64,000 bases of DNA from Physcomitrium patens (Eukaryota; Streptophyta; Bryopsida; Funariales; Funariaceae). Below the pieces are notes generated by a model, which saw only the letters and a program-made list of their open reading frames with translations, did no database searches and was not told the DNA's origin. The stretch's first letter is position 1; each line of letters begins with the position of its first letter. Positions 1 through 64,000 of this stretch are shown in pieces. The stretch spans positions 62,001 to 126,000 of the forward strand of contig NC_037271.1 of NCBI RefSeq assembly GCF_000002425.4. The letters run 5' to 3'. Made by a program: the position numbers and the translations under genes.

Positions 1-2
1 AG

Positions 3-128
3 GATCTATTTGTTACTTTGAAGCAATATTTAAAAGATCCAATGAAGACGAATACTAGGGCCTCATTGCTTATCGAATACTTCCTTGAGAAGGCACAGTC
101 AATTGGGGTCACAATCCATGGCTTCTAA
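3..128 (+). CDS. possible C-terminal end of a gene entering from the left
   Basis: A frame open from the window edge runs 41 codons to a TAA at 126-128 and ends in ...IEYFLEKAQSIGVTIHGF. The composition is protein-like (alternating hydrophobic and charged residues, no low complexity) and the codons look ordinary. Only the tail is visible, so neither the family nor the exon start can be given. It could equally be the last piece of a decayed coding relic of the kind seen elsewhere in the window. Confidence 0.3.
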   Translation, partial: DLFVTLKQYLKDPMKTNTRASLLIEYFLEKAQSIGVTIHGF

Positions 129-1098
129 ATTACTCAAGGAAATTATTTGAAGACGAAGTCGCTGCTTACAGAAGCGATATAATCCTCTGTACTCTTTGAT
201 TCTGTGTCTTCTTTGATTTGTGTTCTTTTTAGCTATGTATGATATTTTAGTAGGTACTTTATGCTCTTAATATCACTTAGAAGAAATACTATTTAAAAAA
301 AAAGAAAAATGGCTAGAATTTCTTGACATTATATTATTCGATTGAAGGAACAATTAGCACTTCAATCATTGGAATTCTCAGTTCTTCTCCTCTTTGGATT
401 ATCTCAGATGGTCTCCATGTCTAAGCGCAATTAACATTGCCCTCACCTTCTTATCATAAACTATTTTAAAATTGGATTAGAATTTTCAATTTTGGTTTAG
501 AAAGTGAGAAAAAATTACAAAAAAATAGTAAATTAATAATTATTGTACTATTTATGCATTTGAGCTTAGTTTTAGGCATATAGACAGTTCTTTTTATTGG
601 ACATGCCAACTATTAATTTGGACTTTCCACCGCTTGTTCTTTGATAAAGTCTTTGATAAATGGTGCATGGTTGAATACTTTGCAATGAATCCATACCACA
701 TTGATATAGTTGAGATAGTAAATAGGCTTTTATCTACTAGAATGTCTATGAGCCATAACATTAGCTCATAAATAAGTTTTAGGAAAATAGATGTAATATG
801 TAAAAGATTGGTATGTCAAAAGTTTTAGTTGAACATATATTCTACAAAAATAGATTAGTAGACTAGAGCCAAAAATTAAATAAAAAATTTAGACAAATTA
901 ACTTAAACTAGATTTGGTGCTATAAGATTATCATCAATGGAGGTTTTTTAAGGAAAAAATGGAGATTAATAGGATTTAAAAGGTTAAATAGAAAGTTGGT
1001 TATAAAGAAAGATAAATGAAGTATAATTTGAGTGGGAAAAGAAGAAGAAAGTTAAAAGTAGATGAAATACTAGGAGGTAGAAACTGGTGAATGAGAAA
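129..1098. other. AT-rich sequence, no gene seen
   Basis: Very AT-rich, with stop codons in all frames and no repeat or splice pattern I can defend. It could hold the 3' UTR of the gene ending at 128. Nothing else is seen. Confidence 0.5.
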
Positions 1099-3470
1099 TT
1101 TTAAGCTAAATTAATCCACCTTAGTTTTATTTTGTAGTCCCATGGCTAAATTCACTTATATATAAATATTAGATTTTAATTGATCCATTAACATATTTAA
1201 ATCCAAGCAATTCACTAAAATCTTAGCAATGGAGCTTACTCAATCTTACTTCTCTAAAACTTAATCTAATAAATCAGCCCTCATTCAATGGTTAATACAA
1301 CATCTTTAAGCCCTTCAACTCGGAACTTACAATGAATAACTGTGCACTACATTTTACAAGCTTTTCATAAACATAAAACTCACTCCAAATAGAAAATTAA
1401 TGCAAAAAATATGGATTCTTAAAGATGCAAGGTTTATTCATTCATCCATTTGTATTCATTCATCCATAGATATCCTACATTCACCCATCTCATAACTATC
1501 ATTCTTTCTTTCATCCATTGATTTTTCATCAAGTTTTTTCATCCAACTCATTAAGTTTCATTCATCCTATAACATTCAGTCATTCAAAGTTCATTCATCA
1601 AAATGTTCATTCAACCTTCAATCTCATCCATCCTATCCTTATCATCCCTCCATCATTTCTCTATGCTAACTATTATCCATTTATCTATAAATACATTCAT
1701 CCAACTTCTATCCTATTTGCAATTTATCTCCAACAATTAGAATTATATATCCAAACTTTAAAAATTCATAACTAATTCATTCCAATTTGGATTTGAACGT
1801 GCCATATACCATTGAAAAGTTGTATTGAAATAGAAGAAATAAATATCAAACCAAAATAATCAATTGACCTCTTTTTGGCAGCTACAATTAAACCATTGCC
1901 ATTGGTAAAACATCCAAAACTTGATGTCCAAACTTCAAAAATTCTTAATTTCTTCAATTCTTATCTAAATAAAAAAAATTAAAACGACCATAGAAATATA
2001 TTAAAATATTTATACTAGAAAAATCATTAACTATGATTATCGGCATATCTTGATCAGGCACCCTTGCTCCAAGGCAATTCATCAAAAAAACCTCCAAAAA
2101 TCCAAGCCAAATTTTGAAAATTCATAAGTAATTCAATTCTTACCCAAATCCACCGTGTAATGTAGATCTAAAAAGCTACTGTAGTCTTCTATAAGGAAAA
2201 AATATGAAATCATGTGTACCATCTTACCTCAGACTAGCAACCTCGATCCGATATACATAGGTAGTAACTTCACTTCAACTATACACTTAATCTTTGAAAA
2301 ATCACATCTAATTCATTCCTTCACCAAATCATATGTCTAAATGGCCTTAAAAAGCTACTTAAGCGATCTACAAAAAAAAATATGAAGTTAGAAGTAACCA
2401 CTTATCTTAAGATGGTAAATCAGATATAGTCATTGCCAACCGAATGAGCGCCTTAAAATCTCCTTCATCTTCACAAATTCATAACTTCTTGCTTATTTCT
2501 CCAAATCACAAACAAAAAATGGCTATAGAAAGCTAGAAAAAAGATATATAAGGAAAAAATATTGTGTATTATATTTTAAATTAAAATAGAGTCTTTCAGC
2601 CACAACAGCCGAGGAGGTTTTTCACCTGAGCTCCAAGACACAAAAAAACACTCTCTTTCTACATTCTAAGAGACTAAGAGAGAGGAAAAAACACTCGAAA
2701 TACATACATGTCCTAAGTGAGAGAGAAAGCTTCAAAAGGGGGCAGGAGAAAGAGAGGAAAGAGAAAAGGGAGGGGCGGCCAAAGCCGAGCCACCCCCTTG
2801 AAACTCTAGTTGCGAAGCCTCCAAAGTCAAAAAGAAAGAACCTCAAGGGGCCTCCTTCCCTAATAACTCATCCTAACTTACTTTTTAACCATATAAAGGG
2901 CTGGTCCTTCTTTCAAATCCCTTTTCACCCCTTTAATTTATTACAAGCCCAATTACTCATCTACCTACTATCCCATTTATTACCACTTGATGTATCTTCG
3001 TCCTCTGTTGCATTTTCCTGTAATTTGATCAAAAAGTAATCATCCTCTTCAACTTGATTTTGTAACCTTTTTCACCTTCTTTTCATATTTTTTTGATCTT
3101 CAAAATTGCCACCAACTCCTTCTTTGACAATTCAAAATTACTTCCACTAATACAAAATATTTCCTATTGATGACATCTTCGCTAAGCCAAAAAGCTAAAT
3201 TGATTTCTTTTTCTTTTTGTTTTATTTTTTTATATTTTTATAAAAACTAAAGTAACCATTAAGTTCCCTATAACTTTTTAAAAAATGCCATCTAAGTAAT
3301 AATTCAAACCAAGGATGGTTTGAATAGCTGACAATCTACTTCAAAAAATATTGAACTCTTAGAAAGACAATACACCCCAACTAGTAATTTCTAAGGCTAT
3401 CTTCATACTAATTTCCATTAACTAAGTTTTTTATTCTAACTAATATGTGAGTCCAAACTTTTGACTCATA
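1099..3470 (-). mobile_element. family X LTR-like non-coding element, copy 1
   Basis: Read on the minus strand, both ends match the element at 32867-34741. The block near 3410-3470 corresponds to the start of that copy (TGTGAG..., with a second CTCACA arm close by), and the block at 1099-1140 corresponds to its end (...CCACC...AGCTTA). In between are the same landmarks: a CATT/CATCC-rich stretch at 1430-1720, several loosely repeated leader-like blocks at 1750-2560, and a CT/GA-rich block with GGCCGCC at 2640-2800. There is no coding capacity. The length (about 2.4 kb against 1.9 kb) and the TG...TA ends suggest a solo LTR or a non-autonomous LTR element. No matching target duplication was found here, so the ends are approximate. 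Confidence 0.55.
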
Positions 3471-5225
3471 CACAACAATTACTATAATACAAATCATTAT
3501 TGGCAAACAAATATATGACACACACAATATACAATAACATTAAGAATATTATATACAACTAACCATAGGAGGTTGATGTAGTAGTGGTTTTTGATAAAAG
3601 GTGGCTTCCACGATGCTAATACTGGTGGCAGTGACTTCCTATCCTAGTAACTATTAAGGTGACCACATTAATTTTACTGAATACATTAGAATTCTTCATA
3701 GTATCTGTCGATTGTAGGTCTTACCAATGAATCATTTCCATTACCATTGACACCACCTACTTTCATCAAGAATTAAACAGTCCCAAATGAGTACTATCTA
3801 TACCACTAATATGTTGACTTTAGAATTAAAATGGTCACCTTAATTTTAATTCAGATTATCAATGTCATTACAATCTTTTTAAGTAAAGGTCAATGTAGAA
3901 GTACCTTTGGTGGCAGTTGTCTAAATAAAATTATTACATTTCTCATACAAAAAATAATGTAATAATCTTATTCATTCTCCACAATTTGAGGTCTTCTTGG
4001 AAGTAATATGGTGGCAATTCAATGGAAATTTTGACTCATCCATGAAGTTCTCCATCAATACTTTTCCATAAGGAGAAAGGATGGTCTCCATAACATGCTC
4101 CTAGTCATAATTTATCAATTAAAAGGATTACCTTATTTCTTTACAAATCAATCACATCAAATGGAAGGAAATCAAACAACTATTTCCAATAAATATGAAG
4201 TATCATTCAATAAAAATATAGCACATGGTATGTGTAAGTTGTCGTTTATCTAGACTTGAAATACCAAGCCTTCAAATGTGTATAGATAGGATCGTTCACA
4301 AAGAAAGATAGATTGTATGAATTGCTTGTATTGATGTCATAATTGGTCGCATTTATCATCTAATATTGCTCATTTCCATACTTATACTCTACCATTCTTC
4401 ACTCCATCCTCACTTTTGCTCTCACAATCACGAAGGTCTAATTTCCTTCACTTACAGCATCAATTCACTACACAATTGCTGCAACTCTTCACTAACTTCA
4501 ATGCTTATTTAATACAATTGGTAATTCAAACACAATTAAATTCTTTATTTCTTTCATAATAACTTCATTCACAATTCTTTCACATTCATTCAAATTCCAT
4601 CACACATCACAATGCAATAATCTCCAACTTTACTCTCTCAATTACTTCACGGATTGATTTTAATACCAATCTTTATATTCACAATATTTCAATTACAGTA
4701 CCAATATTCCACTCTTGCAATCCACAAATCTTCACAAACAAAATAATAAAAGCAAAAAAATAAAAGAAGAAGTACCAAGCTATCCCCGGCTCATAACTAT
4801 CTCAATTTGGCCCATAATCATACTTCCTCAACCTTCTTATCCTACCAAAAGTCAATTGGTGGTTATCAGATTCCAATGGTCACACTCTTCGATATCCTAA
4901 CTACTTAACTCCTAACTAAAACCTCAATTATTGTCCCAACTAGCTAATCACTCAACTAATTTATCAATTTATCACTAATTAGTCCATATATAACAACAAA
5001 ATTTATTTACACATTCTACAGTATGGTTATTATGGATTTTAGTACACCTTGTTACATGAATGATTATATTAATGTTGGTGAAGAATTTCAATCTAGATCC
5101 AATAATTGTCATCAAGAAATTAAAATCTTAGCAATTATTGGATGAAATCTAATTGGATGAATTATAACAAATCACATCTATAAAGATTTTAAAGAAAGGC
5201 CATACAAATGATGATACCAAGGAGC
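3471..5225. other. AT-rich intergenic sequence with a diffuse repeat
   Basis: No credible gene. Parts of about 4360-5040 resemble the 0.8-kb insertion at 42741-43529 in the same orientation (a C/T-rich run, then GTA[G/C]CACCAAGCT..., a GGCTC block and a GGCCC block). This suggests an old copy of that repeat family with unclear ends. Confidence 0.35.
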
Positions 5226-5550
5226 TGTTAGAGACATAGTCCTTAGAACCTTATAGAAACAAGTTTCTAAAACCTTCTAGAAGTAAGTGTCTCGAACCTT
5301 CTAGAAGCTTCATAGTTTGATGGAAGTTGCTAGAGAAGCTTCTTAGTTGATAGAAGTTACTTAAGAAGCTTCTTAGTTAGTAGAAATTGCTTGAGAAGCT
5401 TCCTAAATAGGAGTATATATTAGAATCGAGGCTGAAGAGTTCTTTAGTCTCGACAACACATCTCTTGGAGCTCTACCTCACCTCTCTGGTGTTGTTCTTA
5501 TACTCATTTGATTAATCTAGTTCTTGCCAGTTCTTCTTGAATTTCTTGAT
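5226..5550 (+). mobile_element. solo LTR of the heat-shock-element chromovirus family (left part)
   Basis: Starts TGTTAGAGACATAG, the plus-strand counterpart of the LTR end seen in elements B, D and F. It carries the family's GAAGCTTC/TTCTAGAA repeats, the TATA box at 5414-5420 and the following ATCGAGGCTGAAGAGTTC block. It breaks off around 5550, where gypsy element A begins; the last 24 bases continue at 14287-14310. The flanking pentamers GGAGC (5221-5225) and AGAGC (14311-14315) are a plausible target duplication with one change. No internal region of this family is attached, so it is a solo LTR formed before A inserted. Confidence 0.8.
5294..5420 (+). promoter_or_regulatory. heat-shock-element cluster and TATA box in the solo LTR
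   Basis: Positions 5294-5311 read GAA-nn-TTC-nn-GAA-nn-TTC without mismatch, a four-unit heat-shock element. Further GAAGCTTC two-unit sites follow before a TATATAT box at 5414-5420. Order and spacing (activator sites, then TATA about 100 bp downstream on the transcribed strand) match the U3 promoter of the family. Confidence 0.7.
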
Positions 5551-5565
5551 AGGGTACACCACTTA
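5551..5565 (-). other. primer-binding-site-like remnant outside the 3' LTR of element A
   Basis: GGGTACACCACTTA lies directly outside the left LTR of A. It matches 13 of 14 bases of GGGTTCACCACTTA, the sequence just inside the right (5') LTR at 12936-12949, which is the spacer plus primer-binding site. Such sequence should be absent beyond the U5 end of a 3' LTR. Confidence 0.6.
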
Positions 5566-6967
5566 TGTCGTATTACGTGCTTTCTTGCTCGAGAACGCAC
5601 CGGGCGTCTAGCTGTAGAAGGTAGTATGGAGATTCGCCGATAGTCAAGCAGTCTATCAGTTTTTGACTACTGGAATATAAACGACTGCAACAATGTACCG
5701 TAAATCTATACGGGTGCTCTTCGACTGCTTCTCGAAGTCCTTTTTGTCCCAGCCGGTAGGTCTCTAGACGTTACAGAGAACCCCATACAATTCAAACTGT
5801 TAACCTTCAATACTACTTTGTACTTACGATCTTGTATCCACTGACTGTCTTATTAGATTAACCCAATAAATTTCATTCACTCCGCATACTCAATCCTATA
5901 GACACCCTTTTAATCCTTCAATCACAGACATAACTCGATTTCATAAAACAGTCAAAAGTATTCAAACACACTTCATTTAAAAATCTCGATTCACCATTAC
6001 AACACTGACTTCAGCAGCGATTACCTCAGTCTTCCCCAAAACTCTACGAAGAAGAAAAATCCAAATCCTATGTCTTTCCTTCCCTGACCCAAAGCATGAA
6101 GCTCCTCTCTCTAATTCCCTTGATCTTCAAAAAACCCCCAATGAAAAACCGAACTGGTAACCTTGCAGAAGCTTGAAAAACTAGCTCCCCCCTCGATTTC
6201 CCTCAAAAGAAAATTATCCCCTCTTAAAACTATATCCCCCCTAACCTTATCCTCTGAATTTCTTCAATCTTCCGTCTTAGATCCGGAATTGGCTCCCACG
6301 TCAAGCTTGGATCCGAAATTGGCTCTCGCCGTCAAGCTTCCTCCTCCGTTTTTACCTTTAAGAAATCCATTTACCGAAAACAACGTTCCCTGAAACGGCA
6401 CAGAGAACAGGACAGCCTGAAACAGAATCGAATCCCGTAATCGGGACCACATTGAGTCGCCCGACCAATTCAGGTCTTATATTGGAAATGATACCCGTAG
6501 TAACTTGGATGTTCCCGTAATTGGGTCAAATTGGTCCTCGCGTCAGATTGACTAAGACCCGTAGTAAGACCTGGATTTCCCGTAACTAGGTCAAATTGGT
6601 CCTCGCGTCAGATTGGCTAAGACCCGTAGTAAGACCTGGATTTCCCGTAATTAGACTGCACTGCATTGACCGGCAAATTCAAGTCTCATATTGGATAAGA
6701 GGACCCGGATTGGATTATCGAAATTGGATCCAATTGGCTCCTCGAACCCGTCGTGTGAATTGGTCCTTCTCTTCCTGCTGACTCCCGTTATTGGAATCGA
6801 ATGGGGCATTTCAGTATGCCCCGGCTGATTGTAACATAGTCACTGAACCTGACCACTCAGTATTTGTCTTGGAGTTGGTCGATGTTCCCAATATTCAAGG
6901 TAACTGAATATTAATAAAATTCCCCTTTCTTTTTAATTTCACTGTATAATCGTGTTACAACACGACA
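5566..6967 (-). repeat. 3' LTR of element A (1402 bp)
   Basis: Collinear with 12950-14286 over its whole length. It is 65 bp longer because of one additional copy of a 65-bp tandem unit. Ends are TGTCGTATTACGTGC and CAACACGACA on the plus strand. Confidence 0.93.
6516..6645. repeat. two tandem 65-bp units inside the A LTR
   Basis: Units 6516-6580 and 6581-6645 each run from CGTAA[T/C]T[G/A]GGTC to CCTGGATTTCC. The partner LTR has one unit (around 13900-13965), while the LTR at the window end has two in reverse orientation (about 63100-63235). Copy-number change in this unit accounts exactly for the length difference between the two A LTRs. Confidence 0.85.
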
Positions 6968-6985
6968 TCCACCCCCTCTGAACCT
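6968..6985 (-). other. polypurine tract of element A
   Basis: On the minus strand the bases before the 3' LTR read ...CAGAGGGGGTGGA, a purine run abutting the LTR start, as expected for the plus-strand primer of a Ty3/gypsy element. Confidence 0.8.
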
Positions 6986-7029
6986 GTGCATCCTCCGATA
7001 TGCACCAATTTACCCAATCGCTGTTTGAT

Positions 7030-8778
7030 TCAGAATATATCTCCTACGTCTTTGTCTAGTTCGTCTTCGTCACCTTCATTATTCATATCACTTTCATCTT
7101 CTTGCTGCGGAATCTCTATACCTTCATTAAGGTCTTCAATATTCATCTCTGCGTGTCTTCGTTTAAATATTTTTACTCGCTTCCCTGCAATTGGTATTTT
7201 CAATTTTGTACCATCTAACTCCCGTAATGAGTAAGTCGCATTATCATGAACAGTTGTTACAACATATGGTCCAAACCAACGTTTTGAAAATTTCCGCAAA
7301 GTACTATGTTGATTATCCAGACTATTGTCATAAACAAGTACCCAGTCACCTTCCTCGATTGCTTTTGGTCTCAATCAATGTTGCTTATCGAATCATGCCT
7401 TGTTTTGTAACCTTGCTCTATTTAACCTTTCCAATGCTATCTGGACATCTTCCGTTCTTTGTTCCAATTGTCGAATCCTAATAGCCAGAAGTTCTTATCT
7501 TGTCAATCTAACTTCCCATGGTAGCATACTCCAAGTAAGTACCTTTTCTTCAATCGGCATAATTGGTTTTTGAACTGTCATAAGTTCTACTGGCATATAT
7601 CCTGTCACCGAACTATATGTTGTTCGATCAGCCCATAATGCAAATGACAAAAGCCGTGGCCACTCTTTAACCTTCCCATTACAAGCTTTAATCAATGCTT
7701 TCACAATCGGTGGGTGACCGCGTTCGCTTTTCGCATTCCCTTCCGGATTATAAGCAATAGTCAGCGATAGTTTAACTCCACATCTTTCAAAGAACTTACG
7801 AGCTTCTTGTGCATTTAATTCTCCACGATCTGCAGTGATTTTTTCTACGCACCCGTAACGGCAAATGACATCTTCAAGCAAAAACCTACAAATCCCCTCT
7901 GTAGATTTTGTCCTCAATGCTCTTCCTTCTACTTGATTTGATAAATCTTCATGAGCTAAAACCAAATATCTCATCTGCCATAATCCAACCGGCATAATAA
8001 CCAAATCAACAACCCATTTAAAATGAATAGCCAGAGGATACGTAGGATGAAGACCATCTCGATGTTGGATATTAGAATACGATTGACAGATTTCACATGA
8101 CTCTACAAATGAGAGCACATCTCGATACATATTTTTCCACCAATATCGTTCCTTGAGTTTAGCAAAAGTAGCCCAGATTCCTCTATGCCCTGCCCATAAA
8201 CTATCATGAAACTCCTTTAATAATTTTAGTTTTTCTTTCCTTTTGCCTATCACTCGTTGTGGCATCCCAATTCCTTTCTTCGGTCTCTTCCATAAGAATC
8301 CATCTCGAAGTAAAAATCCATATGTTTTTTTTCTTATTTGTTTGAATTTTTCTGTAGACCAATTCCCCTGCTTAGACAAGGTATTCAAATAATGACCAAT
8401 ATCCAATAATTCTCCTTCATAAGATTCTTCAAGAAATAGCTTGTCTTCTCTGTTGAGATTTGATATTGAATAGAATTTCAATCCGACATCATCAATGTCT
8501 TCAACCATTTCGTCCTCCCTCTCGTATCTTGCTCGAGATAGCATGTCTGCTACGAAATTGTCCTTTCCAGTGATATGCTTAAATTCTGGATTTAGTGACT
8601 TAATATAAGCAATCCATCTCAACATTGCAATATTTGGCGTTGAACAGTTAATAATCATTCCAAGCAATGGCAAGCAATCTGTTTCAATTACTACTACTGC
8701 CCCAATCAAATAGTCCTTTTCAGCTTTCATAGCCGAAACGACTCTCCAAAGTTCTCTTTTGACTTGCGAATATGCACG
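7030..8778 (-). pseudogene. integrase region of element A
   Basis: Continues the reverse transcriptase frame after a nonsense codon at 8779-8781. RNase H residues (VVVIETDCLPLLGM) come first, then the integrase zinc-binding part (HDSLWAGHRG ... CEIC, an H-H-C-C arrangement). The core follows with its first Asp (WVVDLVIMP), second Asp (TADRGE) and Glu (NPEGNAKSERG), and then a C-terminal part ending in an acidic tail at 7030. Two further in-frame stops, near 7495 and 7375, interrupt it; the latter is TGA and fits a former CGA. No chromodomain follows. The normal role would be insertion of the cDNA into host DNA. With the stops this copy cannot make the full protein unless they are read through. 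Confidence 0.88.
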
Positions 8779-10495
8779 CTAACGAATACTTAAAACTTTA
8801 GCCCCAAATCGAACTGCAAATCTACTCCCATTCGAATCATCTTGACCCACCGCCCATCCAACGGCAATTGGACTAGCGTCTACAGTAAGAATCACTGGTC
8901 TATTGCACTTATAATCAACCTTCCTCAATATTGGAGGTGACATCAATAATTTCTTCAATCTTTGCATTGCCTGAATATGCCTTTCTTTCCATTCAAATCG
9001 GTAACCCTTGCGTAACAGTTCATATAATGGATCTGCTATGTGAGCAAAATGAGGGATCCAGATTCGATAAAATACACATGCACCCAAAAACCTGCGAACC
9101 TCTGTTAAAGAACCACAATCCTCTTTCATCCTTCCAATTGCATCAACTTTAGTCGGATCTGGTTTTCTTCCGTAAGATCCGCATAAATGTCCAACAATTA
9201 CAACCTCTCGCACTCCAAATACGGACTTCATACCCGATAATGTAAGATGAACTTCTCCAAGCCGAGTTAAAATCTTTTCACAATCTTGTATATGATCAAC
9301 AACATATCTGCGACACCCCCTCGTATCTAAAGTTTCATCCTTGTCTCCTTCTCTGCACCCCTTTATAGGAACATCATCCAGAAAAGGCATAGTCTTTTCC
9401 AGGATAAAATCTCTCAATACCTTATTCATCCCATTCATCATATGCGCAACTGAGTTGGTCGCACCTTGAGGAAGAGTGCACATTCTAACCAATCCAAGCG
9501 GTGTCCTCATCGTTGTCATATCTCTACTTCCTTCGGCAAGTTGAAATTGATCATAACCTGAATACAAATCACCCATTGAATAGATCGCCCTTCCAGCAAA
9601 CGCCTCAGCAAATTCATCCACAATAGGTCCAATTCCTGCATTCCTAACAGTTACAGCATTCACCGGCTGCATATCTTGAATAAACCGCAGTGACCCATTC
9701 TTCTTAGGTACCGTAAACCATCGACTAGAATACGGCGCAAATGAAGGTTCTAATATTTTCATCTTTATCTTTTCTTTCAATAGTTCCACCAATTTAGTTA
9801 AATGTGCCCTCGGTACTGGAATCGGTCTTAGATTCCAAGGTACATGCGGTACAGTGAAGATAACCATAGATGTTATAATATTTGGATCCACACACCCAAT
9901 TTCATGAGATTCAAAGGCAAACGATCTACCTTGTTTAGCCAACATCTTTTCGAAGCAAGTAATTTCCTTCGGCAATAAAGAACCATCAGAACCAATCTTC
10001 AATTCTTCAAAAGTCTCTTTAGTAAATTGATGTCCAATACTCATTGGATCTCTTAAACTTGGTTCTTTTGATGCTTCTCCCATTTTTTCTTTAGAATCCT
10101 TTGGTAATGGTCCGGCAACAGGCTTTATCTTCTTATCTGCCGTTTTATATCTTGTCTCTACTATGACTTCTGGTGCTTGAAAAGATTCAAGCATGGTATA
10201 AACTTCTCTCGAATGAATCTCAACAATCTTATCATTATCCCCTAACCCAATAGATGTAATCAATTCCAATGAATCTTCCAGCCCATTTTCTTCATAAACA
10301 CCCAAAATCCTCTCATCATCTTACAATGTACCTATCTTGCGTAACTGTCCTTCAATATCATATAATCTTTTTCTTTCTTTCCTTTTAAAATCATCAACTT
10401 TCTTATACATAATATTTCCATTCTCCAATATACCAATAAAACTCGCATCAAAGGCACCTTCATCTCGCGAGAGTACCTCCTCTTTTGTACCTCCA
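8779..10495 (-). pseudogene. reverse transcriptase/RNase H region of element A
   Basis: The main open part is 8779-10305 (508 codons), and the same frame can be followed upstream to about 10495 across a stop at 10321-10323. It shows GDLYSGYDQFQLAEGSRD, LPQGATNSVAHMMN, and the catalytic box written FLDDVPIKG instead of the usual YLDDIL of plant gypsy elements. The connection domain (GRKPDPTKVDAI ... FLGACVFYR) and the RNase H start (VILTVDASP) follow. It ends at a TAG where element C has a glutamine codon, so the stop is probably a C-to-T change. The frame lies in -1 relative to the upstream gag-protease frame. The FLDD variant marks a lineage distinct from the chromoviruses in this window. 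Confidence 0.9.
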
Positions 10496-10505
10496 TAATC
10501 TTGCT

Positions 10506-12803
10506 TTACAGTGGTACATCCCCAAAATCCTTAAATCCTTCAACAATCTTTGGCAATGGTTTCTCCCTCAACCTATCTCGATTCCGTTCATGGTTAGGAG
10601 GTACTGTTAGAAATTGTACAGCTTTCCTCCCATCTTCGCTCCGTACCCTTGCATAAGCAGAACCATCGTCAAGTACCTTTGTTTCCATCCATGTTGTCGT
10701 GATATAAGGATGTCCTAAAATCAACGGATGAGACGTTGTATCTTGAATGAAGAAATGTTGCTCCATCGCAACATCCCCAATCCGAATTTTGACATCTAGA
10801 CAAGCTCCATATAATTCACCTCGTGTATTATTAGCTGCTCGTATTGCCCATCCATGTTCCATATCAATTGGCCATTTTTGCTTCTTATAAAGATCTTTAG
10901 ACATGAGAATTATTTCAGAACCATGGTCCACCAAAGCAACTATTGGTTCCTCTATATCTCCTACCTTCACCAATACCTCAGTAGTTGCCCTTGCCCAATG
11001 CTTTCGAGTATAATGGCTCAATGTTTCCATTCCCTTATCACTAGAATCTTCGAAACGTACTCGCTGATTATAGCCATTCTTTTCATTTGTTGGTTGCTTG
11101 TAACCAATATCAACCTCTTCTTCATCTCTACATATTCTTGCGTCAATAGCATGACTCATTCCAGTTTCGCTCATTAATTGCCTCTTTTGCTTAATGCTGT
11201 CATTGATAACATCATGAAACTCCTTCTTTGCTATTCCCAAGACTTCTTTCAATGTGAATTCCACCTTAGCGTTTAATATACGTTCTTCCAACACCCCTTT
11301 TAAATTTGTTGCCGCTTCAATATCAGAAAGTAGCTTATAAGCAATTGATTTGCTCTTATCTTTTGTCTCCGTTGTTTTTTCTCCCAATGATGCTGAGGTA
11401 TCCTTTACATGCAATTCTTGTGAAGCTCCCTCTCGAGCCTTGTCTCCTCGAGTTTGCCTCTTAAAAGAATTTCCTTCTCTAGTATCATCAAAATTTCCTG
11501 GTCTTTTTTCTTCCATCAAAGCTTCATGTTGGCTCTTAGCAATATATGCATGAACTGAAAGAGACTCAACAGGATCCTCCCAACCTGTTCTTCCTCGTAT
11601 TGTAGTTGCAGTTCTCAATAATGCTTCTCGAGGTAATTTCCCTTCTTGCATTGTAGAAACGGCAGAAGCCCAAAACTCACTAGTTTCCGTACTTCCATCA
11701 ATTTCATCATCTACTCTAGCACCATAACTTGCACTTTCTCGTACTACTGTTTCATGCTCTTTTAAGTAATCTTGAACCAATGCTCTCATTCCTCCCTTGC
11801 CAAAATTGGTTTGAAGAAGATCCTCCCTATCTTTCAATGCTATCTTCCCATCTTTCCAGCAAATAATTCCCTGCCGTATCATATTATTAAATTCATTGCA
11901 ATCTTTTCTAGTGTGTGAAGCATCATCACACCAAATGCATCTTTGTACATATCCTTGTTTTGAAACATTCTTCGAATTGTTTATAGAAGTATTCTCTTCA
12001 AGTCTTGCCAATTTGATTTGAAGATCTCGCATTCCTCATATAATTTCTTCCATACCCATATCTGCTTTCTTTGACAAGGATGTCGAAGGTTGAACTGTAG
12101 GCATTGTCGGTGGTGTAGTACGTACTGGAGCTTTGGGTGCTTGTACTGTTTTCGGAATATTGCTCCTATCCTTCCTCCTTTCTTTTTTTGTAAGCAACCC
12201 CATCGCATCTTCAACGTTCTTCCACTTCGTTGTCAATCCTTCATCTTCTTCTTTGTCTTCAAGAAGGGATTCTAATTTCTCTTGTAATTCTCCATCAGCA
12301 GCTTGAAGAAATAGATCAACTTTGTTCGGCTCCAATGTCAATTTTTCTACCTTCGATAATTGAGAGTACTGCCTCTCAAATTCCCTTAGTAGCTCTGTTG
12401 CTTGCAAATTCTTATTGGGCCGTTCAATCCATCCCAGAAACAGCTTCTTAGTAACGCGATCACCATCTTCCAAGAAATATTTGTCTTTCAATGCATGTGA
12501 AAAATCCTCCCATGAATTCCCACAACGATCCGTAATTGATGTAATGTGGTCCCTTATCTCTGGTATCGTGGCAAGTCCAAATAGTGCAACCATTTTCTTC
12601 TCAGAAACCCGATTTAATTCTATTTCACGAACATAACATCTTAAATACCTTAGAATATTCCTCCCATCAAATTGATCAATTTTATTGACCACTACTTGCA
12701 ATGCTTTGGTTGCCAAAGCTTCCTTTCGATCATTGCTTTGTTGTTGCTGCATTGACAATGAGAAGGCTTGAAACAAACTAGCAATAGACGGATCCATGTG
12801 CAT
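10506..12803 (-). pseudogene. gag-protease frame of element A
   Basis: One frame, interrupted by a TGA at about 12033-12035 (element C keeps a sense codon there). The first 255 codons are the capsid-like part, starting MHMDPSIASLFQAF with a glutamine-rich stretch. The second part holds a coiled stretch, then a zinc knuckle with perfect C-X2-C-X4-H-X4-C spacing (CIWCDDASHTRKDC), and near the C-terminus a retropepsin-like site (ALVDHGSE). The frame ends at TAA 10506-10508 just after the protease, so in this family the protease is in the gag frame and the polymerase is in another. Function: particle assembly, RNA binding and processing. Confidence 0.85.
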
Positions 12804-12924
12804 ACCTTGTCCTTAAGAAGACTCCCCACCAGCAACTTCTCCCAAAAATCCTTCAAAATTTTTATTTTCGTTTTCCATAAAAATAAAGATAAAATCAACC
12901 CAAATCCAATACCTTCTACCTCAA

Positions 12925-12945
12925 GCTTTCACGTCGGGTTCACCA
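12925..12945 (-). other. primer-binding site of element A
   Basis: On the minus strand, four bases after the 5' LTR end (spacer TAAG), the sequence reads TGGTGAACCCGACGTGA. This begins with the TGG that pairs with a tRNA CCA end. I could not assign the tRNA species. Confidence 0.65.
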
Positions 12946-12949
12946 CTTA

Positions 12950-14286
12950 TGTCGTATTACGTGCTTTCCTGCTCGAGAACGCACCAGACGTATGGCTGTA
13001 GAAGGTAGTATGGAGATTCGCCGATAGTCAAGCAGTCTATCAGTTTTTGACTACTGGAATATAAACGACTGCAACAATGTACCGTAAATCTATACGGGTG
13101 CTCTTCGACTGCTTCTCGAAGTTCTTTTTGCCCCAGCCGGTAGGTCTCTAGACGTTACAGAGAACCCCATACAATTCAAACTGTTAACCTTCAATACTAC
13201 TTTGTACTTACGATCTTGTATCCACTGATTGTCTTATTAGATTAACCCAATAAATTTCATTCACTCTGCATACTCAATCCTATAGACACCCTTTTAATCC
13301 TTCAATCACAGACATAACTCGATTTCACAAAACAGTCAAAAGTATTCAAACCCACTTCATTTAAAAATCTCGATTCACCATTACAACACTGACTTCAGCA
13401 GCGATTACCTCAGTCTTCCCCAAAACTCTACGAAGAAGAAAAATCCAAATCCTATGTCTTTCCTTCCCTGACCCAAAGCATGAAGCTCCTCTCTCTAATT
13501 CCCTTGATCTTCAAAAAACCCCCAATGAAAAACCGAACTGGTAACCTTGCAGAAGCTTGAAAAACTAGCTCCCCCCTCGATTTCCCTCAAAAGAAAATTA
13601 TCCCCTCTTAAAACTATATCCCCCCTAACCTTATCCTCTGAATTTCTTCAATCTTCCGTCTTAGATCCGGAATTGGCTCCCACGTCAAGCTTGGATCCGA
13701 AATTGGCTCTCGCCGTCAAGCTTTCTCCTCCGTTTTTACCTTTAAGAAATCCATTTACCGAAAACAACGTTCCCTGAAACGGCACAGAGAACAGGACAGC
13801 CTGAAACAGAATCGAATCCCGTAATCGGGACCACATTGAGTCGCCCGACCAATTCAAGTCCTATATTGGAAAAGATGCCCGTAGTAACTTGGATGTTCCC
13901 GTAATTGGGTCAAATTGGTCCTCGCGTCAGATTGGCTAAGACCCGTAGTAAGACCTGGATTTCCCGTAATTAGACTGCACTGCATTGACCGGCAAATTCA
14001 AGTCTCATATTGGATAAGAGGACCCGGATTGGATTATCGAAATTGGATCCAATTGGCTCCTCGAACCCGTCGTGTGAATTGGTCCTTCTCTTCCTGCTGA
14101 CTCCCGTTATTGGAATCGAACGGGGCATTTCAGTATGCCCTGGCTGATTGTAACGGAGTCACTGAACCTGACCACTCAGTATTTGTACTGGAGTTGGTCG
14201 ATGTTCCCAATATTCGAGGTAACTGAATATTAATAAAATTCCCCTTTCTTTTTATTTTCACTGTATACTCGTGTCACAATACGACA
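12950..14286 (-). repeat. 5' LTR of element A (1337 bp)
   Basis: Same ends and order as 5566-6967, with one 65-bp unit fewer and scattered single-base differences. It is the promoter-bearing LTR, since the coding region reads away from it on the minus strand. Confidence 0.93.
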
Positions 14287-14310
14287 GCGTGTATTTCTGT
14301 GTCCGTAAGA
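14287..14310 (+). mobile_element. solo chromovirus LTR (right remnant)
   Basis: GTGTATTTCTGTGTCCGTAA matches the terminal part of the family LTR and completes the copy that starts at 5226. About ten target bases seem to be missing between the two halves compared with the other LTR copies. Confidence 0.7.
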
Positions 14311-15112
14311 AGAGCAACCACTAACATCAATAGTCATGACAGTACCATCAAGCTCTACATCCATTGTTCCATGTATAATGACGGTTTAGAGATTTTCTAA
14401 TACCAATGCCATTTAAAAAGGTGAAACGCCAATTCACACAATCATTATTTCAAAAAATAGTCATCTCAATAAATACTATTAAGGATTGACCATTAAGCCC
14501 AAGTATTGAAAGTCCAAATAATTTGGCACTAGAGTAAAATATGTTGTCGTGATATGGACCTTTTATTGTTTGAATGTGTGGAAACTTAAGAATATTAGTA
14601 GTACTTAGATGTATAAATTGGTGGCGTAATAGTGCTATGTTATCTTAATTTATAGAAAAATTAATTTAATCAAAAGCCACACAATTTAGATTCAAGATCA
14701 TGTGGAAGACCATACAAAAGATTACTTGGAAGACCACGCAAAGATCATGTGAAGACTACATCAAGACCATTTAGAGACCATGTGGAGACCATACACAGAC
14801 CATTTAGAGACCACGTTGTCGAGCGAGAGAACGTTGCTCCAGGAAAACGCTGGGTTTTTAGCTGCATTTAATTAGTCACAAAAGAGTTAAATGATAATAT
14901 TTTCTATTTTTAGTAATTTTCCATAATTAGATTCTATCTAGATATAAATTTACACAAGTTAGAATATTCACCCAAGCCTAAACATCTTCAAGATTCTATA
15001 AACTTCTCTAAATTATATAATTACATCTAAATTTAGTAATTAACTAATTCTAGAATTTGCCTAAATTTAGACTCTATCCAGAATTCATAAAATTTCTATA
15101 TTTAGAAAGGTG
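14311..15112. other. AT-rich intergenic sequence with a GACCAT-type micro-repeat
   Basis: No gene seen. Positions 14699-14820 hold about ten imperfect copies of a 12-16 base AGACCATGTGG/AAGACCACAC motif. A shorter run of the same motif (GAAGACTATGTAGAAGACC) recurs near 17040-17065. Confidence 0.5.
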
Positions 15113-15770
15113 CAATAGCTCACAATTTTACTAAATATAGTTTCATCCAAATTTCATCCAAATTTCATCCAAATTTCACCCAAAGTTAGAATATGTCTAA
15201 AAATAGAATTATATCCAAATTTTGATTTCAATCAGAATCTTATTTTTATCTTAATTTAGTTTTCATCCAAATTTAGACTTTCATCCAAATCAGATGGATG
15301 AAACTGATAAGACTTGACAAAACCAAAAATTGAGACTTAATAACTTGTTACCACTTACTAAGTTTAGAAAGTTGATACCTAAATTTAGCTATTAGGTCCT
15401 GAATGTATTTTATGAAATTTTGATTGGACATGAAAACTCATTTTTTTTAATTCACAATTTTCAAAGGTAGCATAGTTTCATCCAAACTTCATCCATAATT
15501 AGTAATATGCTAAAAATAGATTTTCATCCAAATTTAAGTTTTAGTCAAATTCAAATATTATCTAATTCAGAAAGTTTGCTAAATTTAGGATTTTTATCCA
15601 ATTTAGATGGATGAAATTGATAAGACTTGACAAAATCAACAACCATGATTTAATAACTCATTACTACTTACTAAATTTAGAGAGTTAGCACCTAAATTTA
15701 TTAATTAGCTATTTGACACATCACATGAAACTTAGTTGAACATTGAAACTTGTTTTCTAGAATTCATATT
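15113..15770. repeat. diverged tandem duplication of about 320 bp
   Basis: Two successive blocks (about 15113-15450 and 15451-15770) share the same order. First come several TTTCATCCAAA motifs, then GATGGATGAAA[C/T]TGATAAGACTTG, then ACTTACTAA[G/A]TTTAGA, then an A/T-rich tail. In the first block CATCCAAATTT is itself repeated three times in tandem. No coding capacity. Confidence 0.7.
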
Positions 15771-16684
15771 ATACAAAGTATTATGTGAAGAGAATAAACA
15801 CTCATAATGAAATATAAAAAATAACATTAAAAAGTAAATTAGTTTCTCAACTTATGAAAATTAGCACATAAGCAATGATTTATTTAGAATACAAAAAGCG
15901 TTAGTACATAATCATTAATATACAATAAGTGAGAGTTAAAATACAATAAGTGGAAAGAAAAATTCATAAGAGTTAATATTCAACATACTAAGATTAGTAC
16001 ATGTAAAGTCTCAACATATGACAGGATCTCATAACTCATGAAAATTACACAAATTAAATGGAGAGTCTCAACACATGAGTATTCTCTATAAGAGATCTTC
16101 AACAAAAGAAAGCTTTACTAATACTTGAAAACATCAAGAGAGATTACAAAGAAATGAGAGTGTTATGAATTAAGAAGGAATGCCCAACATTTCCTTCACT
16201 TCACTATATATACTCTAAGCTCTTCAACCAAAATCATCTATTCCATCTACTTTTTATTCTTTTTCCATCCGTAAAGCATCTTCATCCAAACTAAGTTTTC
16301 AACGCTTTGAAGAATTTGGCAGCTTTTGACTCTACTTTCTTCTTCATCTTTATTTTTCCACCAATCTTTCTTCTTCTAATTTCTAATTGTCAACATTCGT
16401 CAACATTCAACAAATTTGTCAAATAGTCAACATTGTCGTATTTGCCAATTATCAACATTTGCCAATGTTTGTCAAATTGTCAATTATGTCAACTCCTTTA
16501 CCTTGACTTTAGTGGAAAATCTACTTAGTAAAAGAATAATAGAACTTAGGAAAATTTAAAAGGAAGAAAGATTTAACTAGAGAAAAGAAAATAACTAACT
16601 GTAAAGAAAAATATTAAAACTAAAAGAACTTATAAAATAGGGGAATGTAAAAAAAGATAAGGGTTAATTAAACTTATAATGGTT
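15771..16684. other. AT-rich sequence with a GTCAA-motif cluster
   Basis: No gene seen. Positions 16385-16496 contain about nine copies of (A/T)TTGTCAA-like or GTCAACATT-like words. GTCAA is the complement of a W-box core, but a simple-repeat origin is the economical reading. Confidence 0.45.
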
Positions 16685-16689
16685 TAATC

Positions 16690-16960
16690 TTCAAGGGAGG
16701 ACATCGGCCACGACTTGAATTGGTTGGCTCGAGTATTGATTTGCATCAAACTAGTCTGGGTTTGAATCCCGCTGCTTGTATGAACGGTCAGTGCACCACA
16801 TAGTATGGGAATTGCTAGTGACTTGGCAGTGAAATAGCCAATGAACACTCTTAAATCCTTAGTTTGTGACAAAGATGTGGTAAAAATCCTCCAAGATAAA
16901 TGTATCATGACTGCGCAATTGTGTGCAGTTAAACATCCACCATATTTGTTCAACCTTTCC
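16690..16960 (+). repeat. tRNA-like SINE head (candidate)
   Basis: GGTTTGAATCC at 16759-16769 matches an RNA polymerase III B box in 10 of 11 positions. An A-box-like TGGCTCGAGTA lies about 35 bases upstream. The T-stem does not pair fully and no cloverleaf closes, so this is not a functional tRNA. A SINE derived from a tRNA is the best reading; the 3' end was not located. Confidence 0.35.
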
Positions 16961-19190
16961 CTCTTTTACTTATTGTTATTATTTTTATACTATGAACTAT
17001 TTCTCTTCACAATAACGTGGAAGAGTACGTGGCTTAGATTGAAGACTATGTAGAAGACCATGTAGATACGACTATTATCAAGTTTAGGGCAAGTTAGGAT
17101 TAGCCAATGGCGACCAAGCCACCACAGGACATTCCTATAAGCCTATCTTGTTTTCTTATTGGTCAAAGATGGACAAGAGAGGGTACTTAAAGAAGGAGAA
17201 AAGGGATATGAAGCATGGTGTTTTGTCTTTCTAGTGGCATTTGAGTAAGGTTTGGGTATAAAGGTGCTCTCTAAATGACTCTAAGGTCTTTGGTTGCTTA
17301 GCAGGCTTAGAAGAGAGTGTGTGTACATTTGGTGCACCGTTTTGTGTAATTAACTTTAGTTCATGGGAGTAGCAGATTTTGCATCTTAGCTTTGAGTATA
17401 TTTGTATATGATTAAGGACTTGGAATGAAGTGAGTTTCTGGAGTTCTATTATTAGCAAGATAAAGTACTGGTGTGAAAAATTTGAAGGCTGGATCCTTAG
17501 TGGAGGCAGAGATATGAAGTATTGAAGTGAAGGGGATCTAAAAATTTAGGTAGTGAAGAAGGTGCATTTAAAGACTTAGATCTTGGCGACCATCTTGGTT
17601 TTGATAATCAAACTTTGAATATACTGAGTGGGATAGGTTATCTTCACTCTTATGAATTTTCATCTTAATAGGGCCTATGATTTGAAATTTATAAAGAAAA
17701 GAGTAACCAAAGGTCAAGGATAGTAATTATGATAAAAAGTTCTAATTGTTAAAAAATGTGGTATGAAACCTTCTTATAATGTGTATGACCTATTAGTAAA
17801 ATTTTAAAAATTTCAGAGAACAATCTAGGAGATATTGGAGGTAGAACTAGATTAGAGAAAATCCTAGGAAATAAAAAGTAATTTGATTAGCATAAAGGTT
17901 AGAACACCATATTTGTTATAATAAGAGATTTGGGACCTTCCAAAATAACAATTTGTTATATAAGTAGGGATAAACATTGCGATCTTGAAGAATGTATAAA
18001 ATTAAAATAATGTTATGTATTGGAAAATGTGGATTAAATTGGGAGGTAACTACAAAAGCAAACAAGCGTTGATCCTCATTAATAACTTCAACATTAATAA
18101 AAAGAGTATTGTGAAGTACCTCCTTTATTAATAGTGATGACAACCACTATTATATCTTAAATTAGACTGCATTCTTTTATCAATGTTGTTAGCTCCATAG
18201 GGATTGGTTGGTACACTTCTATAATTTCTTGCCTCATGATTTCTCACAAGTAGTGCCAAATTATTATGCCTCAATAAAATACTCAATAGTCCCATTAGAT
18301 ATCCAACCGAGACTAGTTATTTAAAACTCACTTGTTCCAACTAATAGATTTAAGCTTTTGGCTTGGCAACAAACACCCCAAACTAAGAATGCTTATATAA
18401 TTACCACCACTCTCAAAATCAATTACCACTAATTTCCCACACTAAAATAACTTTTTCTCCTCTCCTCTTACCTTTTTCTCCTTGGTTTCTAAAGGCATTA
18501 GTTTCCTAAATCTAAATAGTACCTATTCCATAGATAAAAAGCCTTTTCTTTTGCCTCATTCTTTGAAGGCATTCACATCAGATTCAAGATAAAAAGAGAC
18601 TTCATTCACACCAATCTAAAAGATTATTAATCTTTTTCTATTTATATTGTTATACTTCACATCCAATATGTATTGAAAGGTGAAAAATATCCAGCTTGAA
18701 TGAAGCTGAAATTGTAATATAGGAAAAATTTACAATTTTATTTAGAAAAAACTCTCCTCAACATCCACGTCAAACAATAGAACTACAAAAACTCCACATC
18801 AATATGACAAGAATGGTGATATTAATTTAGCTATAGTAAATTTTAATTTTTTATAAAAAGAAGAAGCCACAAAGTCACATATAGAAGCACATTTCTCTAA
18901 TTTTTTCCCACAAAATAAAATAACCATATCTAATATTGGCAAATACAACTAGAAAAAAAAACTACAAACGATCATCATACTCCATAGGTAGTACTAGCAT
19001 GCTAAAACTCTATATATACAAAATGCTACAACATGAAATCTAACTACAAAAGCATCGTATTACCATCCGCCAAACTTGCTTAGATGATTTGGACTTGTTC
19101 CAGAGGAATTGTAATAAGATATTTGTCTTGTGCTTTTCTTGGCCCTGGATTTCCAAGAGGTTAGAATAGAAGTAGTACTCTCCAATACCT
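16961..19190. other. gene-poor intergenic sequence
   Basis: Short frames only and no recognised domain. 17070-17450 has a mixed, LTR-leader-like composition; 17700-19000 is plain AT-rich sequence. Nothing is supported here. Confidence 0.45.
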
Positions 19191-19349
19191 TGTCATATTC
19201 CTCTTCGACCTTCCAATGAAGACCATCTAAAGAATCTCAGCCTTCATAGAATCTTTGCACCCTCTCATTTTATGAAGTGAGTTTTAAATATTGGATAAGA
19301 ATTAAATTCCATCTTTCCACAGTTGGACTTGGGTCCGACAAGGTTTTCA

Positions 19350-21780
19350 CAATCCAAATGGGATGATCAAATCCATCACACAATTTAATTGCCAAAAAAC
19401 ATCCTTCATAGACAATGCATGCAACTCAAAATGATGATAGCAGAAAATGATGCCTTTGTCCAACAAAATGATCAGTTTCATTGTAATCTTCACGAAAGTC
19501 ACCGCTTTCTGTGAATTTGTCCTCAATTGTTCAATCAATCCAAGAAATCCACCAAAATCCATCTTGTAGAGACGTTACTATGTCCATTGGCTCCCTTAAT
19601 GCATCTCTCATTGCCCTCCAATAGTAGGACAAGTACTTGTATCGCATTAGATATTCACCGGTTTGGTCCTCCTCTGTTTGTTGCTCCCAATGTAAAATGA
19701 ACCGAGATAACCCCTTCAAAATTTCAAAGAGATTTTGCATTATATGTGGCTTTAAAGTACTTGGCTTCCCAAAAGTCCGTAATGACCTTCCATTAGGATC
19801 TTCCTTCCAAAACTTAATTCTTCCTCCTTCACTTGAAAGCCAATCGTCATCATGGCAATGGATCTTATACTTCATGAGGAGACAGTTGTGGCAGTCAACA
19901 AAGAATTTAAACTAGTGGGCCTCGATGTATCTCATAATAGCCTCCTTTCCATCACCTATGCTATCACTTGTGAATGTTTTCAAGTTAGGAACTTCCTCAA
20001 TAAAGTGGAGAATATGGGAATGATTTCATTATCCATAAAAGATTTCAAGAAATGGTAGGATAGTTATTCTTCTTCAATTCCATACTCCATTGACCAAATA
20101 GTACTTCAATGTCATTATGAGTGTATCTAACAAGCATGAAATTCATGTACACCTTCCAAAAAATACCTTTTTCAATGAGTAGGGACCAAAGGCAAATGAA
20201 AAACCAATTTTTGTTATCACTACAAGCATTGTCTATTTGCACGTGAAGGATAGGAGGCAAAGATTTGGCTGGTGGCGGCTCCTATGAAGAAGGTGGTAAA
20301 GAACAAACACAAGCATCAAAACCTTACATGATGGCCTTATAGATGGAAGTCTTACTAGCACCCTGAAAAAGTTGGTGCAATGAAATTTTTGGCGGCTGTT
20401 CTACGTCTCAAAGAAGTTTCAAAAATAATTCCACGATGTAATTCACGTCATGCACAAACATATCCAAGTCATAATATGCATACCAAACGTCACCATGACT
20501 ATGAGTACACATGCCTGTAACAGAGACCAATAACCTCATTAGTCCATCAAGAGTCTTCGTCTTATAAAAAAAGATAAGTGTTGTAATCTTCAAGTGATCA
20601 ATCTTATCGTACATGATGGTAACACATTCATGGGACATTTCTTTAGAATGACCAAGGTTAGAGTAGTACAAGTCTCAGTGTGCCCATGCTGAATTTAAAT
20701 GTATTGCCAACTTCCCATATTATAGAAGAGTACCCTTGGTACATGGCGAGTGAAGTTTTCTATGAAGATGGTATTGGTCATACATGCAGCATCTAGTGAA
20801 ATTGTTACCAAACTTCTTTGCCCAATACTCAAGAAAACTGACTAGTCTAATCTTACTAACATTAGAAGTTGAAATTGGTTTTAGACCACAATCACAATAA
20901 GTAGGCGTCAAGAAAAGGGATTTGGTCCTTCCACTTGAAGTTAGCAAATAAGACTTTTACCATGGCCTTTTCATTGATAGGAAGAACTCAAGACTTGTGG
21001 AGCATATGATCCACATTCTTCGTAAGAATTGAACGCAAAGCAATTATTGTCACAACAATATGACTCCTAAGTTTATGCATTTCAATATTACCATGATCTT
21101 AAGCTACAATGCTAATAGCAGCGTCTTTGATGTAGCGATAGAAAGTTGATATGATGACACCTATAATGTGCATCAACATTGTGGGACAGACCTCTATCCC
21201 TCCAATGTAACAACATTTATTTCTATGGAATCGACATGGAACTAGTGGTGAACATTGAGCTTTATATGATTCTGAAAAAGAACCATTGATTTTGAATACA
21301 TCCATGTACAAAGGATCTTGATCTTATCTTTGGAGTAATGCTTCATACAACTCATAGAACAACACATATTAGTACCTACAGTGTTGATCAAATCCTGAAT
21401 AAGAAGCTTGATTGCCTTCCAAGACAAAATTGGATTGCAAGAGGAACTCTCATATGCATGTTAAGTATATCCTAAGAGGTTGATTTTTTGTTGCTAGCAT
21501 AATATTATAGATGTGACGTTATAGGTGATGGTAAAGACTTACACCATTACAAAAAACTTGCATGATGGGCCAGGATTTGATAGAGTACCTCCACTCAGCT
21601 GAAGCCTCATTTCCAACAATAGATCTAATAATTTAAACATCAATATGAGTATCACCCAAAGGGATGGTAACATTTGGCATTGCGGTGGAGCAAAGTTGGC
21701 AGAGAATCCCAACAATAATTTCCACCTCCTCTGAATTATGCAAGGAAATTGTCTTTCCAACCTAAAATCCTCAGGAGACT
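19350..21780 (-). pseudogene. decayed gene with a DUF7869-like domain
   Basis: One minus-strand frame can be followed from about 21760 to 20045 through a dozen or so stops, then a one-base shift leads to 19531-19875. Recognisable segments are PPILHVQIDNACSDNKN with THNDIEVLFGQWSMELKKN (around 20100-20240), HSHGDVWYAYYDLDMFVHD (about 20430-20500) and the C-terminal part with MKYKIHCHDDDW ... EGGRIKFWKEDPNGR (19750-19875). The QIDNA...DNKN plus THxDID-like pair is, to my recollection, the signature of the DUF7869 family, whose role I cannot state. Many stops sit where Gln, Arg or Trp codons are expected. The copy is dead. A mobile-element origin is possible but not shown. Confidence 0.6.
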
Positions 21781-22117
21781 AAATCAATCCATGGAAGGTC
21801 AGCATTTACTGGAATGTCAATTAAGATGTCCTTATTTGAAGAATTGTTAAGCGTCATATATCCATCCGATTGACAGTTGTCCATTGAATTTTGTATAATT
21901 AAAATAGAATGTAGAGTAAAAATTGATAGATGCTATAATGAATCCAAAACGAGCTTAGATGGAGTAAATATATACGAAAGACCATTGATATGCTTGAGCC
22001 CAAATGATTTTAGAGTACATCGTGGATACAAAACTGCAAATTTAGTTGATTTGAAATTGATTTACAAGAAGAGAAATTTTAAATTGGTTTAAATTTTTAA
22101 TTAAGATGTAATACTCA

Positions 22118-22625
22118 AAATCAGCTTGAGTCGAGCTAAATCATAAAGTGAGACAAAACATACAAAATCATCTTGAATTGAGTTGATTTTTAAGTACAAA
22201 AATTATATTCTTTATCTGTTCGAGTCTAGGTGATCTCTTTTGCCAAGAGAAGTCTAATGCAATCAACTTGAGTCAAGTTGATTTTGAAGTGTATGACATG
22301 GTTATTAAATTACCTCAACTCTACGAGATGTTTTCTTCCAAATGAATATACAAGATCAGCTCGAGTTGAGCTGAGTTATTATTATAAGACAGACATTCTA
22401 TATCAGCTCAAGTATAGCTTATTCTCTAATCCAAGATAAATACACTACACCAACTCGAATAGAACTTCTCTTCTAATCCGAGATAAACATACCACATCAC
22501 CTTGAATTAAGTTGATTTAAGCATATGACCAGAATAAATTAAAGAAGCTCGAGTTGAGCTGAATAAAGTGTGAGACCTCGTGAAACAAAATCGAATCAAT
22601 TCAAGCTTATTTATCCCAACATATG
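22118..22625. repeat. minisatellite, about 11 units of about 47 bp, with palindromic cores
   Basis: Each unit starts with a variant of ATCAGCTCGAGTTGAGCTGA, a near-perfect palindrome, followed by about 28 variable AT-rich bases. Core starts are near 22121, 22165, 22213, 22260, 22307, 22350, 22402, 22450, 22498, 22545 and 22594. The core palindrome is better conserved than the spacer. Confidence 0.8.
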
Positions 22626-25392
22626 CGCCATATCTTTTGGAAGTCAAGCAATATGTTCATCATACAACAATTCATAGTAAAAACCAGATTTTGGATTTTG
22701 AATCGATCACCCCGAAATATTATATGTTGAACGAATCAAGGCACTATTGAATCACAAAAGACAAAGTGTACACATCAAATTTTTGGACATGATTGCCCTT
22801 GTTTTGGCCCCAACATTTGCTTCCTACAATCTGCACAAGGAATAGAAGGAATACGTAAAAACTTTATGATGTTGTGTTGAGGTTTGGCTACTATGTGAAA
22901 ATAATGTGTTTATAAATTTATTGTATAATTTGTCAAATAACATGGTGAAAGCCATACTAGTATATTTTAATTGGTTATAGAATGTAGTTAGATTATTACT
23001 TCAAAAAGTGGTTGTTTAAAAAGACTACTATTAGAATTTTTATAACATTAATTTTTTTTGACAATGGTTTTTGAAGTTGATATTTTTAGTAAAAAACTTT
23101 ACTCATTTAGAGGCATCTTTATTAGACATTGATGACCTTTGAAGTTTTATTTTTGTTCTTTTATTTGGTGTTTAAAGGACTTATTGTGAAAAACTTATAA
23201 GAAAAAGAGTTTGAGAGGATTTTTGGTAGTAAAGGGAGTATTTAGGGCATAAATATGGATGAATGGAGATAGATGATATAAATCTCCATTCCTATTGGTC
23301 AAAAATCATGACCAATGGGCTTTGAGGAGGCTGCCCGAGGCCATATTAGGGATTAAGGTTAGTTTCTCAAAACCATTCGAGTTTTAAAGGTTAAGGTCAA
23401 AAGGTTTACGATTTTGGCTATGGTTTTGGTAAAAGTTTTGTGTCATTTGGAGATTTTATGAAGAAGTTATGGGTGTTCAAAGTTAAGGTGTTAGTTTTGG
23501 ATCTATTGTCACTCTTTGGAGCGTTGCGCATGCATACAGGTAGCAATTGAGGATAGGTGACCGCGACCAAAGAGAACACTTTTGCGGCTACACTTTTTAT
23601 TTACTGTTTACTGGATTCCAAGTTAAAATGAAGGAGTTATTGGATTATGAAGTCAGTGCATGCAATCCAAGGGTAGTAAGTAAACAAATTTACTAGTAGT
23701 TGTCTCTTGAGCTATATCTTGAGCAATTTGATAAGGTTTTGGCTAAAAATTTTAGAAAATGTGTAAAGTCCTGTCAATAAACTTTTTGCATAAGTTTTAT
23801 GAAATTTGGGTATTGGGTTCTTAAGGTATTAAGGAAATAGTGTTCAGGTGCTTATAAATTAGGATTTAGAATGTCTGCTAGGGTTTCAAAGATGCTAGAA
23901 GCTCGGAAGTGAATTTACAAGTAGTTTTTTTTGTGGTAGAAGTTAAGAATTTATTCTACCTATCCTATAAATTTGAAACAAATTTAATGGTTAGATCAAG
24001 AGTTATGAATTTCTAAAGTTTGGAAAAAGTAACCCCTTTCAGGAAGAAAAATGTTTTGAAGGATTTCAATATATTTTGAGTTTTTATACAAAGCAAAGAG
24101 GATTTTTTTTGGAAGCTAAGACATAACATACAAGTGAAATCTAAACTCTCTACAGCTAGATATCTGGTATATTTCCAAATAGTAAATCACACCATACGAC
24201 AACGATAAGGTCGTCGACAGAGATAGAGGAAGAATAATCGTCCCAACAATTGTAAGCAATGTACGACAGGAGTAATGCAACCAATGTTTATACACAATAT
24301 GTCTCTTGCCTGCTGCAATGCAAAGCACTCCACAACAAGTGACTTTCTTTTGCCGCCACTACTATAGAAAGCTATAGATTGATCGATTACCGTTAGTGAC
24401 CTTACTTAAAGTGTACCCAAGAAATCTACCATTATGTTCCAGAGATTGCTACTACACCAAAGAAAATATTATGATGCATGGAAGAGACACAAGGTAGTCT
24501 ACACCACATAGTCAACTACTTAGAGGGACACATACACGGTCAGATACTGTTGAAGGTACAAAATTTGAAATTGAAGGATGTAGGACCAAAAATTGATGAC
24601 AATGCAAGAAAAACCTCAATCTAAAGTAGCCCTTGCCTTGTTGGTGGGAAATTCCATCGCCAAATTGGGGTGGTGGATATTTATAGAGCCTATAATGAAT
24701 GAGCGGGAAACTCAAAACTATTATTAATGGAAAAAATAATGAGCGGGAACTACGAGTAATGAAAGAGTAAGTAATACTATTTATAATTTAGAAGTATAAA
24801 GAATAAAATTGTAGGATTTAGGGTTTAGGATTTAAGATTATTTTACCATTGCAACCACAATAGTTGAAAATGGATAGATAGGTTACCTCAAAAATTATAA
24901 AAAAAAAAAAAATCAAAACTTTGAGGACACCCTTGTAACTATGAAATCCTAAACCATAAATCCTAAAATGTATTATGGTGGATTATTTCACCATTGGATT
25001 GACAATATCCTAATCTCGAAGGGATAGCTAACCTATTAATTTGGAAACTCTAAGCCAATTAATCAATATAGAAATACTAAATTTTATTTTAAAATATATT
25101 TATCTCCAAAATAAGCCATTATTAGAAAAAACTAAATACATCATTAGATTTATAATATCAACAAATAAGGAAGAAAATTACTTCTAAATATAGAAATTCT
25201 TTTAAAATCATAAAATTCAACTGTAATTCAAAAAGTCCAATGTTCTATATCTTTCAAATGGTAATACTATAATAGAAGATTATTTCTTCATTGGAACCAC
25301 AATATTCAAAAATAAAAGGGTAGATTACTTAAAAATTATAAAAAAAATATGTCAAAATTTTAGGAATATCTTTGTTACCCTAAATCTTAAAC
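22626..25392. other. intergenic sequence with LTR-leader-like repeats
   Basis: No gene seen. 23220-24110 has a leader-like texture similar to parts of family X (repeated phrases ending in GAAGTTATG...). A minus-strand CTATAAATA box near 24680 may mark an old LTR promoter. 24830-24980 and 25260-25390 share a diverged block around ACCACAATA...TTGAAAAT...AGATTAC plus an oligo-A run. Confidence 0.4.
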
Positions 25393-26300
25393 TTGTCTCG
25401 AGAAATAAATATATTTGATTATGGGATTCTATTGACAAGCAATGGCATCCTATCATTCAAATTTAGCCATATTCAATATCTTGCTTTACAACATAGAGAA
25501 GGATGCGTACATGAGATGTGCAATGTGGAAGGATATGAATCATTGAGTATTAGACCAAAGATTGGTGAACATATGGTTAAATTCAAATTCTATCAAGAGT
25601 TATGCCATGAAATTATGTCTCTGATACAAAAACGAAATCTTGATGACATGCTTGCAACTATGCATCCAGTTCATCTTAGACACATACAAATGCAATAGTT
25701 ATTATCAACTTAGGAAGCATTACCAAACAACATACGTAATGATCATCTTCAGGGGGTTAAAATTGAGATGACTATTCATACAAAGAAAGTAGTTGGTGGA
25801 TATTGACTTTGTTGTAGTTTAGACATTCTAAACCTTTAAGGCATCAAAATTGCATTAGGAGGCCCTTTTGATACTAAAGATATTTCTAGTGATATTTTTT
25901 TGAAGGATTTCAAGTTAAAATTGGAAGCATTCTAACAAGAGATTCAAGGAGATGATCATTATGCACCATCTATTTGGGTTAGAAGTGCTTTGACTTTTGT
26001 TTGTCAAACAATGGGATGGAGTGGCAAATATATGGAAAGCCAATTATGAGAGGAAAGGAATTGAAGGAGCGCTAAAGCATGCTGAAAAGCTTTAGGAGAA
26101 GACGTATAGTTTCAATATGATAGTTGGGAGTAAGATAGAGAAGAAATCCGTGCTTTAATTATGGATTTTTTCAAAAATGTGGATATATATCTACTCATGC
26201 TTAAGAAAGTGAGGGGAGGCACATAGTGGAAGAAAGATGGTATATACGAAGACCGTGTTGGTGTAGCACGCTATTTCATCCAACAATTCGGGCGTCATTG
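25393..26300 (+). pseudogene. decayed protein-coding relic, family not recognised
   Basis: A single plus-strand frame gives coherent protein-like sequence for about 300 codons. It is open for the first 101 codons (start MSREINIFDYG, later HREGCVHEMCNVEGYESLSI). Readable segments after the first stop include IKIALGGPFDTKDI, APSIWVRSALTFVCQTMGW and EDRVGVARYFIQQFGRH. About fifteen stops interrupt the rest, mostly TAG, TAA or TGA where Gln, Trp or Arg would fit. I do not recognise the family. Confidence 0.5.
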
Positions 26301-26578
26301 ATGACAACATGTAGTTATTAGGATTTAGCTGTTATTAACATATATTAAATCACTGTATCTAATCAGCTCTACAAAATACTATTGAATTCCCAATTTGGAC
26401 AAAGTTTGAGTAAAGTTCTACATTGCAAAAGTTTGACAAATTTGAATGCTAAGTTATAAACTTCTAAATGAATCTTCAAAACTGTAAAAACTAAATCCAT
26501 AGAGTCACTTCAATTAACCTCTATTGCACGCTCTAGAGTACAATAAAAGCATTCTAGAATGCTATTGCGCTCTTTAAT

Positions 26579-26675
26579 CCGACACCGTTTGCAAAAGTTA
26601 TGAATGGATGAAGTTTTGCAATGAACTCATAACTGCAGAACTTCATCCACTCATAACTCATCCATACGGTGTCGG
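26579..26675. repeat. long inverted repeat (42-base arms, 13-base loop)
   Basis: Arms 26579-26620 and 26634-26675 are complementary over a perfect outer 10 bp (CCGACACCGT/ACGGTGTCGG) and an inner block of about 24 bp with two mismatches. An 8-base unpaired internal region separates them. A perfect 16-base palindrome AGCATTCTAGAATGCT lies just upstream at 26551-26566. The structure would fold as a stable hairpin RNA on either strand. Confidence 0.8.
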
Positions 26676-27780
26676 TTTGAGGACCACAAGATGAATCTGC
26701 GATGCTCAAATAATGCACTACATTGTGAAATAAGTATAGTTCACAAAAAACGTCAAAAAAGCTAACATCACCTGCCAACACACAGTCTCTAAAAAGTCAA
26801 TAACCCTAGTTCAAAATCTATGACATTGTATCGGAATCTGACCACACCAATGAATTCGCAATCATTGAAAATAGAAGGGTGGGTAACTTCAAAACTTAAA
26901 AATAAAAAGTCAAAAATCCAATAACACACTCATATAACTCTATCTCCAAACTTTTAAACCTAACATGAGGAGTAGGTCCCTTTAAGAATGCAATTCAACA
27001 ACTTTGAAAACCTAAAGGACGCCGTTGTATTCCCAAAACCCTAACCCTAACCCTAAATCCTAAACCAAAGACTTCTTGTAAAGAACTATCACTTATTCAA
27101 CTTCCAAACAAGCCACTTCAATTCTCTAATTTTATAATTTAAAGATGGTGAACTCATAACAAAGAAGTCCCAAAGTAAGAAATAGTTCCATGTACTAATC
27201 CTAAGGAACAACATCCTTGAGATCACAATCTTGAATTCAAACTTAAACCATTTTCTTGATATATTTTAAAAAATCAAAATTTTCTTCTCTTAAGTTTTTT
27301 GCATTGTTCTTATAATTAACTTGCATTGGCTTGGATTGAAATTTTTTATAGTCATGTAATAAGTGACATCAAATTGATGATATATGTGTGATTAAAAACT
27401 TCCATTCACCACAAACTTATTATATTTTCATTTACCATATTTATACCACGTTTTGAATATCAAGCCCAATCACCACACCATGTCATGAAAACACTCCAAA
27501 TGATAAGAAGATGAAAGTGCCTTTCTTAGGAAATGTTTGAATTGAGTACTTCTTGAACTTCAAAATTAGCATTTAATTTCTATTTGAAAAGATTGTCTTT
27601 TTATGTTGTATGTTTTTCATCCATGCATCAAATGATCAGTATATCTGGCATGCACCATGGTACAAGTGCCCACTTTCAGTCTATATGGTTAGTTTAATTT
27701 AGGCTCTCAAATTCACTCAGCAAGTATTTGAGAAAAACAAATATAAAAATTCAGCCAATTTCCAGAGATCCACTGGCTGT
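26676..27780. other. intergenic sequence upstream of the host gene
   Basis: No coding region seen. 27037-27060 contains three tandem CCCTAA hexamers followed by CCTAAACC, a short interstitial telomere-like string common in plant DNA. Confidence 0.5.
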
Positions 27781-28317
27781 GATCATGGGTTCCCGTGAGA
27801 TTAGTTCCGACGGTAGGGAGGAAGCACTCAATGCTGACTGGAGCAAGGGATGACGAGGCAGGCTGCCTGCTGAGAGTCGTGAACTGGTGATGGCGGCATT
27901 TGCACTGCTCGTTTTTTTTCGGGGTAGCTCTGTTGGGGGTGTGTAGAACTAGGATTTTATGAATTGCCTGTCTCTGCTGTGCTTGGCCATCTCTCTCTGC
28001 GTCCTCAGTCAGTCTCCTTCTACATCATCGCGGCCTTCTCTCTGCCCTCTCCCTCTCCCCTGCCTGCTTCCCACCCCTCCTCCTGCCCTCCTTTCGATGC
28101 CACATCCGTTGCCCCCATCTTTCCTCATTTCTCTGCTTCGATCACTCTTCTTCTCCTGTCCCCGTCCCTCCTTCATGTAGCCCTCCTCTCTGTCTCTGTT
28201 TCGCGTCCTTCTCTTCTCTTGCTCTTACCCACCCCCCTCTCATTGTTCCCTTTTCTTGGCATTTTTCTGCAGGAGTTAGCACGCCCTCATTTTCCACCTT
28301 CCCAGCGATTTCAAGTT
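27781..28317 (+). promoter_or_regulatory. promoter and 5' leader region of the Crinkler-like gene
   Basis: Composition changes abruptly to GC-richer sequence at about 27770. From 27970 a long C/T-rich tract (CTCTCTCTGCG, repeated CTCC and CCCTC words) runs to 28260, typical of plant 5' leaders. A TTTTTCTGCAG at 28264-28274 could be the acceptor of a leader intron. The frame leading into the first exon is open upstream, but its first ATG is at 28318. No certain TATA box is seen. Confidence 0.5.
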
Positions 28318-31126
28318 ATGGAGGCCATGGCTCCTGATGAGGTAAGTTCATGAAATGTTTGGAGTTCATTATTATGCACAAATTAGATTCAAATGTGGAT
28401 TTTAGATCGGGGTTCTGCTGTGGTTTAAGCTTAGGTTTACAGCAATGTTTTTGCTGAGATATTAAGCAGCATTTACTGTTGGGTCCCCCCTTCTTCAGAT
28501 GGACCAAGATTATCGCCAAAAGAGTGGGCAGGAGGAGCTAGAAGATAAGGTGCAAGACCAGATAAGGGCGAAGGGACAGGAGGTAAGAGACCTGAGAGAG
28601 GAGATAAGAGCGAAGGAAGAGGAGATAAGAGGGCTGAGAGAGGAGATAAGAGCGAAGGAAGAGGAGATAAGAGGGCTGAGAGAGGAGATAAGAGGGGTGG
28701 AAAAGGAGATTGTCATTGCTTCGGGAACAGAGGTGAGAAAGCTGCTTGAAGCGAAGCTGCAGTTCCTACGGCAAGAAATAAGCAGTATCCGGCATGAAAT
28801 AAGTAGCCGCGATCAACAGATAGTCAGCCTCCGGCAAGAAATTTGCAGTGTTCGGTCTGTGCAAGAAGCGCCGGCATCGGCAGGTATGTTAGCTTAGAGA
28901 GAATCTGGATCCATGATCTGTGAGATGAATCTTGTGTGCTCTGGTATGCTTACTTGTTGCTTAGGGTATGCTTACTTATACTTGTGATAACATGCTTTTC
29001 TGGCGAACTGATCAATTGATTTCCTTATCAAAATCGGTATAGGGTTTAGGGCTACTTGCCTTCGTAGATAGAATAAGCAGGCCTGTTAACGCAATGGTTT
29101 GTTATTTGGGAACGACGCGGCTCACTAGTTTGCGGAGCTGCCGCCAAGCTCTGCGGTAAGCATCACTAGTTTGTCTAACGGTCTTATCAGGTTGTATTCG
29201 AGTGAGTGAGAATGCACAATTTGGTTCGATGCCCAGAATGTGCGGACGTATGCATATTTGTTGCTTAACACTCTTGTCTGATGTCTGTAGGCATCTTCTT
29301 GTATGATTCGTGATGGCCATTCATGAGTTAAATTCACTCTATGATGTCTTCATGACCGGTGTAGGGTTTAGTTTAGGGTTTAGCGTTTAATCTGTGCTTT
29401 CGCCTGGCTCCGAGTTTTTTTTTTAATTTTTTTAATTTTTAATGAATTTTTATATGTCTCACTTGTGCTTTCAATCTGTGCGTTATTTTGTGGTTCTCGT
29501 TGTTGCCACTTTAGAGCAATTCTTGTGGTGCGATTGATAGATATTGTAGGCTTCTCTGGATTCTTGATAATTAGGGTTCGTTTAATCCACAGCTGGGAGT
29601 GAAATGTTAGCAGGTCTTTTTCTTGGCTGTATCCCAGGTGCGTCGTGCGCTTAGGATTTTGAAGGATTAATTTTCATTATTGGCTACGGCTACTGTTAAC
29701 CAGACAGTACGGTCGAATGTTGTTTTCTATGAAGCGTCTTCCTAAGAACTTCGTTGCTGTTTCCTTCTTTCAAGTTTTGGGAGGAAATGCTGTACAGAGT
29801 AATTTTTCTGTTTTGCTTTTTCAAGATTGTTTTGCACTTTGGGCTTTGAAACGTTTACTTGGTGATTTGGTCCCAATGTGCCGTTCCATGGGCGCTCTGT
29901 TCCATGGGCGAATTCTGCTGCAGTTTTGGCATGGACGACTGATGCTTACTTGTAGGGATGGTTCGTGGCTGTATTCGGGGGGTTTGAAATCGTGCCAAAT
30001 ATGTAGTCTCCTAACCGGAGTGATTATGACTTGGCACGAGACAACGTTGATGTGATTTGTGTAAAAAGTTTGGCATATTATTTTTGCAGTGCGAGAAGTG
30101 CCATGGCCTAAACCCTAAACCTGTTTTCTTGGTTGTTTGATTGAATTTTGTGACCATCGTGTGTGATCCCCTTCTGTGCTCTTCTGTGCAGGACTGTCTT
30201 TAGGTGTTCCTGAAAAGCTCTTGCAGGAGTTGACAGAATACCTGGCTGAGCAGAAGGCGAAATCCAAGTCGAAGAAATCAGTTCAGTTATCGTCTGTGAG
30301 CCAGTATATTTGGGGTACTCTTGAACGGCAGGTAGGCTTGAAAATGATGTTTAATGAGATTGATCCTAATCCCGAGCACTTGAGTGATCTGCCTGCATTC
30401 GGTTGGGACGATAGGCAGGAGAGGTCACAGGCTGATAGGTACATTCCTCACTTAAACAAGATAGCAAGTGGGCGGAAGTGGATGCTGATAGATGCTGCAA
30501 ATAACTATCCAACCCTTCTATCTGGTTTTCTTGGTGGTTGGAATTTTAAAGGCACCACAGATGTGGCTTTTGTACATCGGATAGTACTCAAGTCTGATCC
30601 ACGCCGTGGGTTGAAGTGTATCTTCGAGCTGAAGAAAGATCTTCGAGGTGGTCGTGACAAGGCTATTATTCAGACTACGATTAGGCTTGTGATGGCTAAT
30701 GTTTTTGCGCAGCAGTTCAGACCTTTTGCTGTTCTTACCGACCTTGATGATTTTTGGTCCTTATACTGGATGGATGCATCAACAATATATTGGTTTACTT
30801 TTGAGTCGAGGGCTAGTGCTGTTGGGTACATTAAGGAACTTCTGCAGGATTCCGACAACGACAAAATGGGAACTTCTGAGGCACTGGCAATTCATGCACG
30901 TCCACGTGGTGAAGATGAAGGTCTGCTATTTGTAAAGAAGCGAAGGATGTATGAGCCTCCAGAGATGGATAACTTGAAGGATTTGGTTGGTTTAATACCT
31001 GATGAAGAAATCCTGAGTGCTCGAGTTCAACTTAGCGTTCAGCAGCTTGAGAAGCTGCTGCACATACCCTTGTTCTCTGGTGTACCAGATGTGGATGTGC
31101 CTTGGCCACATAGCATGTACTGTTAG
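28318..31126 (+). CDS. coiled-coil protein with Crinkler-type PD-(D/E)XK nuclease-like domain
   Basis: Three exons join in frame: 28318-28341, 28499-28883 and 30192-31126 (447 residues). Donors are GAG|GTAAGT and CAG|GTATGT; acceptors are TTCTTCAG and TTCTGTGCAG. Phases agree (0, then 1, giving a Gly codon across the second junction). Residues 20-127 form a charged coiled coil containing an exact duplicated 14-residue unit. Residues about 180-350 carry GTTDVAF (Asp260), FELKK (Glu282, Lys284) and a following Gln297, then VLTDLDDFWSLYWMD (about 318-331). This order, nuclease core then a TDL...W...YW block, matches the restriction-endonuclease-like domain of Crinkler (CRN/CR) proteins as I know them. 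A KKRR cluster at 385-388 could direct nuclear import. The usual Crinkler header domain is absent and replaced by the coiled coil. The frame is free of stops amid decayed DNA, so the gene looks functional. DNA cleavage is inferred only. Confidence 0.82.
28601..28684 (+). repeat. exact 42-bp tandem duplication in exon 2
   Basis: Units 28601-28642 and 28643-28684 are identical, with a partial third from 28685 and a diverged one before 28601. Each encodes 14 residues (EIRAKEEEIRGLRE), exactly two heptads, so gain or loss of a unit keeps the coiled-coil register. Confidence 0.9.
28884..30191 (+). other. intron 2 of the Crinkler-like gene (1308 bp)
   Basis: Bounded by GTATGT and TTCTGTGCAG. T-rich in places, with a TTTAGGG-like string at 29361-29383. 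No nested gene or element is supported inside it. Confidence 0.75.
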
Positions 31127-31609
31127 GAGGAATTATTGGAACTGTTTGGAATCACCGGTCGCTTGTCAACAGATTTTGTTGCTTTTGTACATATATGCGA
31201 AGCTCTTGGTGTAATCTAGAATTTTTGCATCGGTTGCTGTCTTGCCAATGTAATGCCCATTCAGTGGAATATGATGTAGTTACCTTCATCCAAAGTGCAG
31301 ATATCCAGTCAATCACCTTCGGAACATTTTACTACACTAATACGAGTTCAAGTGAGGATTGCATTTTGTCGGAGGCCTCATTATGGCTGCCAAAAAATTT
31401 CCTTCCAGTGATCGCGAGATTCCCTTTACACGAATGGCAGAAAGTCCAGCTTTTCCACACGAGCTTAATTCATGTGACTCGTGCCTGCCATTTGACACCT
31501 CAATTGCCTTGCAAGTTGGCAATTCAGCCCATGCTTTTACATTGCCGAGATTGCACAAGTACGCTTGCCGTGACTTGCACAATTTTACAACCACATCTCT
31601 TGGCCTAGC
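31127..31609. other. 3' flank of the Crinkler-like gene
   Basis: Presumably the 3' UTR up to about 31330, with no clear AATAAA. Beyond that the sequence grades into the minus-strand retroelement fragment. No other gene is seen. Confidence 0.4.
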
Positions 31610-32437
31610 CCTAGCCTGCTAAAAAGCCTGCACTCATGTGTGCTCATTTGCCAAGACTGCTCCCAATCCTATGGCTCTTCAATCTGTGTGCAGTTGGAAA
31701 GGTTGCATGACATTTGGACGCCGCAACACAGACGCTGAACCGAGTTGCAACTTTAAAGTAGCAAATGCTTGCTGCTGCTCCCCTCCCCAAGTCCATGGTT
31801 AATCCTTCTCCGTGGGAATATTCAAAAGCTTGGCAATCAAGCTAAAGTTCTTGACAAACTGGCGATGGTAATTCGTCAAGCCAATAAAAGCTCAAAGTTG
31901 TGACATGTCGGTTGAGGCCGGAATCTTCTACAACACATCTACCTTCGCCTGTTCCATGCCAAGTCCCCCTAAAAACAATCATATGTCCCAAGTAAGGCAA
32001 CCGGTCATAGAAGAATTTGCACTTGCCATGGTGCAAGCGCAATCCCCACTGACGTAACTTCTCAAACACCGCCTGAAGATGCTTCACGTGCAGTTAAAGG
32101 CTACTATTAAAGATGGTAACATCATCAATATAGCACCGAGCAACAGTAGACCGGTCAACACCCGATCCATCACCCTCTGAAACTCGACAGGGGCATTCTT
32201 AAGACCAAATGTGGATCGGTTTGCCTTTGTTGCCCTCCAAATCATTAAGGCTAAAGGCAAAGCAACTACGACACAAATGTATGAATGCCAGTACCCTCCG
32301 TACCTCAAAACTGGTAAGATGTGGCCCCAAATCCAGTGGCCAATCATGAAACTCCGTGGTCTCCTTCTCCACCGTTGAAGAACCACCGTGTACTGACACG
32401 GATGGTGATTGCTATGTGAGCCCAAAAAACGGCTCAC
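31610..32437 (-). pseudogene. gypsy reverse transcriptase/RNase H fragment (lineage G)
   Basis: Minus-strand segments in two or three frames read TFGLKNAPVEFQRVMDRVL, then a damaged catalytic region, then KHLQAVFEKLRQWGLRLHHG and PYLGHMIV. The connection domain (NYHRQFVKNFSL), WTWGGEQQQAFATLK and an RNase H start (PFQLHTD) follow. This is a Ty3/gypsy polymerase clearly different from both the chromoviruses and element A. No LTRs, gag or integrase were found, so only a piece survives. Confidence 0.78.
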
Positions 32438-32443
32438 AATGTC
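32419..32443. repeat. short hairpin TGTGAGCC/GGCTCACA
   Basis: Perfect 8-base arms around an 8-base loop. Family X copy 2 starts with a similar hairpin at 32867 (TGTGAGCC ... CTCACA), so this may be the start of a truncated related LTR filling about 32419-32810. Confidence 0.5.
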
Positions 32444-32866
32444 ATTTTTTAAATAAAATCCATTAATTAGTATTAACTAGTGCTAAAATTGAACAATTAG
32501 TATAGGTAAAGCCAATAATTGTAGCTAAATAGGCCAAATAGGCCTCAACAAGGGTATTTCCCCTTTTAGAAGCAATTTAACGCCCAAAAATTGGATTAAG
32601 ATTTATTAAGTAAAAACTCGAGGCCAAAAAATTAGAATTAGCATCACCACCAAGGACCACAAAAATCTCCAACTTCTCATGTATTTTTAACACATTGAAA
32701 TGAGAGGTGTTTGAAGGAAACCTAAAAATTAGTTTTGTGATTAATACCAATTTTTATCCGCTCATGAGAGAAAAAAGATTAATTAGTTTATTACACCATG
32801 AGCATTGATGGGCCAATGTACAAGAACAACACCAGAAAAGTGAGTTAGAGCTCCAAGACATGTGTT

Positions 32867-34741
32867 TGTGAGCCAAAAATTGTATCTCACATGTAAGTTA
32901 GAGTAAGAACTTAATTAATAGGTGGAATTAGAAGGAACGTATTCTTAAAGTAATAGGAATAGGCATGATACTAAGTTAACTAACAAAATTGCCATTAGCC
33001 TTAAAAATGGCATAAGTAATGTATTTGTGCATGAAATTGAGCTAACAAGAAGTCAATCTTGGGATAAAAATGTACTTTGAATGCAAACCTGGTGTCATTT
33101 TTATCAAAAAAATTACTTTTGGATAGTTATTAGGGGCGGTCAGCCCTAAATTCGAATTTGGGCCTTTGGAGGCTTGTGAGCCATAGATCTTATTAGGGTT
33201 TGAGGGGATCTCAATGGTGGGGATGTGGCCGCCACTCTTAGGGCTTCAACTACTTCTATAAGAGGGTTGGGCGGCCAAAGAACTCTCTCTCTCTTTTCCT
33301 TTTGTGTGGGCGAAGCCATGCCCAATTTTTCCTAATCTTATCTTTTTATTTTGAGCTTTAGTTATCCGTGTTTTGTGAGTTAGATACTTAGAGATAGAAC
33401 GTGAGATTTTCGAGGTAGTTAGATCTTGTTGTCAGCTTTCTAAGAACACTAAGCACGCTGGATTTGGATCAAGGAAAAAGAAGTTATGATGTGATTAGTA
33501 GAGGGGGGAACTACTGCCGGCAAGATTTGAAGGATTGATTGTGATGGGCGATTGCGGGCGGACCACGGTGTGTTTGGAGCTGAAATTTTTGTGGTGAATG
33601 GATATTGTTGTCAGTATTCCAAGGATTGCTTGCACGTTTGGATTGAGTGAAAAAAAAAAAAAAGTTATGGTGGATTGAATAAAGAGGAGTCGGCCATGAT
33701 GTTTCTATAGCACTCAGCCAACTCAGTCAACTTTGAGGTGCCATATCTTTGAGCTCACATAAGCTTTTCAAGAACCATTTATTGGAAGTGATGCGACTTG
33801 AAGTCTAATTTTTGGAAAGTTAAGACACGTTTGCAAAAAAATTATAACGAAGCAAGGGCAAAGGTTTTTGTGGCCAGGGGTGTGCTAACTAGGCCGAGAA
33901 AGTCAACCAACTTTGCGGCAAGTTTCCTTTTAGCTCACTTATTGTTTTGCATTGAAATTTGTTGTAAAAGAGGCGCTTTTAAGTCTAGTTTCTAAAATGC
34001 TAAGATTTGCTGCAAGTAAGTCCTTGACAAGGATGGGGTGGTGAAATTAGTGCAAGGGGGTTGCTGCCATCTTTGGAAGTTGGCAACTTCAAATTTTCCT
34101 TAGTTTTTTTGGATGTAATTTGGATGAATTAATGGTTGGACGAATGGATGAATGTTTGGTTGGATGATAAGTCCACTTGTGATGGGATGAATGAATATTT
34201 TGGATGATAATTGAATGAACTTTGAATGGATGAATGTTTTAGAATGAATGAAGATTAATGAATTGGATGAAACTTTGGATGAAAAATATGGATGAATGAA
34301 AGATGAACTTAGGGTTTAGGGATGAACTTAGGGTTTTATGGATGGACTACCGCAAATAATTGGATGAATAAACATTAAACTTTACACCTTCACAACTTTT
34401 GTATTTCTTGTCTGTTTTGAATGAAATTTATGTCTATGGAAAGCTCTTGAGATATTGTAATGAATCATGCATGTAAAATTGAGAATTAAAATGTCTAAAG
34501 GTGCTGATTTTGTTGAGAAAGAGGACTGAGTTACTAGAATTACATGTTGATAATTGATATGAAGTAAAAATCCATTATTTAGAGCCTAGTTAATTTGTGT
34601 GGGGTAAGAGGAGCTATTTTGGAGGAAGTTTAATGAAATGAACCTATAAGTAAGTTAATCATATATCATTTATTCTCATGTGAATAAAGTTAACCCACTT
34701 GACTAGTAAATGCAATTAAAGGTGGAAAAACTTAGCTTATA
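32867..34741 (+). mobile_element. family X LTR-like non-coding element, copy 2 (1875 bp)
   Basis: Flanked by perfect GTGTT direct repeats (32862-32866 and 34742-34746) inside the left LTR of D. Starts TGTGAGCC with a terminal hairpin and ends GCTTATA (TG...TA, possibly a mutated CA). Contents: leader-like repeated blocks, a CTCTCTCTCTTT block after GGCGGCC at 33270-33300, and a GGATGAATG-rich stretch at 34130-34350. No coding capacity, so it is a solo LTR or a non-autonomous element. Copy 1 is at 1099-3470. Confidence 0.75.
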
Positions 34742-34746
34742 GTGTT

Positions 34747-35007
34747 GTTGAGACTAAAGAACTCTTCAGCCTCGACTCCAATATATATTCCTATTTAGGA
34801 AGCTTTTGCAACAACTTCTACCAACTAGGAAGCTTCTCCAACAACTTCTACCAACTAGAAAGCTTCTCCAACAACTTCTACCAACTAGGAAGGCTCTCAA
34901 ACAACTTCAATCTATTTGGAAGATGCTAGAAGGTTTTGGAAGATTCTAGAGGGTTCTAGGAACCTTCTAGAATGTTTTAGAAGATTTTGATAAGTGTGTC
35001 CTTGAAA
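34747..35007 (-). repeat. left (3') LTR of chromovirus D, major part
   Basis: Same order as the right LTR 59827-60184: CTTCAGCCTCGACTC, TATATAT, repeated AGGAAGCTTCTCC.AACAACTTCTACCAACT units, ending GTCCTTGAAA before a polypurine tract (minus-strand AGAAGAAGGGGTGA). Its first part lies at 32811-32866, split off by family X copy 2. Confidence 0.78.
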
Positions 35008-35136
35008 TCACCCCTTCTTCTAGCTTCGAGGTCTCCGAGAAGCCATATGAGATGTATGCTCAGAAATGTAGAAAATCAAAGATTTGGCGCATAGTCTTTG
35101 CAATATATTCTAACTGTCACTCATAAGGTAGATGAT

Positions 35137-35487
35137 TCATGGATCCTTATAATAACCAATGCCTTCCACTTGAGACCATGCCTGAACTTCTGTGTCTTTA
35201 TTATAGAAACGGCTTGAAAATATCGTTTCGCCACTACCTGCATGAGTTGGCTCAACTTCAAAGACAATCACGAGTGACCTGCTACTTGGTATTCTTCGAC
35301 GTCTTCTTAGCTCTTTTGATTCTTCATCTTGAAGTCGATGCTGTGAACTACTCAGTTGAGATGGCACCACTAGTACAGTATCCACATTCTTACTAGCCAT
35401 ATCTAAATACATCCTAAAATTAGATATCTTGATACTATAAGAAAGCAAAACGTAACAAGTTATATTTCGATAAGATATGAATTCCAT
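35137..35487 (-). pseudogene. accessory third ORF of chromovirus D
   Basis: Encodes RRRRRIPSSRSLVIVFEVEP and later VQAWSQVEGIGYY, aligning with the intact 117-residue ORF of element F (61639-61992) and the damaged one of B (36807-37160). The D copy stops early after YYKDP. It lies between the chromodomain remnant and the polypurine tract. Function unknown: the arginine run could bind nucleic acid or act as a nuclear signal. Not recognised as env, chromodomain or RNase H. Confidence 0.6.
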
Positions 35488-35499
35488 TTATATACATTT

Positions 35500-36349
35500 T
35501 TCCAAAGAAGGCTTCATCTTTACGCTTCATTAGTGGCCAGCTTTTTATTTATCAGGATATCCTCGATGAAAATCCTGTATCTTTTGCAGCGCATTTGTTA
35601 TATTTTGTGCTGGTTCTCAAGATTGCTCATTTACATCATAGCTATGGAAATGGATTAAATATTCCAACCTCTTCCATCTTCGTCGCAAATCAAAGACTTA
35701 TTCCATCTAATATTCCATATGGTCCTCAATTTCAACACATGGTGGCTGTATCCGTCCTAGTAAAGTTGATTCACTATAAGTTTCTAGAAGAGAAACATGA
35801 AAGACTGGATGTACCTTCATGGATGTGGATAGTTTCAACAGATAGGCGATCGGATTGATTTACTCTTGAATGCTGAATGGTTTCAATCTCATATAATCTA
35901 GCTTCTTATAAGGTCGAGTGGTCTTGATGTTTCGTCACAAAAGCCAAAACTTATCTCCAATTTGGAAAGTAGAAGAATCTTTCCAAAATTTGTCTGCAAA
36001 AGCTTTGTAGGAGTCTTGAGCTACTTATAACTGAAGCTTCAAGGTGGTCTGAATCTCCACTAGATGCTTACCAAAATCTTTAGCTACTAGATTTTCATCT
36101 TTGGATCTATTCAACAAATCGAATTTTAGATGATATCTATAATTTGCAAAGAAAGGTGTTTAGTGGATTGAGGCATGGACCAAATTGTTGTACGCAAATT
36201 CTGCCAATGATAGATATGTAGTCCAATCGTCTTCTTGATAGTTGATTATACATTGTAGATATTGCTCCAAGACTTGATTGACTTGCTCTGTTTGACTATC
36301 CAATTGAGGATGGAAGGCAGAAGAGAGTTTGATATCTACCTTGAGTATG
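35500..36349 (-). pseudogene. integrase C-terminus and chromodomain remnant of D
   Basis: The readable minus-strand stretch VHPVFHVSLLE (about 35780-35815) aligns with B and F, followed by a ruined chromodomain. 35880-36345 corresponds to the post-core integrase of B with many stops. The sequence breaks at GTATG (36345-36349), where B inserted. Confidence 0.7.
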
Positions 36350-36759
36350 TATCACGGACACAAAATACAGACTTAAAATCTAACAAGAAGTTCAAGAAGA
36401 AGTGGCAGAACTAGATTAAATAGATGAGTACAAGAACAACACCAAAAAGGTGAGCTAGAACTCCAAGAGATGTGTTGTCGAGATTGAAGAACTCTTCAGC
36501 CTCGATCTCTATATATACTTCTACTTAGGAAGCTTCTCGAGCTACTTCTATTAACTAGGAAGCTTCTAGAAAGTTCCAAAGGCTTCTTTTCTAGAAACTT
36601 CTCTTCTAAAAGATTCCAGAGACTTCCTTTCTAGAAGCTTCTAGAAACTTCTCTCTAAAAGGTTCTAGAGGCTTCTCTTCTAGAAGGTTCCAGAGGTTTG
36701 TTTTCTAGAAAGTTCTTGAAACTTCTCTCTAAAAAGTTCTAAGGAATATGTCCCTAATA
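36350..36759 (-). repeat. 3' LTR of chromovirus B (410 bp)
   Basis: Plus-strand ends are TATCACGGACAC (partner LTR TGTCACGG) and TCCCTAATA. Packed with TTCTAGAA and GAAGCTTC words. Collinear with 42058-42453. Confidence 0.93.
36510..36725 (-). promoter_or_regulatory. heat-shock-element array and TATA box, B 3' LTR
   Basis: Perfect alternating units at 2-base spacing: 36559-36576 (GAA.TTC.GAA.TTC), 36589-36601 (three units), 36629-36651 (five units), 36678-36690 (three units plus a near fourth) and 36703-36725 (five units). On the transcribed minus strand these precede a TATATATA box at 36510-36517 by about 40-210 bp. Known heat-shock promoters need three or more such units for HSF trimer binding, so the array is far above background expectation. 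Confidence 0.85.
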
Positions 36760-36777
36760 TCACCCCCTCCTTTAGCT
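36760..36777 (-). other. polypurine tract of chromovirus B
   Basis: The minus strand reads GCTAAAGGAGGGGGTGA immediately before the 3' LTR. F has the same tract with one change (61589-61605). Confidence 0.85.
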
Positions 36778-36806
36778 TCGAGGTCTCTGAGAAGCAATGT
36801 TGTTGA

Positions 36807-37160
36807 TCAGTACCAAAGTAAGAAAATGAAGATTTGTTGCATAATTTCTACTATGAACTCCAACTGTTGTTCACGAGGTAAGTGGTTCATCGACCCTTGA
36901 AGCCAACGGTAGTGGCCCACGCCTTCGACTTCTGACCAAGCATGAACTTTCGTGTCCTCATTGTGAAATTGTCCTGCAAACACGCCTTCTAGCTGACCAT
37001 CGTAAGCAGGCTCGATCTCAAATACGATCACCAGTGATCAGTTACTCGGTATCCTCCGTCGTCGTCATGGTACCTGTAGTTCTTCATCTCGAGGTCACCT
37101 TCATGAGTTACTCGGTTGCAATACTCTGATTTGCATAGTATCTATCTCTTGGCTATCCAT
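36807..37160 (-). pseudogene. accessory third ORF of chromovirus B
   Basis: Starts MDSQ near 37160 and carries a RRRRI run with several stops in the first half. The second half (36807-37031) is open and reads IVFEIEPAYDGQ ... VHAWSEVEGVGHYRWL ... NHLPREQQLEFIV. It aligns residue by residue with the intact F copy, mostly with conservative changes. It ends about 30 bases before the polypurine tract. Confidence 0.65.
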
Positions 37161-37179
37161 ATAAAAGACCAAACTATGA

Positions 37180-38585
37180 TCTATCTTTGAGAAAATAACT
37201 ACATCAACTACGAATTTTGCTGGTGCTTTCCCCTTTTCTTATATTGTTGAGAGAAAAAGCTTCAGAAAGAAGTTATCATCGAATTGATTTAGTTTATCAG
37301 GATGTCGTTGATGAAACTCTTGTACCTTTTGTAGCACATTTGCAAGATTTTCAGCTGGTTCCAACGTTCGCTCATTAATGTCATAGCCGCACCAATGAAC
37401 AAGATATTCTAACTTTCTCTACCTTCGTCGTGAATCCAATACCTTTTCAACCTTGTATTCTCCGTGGTTCTCGATTTCAATACTAGGTGGCAGACATTGC
37501 ACTCTTTCAGGAAAAGTTGACTCTCGATAAGGTTCCAACAGAGAAACATGAAAGACTGGATGTACCTTCATAGAAGCCAATAACTCTAGCCAATATGCCA
37601 CTGGATTAATTTGCTTCTGGATGATAAATGGTCCCAATCTTCGATAGCCCAACTTATCACATAGTCACTTGGTCTTGATATTTCGTCGAAGAAGCCAGGC
37701 TTTGTCTCCAACTTTGAAAGTAGGTGCTTCATTCCGAAATCTATCTGCAGACGTCTTATAGGATTCTTGAGTGGATTGTAATTGAAGCTTTAACATAGTT
37801 TGAAGCTCTGATAGTTGCTTCGCAAATCTTTCAGCTACTGGATTGTTATTTGTTGACGGACTCAATAAATCAAGCTTCGGATGATACCCATAGTTGGAAA
37901 AGAATGGTGTTTGTTGAGTCGACGCATGGAGGGTGTTGTTATATGCAAACTCGGCTAGCGATAGATATGCAGTCCAATCGTCTTATTGATAGTTGATGTT
38001 GCATCGTAAGTACTGCTCCAAGACTTGGTTCATCCGATCCGTTTGGCCATCAGTTTGAGGATGAAAAGCTGAAGAAAGCTTGATATCCACCTTCAATATC
38101 TCAAAGAGAGATCTCCAAAACTTTGACATGAACTGGGTACCTCGATCTGATATGATATCATCTGGTAGTCCATGATATCGATATACATTATCGAGAAAGA
38201 GTCTTGCTGTGACTTCACTGGACGATGTCTTCTTACAAGGAACAAAGTGTGCCATCTTCGTAAGCCGATCTACCATGACAAAGATGCTGTCAAATGAGTT
38301 TGATGATGGCAAGTCCGTGATGAAGTCCATGGGAATTGAAGACCATGGTCGACGTGGAATTGGCAATTGCTGTAGAAGTCCGTAAGGGTGATGCCGAGGA
38401 TTCTTGGATCTTGAACAGATGTCATAAGAGAGGACAAAATCTTTCACATCCTTCCACATTTGGGGCCACCAAAAATCTCGAGAAATAAGCTCCAAGGTCT
38501 TGTTGAATCCAAAATGTCCCGCAGCTGGAAAATCATGGCGAGATTGAAGAACTCGGAGTCGTGCTGATCCTTTTGGAATGTACAA
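37180..38585 (-). pseudogene. integrase and chromodomain of chromovirus B
   Basis: The zinc-binding part begins near 38540 (HDFPAAGHFGFNKT ... CSRSKNPRH). The core shows PMDFITDLP, SDRGTQFMSKFWRSL and HPQTDGQTDRMNQVLEQYLR, i.e. all three acidic residues. Downstream come the GPFIIQKQINPVAYWLEL and KVHPVFHVSLLEPYRES blocks and a chromodomain (YKVEKVLDSRRR ... LEYLVHWCGYDINE). Stops follow NINYQ (near 37983), NIKTK (near 37665) and the DSRRR of the chromodomain. Chromodomains of this class steer integration to marked chromatin. Confidence 0.88.
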
Positions 38586-40790
38586 TCACTCTTCAAAGTA
38601 TAAAAGATCTCCCTCCACCTTGAACTTGTCGTCATTGGTACGTTGCTTGATATCAATGGATACTGAATCTTTAATGGTCATAGCACGTACCTGATTTAGG
38701 AAGTCAGCATCAAATGATAGAATAGTAGCACAAAGTTGAAATCTCTCTGGCTTCAATAACGTTGTACATTGTTGATCAAACGCTACTTCTCTAGCCTTTG
38801 GTGCTAGATACGATCTCCTTGATAAAGCATCGGATAGTCCTTGCTGCCTTGCAGGTCGATAAGTGATAACAAAATCGAATCTAGATAGCGACATATTCCA
38901 TCGAGCTTGACGCCGATTTAAAACTCGAGCTAACATGAAATATTTCAAATTCTTGTGATCCGTATACATGGTTACTGGATGTGCAGCTCCTTCAAGAAAG
39001 TGACGCCATTCTTCGAAAGAATCCACTATAGCAAGAAGTTCCTTATCGTGGATCTCATAATTGATTTCAGCAGCAGAGAACTTCCGAGAATAGAATGCAA
39101 CTGGATGGAGCTTCTTATCTTCACTCATTTGTGAAAGCACAGCTCCTAAAGCAAAATTTGAAGCATCAGTTTCTAAATAGAAGGCCTTTGTAAAGTCTAG
39201 ATGTACCAAAATTGGAGTTGTAGTAAATGCTGTCTTCAAGTCTTGAAACGCCTTTTCCGCCAAAGGTCCCCATTCCAACTTATCCTTGCATGTCAATCGA
39301 GTGAGAGGAGCAGCAACTTGAGAATAATTCTTGATGAAGATTCGATAGAAGTTAGCAAAACTAAGAAAGCATTGTACGTCTCTAACCGTCTTCGGAACCT
39401 CCCAAGACATGATTGCTTCTACTTTCTTGGGGTCCATCTTCAAACCTTCTGTAGTCGCAATGAACCCCAAAAACTCCATCTCCGTCTGGTGAAATAAACA
39501 CTTTTCTAATTTGGCATATAGTCCTCGCTTGCATAGTTTTTGCCAAGACCAAACGAACATGCTTCTCATGCTCTTCCTCATTTTTAGAGAATATTAGAAT
39601 ATCGTCCAAGTAGATGACAACAAAATCATCGAGGTGTTCTCGAAAGATGTCATTCATCATATGTTGGAAAACCGCTGGAGCATTGGTAAGACTAAAAGGC
39701 ATTACATTATACTTGAAATGACCATATCTTATACGGAATGCTGTCTTCCACTCATCTCCTTCCTTGATTCATACGAGATTATAAGCTCTCCTTAGATCAA
39801 TTTTTGTAAAGATCTTCGCACATCCAAGTTGTTCTAAGAGACTAGAAATCAAGGGTAATGGGTAACGATTTTTCTTTGTTACCTTGTTGACGCCTCGATA
39901 GTCCACACACATCCGTAATAATCCATCTTTCTTCTTCACAAATAAGATGGGTGCTCCAGCTGATGATTTTGAATGACGAATGAAGTTCTTGGCTAGATTC
40001 TCGTTAATGTACTTTCGCAACTCTGCCAACTCCATTTGGAATAGATTGTAGATTGGGCCAAAAGGTGGTTGTGCTCCTTCTTGCAAGTCTATGGCACAAT
40101 CATATGGTCGGTGTTCCGGTAGTATGTCAACGTTCTTCTTTTGAAACACGTCTTCAAAATCTTTATATTGCTCCGGTATACTTGCTATTGAGATCTTCTC
40201 CTCGGTAGTTGGAGCCGCATAAATGACAAATGGAGTGCCTTCCTTAGATGATCTTATAAACGCTCTTGCTCCAACGAATAAGGATTTCTTTTTTTTAGGT
40301 TTTTTACTAGGTTTTTTCTTGGGTGGTTTTGTGGGAAAAGTCATCTTCTGCAACCTCCAATCTATCGAAGGATTATGTTTTTCTAACCAAGAAAGACCAA
40401 GAATAATAGGGTTTGATGGATTTCTAATAATATTAAAAATAATATAACTACTATGGTCTTTAAACGTTACTTCTATAGGTTTTGATTCATGGATGATGCT
40501 ACCAGACAATAAAGGTCGCCCATCTATGACCTCAACATGAACAGGTTTTGATTTTTGTACTAAAGGGATCTTATGACGCTTTGCAAATTCTTCGTCTAAA
40601 AAACAAGCAGATGCTTCTGAGTCTAGTAGTGCTAAGGTTCTCAGTTTTTGAGGGCCGATAAACAGAGGGATTGTAAAATAAAGTGCAGGTTGGGCAGAAA
40701 GAAAGGAACCTGATTGTTGTTGGGATATTTCATTGTCCACCCGCACGGTTCCTATTGTGGCTGGGCATCCTTGTTTTCCTGAATAAATAC
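38586..40790 (-). pseudogene. protease, reverse transcriptase and RNase H of chromovirus B
   Basis: The frame opens after a stop at about 40794 and overlaps the gag end in the -1 frame. The protease has [16 protein letters not shown], where the catalytic Gly of D-S/T-G is Glu. The reverse transcriptase N-terminus is at about 39769-40100 ([13 protein letters not shown]). After a stop near 39769 come [16 protein letters not shown] and the intact catalytic YLDDILIFS (about 39600). A frameshift near 39550-39580 leads into [17 protein letters not shown], the connection domain and RNase H ([18 protein letters not shown], ending in YRPARQQGLSDALSRR). Confidence 0.88.
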
Positions 40791-41777
40791 TCCCCTAGTC
40801 TTGACTATGCCTCGATTTTGCTTTTTGGGGCAGTTTTTGACTTAGTGGCCTTCTCCACCGCAATACAAGCATAAATTTTCTTCCATACGTCGCTTTTTTT
40901 CTTCTACAGTAAGAGATTTGACACGTACCGCATCAATTTGCATGTCTTCCACCTCTGAATGCAAATTCACACTACTTGCCGACATAGTTGGAGCATGGCG
41001 AATTGTATGTTGTCTTGAGCGTTGGTCTTGGTGACGTTGGAATAGGCGATTATCACACTTCTCAGCTTGGCTAATGGCTTCATTGAGCGTTCGTGGATCA
41101 GGAAGAGTTAACAGCAAATCCTTCACATCATCTCTTAAACCCCAATAGAATTGACTCATCAACGCTTCTTCATCCCAATTGATGTCGCATACTAATTGCT
41201 TGAAATCCGAAGCATAAACTGATGTAGAACGCATCCCTTGTTGTAGCGACCGGATCTTTGTTGTAGTCCATCGAACCTTATCGTGTTCACCAAATACTTC
41301 CGCAAATGCTTCCAAAAAGGTTTTGAAGTTGTTTAATATGAATGATCGTTTCTCAAACAAAGGAGCAAACCATGATAGAGCTTGTCCCGTAAGTAAGGTT
41401 CCAACAAGCCCAACACGTGACTCCTCCGTTGGATATCGTTTGGGCTGTAAAACTGTTATCAACCTGATTTGATTGACAAATCCTCGAAACTTGGAACGTG
41501 TTCCATCAAACTTATCTGGAAGGCTAACTCGAGGCTCCTTATGTTGTAGAACTAGTGGTTCTTGTCGAACCTGAGGTAAATTTGTTTCTCCAAGTGCACA
41601 AGTTTGAGGCTGGTGTAGTTTAGATTGTGCTATCCCAGATACCTCATCATTATGAAGCCTTGCCACCACTCCTTCAATCTCTGCAGTTCTTTGTGATAAC
41701 GTAGCAAGGGCATTCATAATAGCATCTAATTTAGACTCCGAACTTTCTGTCATACTAATGTCTTGACCTCCGGCCAT
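40752..41777 (-). pseudogene. gag of chromovirus B
   Basis: ATG at 41777; 311 codons open to a TAA at 40842-40844. The N-terminal part (residues 1-60) is a likely coiled coil; the capsid core contains LPDKFDGTRSKFRGFVNQ and VGLVGTLLTGQALSWFAPL. The zinc knuckle CLYCGGEGH is cut by the TAA just after His, with the last Cys (VKNC) beyond it, so a C-to-T nonsense change is likely. The frame then runs on to TAG 40752-40754, overlapping the pol frame by about 36 bases. Confidence 0.85.
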
Positions 41778-41778
41778 T

Positions 41779-42057
41779 CTAAAAGAAGGACAAAAATGAC
41801 TCTATAAGAGGCAATATTGGTTTATAGGAGGGTAATCCACAACCTATAAAATGCCTTAAGAATTTCAAGAAGAGGGATAATCGACTCTCTCCAAGAAGAA
41901 TAAGACTCCAATATTGTAACACAAGAAGTATCAGTTTAGAGTAGGGTAATCCGCAACATCTAAAAAATGCTAGTGTACCTTCAAGTAGAGGGGTAATCCA
42001 CACTCTACTAAGAAAGAACTAGCTCTGATATCTCAAGTTAGTGTAGTCTCGACAAAC
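41779..42057 (-). other. leader of chromovirus B with tandem blocks and offset primer site
   Basis: Two related blocks of about 100 bases (about 41810-41910 and 41930-42015) each contain two GGTAATCC[A/G]C-type words, a CTTCAAG[T/A]AGAGG phrase and a CTCTA/CTCTC end. An initiator-Met-like primer site GCTCTGATAT lies at 42022-42031 on the plus strand, about 24 bases inside the LTR; element D keeps the same offset. The blocks could take part in packaging or dimerisation; that is inference. Confidence 0.6.
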
Positions 42058-42453
42058 TGTCACGGATACAAAATACAGACTTGAAATCTAACAAGAAGTT
42101 CAAGAAGAAGTGGCAGAACTAGATTAAACAGATGAGTACAAGAACAACACCAGAAAGGTGAGCTAGAACTCCAAGAGATGTGTTGTCGAGACTGAAGAAC
42201 TCTTCAGCCTCGATTCCTATATATACTCCTACTTAGGAAGCTTCTCAAGCTACTTCTATTAACTACGAAGCTTCTAAAAAGTTCTAGAGGCTTCCTTTCT
42301 AGAAACTTCTAGAAACTTCTCTTTTAGAAGGTTCCAGAGACTTCCTTTCTAGAAGCTTCTAGAAACTTCTCTCTAAAAGGTTCCAGAGGCTTCTCTTCTA
42401 GAAGGTTCCAGAGGCTTGTTTTCTAGAAAGTTCTAAGGAATATGTCCCTTACA
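42058..42453 (-). repeat. 5' LTR of chromovirus B (396 bp)
   Basis: Starts TGTCACGG, ends TCCCTTACA, followed by the target duplication GTATG. Active promoter LTR by position. Confidence 0.93.
42218..42369 (-). promoter_or_regulatory. heat-shock-element array and TATA box, B 5' LTR
   Basis: Two perfect five-unit heat-shock elements (42297-42319 and 42347-42369, each TTC/GAA alternating five times at two-base spacing) stand about 70-150 bp upstream, on the transcribed minus strand, of TATATATA at 42218-42225. Confidence 0.85.
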
Positions 42454-42458
42454 GTATG

Positions 42459-45400
42459 TCAAAAAGCAACCTCCAAAACTTTGATATAAATTGAGGCCCT
42501 CGATCTGAAATAACATCATCCAATAAACCATGATACTGACATATGTTGTCAAGAAACAATCTTGTTGTTTCTTCACTAGAAGTGATCTATCTCCATGGAA
42601 AAAAATGTGCCATCTTTGTAAATCGATCCACCGCCACATAGATAGCATCAAATGTTACAGAAGGTGGCAAATCTATGATGAAGTCTATAGATACTAATGA
42701 CCACAATCGCTTTGGAATTGGCAGAGATTGTAGGAACTTGTGATTGCTTGTTTCATTTATTCCGAAAGAAACCTCTTAGAATAAATCCATGTAGGGGGAT
42801 TCAAACACTGAGAATGACTAGTGGCTTAAGCGTTCACGTTAGGATCACACAATCAATTACCTCCTGAATGTATCGTCTCTATTTCTAATATCTGAATACA
42901 CAAGGATACTATAATCTCCTCCTTCACCTTATCGATCTCTTTCTTACAGCAATTCAATCATACCAATAACTGCTATTTCTACCAATATATTCACCCTCAT
43001 AATTTCTAACTGTGATATTGTGCCCTCACAGCTTTCAACATACAATTATCTTTATTCCAATCATTAGAATTCTTCACACATAACTGCCATTCACATTACA
43101 ATATTTTACACAAACACAAACTCATTCTCTCAACTGAACTACAATCAGATTTCAGCATTCAATCTTTCTTCTTCCCAAATAATATCAATCACATTTCCAT
43201 TCCATAATTTGCTTCATAATATTTAGAAACTCTCAATCTTCTTATTCAAAGAAAATAACAAACAAAAGAAAAGAGGTAGCACCAAGCTTATCATGGCTCT
43301 CACTATCACAACGATGGCCCTCGGCTGATGACTATCACAGTCTGGCCCTTAATTAATTTCTACAACTCCTATATACTTTCCTTTGATTCTCCAGATTTCA
43401 ACCGTAATTCTATAATTAACCACTTTTAATGACTAAATCACTCATCCGTCTTCTTGAATTTGCTATTATATAGACTATTAATATATTTTACCAATATCTT
43501 TCAAAAACAAATTAATATCTATTCTATAGAGCTCGTAAGGTCGATGCCGAGGATTCTTTGATCTTGAACACATGTCACATGATAGCACAAAGTTCTTCAC
43601 TTCCTTCCACATGTGAAGCCACCAAAAATCTCAAGAAATGAGTTCTATTATTTTGTTGAATCCGAAGTGATGTGCATTTGGAAAGTCATGTCGAGATCAA
43701 AGAATATGAAGTCAAGGTGGTCCTTCCGAAATATATAGTTGACCTTCAAAATATAATAAACCATCTTCAATCTTGAACTTGTCTTTGTGAAGGGGCTATT
43801 TTGCATTCCGGACTAATGAGTCCACAATTGATGCTCCACGGACTTCTTCTAAAAAATCAACATCAATTGGCATAATCATGGAGGTGGTATATAGACAAAA
43901 CCATTCTGGTTGTAGCAAGGTCATACATTGCTAGTCAAATACTGCATCTCTAGCCTTGGGTGCTAGATATGATCTCTTTGATAATGCATCTGATAGTCCT
44001 TGCTGTCTTCCTAGTCGATATGTGATAATGAAGTCAAATCGGGATAGTGACATGTTCCACTGAGCTTGGCAACGATTTAAAATTTGAGCTATTGCAAAAT
44101 ACTCCTAATTCTTGTGATCTGTACATACAATCACCGGGTGTGCAGTACCTTCTAATAAATGATGCCACTCTTAGAAAGAATCAACTATCGCAAGCAACTC
44201 TTCATCATGAATTTCATAGGTGATTTCTGCTACCAAAAACTTCTTTGAGTAGAACGAAACCGAGTGAAGTTTATCATCATTCTCCATCTGTGATAATGCA
44301 GCTCTTAGTGCAAAGTTAGAAGCATCTGTTTCTAAATAGAAAGCTTTTTGTAAAGTACAGATGTACTAACATGGGAGCTGTTGTAAACGCCAACTTCAAA
44401 TCTTAAAAGATCTATTGTGTTTGGATACTCGACTCGAGCTTGTCCTTTGATGTCAATTGCGTTAATGGAGCTGAAATTTTTGAGTAGTTCTTGATGAAAA
44501 TATGATAGAAGTTAACAAACCCAAGAAAACATTGCACATTTTGTACCGTCTTTGATATTGCCCAATCCATTACCGCTTGAACTTTCTTTTGATCCATCAA
44601 TAATCTTTCGTCCAAAATAATATATCCAAGAAATTCCACCTTGGGTTGATGGAATACACATTTCTCTAAGTTGGCATATAACCCTGTATCTCGAAGTTTT
44701 TGTAACACCAATTTCACATGATCCTCATATTCTTCAACATTCTTGAAATAGATCGAAATGTCATTGAAATAACAAACAACAAATTTATCTAAATACTTCA
44801 GGAAAATATCATTCATCAAATGTTGAAATATAGTTGGTGCATTGGTTAATCCGAAAGGCATGACATTATATTCAAAATATCCATACCTCGTCCAGAACGT
44901 TGTCTTCCATTCATCTCCCACCTTTATTCATACAAGATTATAAGCTCTACCAAGATCTATCTTGGTGTATATTTTGGCTTCACTAAGTTGCTCCAAAAGT
45001 CCAGATACAATGGTAATGGATATCAATTCTTTAGAGTGATCTTATTCAAACCTTGATAATCTAGGCACATTTGTAATTAGTAATTTTTTTTTTTCACGAA
45101 GAAGATGGTGCACTTGGTAGAGATTTAGAATGTCAAATGAAGTTCTTCACAAGATTTTCTTTGATGTAATCCTTCAATGCTGAGAGCTCGCCTTATGATA
45201 AATTGTAGATTGGGCCAAATGGTGGTTGCGCTCCCTCTTCAAGATCTATGGCACAATCATACAATTGATACTTTGGTAGCATGTCAACATTCTTCTTTTC
45301 AAAGACATACTTGAATTCTTCATACTGCTCCAGAATAACCAAAGTCAGAATTGCATTTTCTCGAGCCGGCGTTGCAAAGATGACAAGAGGCATACTATGC

Positions 45401-45940
45401 TTGGCTTCCTTCATGAAGGCCCTCGTACCTATGAATAAGGATTTGTTTGCAGACATTGTCTTGGCAGGTTCCACCTTCAAGGAATTTGTTGAAAATGTCA
45501 CTTTTCACAACCTCCATACTGTCAATAGATTATATTTATCGAGGCAAGATAGTCCCAAAATGATTGGACATGAAGGGATCTTGATAATATTAAATACAAT
45601 GCTACTTTTATGATTTTCAAGTTGTACCTTCAATGGTTTAGTTTGGTGAGTAACATCGCCAAAAGATAAAGGTTGCTTGTCTATGACTTCTATATGGACA
45701 GGCTTTCGTTTCTTCACAAGAGAAAACTTGTGATGCTTAGCAAACTCTTCATCTAAAAAATAAGCAGATGCTCTTGAATCTAGTAGAGCATCGACTTGCA
45801 GTCTTTGAATACCAAGGAACAAAAGTACCGTAAAGCAAGGAGAGAGTTGAGCTAAGAGAAAGGAACCTCGATTAATTTGGGATGTTGAGATGTCCAGCCG
45901 CACGGTCCCTATTGTGACTGGGCATTCTTGTTTTCCTGCA
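42459..45940 (-). pseudogene. protease-polymerase-integrase region of chromovirus D
   Basis: Aligned to B in order. Protease 45505-45903 (DALLDSRASAYFLDEEF: catalytic Gly replaced by Arg). Protease-polymerase linker 45193-45501. Reverse transcriptase 44412-45190, with MPFGLTNAPTIFQHLMN and the catalytic box as CYFNDISIYF (Leu to Phe and first Asp to Asn). RNase H about 43800-44400 with many stops; integrase N-terminus 43530-43790; core 42459-42735. A 0.8-kb insertion (42741-43529) splits the integrase. Dead copy. Confidence 0.85.
42741..43529. mobile_element. 0.8-kb non-coding insertion in the integrase of D
   Basis: The alignment of D to B breaks at AACTTG (42735-42740) and resumes at AGCTCG (43530-43535). 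These hexamers differ by two transitions and are a likely target duplication. The insert has no frame, is C/T-rich in the middle, and resembles 4360-5040 in part. A solo LTR or short non-autonomous element is the likely identity. Confidence 0.6.
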
Positions 45941-45943
45941 CGC

Positions 45944-47019
45944 TATCATATTACGTGCTTTCTTGCTCGAGATCGCATTGGACATTTGGCTATAGGAGAT
46001 AGTATGGTGATTCATTAGTATTCAAGCAGTCTATCAGTTTTTGACTGTTCAAATATAATAGATCACAAGAATATACTGTAAATCCATACTGATGTCCTTT
46101 GACCGCTCGCCAAAATCCCTCTTGTCCCAACCGGTAGGTCTCCAGATATTACAAAAAATTCCAAACAATTCAATCTGCTAACTTCTGATACCACTTTTTA
46201 TTAATGATCTTGTATCCACTATCTGTCTTATTAGATTAACCCAAATTTTTGCATTCACTTGGCAAACTCAATCTTCTAGAGACCCTTTAGAATTTCAATC
46301 ATTGATGTTACTTTGATTTCACAAAATAGTCAAGAGTAATCACTCACACTTCATTGCAAAAATCCAATTTTCGAGTACAACCATTGACTTTCAATATCGA
46401 TCGCCAGAAGTCTTTTTAAACCCTACGAAAAAATCCCAATCTTATCCCTTACATAACCTTTCCTAATCCCTCTCTCTAATTTTCTTCTCAAAAATCCTAA
46501 TCTCTGAATTTCTCCTAGAATCCTCCCATTCTTTTGTTCTGGATCCGGAATTGGCTCTGCCATCAGAGCTTTCTCTTCAATTTTTGCCTTTAAGAGGTTC
46601 TTTTTATAAAAACAATGTTCCCTAAAATGGTATAAAGAATAAAAAAGCCTAAGATGGAATCAAAACCCTTGTAATCGAGACCGCATTGGGTTGCCCGACC
46701 AAGTGAGATCTCATATTGGATAAGAGGCCCGTAACAAGATCTAGATATCTTCATAATTGGATCATATTGGTCCTTCACATCAGGCTCGCTCAATCATTGA
46801 ATTAGTCTTTTCTATTTTGTTGACTTCTATTATTGGAATCAAACAGAGTATTTTGTTACTAGTAAGTATGCCCCGACTGACTGTGATCGAGTGCGTGAAA
46901 CTGGCCCCTGAATATTGGCACTAGAATTGGCTGCTGCTTCTAATATCCAAGGTGACTAAATATTAGTAAAATCATTATTTATTTATATTTTTACCATGTA
47001 GTCATGTTACAATACGACA
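45944..47019 (-). repeat. 3' LTR of element C
   Basis: Begins TATCATATTACGTGC (A: TGTCGTATTACGTGC) and ends ATACGACA. Followed inward by the minus-strand polypurine tract ...GACGAGGTGGA. Confidence 0.85.
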
Positions 47020-47039
47020 TCCACCTCGTCTGAACTTGT

Positions 47040-48560
47040 GCATCAATCATTATGCACCAATAACATAGTTACCATTTGATTTATAATATATTCTCTAAAT
47101 CTTCGTCTAATTTGTCTTCATCACCTTTGTTATCTGAGTCACTTTCATCTTCTTGCTGAAGAATATCTATGTCTTCATTAAGGTCTTTTGTGTTTATCTC
47201 CATATATCTTCGTTTAAATACTTTTGCTCGCTTCTTTGTAATTAGTATTTTCAACCTTGTGCCATCTAACTCCCATAATGAGTAAGTCGTATTATCATGA
47301 ACAGTTGTTACATCATACGGTCCAAAACAATATTTTAAAAACTTCTACAAAGTACTATGTTGGTTATCCAAACTACTAGCATAAACAAGTACCCAATCAC
47401 CTTCTTCGATTGCTTTAGATCTCAATCAATTTTGCTTATCAAATCGTGCCTTGTTTTGTAACCTTGTTCTTTTTAATCTTTCCAATGCTATCTGTACATC
47501 TTCCGATCTTTGTTGTAATTACCAAATCCTAATACCGAGAAGTTCTTCTCTTCTTAACCCATCTTTCCATGGTAGCACACTCCAAGTAAGTACCTTTTCT
47601 TCAATTGGCATAATTAGTTTTTGACCTGTCATAAGCTCAATAGGCATATATCCCATTACTGAGGTATGAGTTGTTCGATCAGCCCATAATGCATAAGGTA
47701 GAAGTCAAGGCCATTCTCTCACTCTTCCATTGCAAGCTTAAACTAATGCTTTCAAAATCGCTGGATGATCCCGTTCGCTCTTTACATTTCCTTCCATATT
47801 ATAAGCAGTAGTTAGCGATAGTTTAATCCAACATCTTTCAAAGAATTCACGAGCTTCTTATGCATTTAATTCTCCATGATCTGTAGTGATTTTTCTCACA
47901 AATCCGTAGCAACAAATAACATCTTCAAGCAAAAACCTACAAATTTCCTTTGTAGATTTTATTTTCAATGCTCTTCCTTCTACTTCACTTGATAAGTCTT
48001 CATGAGCTAAGACCAAATATCTCATCTGCCATAACCCGATTGGCATATTTATCAAATCAATAATCCATTTAAAATGAATAGCCAAAGGATACGTAGAATG
48101 AAGACTATCTCGATGTCGTATATTAAAATACATTTGACAAATTTCACACGATTCTACAAATAAGAGCACATCTCGATACATATTCCTCCACCAATATTGT
48201 TCCTTGAGTTTAGCAAAAGTAGCCCAAATTCCTCTATGATCTGCCTATAAACTATCATGAAATTTTTTTATTAATTTTAATTTCTCTTCTTTATTTCCTA
48301 TCACTCGTTGTGGCATCCCAATTCGTTTTTTTGGTCTCTTCCATAAAAATCCTTCTTGAAGCAAAAATCGATATACTTTCTTTCTTACTTGTTTGAATTT
48401 TTTCGTAGACCAATTTTTTCGCTTAATCAAGGTACTCAAGTAATGACTAATATCCAGTAGTTCTGCTTCATAAGATTCTTTAAGAAATAGCTTGTCTGCC
48501 CTGTTAAGATTTGACACCGAATAGAATTTCAATCCAAAGTCATCAATGTCTTCAACCATT
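47040..48560 (-). pseudogene. integrase region of element C
   Basis: Segments 48245-48559 and 47858-48181 align with the A integrase (FYSVSNLNRADKLFLKESY; MYRDVLLFVESCEICQ; ITTDHGELNA, where A has TADRGE). The C-terminal part to 47040 is full of stops. Confidence 0.8.
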
Positions 48561-50545
48561 TTGTCTTCATTTTGTATCTTGCTTGAGATAGCATGTCTGC
48601 TACTAAATTGTCCTTTCCAGCAACATGCTTAAATTCTAGATTTAATGACTTAATATAAGCAATCCATCTCAATATTGTAATATCTCGCGTCGAACAGTTA
48701 GTAATCATTTCAAGTAATGGGAAGTAATCTATTTCAATTACTACTACTGCCCTAATCAAATAATCTTTTTCAGCTTTCATAGTCAAAAGAACCTCCCAAA
48801 GTTCTCTTTTGACTTGTGAATATGCACGTTGACAAATACTTAAAACTTTAGCCCCAAATCGAATTGCAAATCTATTCCCACATAAATCATCTTGACCCAC
48901 AGTCCACCCAACGGCAATTAGACTAGTCTCCACAGTAAGAATCACTAATCTATTGCACTTATAATCAACCTTTCTTAGCACGGGAGGTGATATCAATAAT
49001 TTCTTCAATCTTTGCATTGCTTGAATATGCTTTTCTTCCCATTTAAATCGAAACTGTTTGCATAACAGTTCATACAATGGATCCGCTATGTGAGCATAAT
49101 GTGGAATCCATATACGGTAAAATATACAAGCCCCTAAAAACCTACGTATTTTTGTTAAAGAGTCGCAATCCTCTTTCATCCTTCCAATTGCATCAACTTT
49201 AGTCGGATCTGGTTTTCTTCCATAAGATCCACATAAATGTCCAACAATTACAACCTCTTGTATTCCAAATACAAATTTCATACCCGATAATGTAAGATAA
49301 ACTTTTCCAAGCCGAGTTAAAATCTTTTCACAATCTTGTATATGATCAACAATATATTTGCGACACCTCTTCTTATCTAAAGTTTCATTCTTGTCTTCTT
49401 CTCTGCATCCTTTTATAGGAACATCATCTAAAACAGACATAGTCTTCTCCGGAACAAAATCTCTCAATACCTTATTTATCCCATTCATCATATGCGCAAC
49501 TAAGTTGGTTGCACCTTGAGGAAGAGTACACATTCTAACCAATCCAAGTAGTGTACTCATCGTTGTCATATCTCTACTTCCTTCTGAAAGTTGAAATTAA
49601 TCATAGCCCAAATATAAATCATCCATTGAATAGATTGCCCTATCTACAAACGCCTCTGTAAATTCATCAACTATAGGTTCAATTCCTGCATTCTTGATAA
49701 TTATTGCATTTACTGGTTGTATATCTTGAATAAATTGCAATGACCTATTTTTCTTAGGTACTGTAAACCATCGACTAGAATATGGTGCAAAAGAGGGCTC
49801 CAATATTTTCACTCTCATCTTTTCTTTAAATAATTCCAACAATTTAGATAAATATGCCCTCGGCACTGGAATTGATCTTAAGTTTCAAGGCACATGAGGC
49901 ATTGTAAAGATAACCATAGGTGCTATAATATTTGGATCCACACACCCAATTTCATAAGATTCAAAGGCAAATATTTTACTTTTTTTTGCCAACATCTCTT
50001 TGAAGCAAGTAATTTCCTCTGCCAATAAAGAACCATCAAAACCAATCTTCAATTCTTCAAAAGTCTCTTTAGTAAACTGATGTCCAATACTTGCTGGATC
50101 TCCTAAACTTGCTTCTTTTGATGCTTCTCCTATTTATTCTTTAGAATCTTTTGATAAGGATTCAGCAACAGGCTTTATCTTTTTATCTATTATTTTATAT
50201 TTTGTCTCTAAAGTGACTTCTGATGCTTGAAAAGATTCAAGTATGGTATAAACCTCCCTTGAATGAATTCCAACAATCTTATCATTATCTTCTAATCCAA
50301 TAGATGCAATTAATTCCAAAGAAGCTTTCAATCTATTTTTTTTCATAAATATCCAAAATCCTTTCATCATCTTTTACTATTCCAAACTTACATAATTCTC
50401 TATCAATATTATATAACTTTTTTCTTTCTTTTCTTTTAAAATCATCAATTCTTTTATATATAATATTTCTATTATCAAATATATCAACAAAACTCACATC
50501 AAAGGTACTTACATTTGACGAGAGTACCTCTTTTTTTGTACCTCC
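48529..50545 (-). pseudogene. reverse transcriptase/RNase H region of element C
   Basis: A 346-codon open piece (48529-49569) carries GLVRMCTLPQGATNLVAHMM, LDDVPIKG and the RNase H part. It continues past the position of the A nonsense codon with CQRAYSQVKRELW, showing the ancestral sense codon. 49597-49866 and 50134-50370 hold the N-terminal parts. The C-terminal end runs in a different frame after 48540. Confidence 0.85.
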
Positions 50546-50555
50546 ATAATTTCGC

Positions 50556-52850
50556 TTTATAATGGTACTTTTCTAAAATCCTTAAATTCTTCAACAATCC
50601 TTGGCAATGGTTTTTTTCTCAACCTGTCCTGATTTCGTCCATGATTAAGAGACACTGTTAGAAATTATATAATTTTCCTCCCATCTTCACTATGTACTCT
50701 TGTATAAATAGAACCATCGTCAAATACTTTTGTTTCTATTTGTGTTGCAATAATATAAGGTTGTCCTAAAATCAATGGATAAGATATTTTATCTTGAACA
50801 AAGAAATGCTGCTCTGTTACAACATCTCGAATCCAAATTCTGACATCTGAACAAGCTCCATATAATTCATCCCATGTGTTACTAGCTGCTTATATTGCCT
50901 ATCCATGTTCCATATCAATTGGCCATTTTCGCTTCTTATAAAGATACTTAGACATAAGATTCATTTCAGAACCATGGTGAACTAAAGCAACAATCGATTC
51001 TTCTATATCTCCTACTTTCACCAATACTTCAATAGTTGTTCTTGTCCAATGCTTTCGAGTATAATGGCTTGGAGCTTCTATGTCCTTATCACTATAATCT
51101 TCAAACCGTATCTCTTGATTATACCCATTCCTTTCATTTTTTGACTTCATGTAGCTCTTATCAACCTCTTCTTCTTCCTTATATAATTTCACATCAATAG
51201 CATGATTCATTCCAGCTTCGTTTATCAATTACCTCTTTCACTTAATGCTATCAATGATAACATCATGAAACTTCTTCTTCACAATTTGCAAAATTTTTTT
51301 CAATGTGAATTCTATCTTAGTATTTAATATACATTAATTCAATACTTTTTTTAAATCTATTGTCACTTCAATATCAAAGTAGCTTATAGGCAATTGATCT
51401 ACCTTTATCTTTTGTCTCCTTTGTTCTTTTTTCCAATGATATTGAAGTATCTTTTATAGATAATTTTTGTGAAATTGCCTCATGAGCCTTCTCTCTTCAC
51501 GTTTGCCTTTTAGAAGAATTTCCTTCTCTTGTATCATCAAAATTTTCTTGTCTCTTTTCTTCCATCAAGGCTTCATGTTGGCTCTTAGCAATATATGCAT
51601 GTACTAAAAGAGACTCAATAGGATTTGCTCAACGTATTGCACCTCGTATTATAGCCACAGTCCTCAATAACACTTTTTGAGGTAACTTTCCTTCTTGTAT
51701 TGTAGAAATGGTTGAAGTCCAAAACTCACTAATTTCCATACTTCTTCCAATTTCATCATCTACTCTAGCACCATAACTTGCACTTTCTCGTGCTACTACT
51801 TCATACTCTTTTAAGTAGTCTTGAACCAATACTCTCATACCTCCTTTGCCAAAATTGGTTTCAAGAAGGTCCTCCATATCTTTTAATGCTATCTTGTCAT
51901 CTTTTCAGCAAATAATTCCTTGCCATATCATATTATTAAATTTTTTGCAATCCTTCCTAATGTGTGAAGCGTCATCACACCAAATGCATCTTTGTACATA
52001 TCCTTGTTTCGAAACATTCTTCAAATTCTTGGCAGAAGTATTCTCTTTAAGTCTTGCCAATTTGTTTTGAAGATCTCACATTCCAAGTATTATTTCTTCT
52101 ATTCCCATATCTACTTTTTTTTGATGAAGATGTCGACGGTTGAACAGTAGGCATTATTGGTGGTATTGTTTGTACTGGAATTTTCGGTACTTGTATTGTT
52201 TTTGGAATATTGCTCCTATTCTTCTTCTTTTCTCTTTTTGCAAGCAAACTCATTGTATCTTCAACGTTCTTTCACTTTTTTGTCAATCCTTCATCTTCTT
52301 CTTTGTCTTCAAGAAGCAACTCCAATTTCCCTTGTAATTCTCCATCAACAGCTTGAAGAAATAGTTCAACTTTGTTCGGCTCTAAAGTCAATTTTTCTAT
52401 CCTTGATAATTGAGAGTATTGCCTCTCAAATTCCCTTAGTAGCTTTTTTGCTTGTAAATTCTTATTAGGCTACTCAATCCATTCGAGAAATAATTTTTTA
52501 ATAACACGATCAACATCCTCCAAGAAATATTTGACTTTCAATGCACGCAAAAAAATCTCCCATGAATTCCCATAACGATCCATAATTGATGTAACATGTC
52601 CTCTTATCTCCGGTATCATATCAAGTTCAAACAATTCAACCATTTTATCCTCAGAAATTCGATTTAATTCCATTTCTTGAACATAACATCTTAAATACCT
52701 TGAAATATCCCTTCCATCAAATTGATCAATTTTATTGACCACTGCTTGCAATGCCTTGGTTGTCAAAGCTTCTTTGTGATTATTGCTTTGCTCTGGTTGC
52801 ATAGATAATGATAAGGCTTGAAACATACTAGCAATAGATGGATCCATGTA
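50556..52850 (-). pseudogene. gag-protease region of element C
   Basis: The capsid start MDPSIASMFQALSLSMQ is at 52847. Pieces at 52470-52847, 52047-52253, 51629-51877 and 50899-51228 follow A in order; the last contains ALVHHGSEMNLMS, where A has ALVDHGSE, so the protease Asp is lost. The frame ends with TAA 50556-50558 at exactly the position of the A stop. Confidence 0.8.
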
Positions 52851-52985
52851 TACACCTTGTCCTTTAGAAGAAAATCCACCAGAAGCTCCTTCAAGATTTT
52901 TAATCTCGTTCTCTATGAAATAAAATGAAAGTAAACAAATTCCAATACCTCCTACATCAAGCTTTCACGTCGAGTTCACCACTTA

Positions 52986-54055
52986 TGTCGTATTATGTGC
53001 TTTCTTGTTCAAGAATGCACCGGGCATCTGACTCTAGGAGATAGTATGGAGATTTGCTAATATTCAACTAGTCTATCGGTGTTTGACTGTTCAAATATAA
53101 TAGATCACAAGAATATATTATAAATTCATACTGATGTCCTTTGATTGCTTACCAAAATCCCTCTTGTTCTAGCCGATAGGTCTCCAGATATTACGAAAAA
53201 TCTCAAACAACCCAATCTGCTAACTTATGATACTACTTTGTACTAACGATCTTGTATCTACTATCTATCTTATTAGATTAATCCAAATTTTTGCATTCAC
53301 TTAGCAAACTCAATCTTCTAGACACCCTTTAGAATTTCAATCATAGATGTTACTTTGATTTTATAAAATAGTCAAGAATAATCACTCACACTTCATTGCA
53401 AAAATCCAATTCTCGAATACAACCATTGACTTTTGACATCGATCACCAGAAGTCTTTTCAAACTCTATAAAAAATCCTAGTCTTATTCCTTACATAACCT
53501 TTCTAACCCTCTCTCTTTGATTTTCTCCCCAAAAATTCCTAATCTCTGAATGCTTCCCCCCCCATTCTTCCATTCTGGATCTAGAATTGGCTCCACTGCC
53601 AGAGCTTTTTCTTCAATTTTTGCCTTTAAGAGGTTTTTTTTATAAAAACATCGTTCCCTGAAATGGCACAAAGAATGAAGCAGCCTGAGATGGAATCAAA
53701 ATCCTCGTTATCGGGACTGCATTGGGTTGCCCAACCAAGTCAGATCTCATATTAGATAAGAGGCCTGTAATAAGATCTGGATGTCTCTGTAATTGGATCA
53801 AATTGGTCCTTTGCATCAGGCTCGTCCAATCATTGAATTAGTCCTTTCTATTCTCTTGATTTCTATTATTGGAATTAAATGGAGTATTTCATTACTAGTA
53901 AGTATGTCCTGACTGACTACGATAGGGTGTCTGAAACTAGTCCCTGAATATTGGTACTGAAATTGGCCGCTGCTTTTAACATCCAATGTGACTAAATATT
54001 AGTAAAATCTTTATTTATTTATTTTTTTACCATGTAGTCGTGTTACAACATGACA
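52986..54055 (-). repeat. 5' LTR of element C
   Basis: Begins TGTCGTATTATGTGC, ends CAACATGACA. The primer site inside it (TGGTGAACTCGACGTGA on the minus strand) matches that of A with one change. Confidence 0.88.
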
Positions 54056-54060
54056 ACGCA

Positions 54061-55859
54061 AGGATTTATGGTATCAGTACTCATATACACAAGACATCCT
54101 TTATATAGTGAATGAAAATTTCCATAATTGATCTGGAAGATTCTAGCTATGATAAAGAGGATCAAGTGCAATCACCATCATAGTTGATGAAGGATCCAAT
54201 GGATATTGAAATGCTTGTTGAGACAAATTCCAATGAGGACGTCACATCAGGTTCCAAGCAGGAGCACATGATGGCAATAGTGCAGGTTGAATTAGTTGCA
54301 TATGTAAAGGCACAAATGACTCTGTTGCTTTTATACGCTAGTATTTTCCAAGAATCATTGGCTACACTAGTGCCTACCATGTTAGGCTTACTTCCAAAAT
54401 ATTTATCAAATACTTTAAATCCTCCAAGGACTAGCCCTAACTTTCACCCTATCCTTTTCACCATATAAATTTAATCATAAGTCTATTTAAAATTTTTTAA
54501 TGGTCTTTGAGGACCTCAACTTCAATTCTCTAACTACTTTGTAATTTGCCTTCACCATAGTCTTGAAAATGTCCTTATTATCTTCAAAGACAAACTTAAT
54601 CCACTTCATTTGCTAATTACTGCTACCAATTCAGAATTCTGTTGAATAATATCCTAATAGGCTATTGATAATAGAAGATAACTTCTAAAAGTTTTTCAAT
54701 AGAAGCTAATAATATAATCATCTTAATTGTGTTAATATTAGTCTATGGCAATTTTATGGTGATTTTCTAATTCCTTTGTCATTTTCATATAGTTAGTAAT
54801 ATCATTAAATGCCAAAGGAAATTAATATCAAATAGTAAATTAAGTCGGAATCTCATGAAAATTTTAGTACCAAAATAAAAATTCAAAACCCTCCTATAAT
54901 AACTTTTTCATAAATTTTGAAGATACCAATTGCCTTCTATGAATTTTGGAAGTAATTACAAAGAAAGAGTTTATCTAGGGAATTGGATAGCATTTGAACT
55001 TTTTTATCTAGATGGGAAAAAAAAACTTTAGAATTGAATTTTCAGCATATTAATTAGTCTAGACTGTAATTCTTTGAATTTTATGAATTGCATGGAAGTT
55101 TTAGTGAATTTTTAAGGATCTTAGTACTAATTCTACAAAAGAATGAAAATTAGGAAAAAATCATTAGAGGGCAATTAGAATGGAGAAAAAATTAATATTA
55201 GACAAGGAATAATGGTTTTAAGCTAAATCTTTAAATCTTGGATTTAGGAAATTAAGTTTTAATCTTTTCATTAAAATTAGATAGAATTATTAAGAGAAAT
55301 TCAAAAAAATACGATTCTAGAGGGATTTTTTTTTGGATCTCAATTTTTTTTCTTGTGTTTAAAACATGTCAAAACCTTAGAACCTATTTTTTTATCTTTT
55401 AATCTTTTAATCAATTTTTTTCTTGTTAATTAAATCAAAATAATGGTAGGAAAAGTCTAATCTCTATTTTGGTTTTTTTGGCATTTTCAATGGATTTGGA
55501 AAGGTGAAATTATTTTAGAAATCAATTTTTAGTGATGTCTATTGATAAAGTTGAATATGGATGAAATTATATAGAATTTAGAATTTTTATTGCCATAGAT
55601 TTTCTTTTATCAATTGAGAAGAATGTGATCTATGATTTTCAAGATTTTTGATAACTTCTAACTACTAATGTGGTATTTTTAAGTAGTTAATGACCTTAAG
55701 TTGCCATTAATCTATGCTTAGATTAAGATACATGGTTTAGCACATCTTTGAATAAATTAACATTAATATTGGTGAATTTTGGATTAAAAATAAATAAATG
55801 AGCTAAATAGGCCATTGGTGCTATTGGTTGTGCTCACAAAGTCCAATTTTAGAGCTAAA
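54061..55859. other. AT-rich sequence, no gene seen
   Basis: A short open stretch at 54184-54468 has no recognisable features. 54480-55850 is plain AT-rich DNA with oligo-T runs. It is not part of D or C. Confidence 0.45.
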
Positions 55860-56440
55860 AGGTCTTTGAATGGGACGTCCAAGTTATTACCCGTATCTCT
55901 TCCAATAAAAAGAGTCCTATAATTTCATGATACCCTCCATTAAAATACAATCATCACTGATAGCATCCAAGTAGTTGGCAAAAATAGTAAAAGACTTAGA
56001 AATTTCTTTAGCAAGAAAAAGGATATATTTGAAATACCAATACAAGGTACGTTCTATGGCAAACTTGAAATCAACTTGCTTATCAAAGGTATTGTTCTTG
56101 TAAATGCCTTTGTCCACTTTGAACTTGCAAAAGAATGCATTATCTCAAAGTTAAATTTTCATATGCTCAATGTACTCAAAGATGGTTGAAATAGGATCTT
56201 TTTCATTTGGATGGTAGTCAATAGTAACTACCATGTTTGCAACGGCATTATTAAATTTCCCTAGATTTAAGAAACTATATGAGGATAAGAAGATTCATCA
56301 AATTGCCTTATAGCATGAATTTGACCAACTAAATCAGTAGAAAGCTAATGTGTCTCAACTTTGCAATCAAGAGCAGAGGGATAAGTAGGTATTGTGAAGT
56401 CAACTTGACATTGCAATGGCAGCACATTAATTAGACATTA
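55860..56440 (-). pseudogene. decayed protein-coding relic, family not recognised
   Basis: The minus strand reads protein-like sequence over about 190 codons in one frame with small shifts: VDFTIPTYPSALDCKVETH, VTIDYHPNEKDPISTIFEYI, then an open part 55917-56117 (MDKGIYKNNTFDKQVDFKFA). Stops are mainly TAG and TAA at likely Gln positions. No domain is recognised. Confidence 0.4.
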
Positions 56441-56499
56441 AAATCTCAAAAAGAATCTACCTATTATTGATTTATCTAATCTTTTATACCTAAAGACAA

Positions 56500-58110
56500 A
56501 GGTGGAGTTGTTATAGAGTCTTCTTCAAGAGTCGAGGCGACTGATCGAGGTATGTCAATTGGAACTAGACCATTTGTGCAATGCATTGTAGAGAGGAGAT
56601 ATGACTTCACCCTCCAGTTGCTTGTTTTATTGTGCTTATGAGCTTCAACGTGATACGTTCTTCATTATCATCGATTAAAAGAATTTCCCGTCAACTTGAT
56701 TTACTCGAGTTTGATTGAGCTTGGAGGTTATTAATTGGACTGAATAATATACAAAACCTTATATACAAGATGATTATTAGGGGAATTTCAAGTTAATGGA
56801 CCCGAGCAAGCTGCTACTCCAAATTAGACATCTTGGGATGCGGTTGACCTTCTATCATTTGAATTTGGGGGCCCAGTTTTGTCAGCGATATCAAATTGAC
56901 TTTGTAGTAGAGAGCCATTGTCTTATCTACATGCTAGATTTTAATAAAGAGGTATCATAAGCAATTATAAAGGCCACTCTAGAGACAATATCTATATGAA
57001 AAATCTTTTTGGAGGGATTAGAACGCATTGTGAGTAAAGACAATGTTTTAGTCAAATTGACCTATATGCTTGGATAGAAGATTTATGCTCAACGAGGCAA
57101 ACTATTAATTAAATTCTATATCTATGAGATGTATGAAGCTCATGTAAAGATGAAGAATAACTTGTAGCAGTTGAAGTCCCGTCTAGTTGACCTTATCCAT
57201 CATAATGTATAGATTGAGTTACCTTTACTTCCTCCTTAATTTACTTCGACTCCTTGGCTTCAGATTAGAATTCCTGTCTTGGACTCTTATGCCAAGAAGC
57301 GATACCTGGGTAACTATGAGTGTCTATTTGACTAGGAGTATGAGATGCTAGTGCCAACCTCAAATGTAATGGCCTAGTTATTAGAGGATTATAGATTATC
57401 TCGTATTAAAGAGCGCTCTTGGGATTTGGTCTATAAAACGATTGTAGAGAATACTTGGATTGTAGAGGCTCTAGAAGCTATACACACCAACACACATTTT
57501 TGCAAGTTGACCAAGCAAAGATTCAAGTCGGCGCCAGATGCTACCATTGACTTTGTGGAGTATAAGTGGCTTATAGTCTGTGGTCAATTTGACATGGTGA
57601 TGAATTGTGCAGCAGTATATACCAATTTTTGAGCAACATACCATAAGCATATTAATCCAATATGTTTCTAGGCTGTGGTGTTTGCCAAGATTTTTGCTTA
57701 CATGTGCAAGACTTTCACATTGATGGTTAACATAAACAAGTATATGATCAAAAGCCGGAATTCCTACTTGCTCTTAGATTAAGGTAGCTTTAGTTTTTGA
57801 TAGGCCAAGACATTGGAAATTATGTCCATGACTCATTTTTTTTATGGAACTAATGGTTGTTTCATCAATGAGTTTAATGGGACTTAGAAGGTGGCCATTG
57901 ACAATTGTCTCATGTATTAGAATATCCACAATACTTCATTACTTCAATTTGATAATGACATGAGGCGGGACAGGAGCAACTTGACAACACAGAGAATCAG
58001 CAATGTTACAAAACATTGTGATGATCATCCAAACAAGAGGCTACACTTTTGAACTCAAATGGACAATAGAAGATCAAGAGTTGAAGATTGTGAATCCCTA
58101 ACTGTATATA
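56500..58110 (+). pseudogene. long decayed protein-coding relic, family not recognised
   Basis: One plus-strand frame (codon starts divisible by three) gives coherent sequence for about 530 codons with around 25 stops. Segments are SLLQESRRLIEVCQLELDHL, LGMRLTFYHLNLGAQFCQRY, the open stretch 57426-57632 (VYKTIVENTWIVEALEAIHT) and VVFAKIFAYMCKTF. Nearly all stops would be Gln, Arg or Trp codons after one transition. No shift is needed for most of its length, so decay was mainly by substitution. I do not recognise the protein. Confidence 0.5.
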
Positions 58111-59051
58111 AGCTTAGTATAAATTCTCTTTATAGTTTTAGGATAAAATAATTAAATTTTCATGTTGAACTTGTCAGAAGTCAAGTAGACTAAGGAAGGG
58201 GCTATTTGAACACATTATTTTTTATTTAAGTCATTTTTTCAAAACTATTGTGTAAAAGCACTCACAAAGTAATTATTTTTAGAAATGGGATGTTAATATG
58301 AATAGTTAAGTCTATGAGATCTAAAAAGAGATTTAAATAGACATGGAAAAGAATTAGTGACTTTTAAGTAGCACCTTTTATATTCTAAGTGGATAAATGT
58401 GTCTATTCAACTTTAGATCTATAAATAGATCAAAAAAAAGAAGCAAAATACTACACAATATTAGAAACAAAAAAATCTTGTGTGTGTAAATCAATTCATG
58501 TAAGCTTAAGCGCATAGAATGTTTAAAGTAGAAATGAATTGTTGAAATTCTAGATACTTTTTAAGTCAAATTCATAATTTATATTGAGTATAATAAATAA
58601 ATTGTCAAGTCAATTTGACAATGTCAATGCTGAAATTTGTATTGAATTGAGTAAAAAAGAGCTCCTAGTTCCGTCTAATTGAAATTTATTTATTGAATAC
58701 ATGTTGGTTTGAAATAAATTTGTGTTGAGAATAATCTATGTCAAATCGACTAGATATAGTGACTGTTGAAGGATGTCATGCATGCATCCTACATACATGT
58801 GATCATGGTTACTTTGTCAAATTGACTCATTGAACTAGAGAGCAAGGCTTGACAAAGATGGCTACTGTCAATTTGGACTAATTTACTTTGAAGATTGAGA
58901 AAGTATTTGAAGAAAAAATACTTGTCAATTTTTAATGATAATTGGCCAAATAGTATTCTAAGATTGTGAGAAGAATAAAATATAATTGATTGAAGTTCGA
59001 TGTGTAAACAAATACAGAGCATGATCCTTGACATAGGAAATAAAATTTGGT
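58111..59051. other. AT-rich sequence, no gene seen
   Basis: No feature is supported. It ends where the gag of D resumes. Confidence 0.45.
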
Positions 59052-59561
59052 GGTTGCCTATCGAGCCTTGTCATGCTCTCTAAATGCCTCCTTGAATGCT
59101 TCTAGAAAGGTCTCAAAATTATTCAAGATAGAAGACCTTTTCTCAAATAAAGGAGCAAACCAAGACAAAGCTTGTCCAATAAGCAATGTCCCTACTAATC
59201 CAACTCGTGACTCTTGAGTTGAATAGCGTTTTGATTACAAAAATGTTACCAATCGAACTTTGTTTACAAAACCACGAAACTTCAATTGGGTACCATCAAA
59301 CTTCTCTAAGAGACTAACTCGAGGCTCTTTGTATTGCTACATAACCAGATTCTCATATTGAGATGTAAATGGTAATGCTTCACTAGCTAGAAGTGGTTGT
59401 ATTGTAGTCTGAGGCACTCCCACTCTTATAGGTGCATGGAGCTTAGCAAAATTTTCTTTAATTTCAATAGTTCTAATCGCTAAGGCATTGAAGGCATTGA
59501 TGATCACATCTAACTTTGACTCCAAAGATTCAATCATGTTAACATCTTCTCTACCAGCCAT
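59052..59561 (-). pseudogene. N-terminal gag fragment of chromovirus D
   Basis: ATG at 59561 (MAGREDVNMIESLESKLD, compare MAGGQDISMTESSESKLD in B). It aligns with the first half of the B gag down to about 59052 and is then cut off. The rest of gag is missing between here and element C. Confidence 0.8.
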
Positions 59562-59826
59562 ACTAAGCAAAGAAGAAAGAATCAATACCAATCTAAAAGA
59601 GGATAATCCGCAATCCTTAGAATGCTCAAGTATCTCTATGGAGAGGAGTAGTCCACTCTTTGCCTCAAAGAACTAGGCTTTGATATTGTGATCGAGATAA
59701 TATCAGTTTAGAGGAAGGTAATCCGCAACCTCTAAAGCGCTAGTATTCCTTCAAGAAGAGGGGTAATCCGCTCTCTAACAAGAAGGATCGAGCTTTGATA
59801 TTAAGATGAGGGCAGTCTCGACAAAC
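59562..59826 (-). other. leader of chromovirus D
   Basis: Two related blocks (about 59590-59680 and 59700-59790) with GATAATCCGC/GGTAATCCGC words, as in B. A primer-like GCTTTGATAT is at 59792-59801, about 25 bases inside the LTR. Confidence 0.6.
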
Positions 59827-60184
59827 TATTACGGACACAAAACACAAACAAAAAATCTAAGCGAGAAGTTCTAGAACTAACAAGAACTCAATTATATCAA
59901 ATGAGTACAAGAATAACACTAGAAAAGTGAGCTAGAGCTCCAAGAGATGTGTTTTCAAGACTGAAGAATTCTTCAACCTCGACTCTAATATATACTCTTA
60001 TCTAGGAAGCTTCTCAAGTAACTTCTACCAACTAGGAAGCTTCTTTAGTAACTTCTACCAACTAGAAAGGCTCTCAAGCAACTTCTATCTATTTGAAAGA
60101 TGTTAGAAGGTTTTGGAAGGTTGTAGAAGGTTCTAAGAACCTTTTAGAATATTTTAGAAGGTTTTGGCAAGCATGTCCTTGACA
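59827..60184 (-). repeat. right (5') LTR of chromovirus D (358 bp)
   Basis: TATTACGGACACAAAACAC to GTCCTTGACA. Contains TATATA near 59990 and GAAGCTTC two-unit heat-shock sites, but fewer perfect units than B. Confidence 0.85.
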
Positions 60185-60965
60185 AATATTTGCTAAAATC
60201 TTACGACTGACGAGGGTCTCCAGCAAGGCTGTTGAGGACAGTCAGAGGCTCTCCAATGGCCTTTGAATGAGCATGTGCGAGCGACATCAAAGCAAGAGGG
60301 ATATGGAGTGTGTGCGTTGAGAGCTTCATTGCGGCCGTCAAAGAACACGGTAGGAGGTAGATCAGAGGGAGTAGGTAATACTAGATTGTAGCTGGAAGAA
60401 ACGAGTAAGGATGAGATCAGCGTGAGTAGAGAAGTTAGTATATCCGTGAGCCCAGCTAGAGAAGCACCGAATTGATGCTATGAGCGATGCCAAGTTAGAT
60501 CTGAAGTAGAATGATGGAGGCTAGGTGAGTCCGGATTGTACTACGAGATCTGATTGAAAACAAATCAGTGAGTGAGAGAAGTGTTGCACGACGAAGGCTA
60601 GGCACGATTTTGATCGTATGCTATGCACGTGAGGAGCTGGAAGTGGAGCGCAAAAGCTGGGCAGCTGAGGTTGATGGTGCAAGGAGCGGTAGATCACGAT
60701 TGGCACCAAGCCATGAGCATTCAAGGAAAAAGTGACCAAGAGCAACAAAGGAACAACCTCCCCTATTTTTGTTTAAACTCTCTTTTGCAAATGCTTCACG
60801 TCTATGGTATAGGAGCATACATCTGTGCTAATTGTATAAAAAATTTCCAGTTCTTCAATATCATGGAATCTAGCTAGAATTAGGTCATTAAAAATGAATT
60901 ATCTACTCTTGCAAATTATAACAATTTTTGTGAACAATTGAGGATCTTGCTCATGCCTTGCTCAC
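60185..60965. other. flanking sequence between D and F
   Basis: Moderately GC-rich unique-looking sequence (60200-60760). No frame, splice pattern or repeat is supported. Confidence 0.4.
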
Positions 60966-61114
60966 ATGTGCAACTCCGATTTAATTATTCCGAAGCAGTA
61001 TGAAGAATTCAAGGATGTCTTTGAGAAGAAGAATGCTGACATGCTACCAAAGCATCGACCATACAATTGTGATATAGATCTCCAAGGAGGATTGCAACCA
61101 CCATTTTGTCCAAT
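60966..61114 (+). pseudogene. pol fragment of a chromovirus on the plus strand (H)
   Basis: IPKQYEEFKDVFEKKN followed by DMLPKHRPYNCDIDL and QPPFCPI matches the protease-polymerase linker of B and D, but on the opposite strand. It is cut off at 61114 by the LTR of F, so an older element of opposite orientation lay here. Confidence 0.75.
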
Positions 61115-61588
61115 TGTCACGGACCAAAATTACAAACAAGAAATCTAAACAAAAAGTTCAAGAAGAAATGACAAGAACTAGATTATCAGATGAGTAACAG
61201 AGCAACGCCAAGAGAATTGAGCTAGAGCTTCAAGAGATGCGTTGTCGAGACTGAAGAACTCTTTAGCCTTGACTCTTATATATACTATTGGCCTATGGTT
61301 CTAAGGAAGCGCATCAAGAAGCTTCCCAAGAACTATGAAGCTTCTCGAGCAACTACCCAAGAGCTAGGAAGCTTCTCAAGTAACTTCCTAGAATCTACTA
61401 GAATATTCTAAGAATCTTCTAGAGCCTTCTAAGGAAATCTTTAGGAAATCTTCAAAGAATCTTTAGGGAATCTTTGAAGAATATTCTAAGAGAATATTCA
61501 AAGAATCTTTTGGAAGTTTTTAGAGACTTCTTTCTAGAAGGTTCTAGAAACTTGTCTCTAAAAAGGTCTAAGGACTATGTCCCTAACA
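61115..61588 (-). repeat. 3' LTR of chromovirus F (474 bp)
   Basis: TGTCACGGACC to TCCCTAACA. TATATATA at 61277-61284. A perfect four-unit heat-shock element (TTC.GAA.TTC.GAA) at 61532-61549, plus several AGAATCTTC-type partial sites. Longer than B because of added AGAATCTTT-like repeats. Confidence 0.88.
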
Positions 61589-61638
61589 TCACCTCCTCCT
61601 TTAGCTTCGAGGTCTCCGAGAAGCAATATTATCGTCAG

Positions 61639-61992
61639 TCAATACCAACGCAAGAAAATGAAGATCTGTCGCATAACCTTTGCTATGAACTCCAATTGTT
61701 GTTCACGAGGCAAGTGATTCAATGGTCCTTCAAGCCAACGATAGTGGCCCACGCCTTCAACTTTTGACCAAGCATGAACCCTCGTGTCTTCATTGTGAAA
61801 TTGTCCTACAAACGCTCCTTCTGGCTGACCATTGTAGGCAGGCTCGACCTCAAATACAATCACTAGCCATCTGTTGCTCAGAATCCTTCGACGTCGTCGT
61901 GGTACAGGCGGTTCTTCATCTCGCGATCGTCTTCGTGAGTTAGTTGCTTGAGATGACATGACAAGTGTAGTATCTTGGCTATCCATATTCAA
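61639..61992 (-). CDS. accessory third ORF of chromovirus F, intact (117 residues)
   Basis: Starts MNMDSQDTTLVMSSQ at 61992 and ends at TGA/TAA 50 bases before the LTR. The N-terminal third is low in hydrophobics with two basic clusters (SRRRSRDEE and RRRRRILSNR). The rest is compact and conserved in B and D: WLVIVFEVEPAYNGQ, GQFHNEDTRVHAWSKVEG, HLPREQQLEFIAK. No transmembrane segment, zinc motif or chromodomain is seen. It is separated from the chromodomain end by about 140 bases, so it would need reinitiation, splicing or its own transcript. Family unknown to me. Confidence 0.65.
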   Translation of the reverse strand: MNMDSQDTTLVMSSQATNSRRRSRDEEPPVPRRRRRILSNRWLVIVFEVEPAYNGQPEGAFVGQFHNEDTRVHAWSKVEGVGHYRWLEGPLNHLPREQQLEFIAKVMRQIFIFLRWY

Positions 61993-62034
61993 AGGCTAAA
62001 ATAATAAGAACAAACTTGGGCTACTAACAAAGTT

Positions 62035-62895
62035 CTACGCTATCTTGGAGAGAATGACTACATCAACTATGGATTTTGGTGGTGCTCTCTCATCTTTTCT
62101 ATTTTTTGGATGAGCAAGCTTCAGTAAGAAGCTATCGTCGAACCGGCTTGGGTTTCTCAGGATATCGTCGATGAAACTCCAGTACCTTTTACAACGCATT
62201 CGCGAGATTTTCGGCCGGCTTCTATGTTCGTTCATTAATATCGTAACCGCTCCAATGCACAAAGTATTCTAATTTACCCCGTCTTTGCCGTGAATCGAGG
62301 ACCTTTTCCACCTCGTATTCTTCGTGGTTCTCTATTTCTATGCTAGGTGGTGGACATTGTACTCTTCCAGGAAAAGATGATTCTCGATAAGGCTCTAACA
62401 AAGAAACATGAAAGACAGGATGTACCTTCATAGTAGCTGGTAACTCCAGACGATACGCTACAAGATTGATCTGCTTCTGGATAACAAATGGTCCTAATCT
62501 TCGATAGTCCAATTTGTCACATGGGCGCTTGGTCTTAATATTTCGTCAAAGCAGCCAAACTTTGTCTCCAATCGTGAATTTAGGTGCCTGATTCCAAAAT
62601 TTGTTTGCGGACGCCTTGTAAGATTCTTGGGCAGTTTGCAATTGAAGCTTCAATGTAGTTTGAAGCTGCGAAAGCTCCTTCACCAATCCTTCAGCTGCCG
62701 GATTGTTAATCGTTGACGAACTCCATATGTCAAGCTTCGGATGGTATCCATAATTGGAAAAGAATGGCGTTTGTTGAGTTGACGCATGAAGGGTGTTGTT
62801 ATATGCGAACTCGGCTAGTGGTAGATATGCCGCCCAATCATCTTATTCATAGTTGATAGTGCAACATAAATATTGCTCTAAAACTTGATTCACCC
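62035..62895 (-). pseudogene. integrase C-terminus and chromodomain of chromovirus F
   Basis: An open piece at 62222-62512 reads YRRLGPFVIQKQINLVAYRL, KVHPVFHVSLLEPYRESSF and the chromodomain YEVEKVLDSRQRRGKLEYFV plus HWSGYDINERT. A TAG directly after replaces the Trp expected in the chromodomain tail, and a TAA follows about 16 codons later at a Gln position. 62530-62895 is integrase with small breaks. Confidence 0.8.
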
Positions 62896-62897
62896 GT

Positions 62898-64000
62898 TGT
62901 CGTGTTGTAACACGAGTATACAGTGAAAATAAAAAGAAAGGGGAATTTTATTAATATTCAGTTACCTTGAATATTGGGAGCATCGATCAACTCGAGTACA
63001 AATACTGAGTGGTCAGGTTCAGTCACTCCGTTACAGTCAGCCGGGGCATACTGAAATGCTCCATTCGATTCCAATAACGGGAGTCAGCAGGAAGAGAGGA
63101 CCAATTTGACCCAGTTACGTGAAATCCAGGTCTTACTACGGGTCTTAGCCAATCTGACGCGAGGACCAATTTGACCCAGTTACGGGAAATCCAGGTCTTA
63201 CTACGGGTCTTAGCCAATCTGACGCAAGGACCAATTTGATCCAATTACGAGAACATCCAGGTTACTACGGGCATCTTTACCAATATAGGACCTGAATTGG
63301 TCGGGCGACTCAATGTGGTCCCGATTACGGGGTTCGATTCTGTTTCAGGCTGTCCTGTTCTCTGTGCCGTCTCAAGGAACGTTGTTTTCGGTAAATGGAT
63401 TTCTTAAAGGTAAAAACGGAGGAGAAAGCTTGGCGGCGAGAGCCAATTTCGAATCCAAGTTGAGGTGAGAGCCAATTTTGGATCCAAGCTTGAGGTGGGA
63501 GCCAATTCCGGATCTAAGACGGAAGATTGAAGAAATCCAGAGGATAAGGTTAGGTGGGATATAGTTTTGGGTGTGGGTTTTTTTTTTTTTGAAGAAAATC
63601 GGGGGGGGAAGGGAGTTTTCAAGCTTCTGAAAGGTTACCAGTTTGGTTTTCATTGGAGTTTTTTGAAGATCAAGGGAATTAGAGAGAGGAGCTTCATGCT
63701 TCGGGTCGGGGAAGGAAAGACATAGAATTTGGATTTTTCTTCTTCGTAGAGTTTTGGAGAAGATTGAGGCAATCGCTGCTGAAGTCAGTGTTGTAATGGT
63801 GAATCGGGATTTTTAAATGAAGTGGGTTTGAATACTCTTGATTGTTTTGTGAAATCGAGTTACGTCTGTGATTGAAGGATTAAAAGGGTGTCTATAGGAT
63901 TGAGTATGCGGAGTGAATGAAATTTATTGGGTTAATCTAACAAGACAGTCAGTGGATACAAGATCGTAAGTACAAAGCAGTATTGAAGGTTAACAGTTTG
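62898..64000 (+). repeat. A-family LTR (E), plus orientation, running off the window
   Basis: Starts TGTCGTGTTGTAACACGAG and is the reverse complement of the A LTRs over its visible 1.1 kb, with two 65-bp units. It inserted in the integrase of F at ...TTCACCCGT. As the U3 end comes first, this is the 5' LTR (or a solo LTR) of a plus-strand element that would continue past 64000. Confidence 0.9.

Follow-up and report, generated by a model that had tools for sequence, protein, structure and literature searches.

Does a retrotransposon of the moss Physcomitrium patens possess a promoter that answers to heat? The question was raised by an initial annotation of a 64,000-nucleotide stretch of the moss genome (the window), which had placed arrays of perfect heat-shock elements (HSEs) upstream of the TATA box in the LTRs of a chromodomain gypsy element, here called element B. 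All eight positions given there were exact to the letter: those of the four runs of five units, of the TATATATA box in each LTR of B, and of the four-unit sites 5294-5311 and 61532-61549. B lies on the minus strand, upstream of TATA meaning higher coordinates, and the HSEs were found on that side of the TATA box in the direction of transcription, as claimed. The features of B and of the related LTRs in the window are listed below.

42454..42458, no strand: TSD GTATG, one side of B
42058..42453, minus strand: 5' LTR of B, 396 bp, TGTAAGGG...CCGTGACA, with boundaries and matching TSD
42297..42433, minus strand: HSE array of the B 5' LTR, with five units at 42297-42319 and 42347-42369 and three units at 42396-42408 and 42421-42433
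42218..42225, minus strand: TATA box of the B 5' LTR (TATATATA)
42183..42193, minus strand: AGTCTCGACAA, the predicted RNA 5' end, complementary to the PBS
42045..42055, minus strand: PBS TTGTCGAGACT of the self-priming type, 2 nt inside the 5' LTR end
40845..41801, minus strand: gag open frame (Retrotrans_gag, Ty3_capsid)
38589..40794, minus strand: protease, reverse transcriptase and RNase H, in several frames with stops and shifts
37986..38585, minus strand: integrase zinc-binding and core domains
37300..37664, minus strand: integrase SH3-like domain with the chromodomain at its end (Pfam: SH3_Tf2-1 4.6e-15, Chromo 5.7e-10)
about 37300-37460, minus strand: chromodomain of B, containing a stop codon
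36760..36773, minus strand: polypurine tract AAAGGAGGGGGTGA, adjoining the B 3' LTR
36350..36759, minus strand: 3' LTR of B, 410 bp
36559..36725, minus strand: HSE array of the B 3' LTR, five runs in total, at 36559-36576 (4 units), 36589-36601 (3), 36629-36651 (5), 36678-36690 (3) and 36703-36725 (5)
36510..36517, minus strand: TATA box of the B 3' LTR (TATATATA)
36345..36349, no strand: TSD GTATG, other side of B
5226..5552, plus strand: family LTR without the end of U5, with a four-unit HSE at 5294-5311
34742..35006, minus strand: family LTR fragment with a three-unit HSE at 34960-34972
59827..60184, minus strand: 5' LTR of a further family copy, without a run of three units
61115..61588, minus strand: 3' LTR of element F, with a four-unit HSE at 61532-61549

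HSE Runs of the Window Lie in the LTRs of One Chromovirus Family

Element B is flanked on both sides by the 5-bp TSD GTATG, and its trimmed LTR pair differs at 20 of 367 aligned positions. Pfam searches on the minus strand gave the order gag, protease, reverse transcriptase, RNase H and integrase, which is that of gypsy elements, in a coding region interrupted by stops and frame shifts. The succession of protease, reverse transcriptase, RNase H and integrase together with a chromodomain at the integrase end identifies B as a Ty3/gypsy chromovirus, in agreement with the identity first proposed. Having the gypsy gene order, it falls outside the ONSEN family proper, which is Ty1/copia.

An HSE run was defined as perfect alternating GAA/TTC units at five-base spacing with at least three units. 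The window contains 12 such runs, all of them located within the LTRs of a single chromodomain Ty3/gypsy family; the other 61,761 bases of the window, outside the family LTRs, hold none. Four runs were found in the 5' LTR of B and five in its 3' LTR, two of five units in each case. Using dinucleotide shuffles, the observed counts were reached in 0 of 2000 sequences for either LTR; shuffles of the whole window had a mean of 1.7 runs, and 0 of 200 reached 12. A third-order Markov control, which copies most repeat words of the LTR, matched the number of five-unit runs in 3 of 2000 (5' LTR) and 2 of 2000 sequences (3' LTR), and the number of runs of at least three units in 45 of 2000 and 2 of 2000, respectively. 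The arrays were thus supported as non-random in the window, and much more strongly genome-wide (see below). The remaining family LTRs changed the initial picture in part. The LTR at 5226-5552, described as a solo LTR with a four-unit site, does carry that site, but it lacks the end of U5. F has its four-unit site as described, and a further family LTR of the window, at 59827-60184, has no run of three units.

Perfect HSEs Are Spread Through the Moss Genome With the Family

That the host is a moss agrees with a non-retroviral gene of the window: among 8 proteins matching it, the best named homologue is that of the moss Ceratodon purpureus (77%), and another match reaches 99%. The moss assembly searched comprises 470,438,890 bases in 101 contigs. 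The perfect four-unit HSE (palindromic pattern GAANNTTCNNGAANNTTC) was found at 11,443 places genome-wide, while the reversed pattern gave 81. With the spacing of its words set to six bases, the number was 102, with 440 for the reversed six-base control. The R region of the family gave 6,126 matches with up to 3 mismatches and the LTR-PBS junction 2,048 with up to 1 mismatch, the reversed controls giving 0 in both cases. For placement the first 100 of the 11,443 HSE places were taken, all from the first 2.1 Mb of contig C1; 99 were checkable, and every one of these 99 precedes a family TATA/R in its direction of transcription, at a distance of 42-276 bp (median 126). Six arbitrary 10-kb stretches of the genome held two three-unit runs and none longer. 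Among 20 copies chosen by the LTR-PBS junction, a choice blind to HSEs, runs of at least four units were present in the 5' LTR of all 20, and runs of at least five units in 3. Through its copies, the family has seeded the genome with thousands of strong HSEs. A search of viral contigs with the family pol protein found no relatives; two R-region matches in viral contigs, with a similarity of at most 24 bp, were rejected as chance.

A Putatively Self-Priming, Probably Tcn1-Like Chromovirus

The PBS TTGTCGAGACT is complementary over 11 nt to AGTCTCGACAA within the LTR, and in the B 5' LTR the distance from the first T of the TATA box to the beginning of AGTCTCGACAA is 32 nt. Of 59 LTRs scanned, 45 contain the exact word together with a TATATA upstream of it, and the spacing is again 32 in 44 of them. 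Judged by this predicted PBS, the family is self-priming as in the Tf1/sushi group. Since the self-priming site fixes the start of transcription, the HSE arrays stand in enhancer position independently of any promoter consensus.

Chromodomain-like segments were recovered in 13 of 14 fetched loci, several with stops; L022 had none and L017 the last part only. The group I chromodomain residues Y24, W45 and Y48 (group as defined in PMC3350952) are present, with EYEVEKV/I and HWCGY/HWSGY in most copies. The residues were matched to HP1 by eye. Among 120 listed protein matches, the best with a named organism came from the fern Adiantum (63%). According to PMC6317226, most Tcn1 elements have a predicted self-priming PBS, and no other plant chromovirus clade does. 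It is not a strict marker, as self-priming is given as absent from SM-Tcn1 of Selaginella (PMC2864245), and a group I chromodomain also occurs in Galahad and Chlamyvir elements and is thus not exclusive to Tcn1 (PMC3350952). Taken together, the family likely belongs to the Tcn1 clade. Another non-seed-plant clade is possible instead, since the best named match among those listed is a fern protein.

U3 Was Partly Rebuilt While Dense HSEs Were Kept

While R-U5 is mostly near-identical across copies, four or more types of U3 could be told apart by eye. Between representatives of types I and III, alignment is limited to some 40 bp close to TATA. More sequence is common to other pairs (I-II 78% over 245 columns, III-IV 72% over 213, II-IV 88% over 88), so that the types are linked in series by a partial exchange of segments and did not arise four times independently. 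The spacers between GAA and TTC are mostly CC, GC, GT and CT in types I and II, while TA, GG and GA lead in type III. Regardless of type, a U3 has 7-12 instances of TTC at offset 5 from GAA, compared to at most 0.7 at offset 6 and at most 0.1 at offsets 3, 4 and 7. The spacer of TTCnnGAA is TA in 150 of 157 cases. HSF prefers an A before each GAA, and TTC-TA-GAA supplies that A.

Units were counted in 32 LTRs, 11 of them fetched because of their HSEs, plus B. The mean number of units in runs per U3 was 22.9 for type I (7 LTRs), 12.6 for type II (9), 12.4 for type III (11) and 9.2 for type IV (5), with a range of 7-31 per sampled U3, and 0 of 16,000 shuffles reached the observed unit number. 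The subfamilies rebuilt parts of U3 and kept dense HSEs; selection may stand behind this retention.

The 27 elements used for LTR pairs diverge by 0.7-10.9%, and all are rich in units, indicating that activity of the family extended over a long period and into recent times. The two lowest divergences belong to type III and the highest mostly to type II; one type IV pair diverges by 9.2%. From these pair tests 5 of the 20 junction-picked copies were dropped for having no 3' LTR within the fetched stretch; L014 (distant R-U5), L017 (LTRs 3 kb apart) and L022 (two LTRs of different type) were also left out. We are aware of the fact that L059 and L061, with equal distances between neighbouring places, may represent one insertion copied by a larger duplication. 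An enrichment of intact units in younger copies, as initially expected, was not borne out: unit number showed no trend with age in the 27 elements (Spearman 0.24, p-value of 0.24). Fewer pre-insertion changes in HSE cores, as predicted if selection maintained the cores within subfamilies, were not seen either. The cores carried 13 changes from before and 43 from after insertion, compared to 31 and 189 for other U3 sequence (odds ratio of core to other 1.84, p-value of 0.10), 22 and 161 for R-U5 (2.2, p-value of 0.05) and 10 and 24 for spacers (0.73, p-value of 0.62). If anything the cores had changed more than elsewhere, mostly in type I, in a test that has little power and with type I tandem arrays that align poorly.

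These data bear on a neutral origin of the arrays, in which a palindromic word (TTCTAGAA plus two bases) was multiplied by replication slippage into a minisatellite that matches the HSE by chance and was inherited from a master copy. U3 does contain short-period repeats, with self-matches at a 75-bp offset in the 3' LTR of B and tandem units of 24 and 30 bp in the LTR at 5226-5552. The lack of excess constraint on the cores within subfamilies, the partial relatedness of the U3 types and the third-order Markov sequences that sometimes reach the milder count in the B 5' LTR would fit such an origin as well. However, types I and III differ in their spacers and align over some 40 bp, yet both have GAA-TTC locked at five bases; the runs are confined to U3, upstream of TATA; and the TA joint provides just the base before GAA that HSF favours. 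We therefore regard a neutral minisatellite as an unlikely source of the arrays.

Host Heat Genes Carry the Same Kind of Site

The moss genome contains 8 HSF DNA-binding exons and 28 HSP20 matches, of which the 14 best were used. Perfect three-unit runs occurred in 1 of these 14 HSP20 regions within 650 bp upstream of the alpha-crystallin domain, and thus failed as a marker of host heat genes; in stretches further up they occurred in 2 of 11 regions. The 11 regions remained after three of four nearly identical copies had been dropped. Using at least 8 of 9 letters as the definition of a near-perfect three-unit site, 18 sites were found in 5,500 bp near the gene versus 3 in 7,711 bp further up. 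Without overlaps these numbers were 16 and 3 (p-value of 2e-4), a p-value that is optimistic as some regions are related (a site is common to L100 and L107, and one to L106 and L108). At least one near-perfect site was present in 10 of the 11 regions. The excess near the genes indicates that host heat genes use the same HSE grammar as the LTRs. The U3s of the 32 sampled LTRs have a mean of 13.3 near-perfect sites, far denser than at the heat genes. The LTR arrays are denser than actual heat genes seem to need.

Proposed Mechanism

We consider it probable that the LTR is an HSF-driven chromovirus promoter, ONSEN-like in its mode and part of another superfamily. The LTRs would serve as promoters of a high-copy, self-priming and provisionally Tcn1-like chromovirus family in the moss. 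Its U3 would act as an enhancer made of many adjoining HSEs, to which class-A HSF trimers of the host may bind on heat, and bound HSF would drive transcription from the TATA box observed 42-276 bp downstream. The RNA is predicted to start about 32 nt after TATA, and its first approximately 11 nt, complementary to the PBS, would prime its own reverse transcription. New copies inherit the array, which has given rise to the thousands of strong HSEs seen across the genome. Both HSF binding to U3 and heat activation of the family are inferred. Counted against the HSF-driven promoter were the lack of extra constraint on the cores, the missing age trend, the rarity of perfect runs at HSP20 genes and the repression reported for the P. 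patens element RLG1.

We take RLG1 to be Tcn1-like. In PMC7466625, RLG1 is reported as repressed by heat shock, while RLG2, a gypsy element of P. patens, is induced by heat and ABA. These responses would suit an arrangement in which HSF binds the LTR with an outcome other than heat activation, through another HSF programme (drying, ABA, development) or through repressive class-B factors. RLG1, RLG2 and the family described here are all gypsy elements of the moss, compared by description only, and no motif analysis was found in the main text of the RLG1/RLG2 paper, where the word "motif" is absent. The host HSP20 promoters carry the same kind of site, which speaks against a different outcome, and we judge it quite improbable.

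We regard it as very improbable that the array of palindromes works at the level of RNA, by folding of the transcript 3' end, instead of as a protein-binding enhancer. In the 3' LTR U3 lies upstream of R and hence within the transcript 3' end, and for 5 of 6 representatives the U3 RNA had a better fold than its dinucleotide shuffles (z -2.6 to -6.2; sixth z -1.5), but good folding is expected of any palindrome array, a two-base loop cannot close within one unit, and RNA folding should demand neither the five-base phase nor the TTC-TA-GAA joint.

Comparison With Known Heat-Linked Elements

The HSF-driven promoter proposed here has its closest counterpart in ONSEN/COPIA78 and other heat-responsive COPIA elements of the Brassicaceae, whose LTRs contain clustered nGAAn units as HSF sites; the ONSEN site is bound by HSFA2 in vitro, and heat-induced transcription needs HSFA1 and HSFA2 (PMC3907296, PMC5059998). 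An LTR promoter with clustered HSF-type sites is common to both systems. ONSEN, however, is Ty1/copia with one cluster of four to six nGAAn motifs and 8 copies in Col-0, whereas the moss family, known here from sequence, is a Ty3/gypsy chromovirus with 7-31 units per sampled U3 and thousands of copies. The view that the moss family would be a case different from ONSEN stands with respect to the superfamily, but is less new than assumed, as heat-linked gypsy elements are already published. In Cryptococcus, the LTR elements TCN3 and TCN12 are mobile at 37 C and have putative LTR HSEs, TCN3 being Ty3/gypsy (PMC12810828). They have two and one putative HSEs, respectively, in a fungal host, compared to arrays and thousands of copies in the moss. 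Heat-induced gypsy transcripts of Cryptomeria are cited in PMC9780303, and in bamboo the factors linked to two gypsy elements studied under heat were other than HSF (PMC8656106). A transposon group carrying many of a genome's HSEs is described with the Caenorhabditis Helitrons (PMC6927752); these are DNA transposons, whereas the HSEs of the moss family sit in the element's own promoter. No report of HSE arrays in a moss or Tcn1-like element was found among the listed titles and abstract starts of open-licence papers.

Among retrotransposons switched on by heat, those studied best are copia families of seed plants. If the HSF-driven reading is true, the heat-shock response was captured likewise in another superfamily and in a distant plant lineage, and such capture is compatible with very high copy number. 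The natural U3 types, unlike in sequence and alike in HSE phase, offer a clean and direct way to test how HSE grammar relates to the success of the transposon. A further-reaching idea, which we regard as tentative and rather doubtful, is that nearly the whole stock of strong HSEs in the host genome belongs to a single chromovirus family, as a genome-wide reservoir that competes for HSF and is driven by it. Heat would then mobilise the family, its LTRs would spread or buffer the moss heat response, and HSE density would be a trait in the replacement of subfamilies. The basis of the reservoir idea is the number of more than 11,000 four-unit sites next to about 6,000 family R regions.

Sequence features of the chromovirus LTRs

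The predicted transcription start in the 5' LTR of element B, a chromovirus copy on the minus strand of the window, is surrounded by an imperfect palindrome, and other copies of the family carry a similar form of it.

42187-42212: imperfect palindrome CGAGGCTGAAGAGTTCTTCAGTCTCG, beginning of R

Using the 5' LTRs of B and of the fetched family loci L011-L069 (32 in total), CG dinucleotides were found at 0.29 of expectation in U3 and at 0.44 in R-U5. The low value for U3 recalls the heat-activated Arabidopsis element ONSEN, for which a legend in PMC3907296 notes a lack of CG and CHG sites in two LTRs. The family LTR at 5226 is truncated; its U5 end is missing from window position 5552, exactly where a repeat of a second gypsy-like family starts; the junction looks like a nested insertion.

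Other elements and genes of the window

The second family is present in two diverged copies.

7498-12812: second gypsy-like family, first copy
about 46-53 kb: second gypsy-like family, second copy

These copies lie approximately 40 kb apart, are 81-88% alike in the stretches listed, and possess direct repeats at their ends, spaced about 7 kb. A DUF4100 match was obtained for one of them, and the window scan detected no HSE runs in either copy. The window also holds a non-retroviral gene region.

28466-31123, plus strand: gene region

It contains a 21-bp tandem repeat (28560-28710) within a coiled-coil-like frame. A 319-aa frame had no match in Pfam. Of the 8 homologues found, 2 came from the moss Ceratodon.

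Probable duplications in the host genome

Two sets of loci in the host moss assembly point to duplication.

Contig C8, 5249893, 5451057, 5672256 and 5762127: four HSP20 genes
Contig C1, 7801306/7805437 and 7932863/7936994: two family LTR pairs

The HSP20 genes span about 510 kb. As their 671 upstream bases show only 1-3 differences to those of the first gene, the set is, judged by this sequence identity, a recently duplicated small heat-shock gene. The LTR pairs are separated by 131,557 bases, and their identical internal spacing suggests that they are parts of a larger duplicated block.
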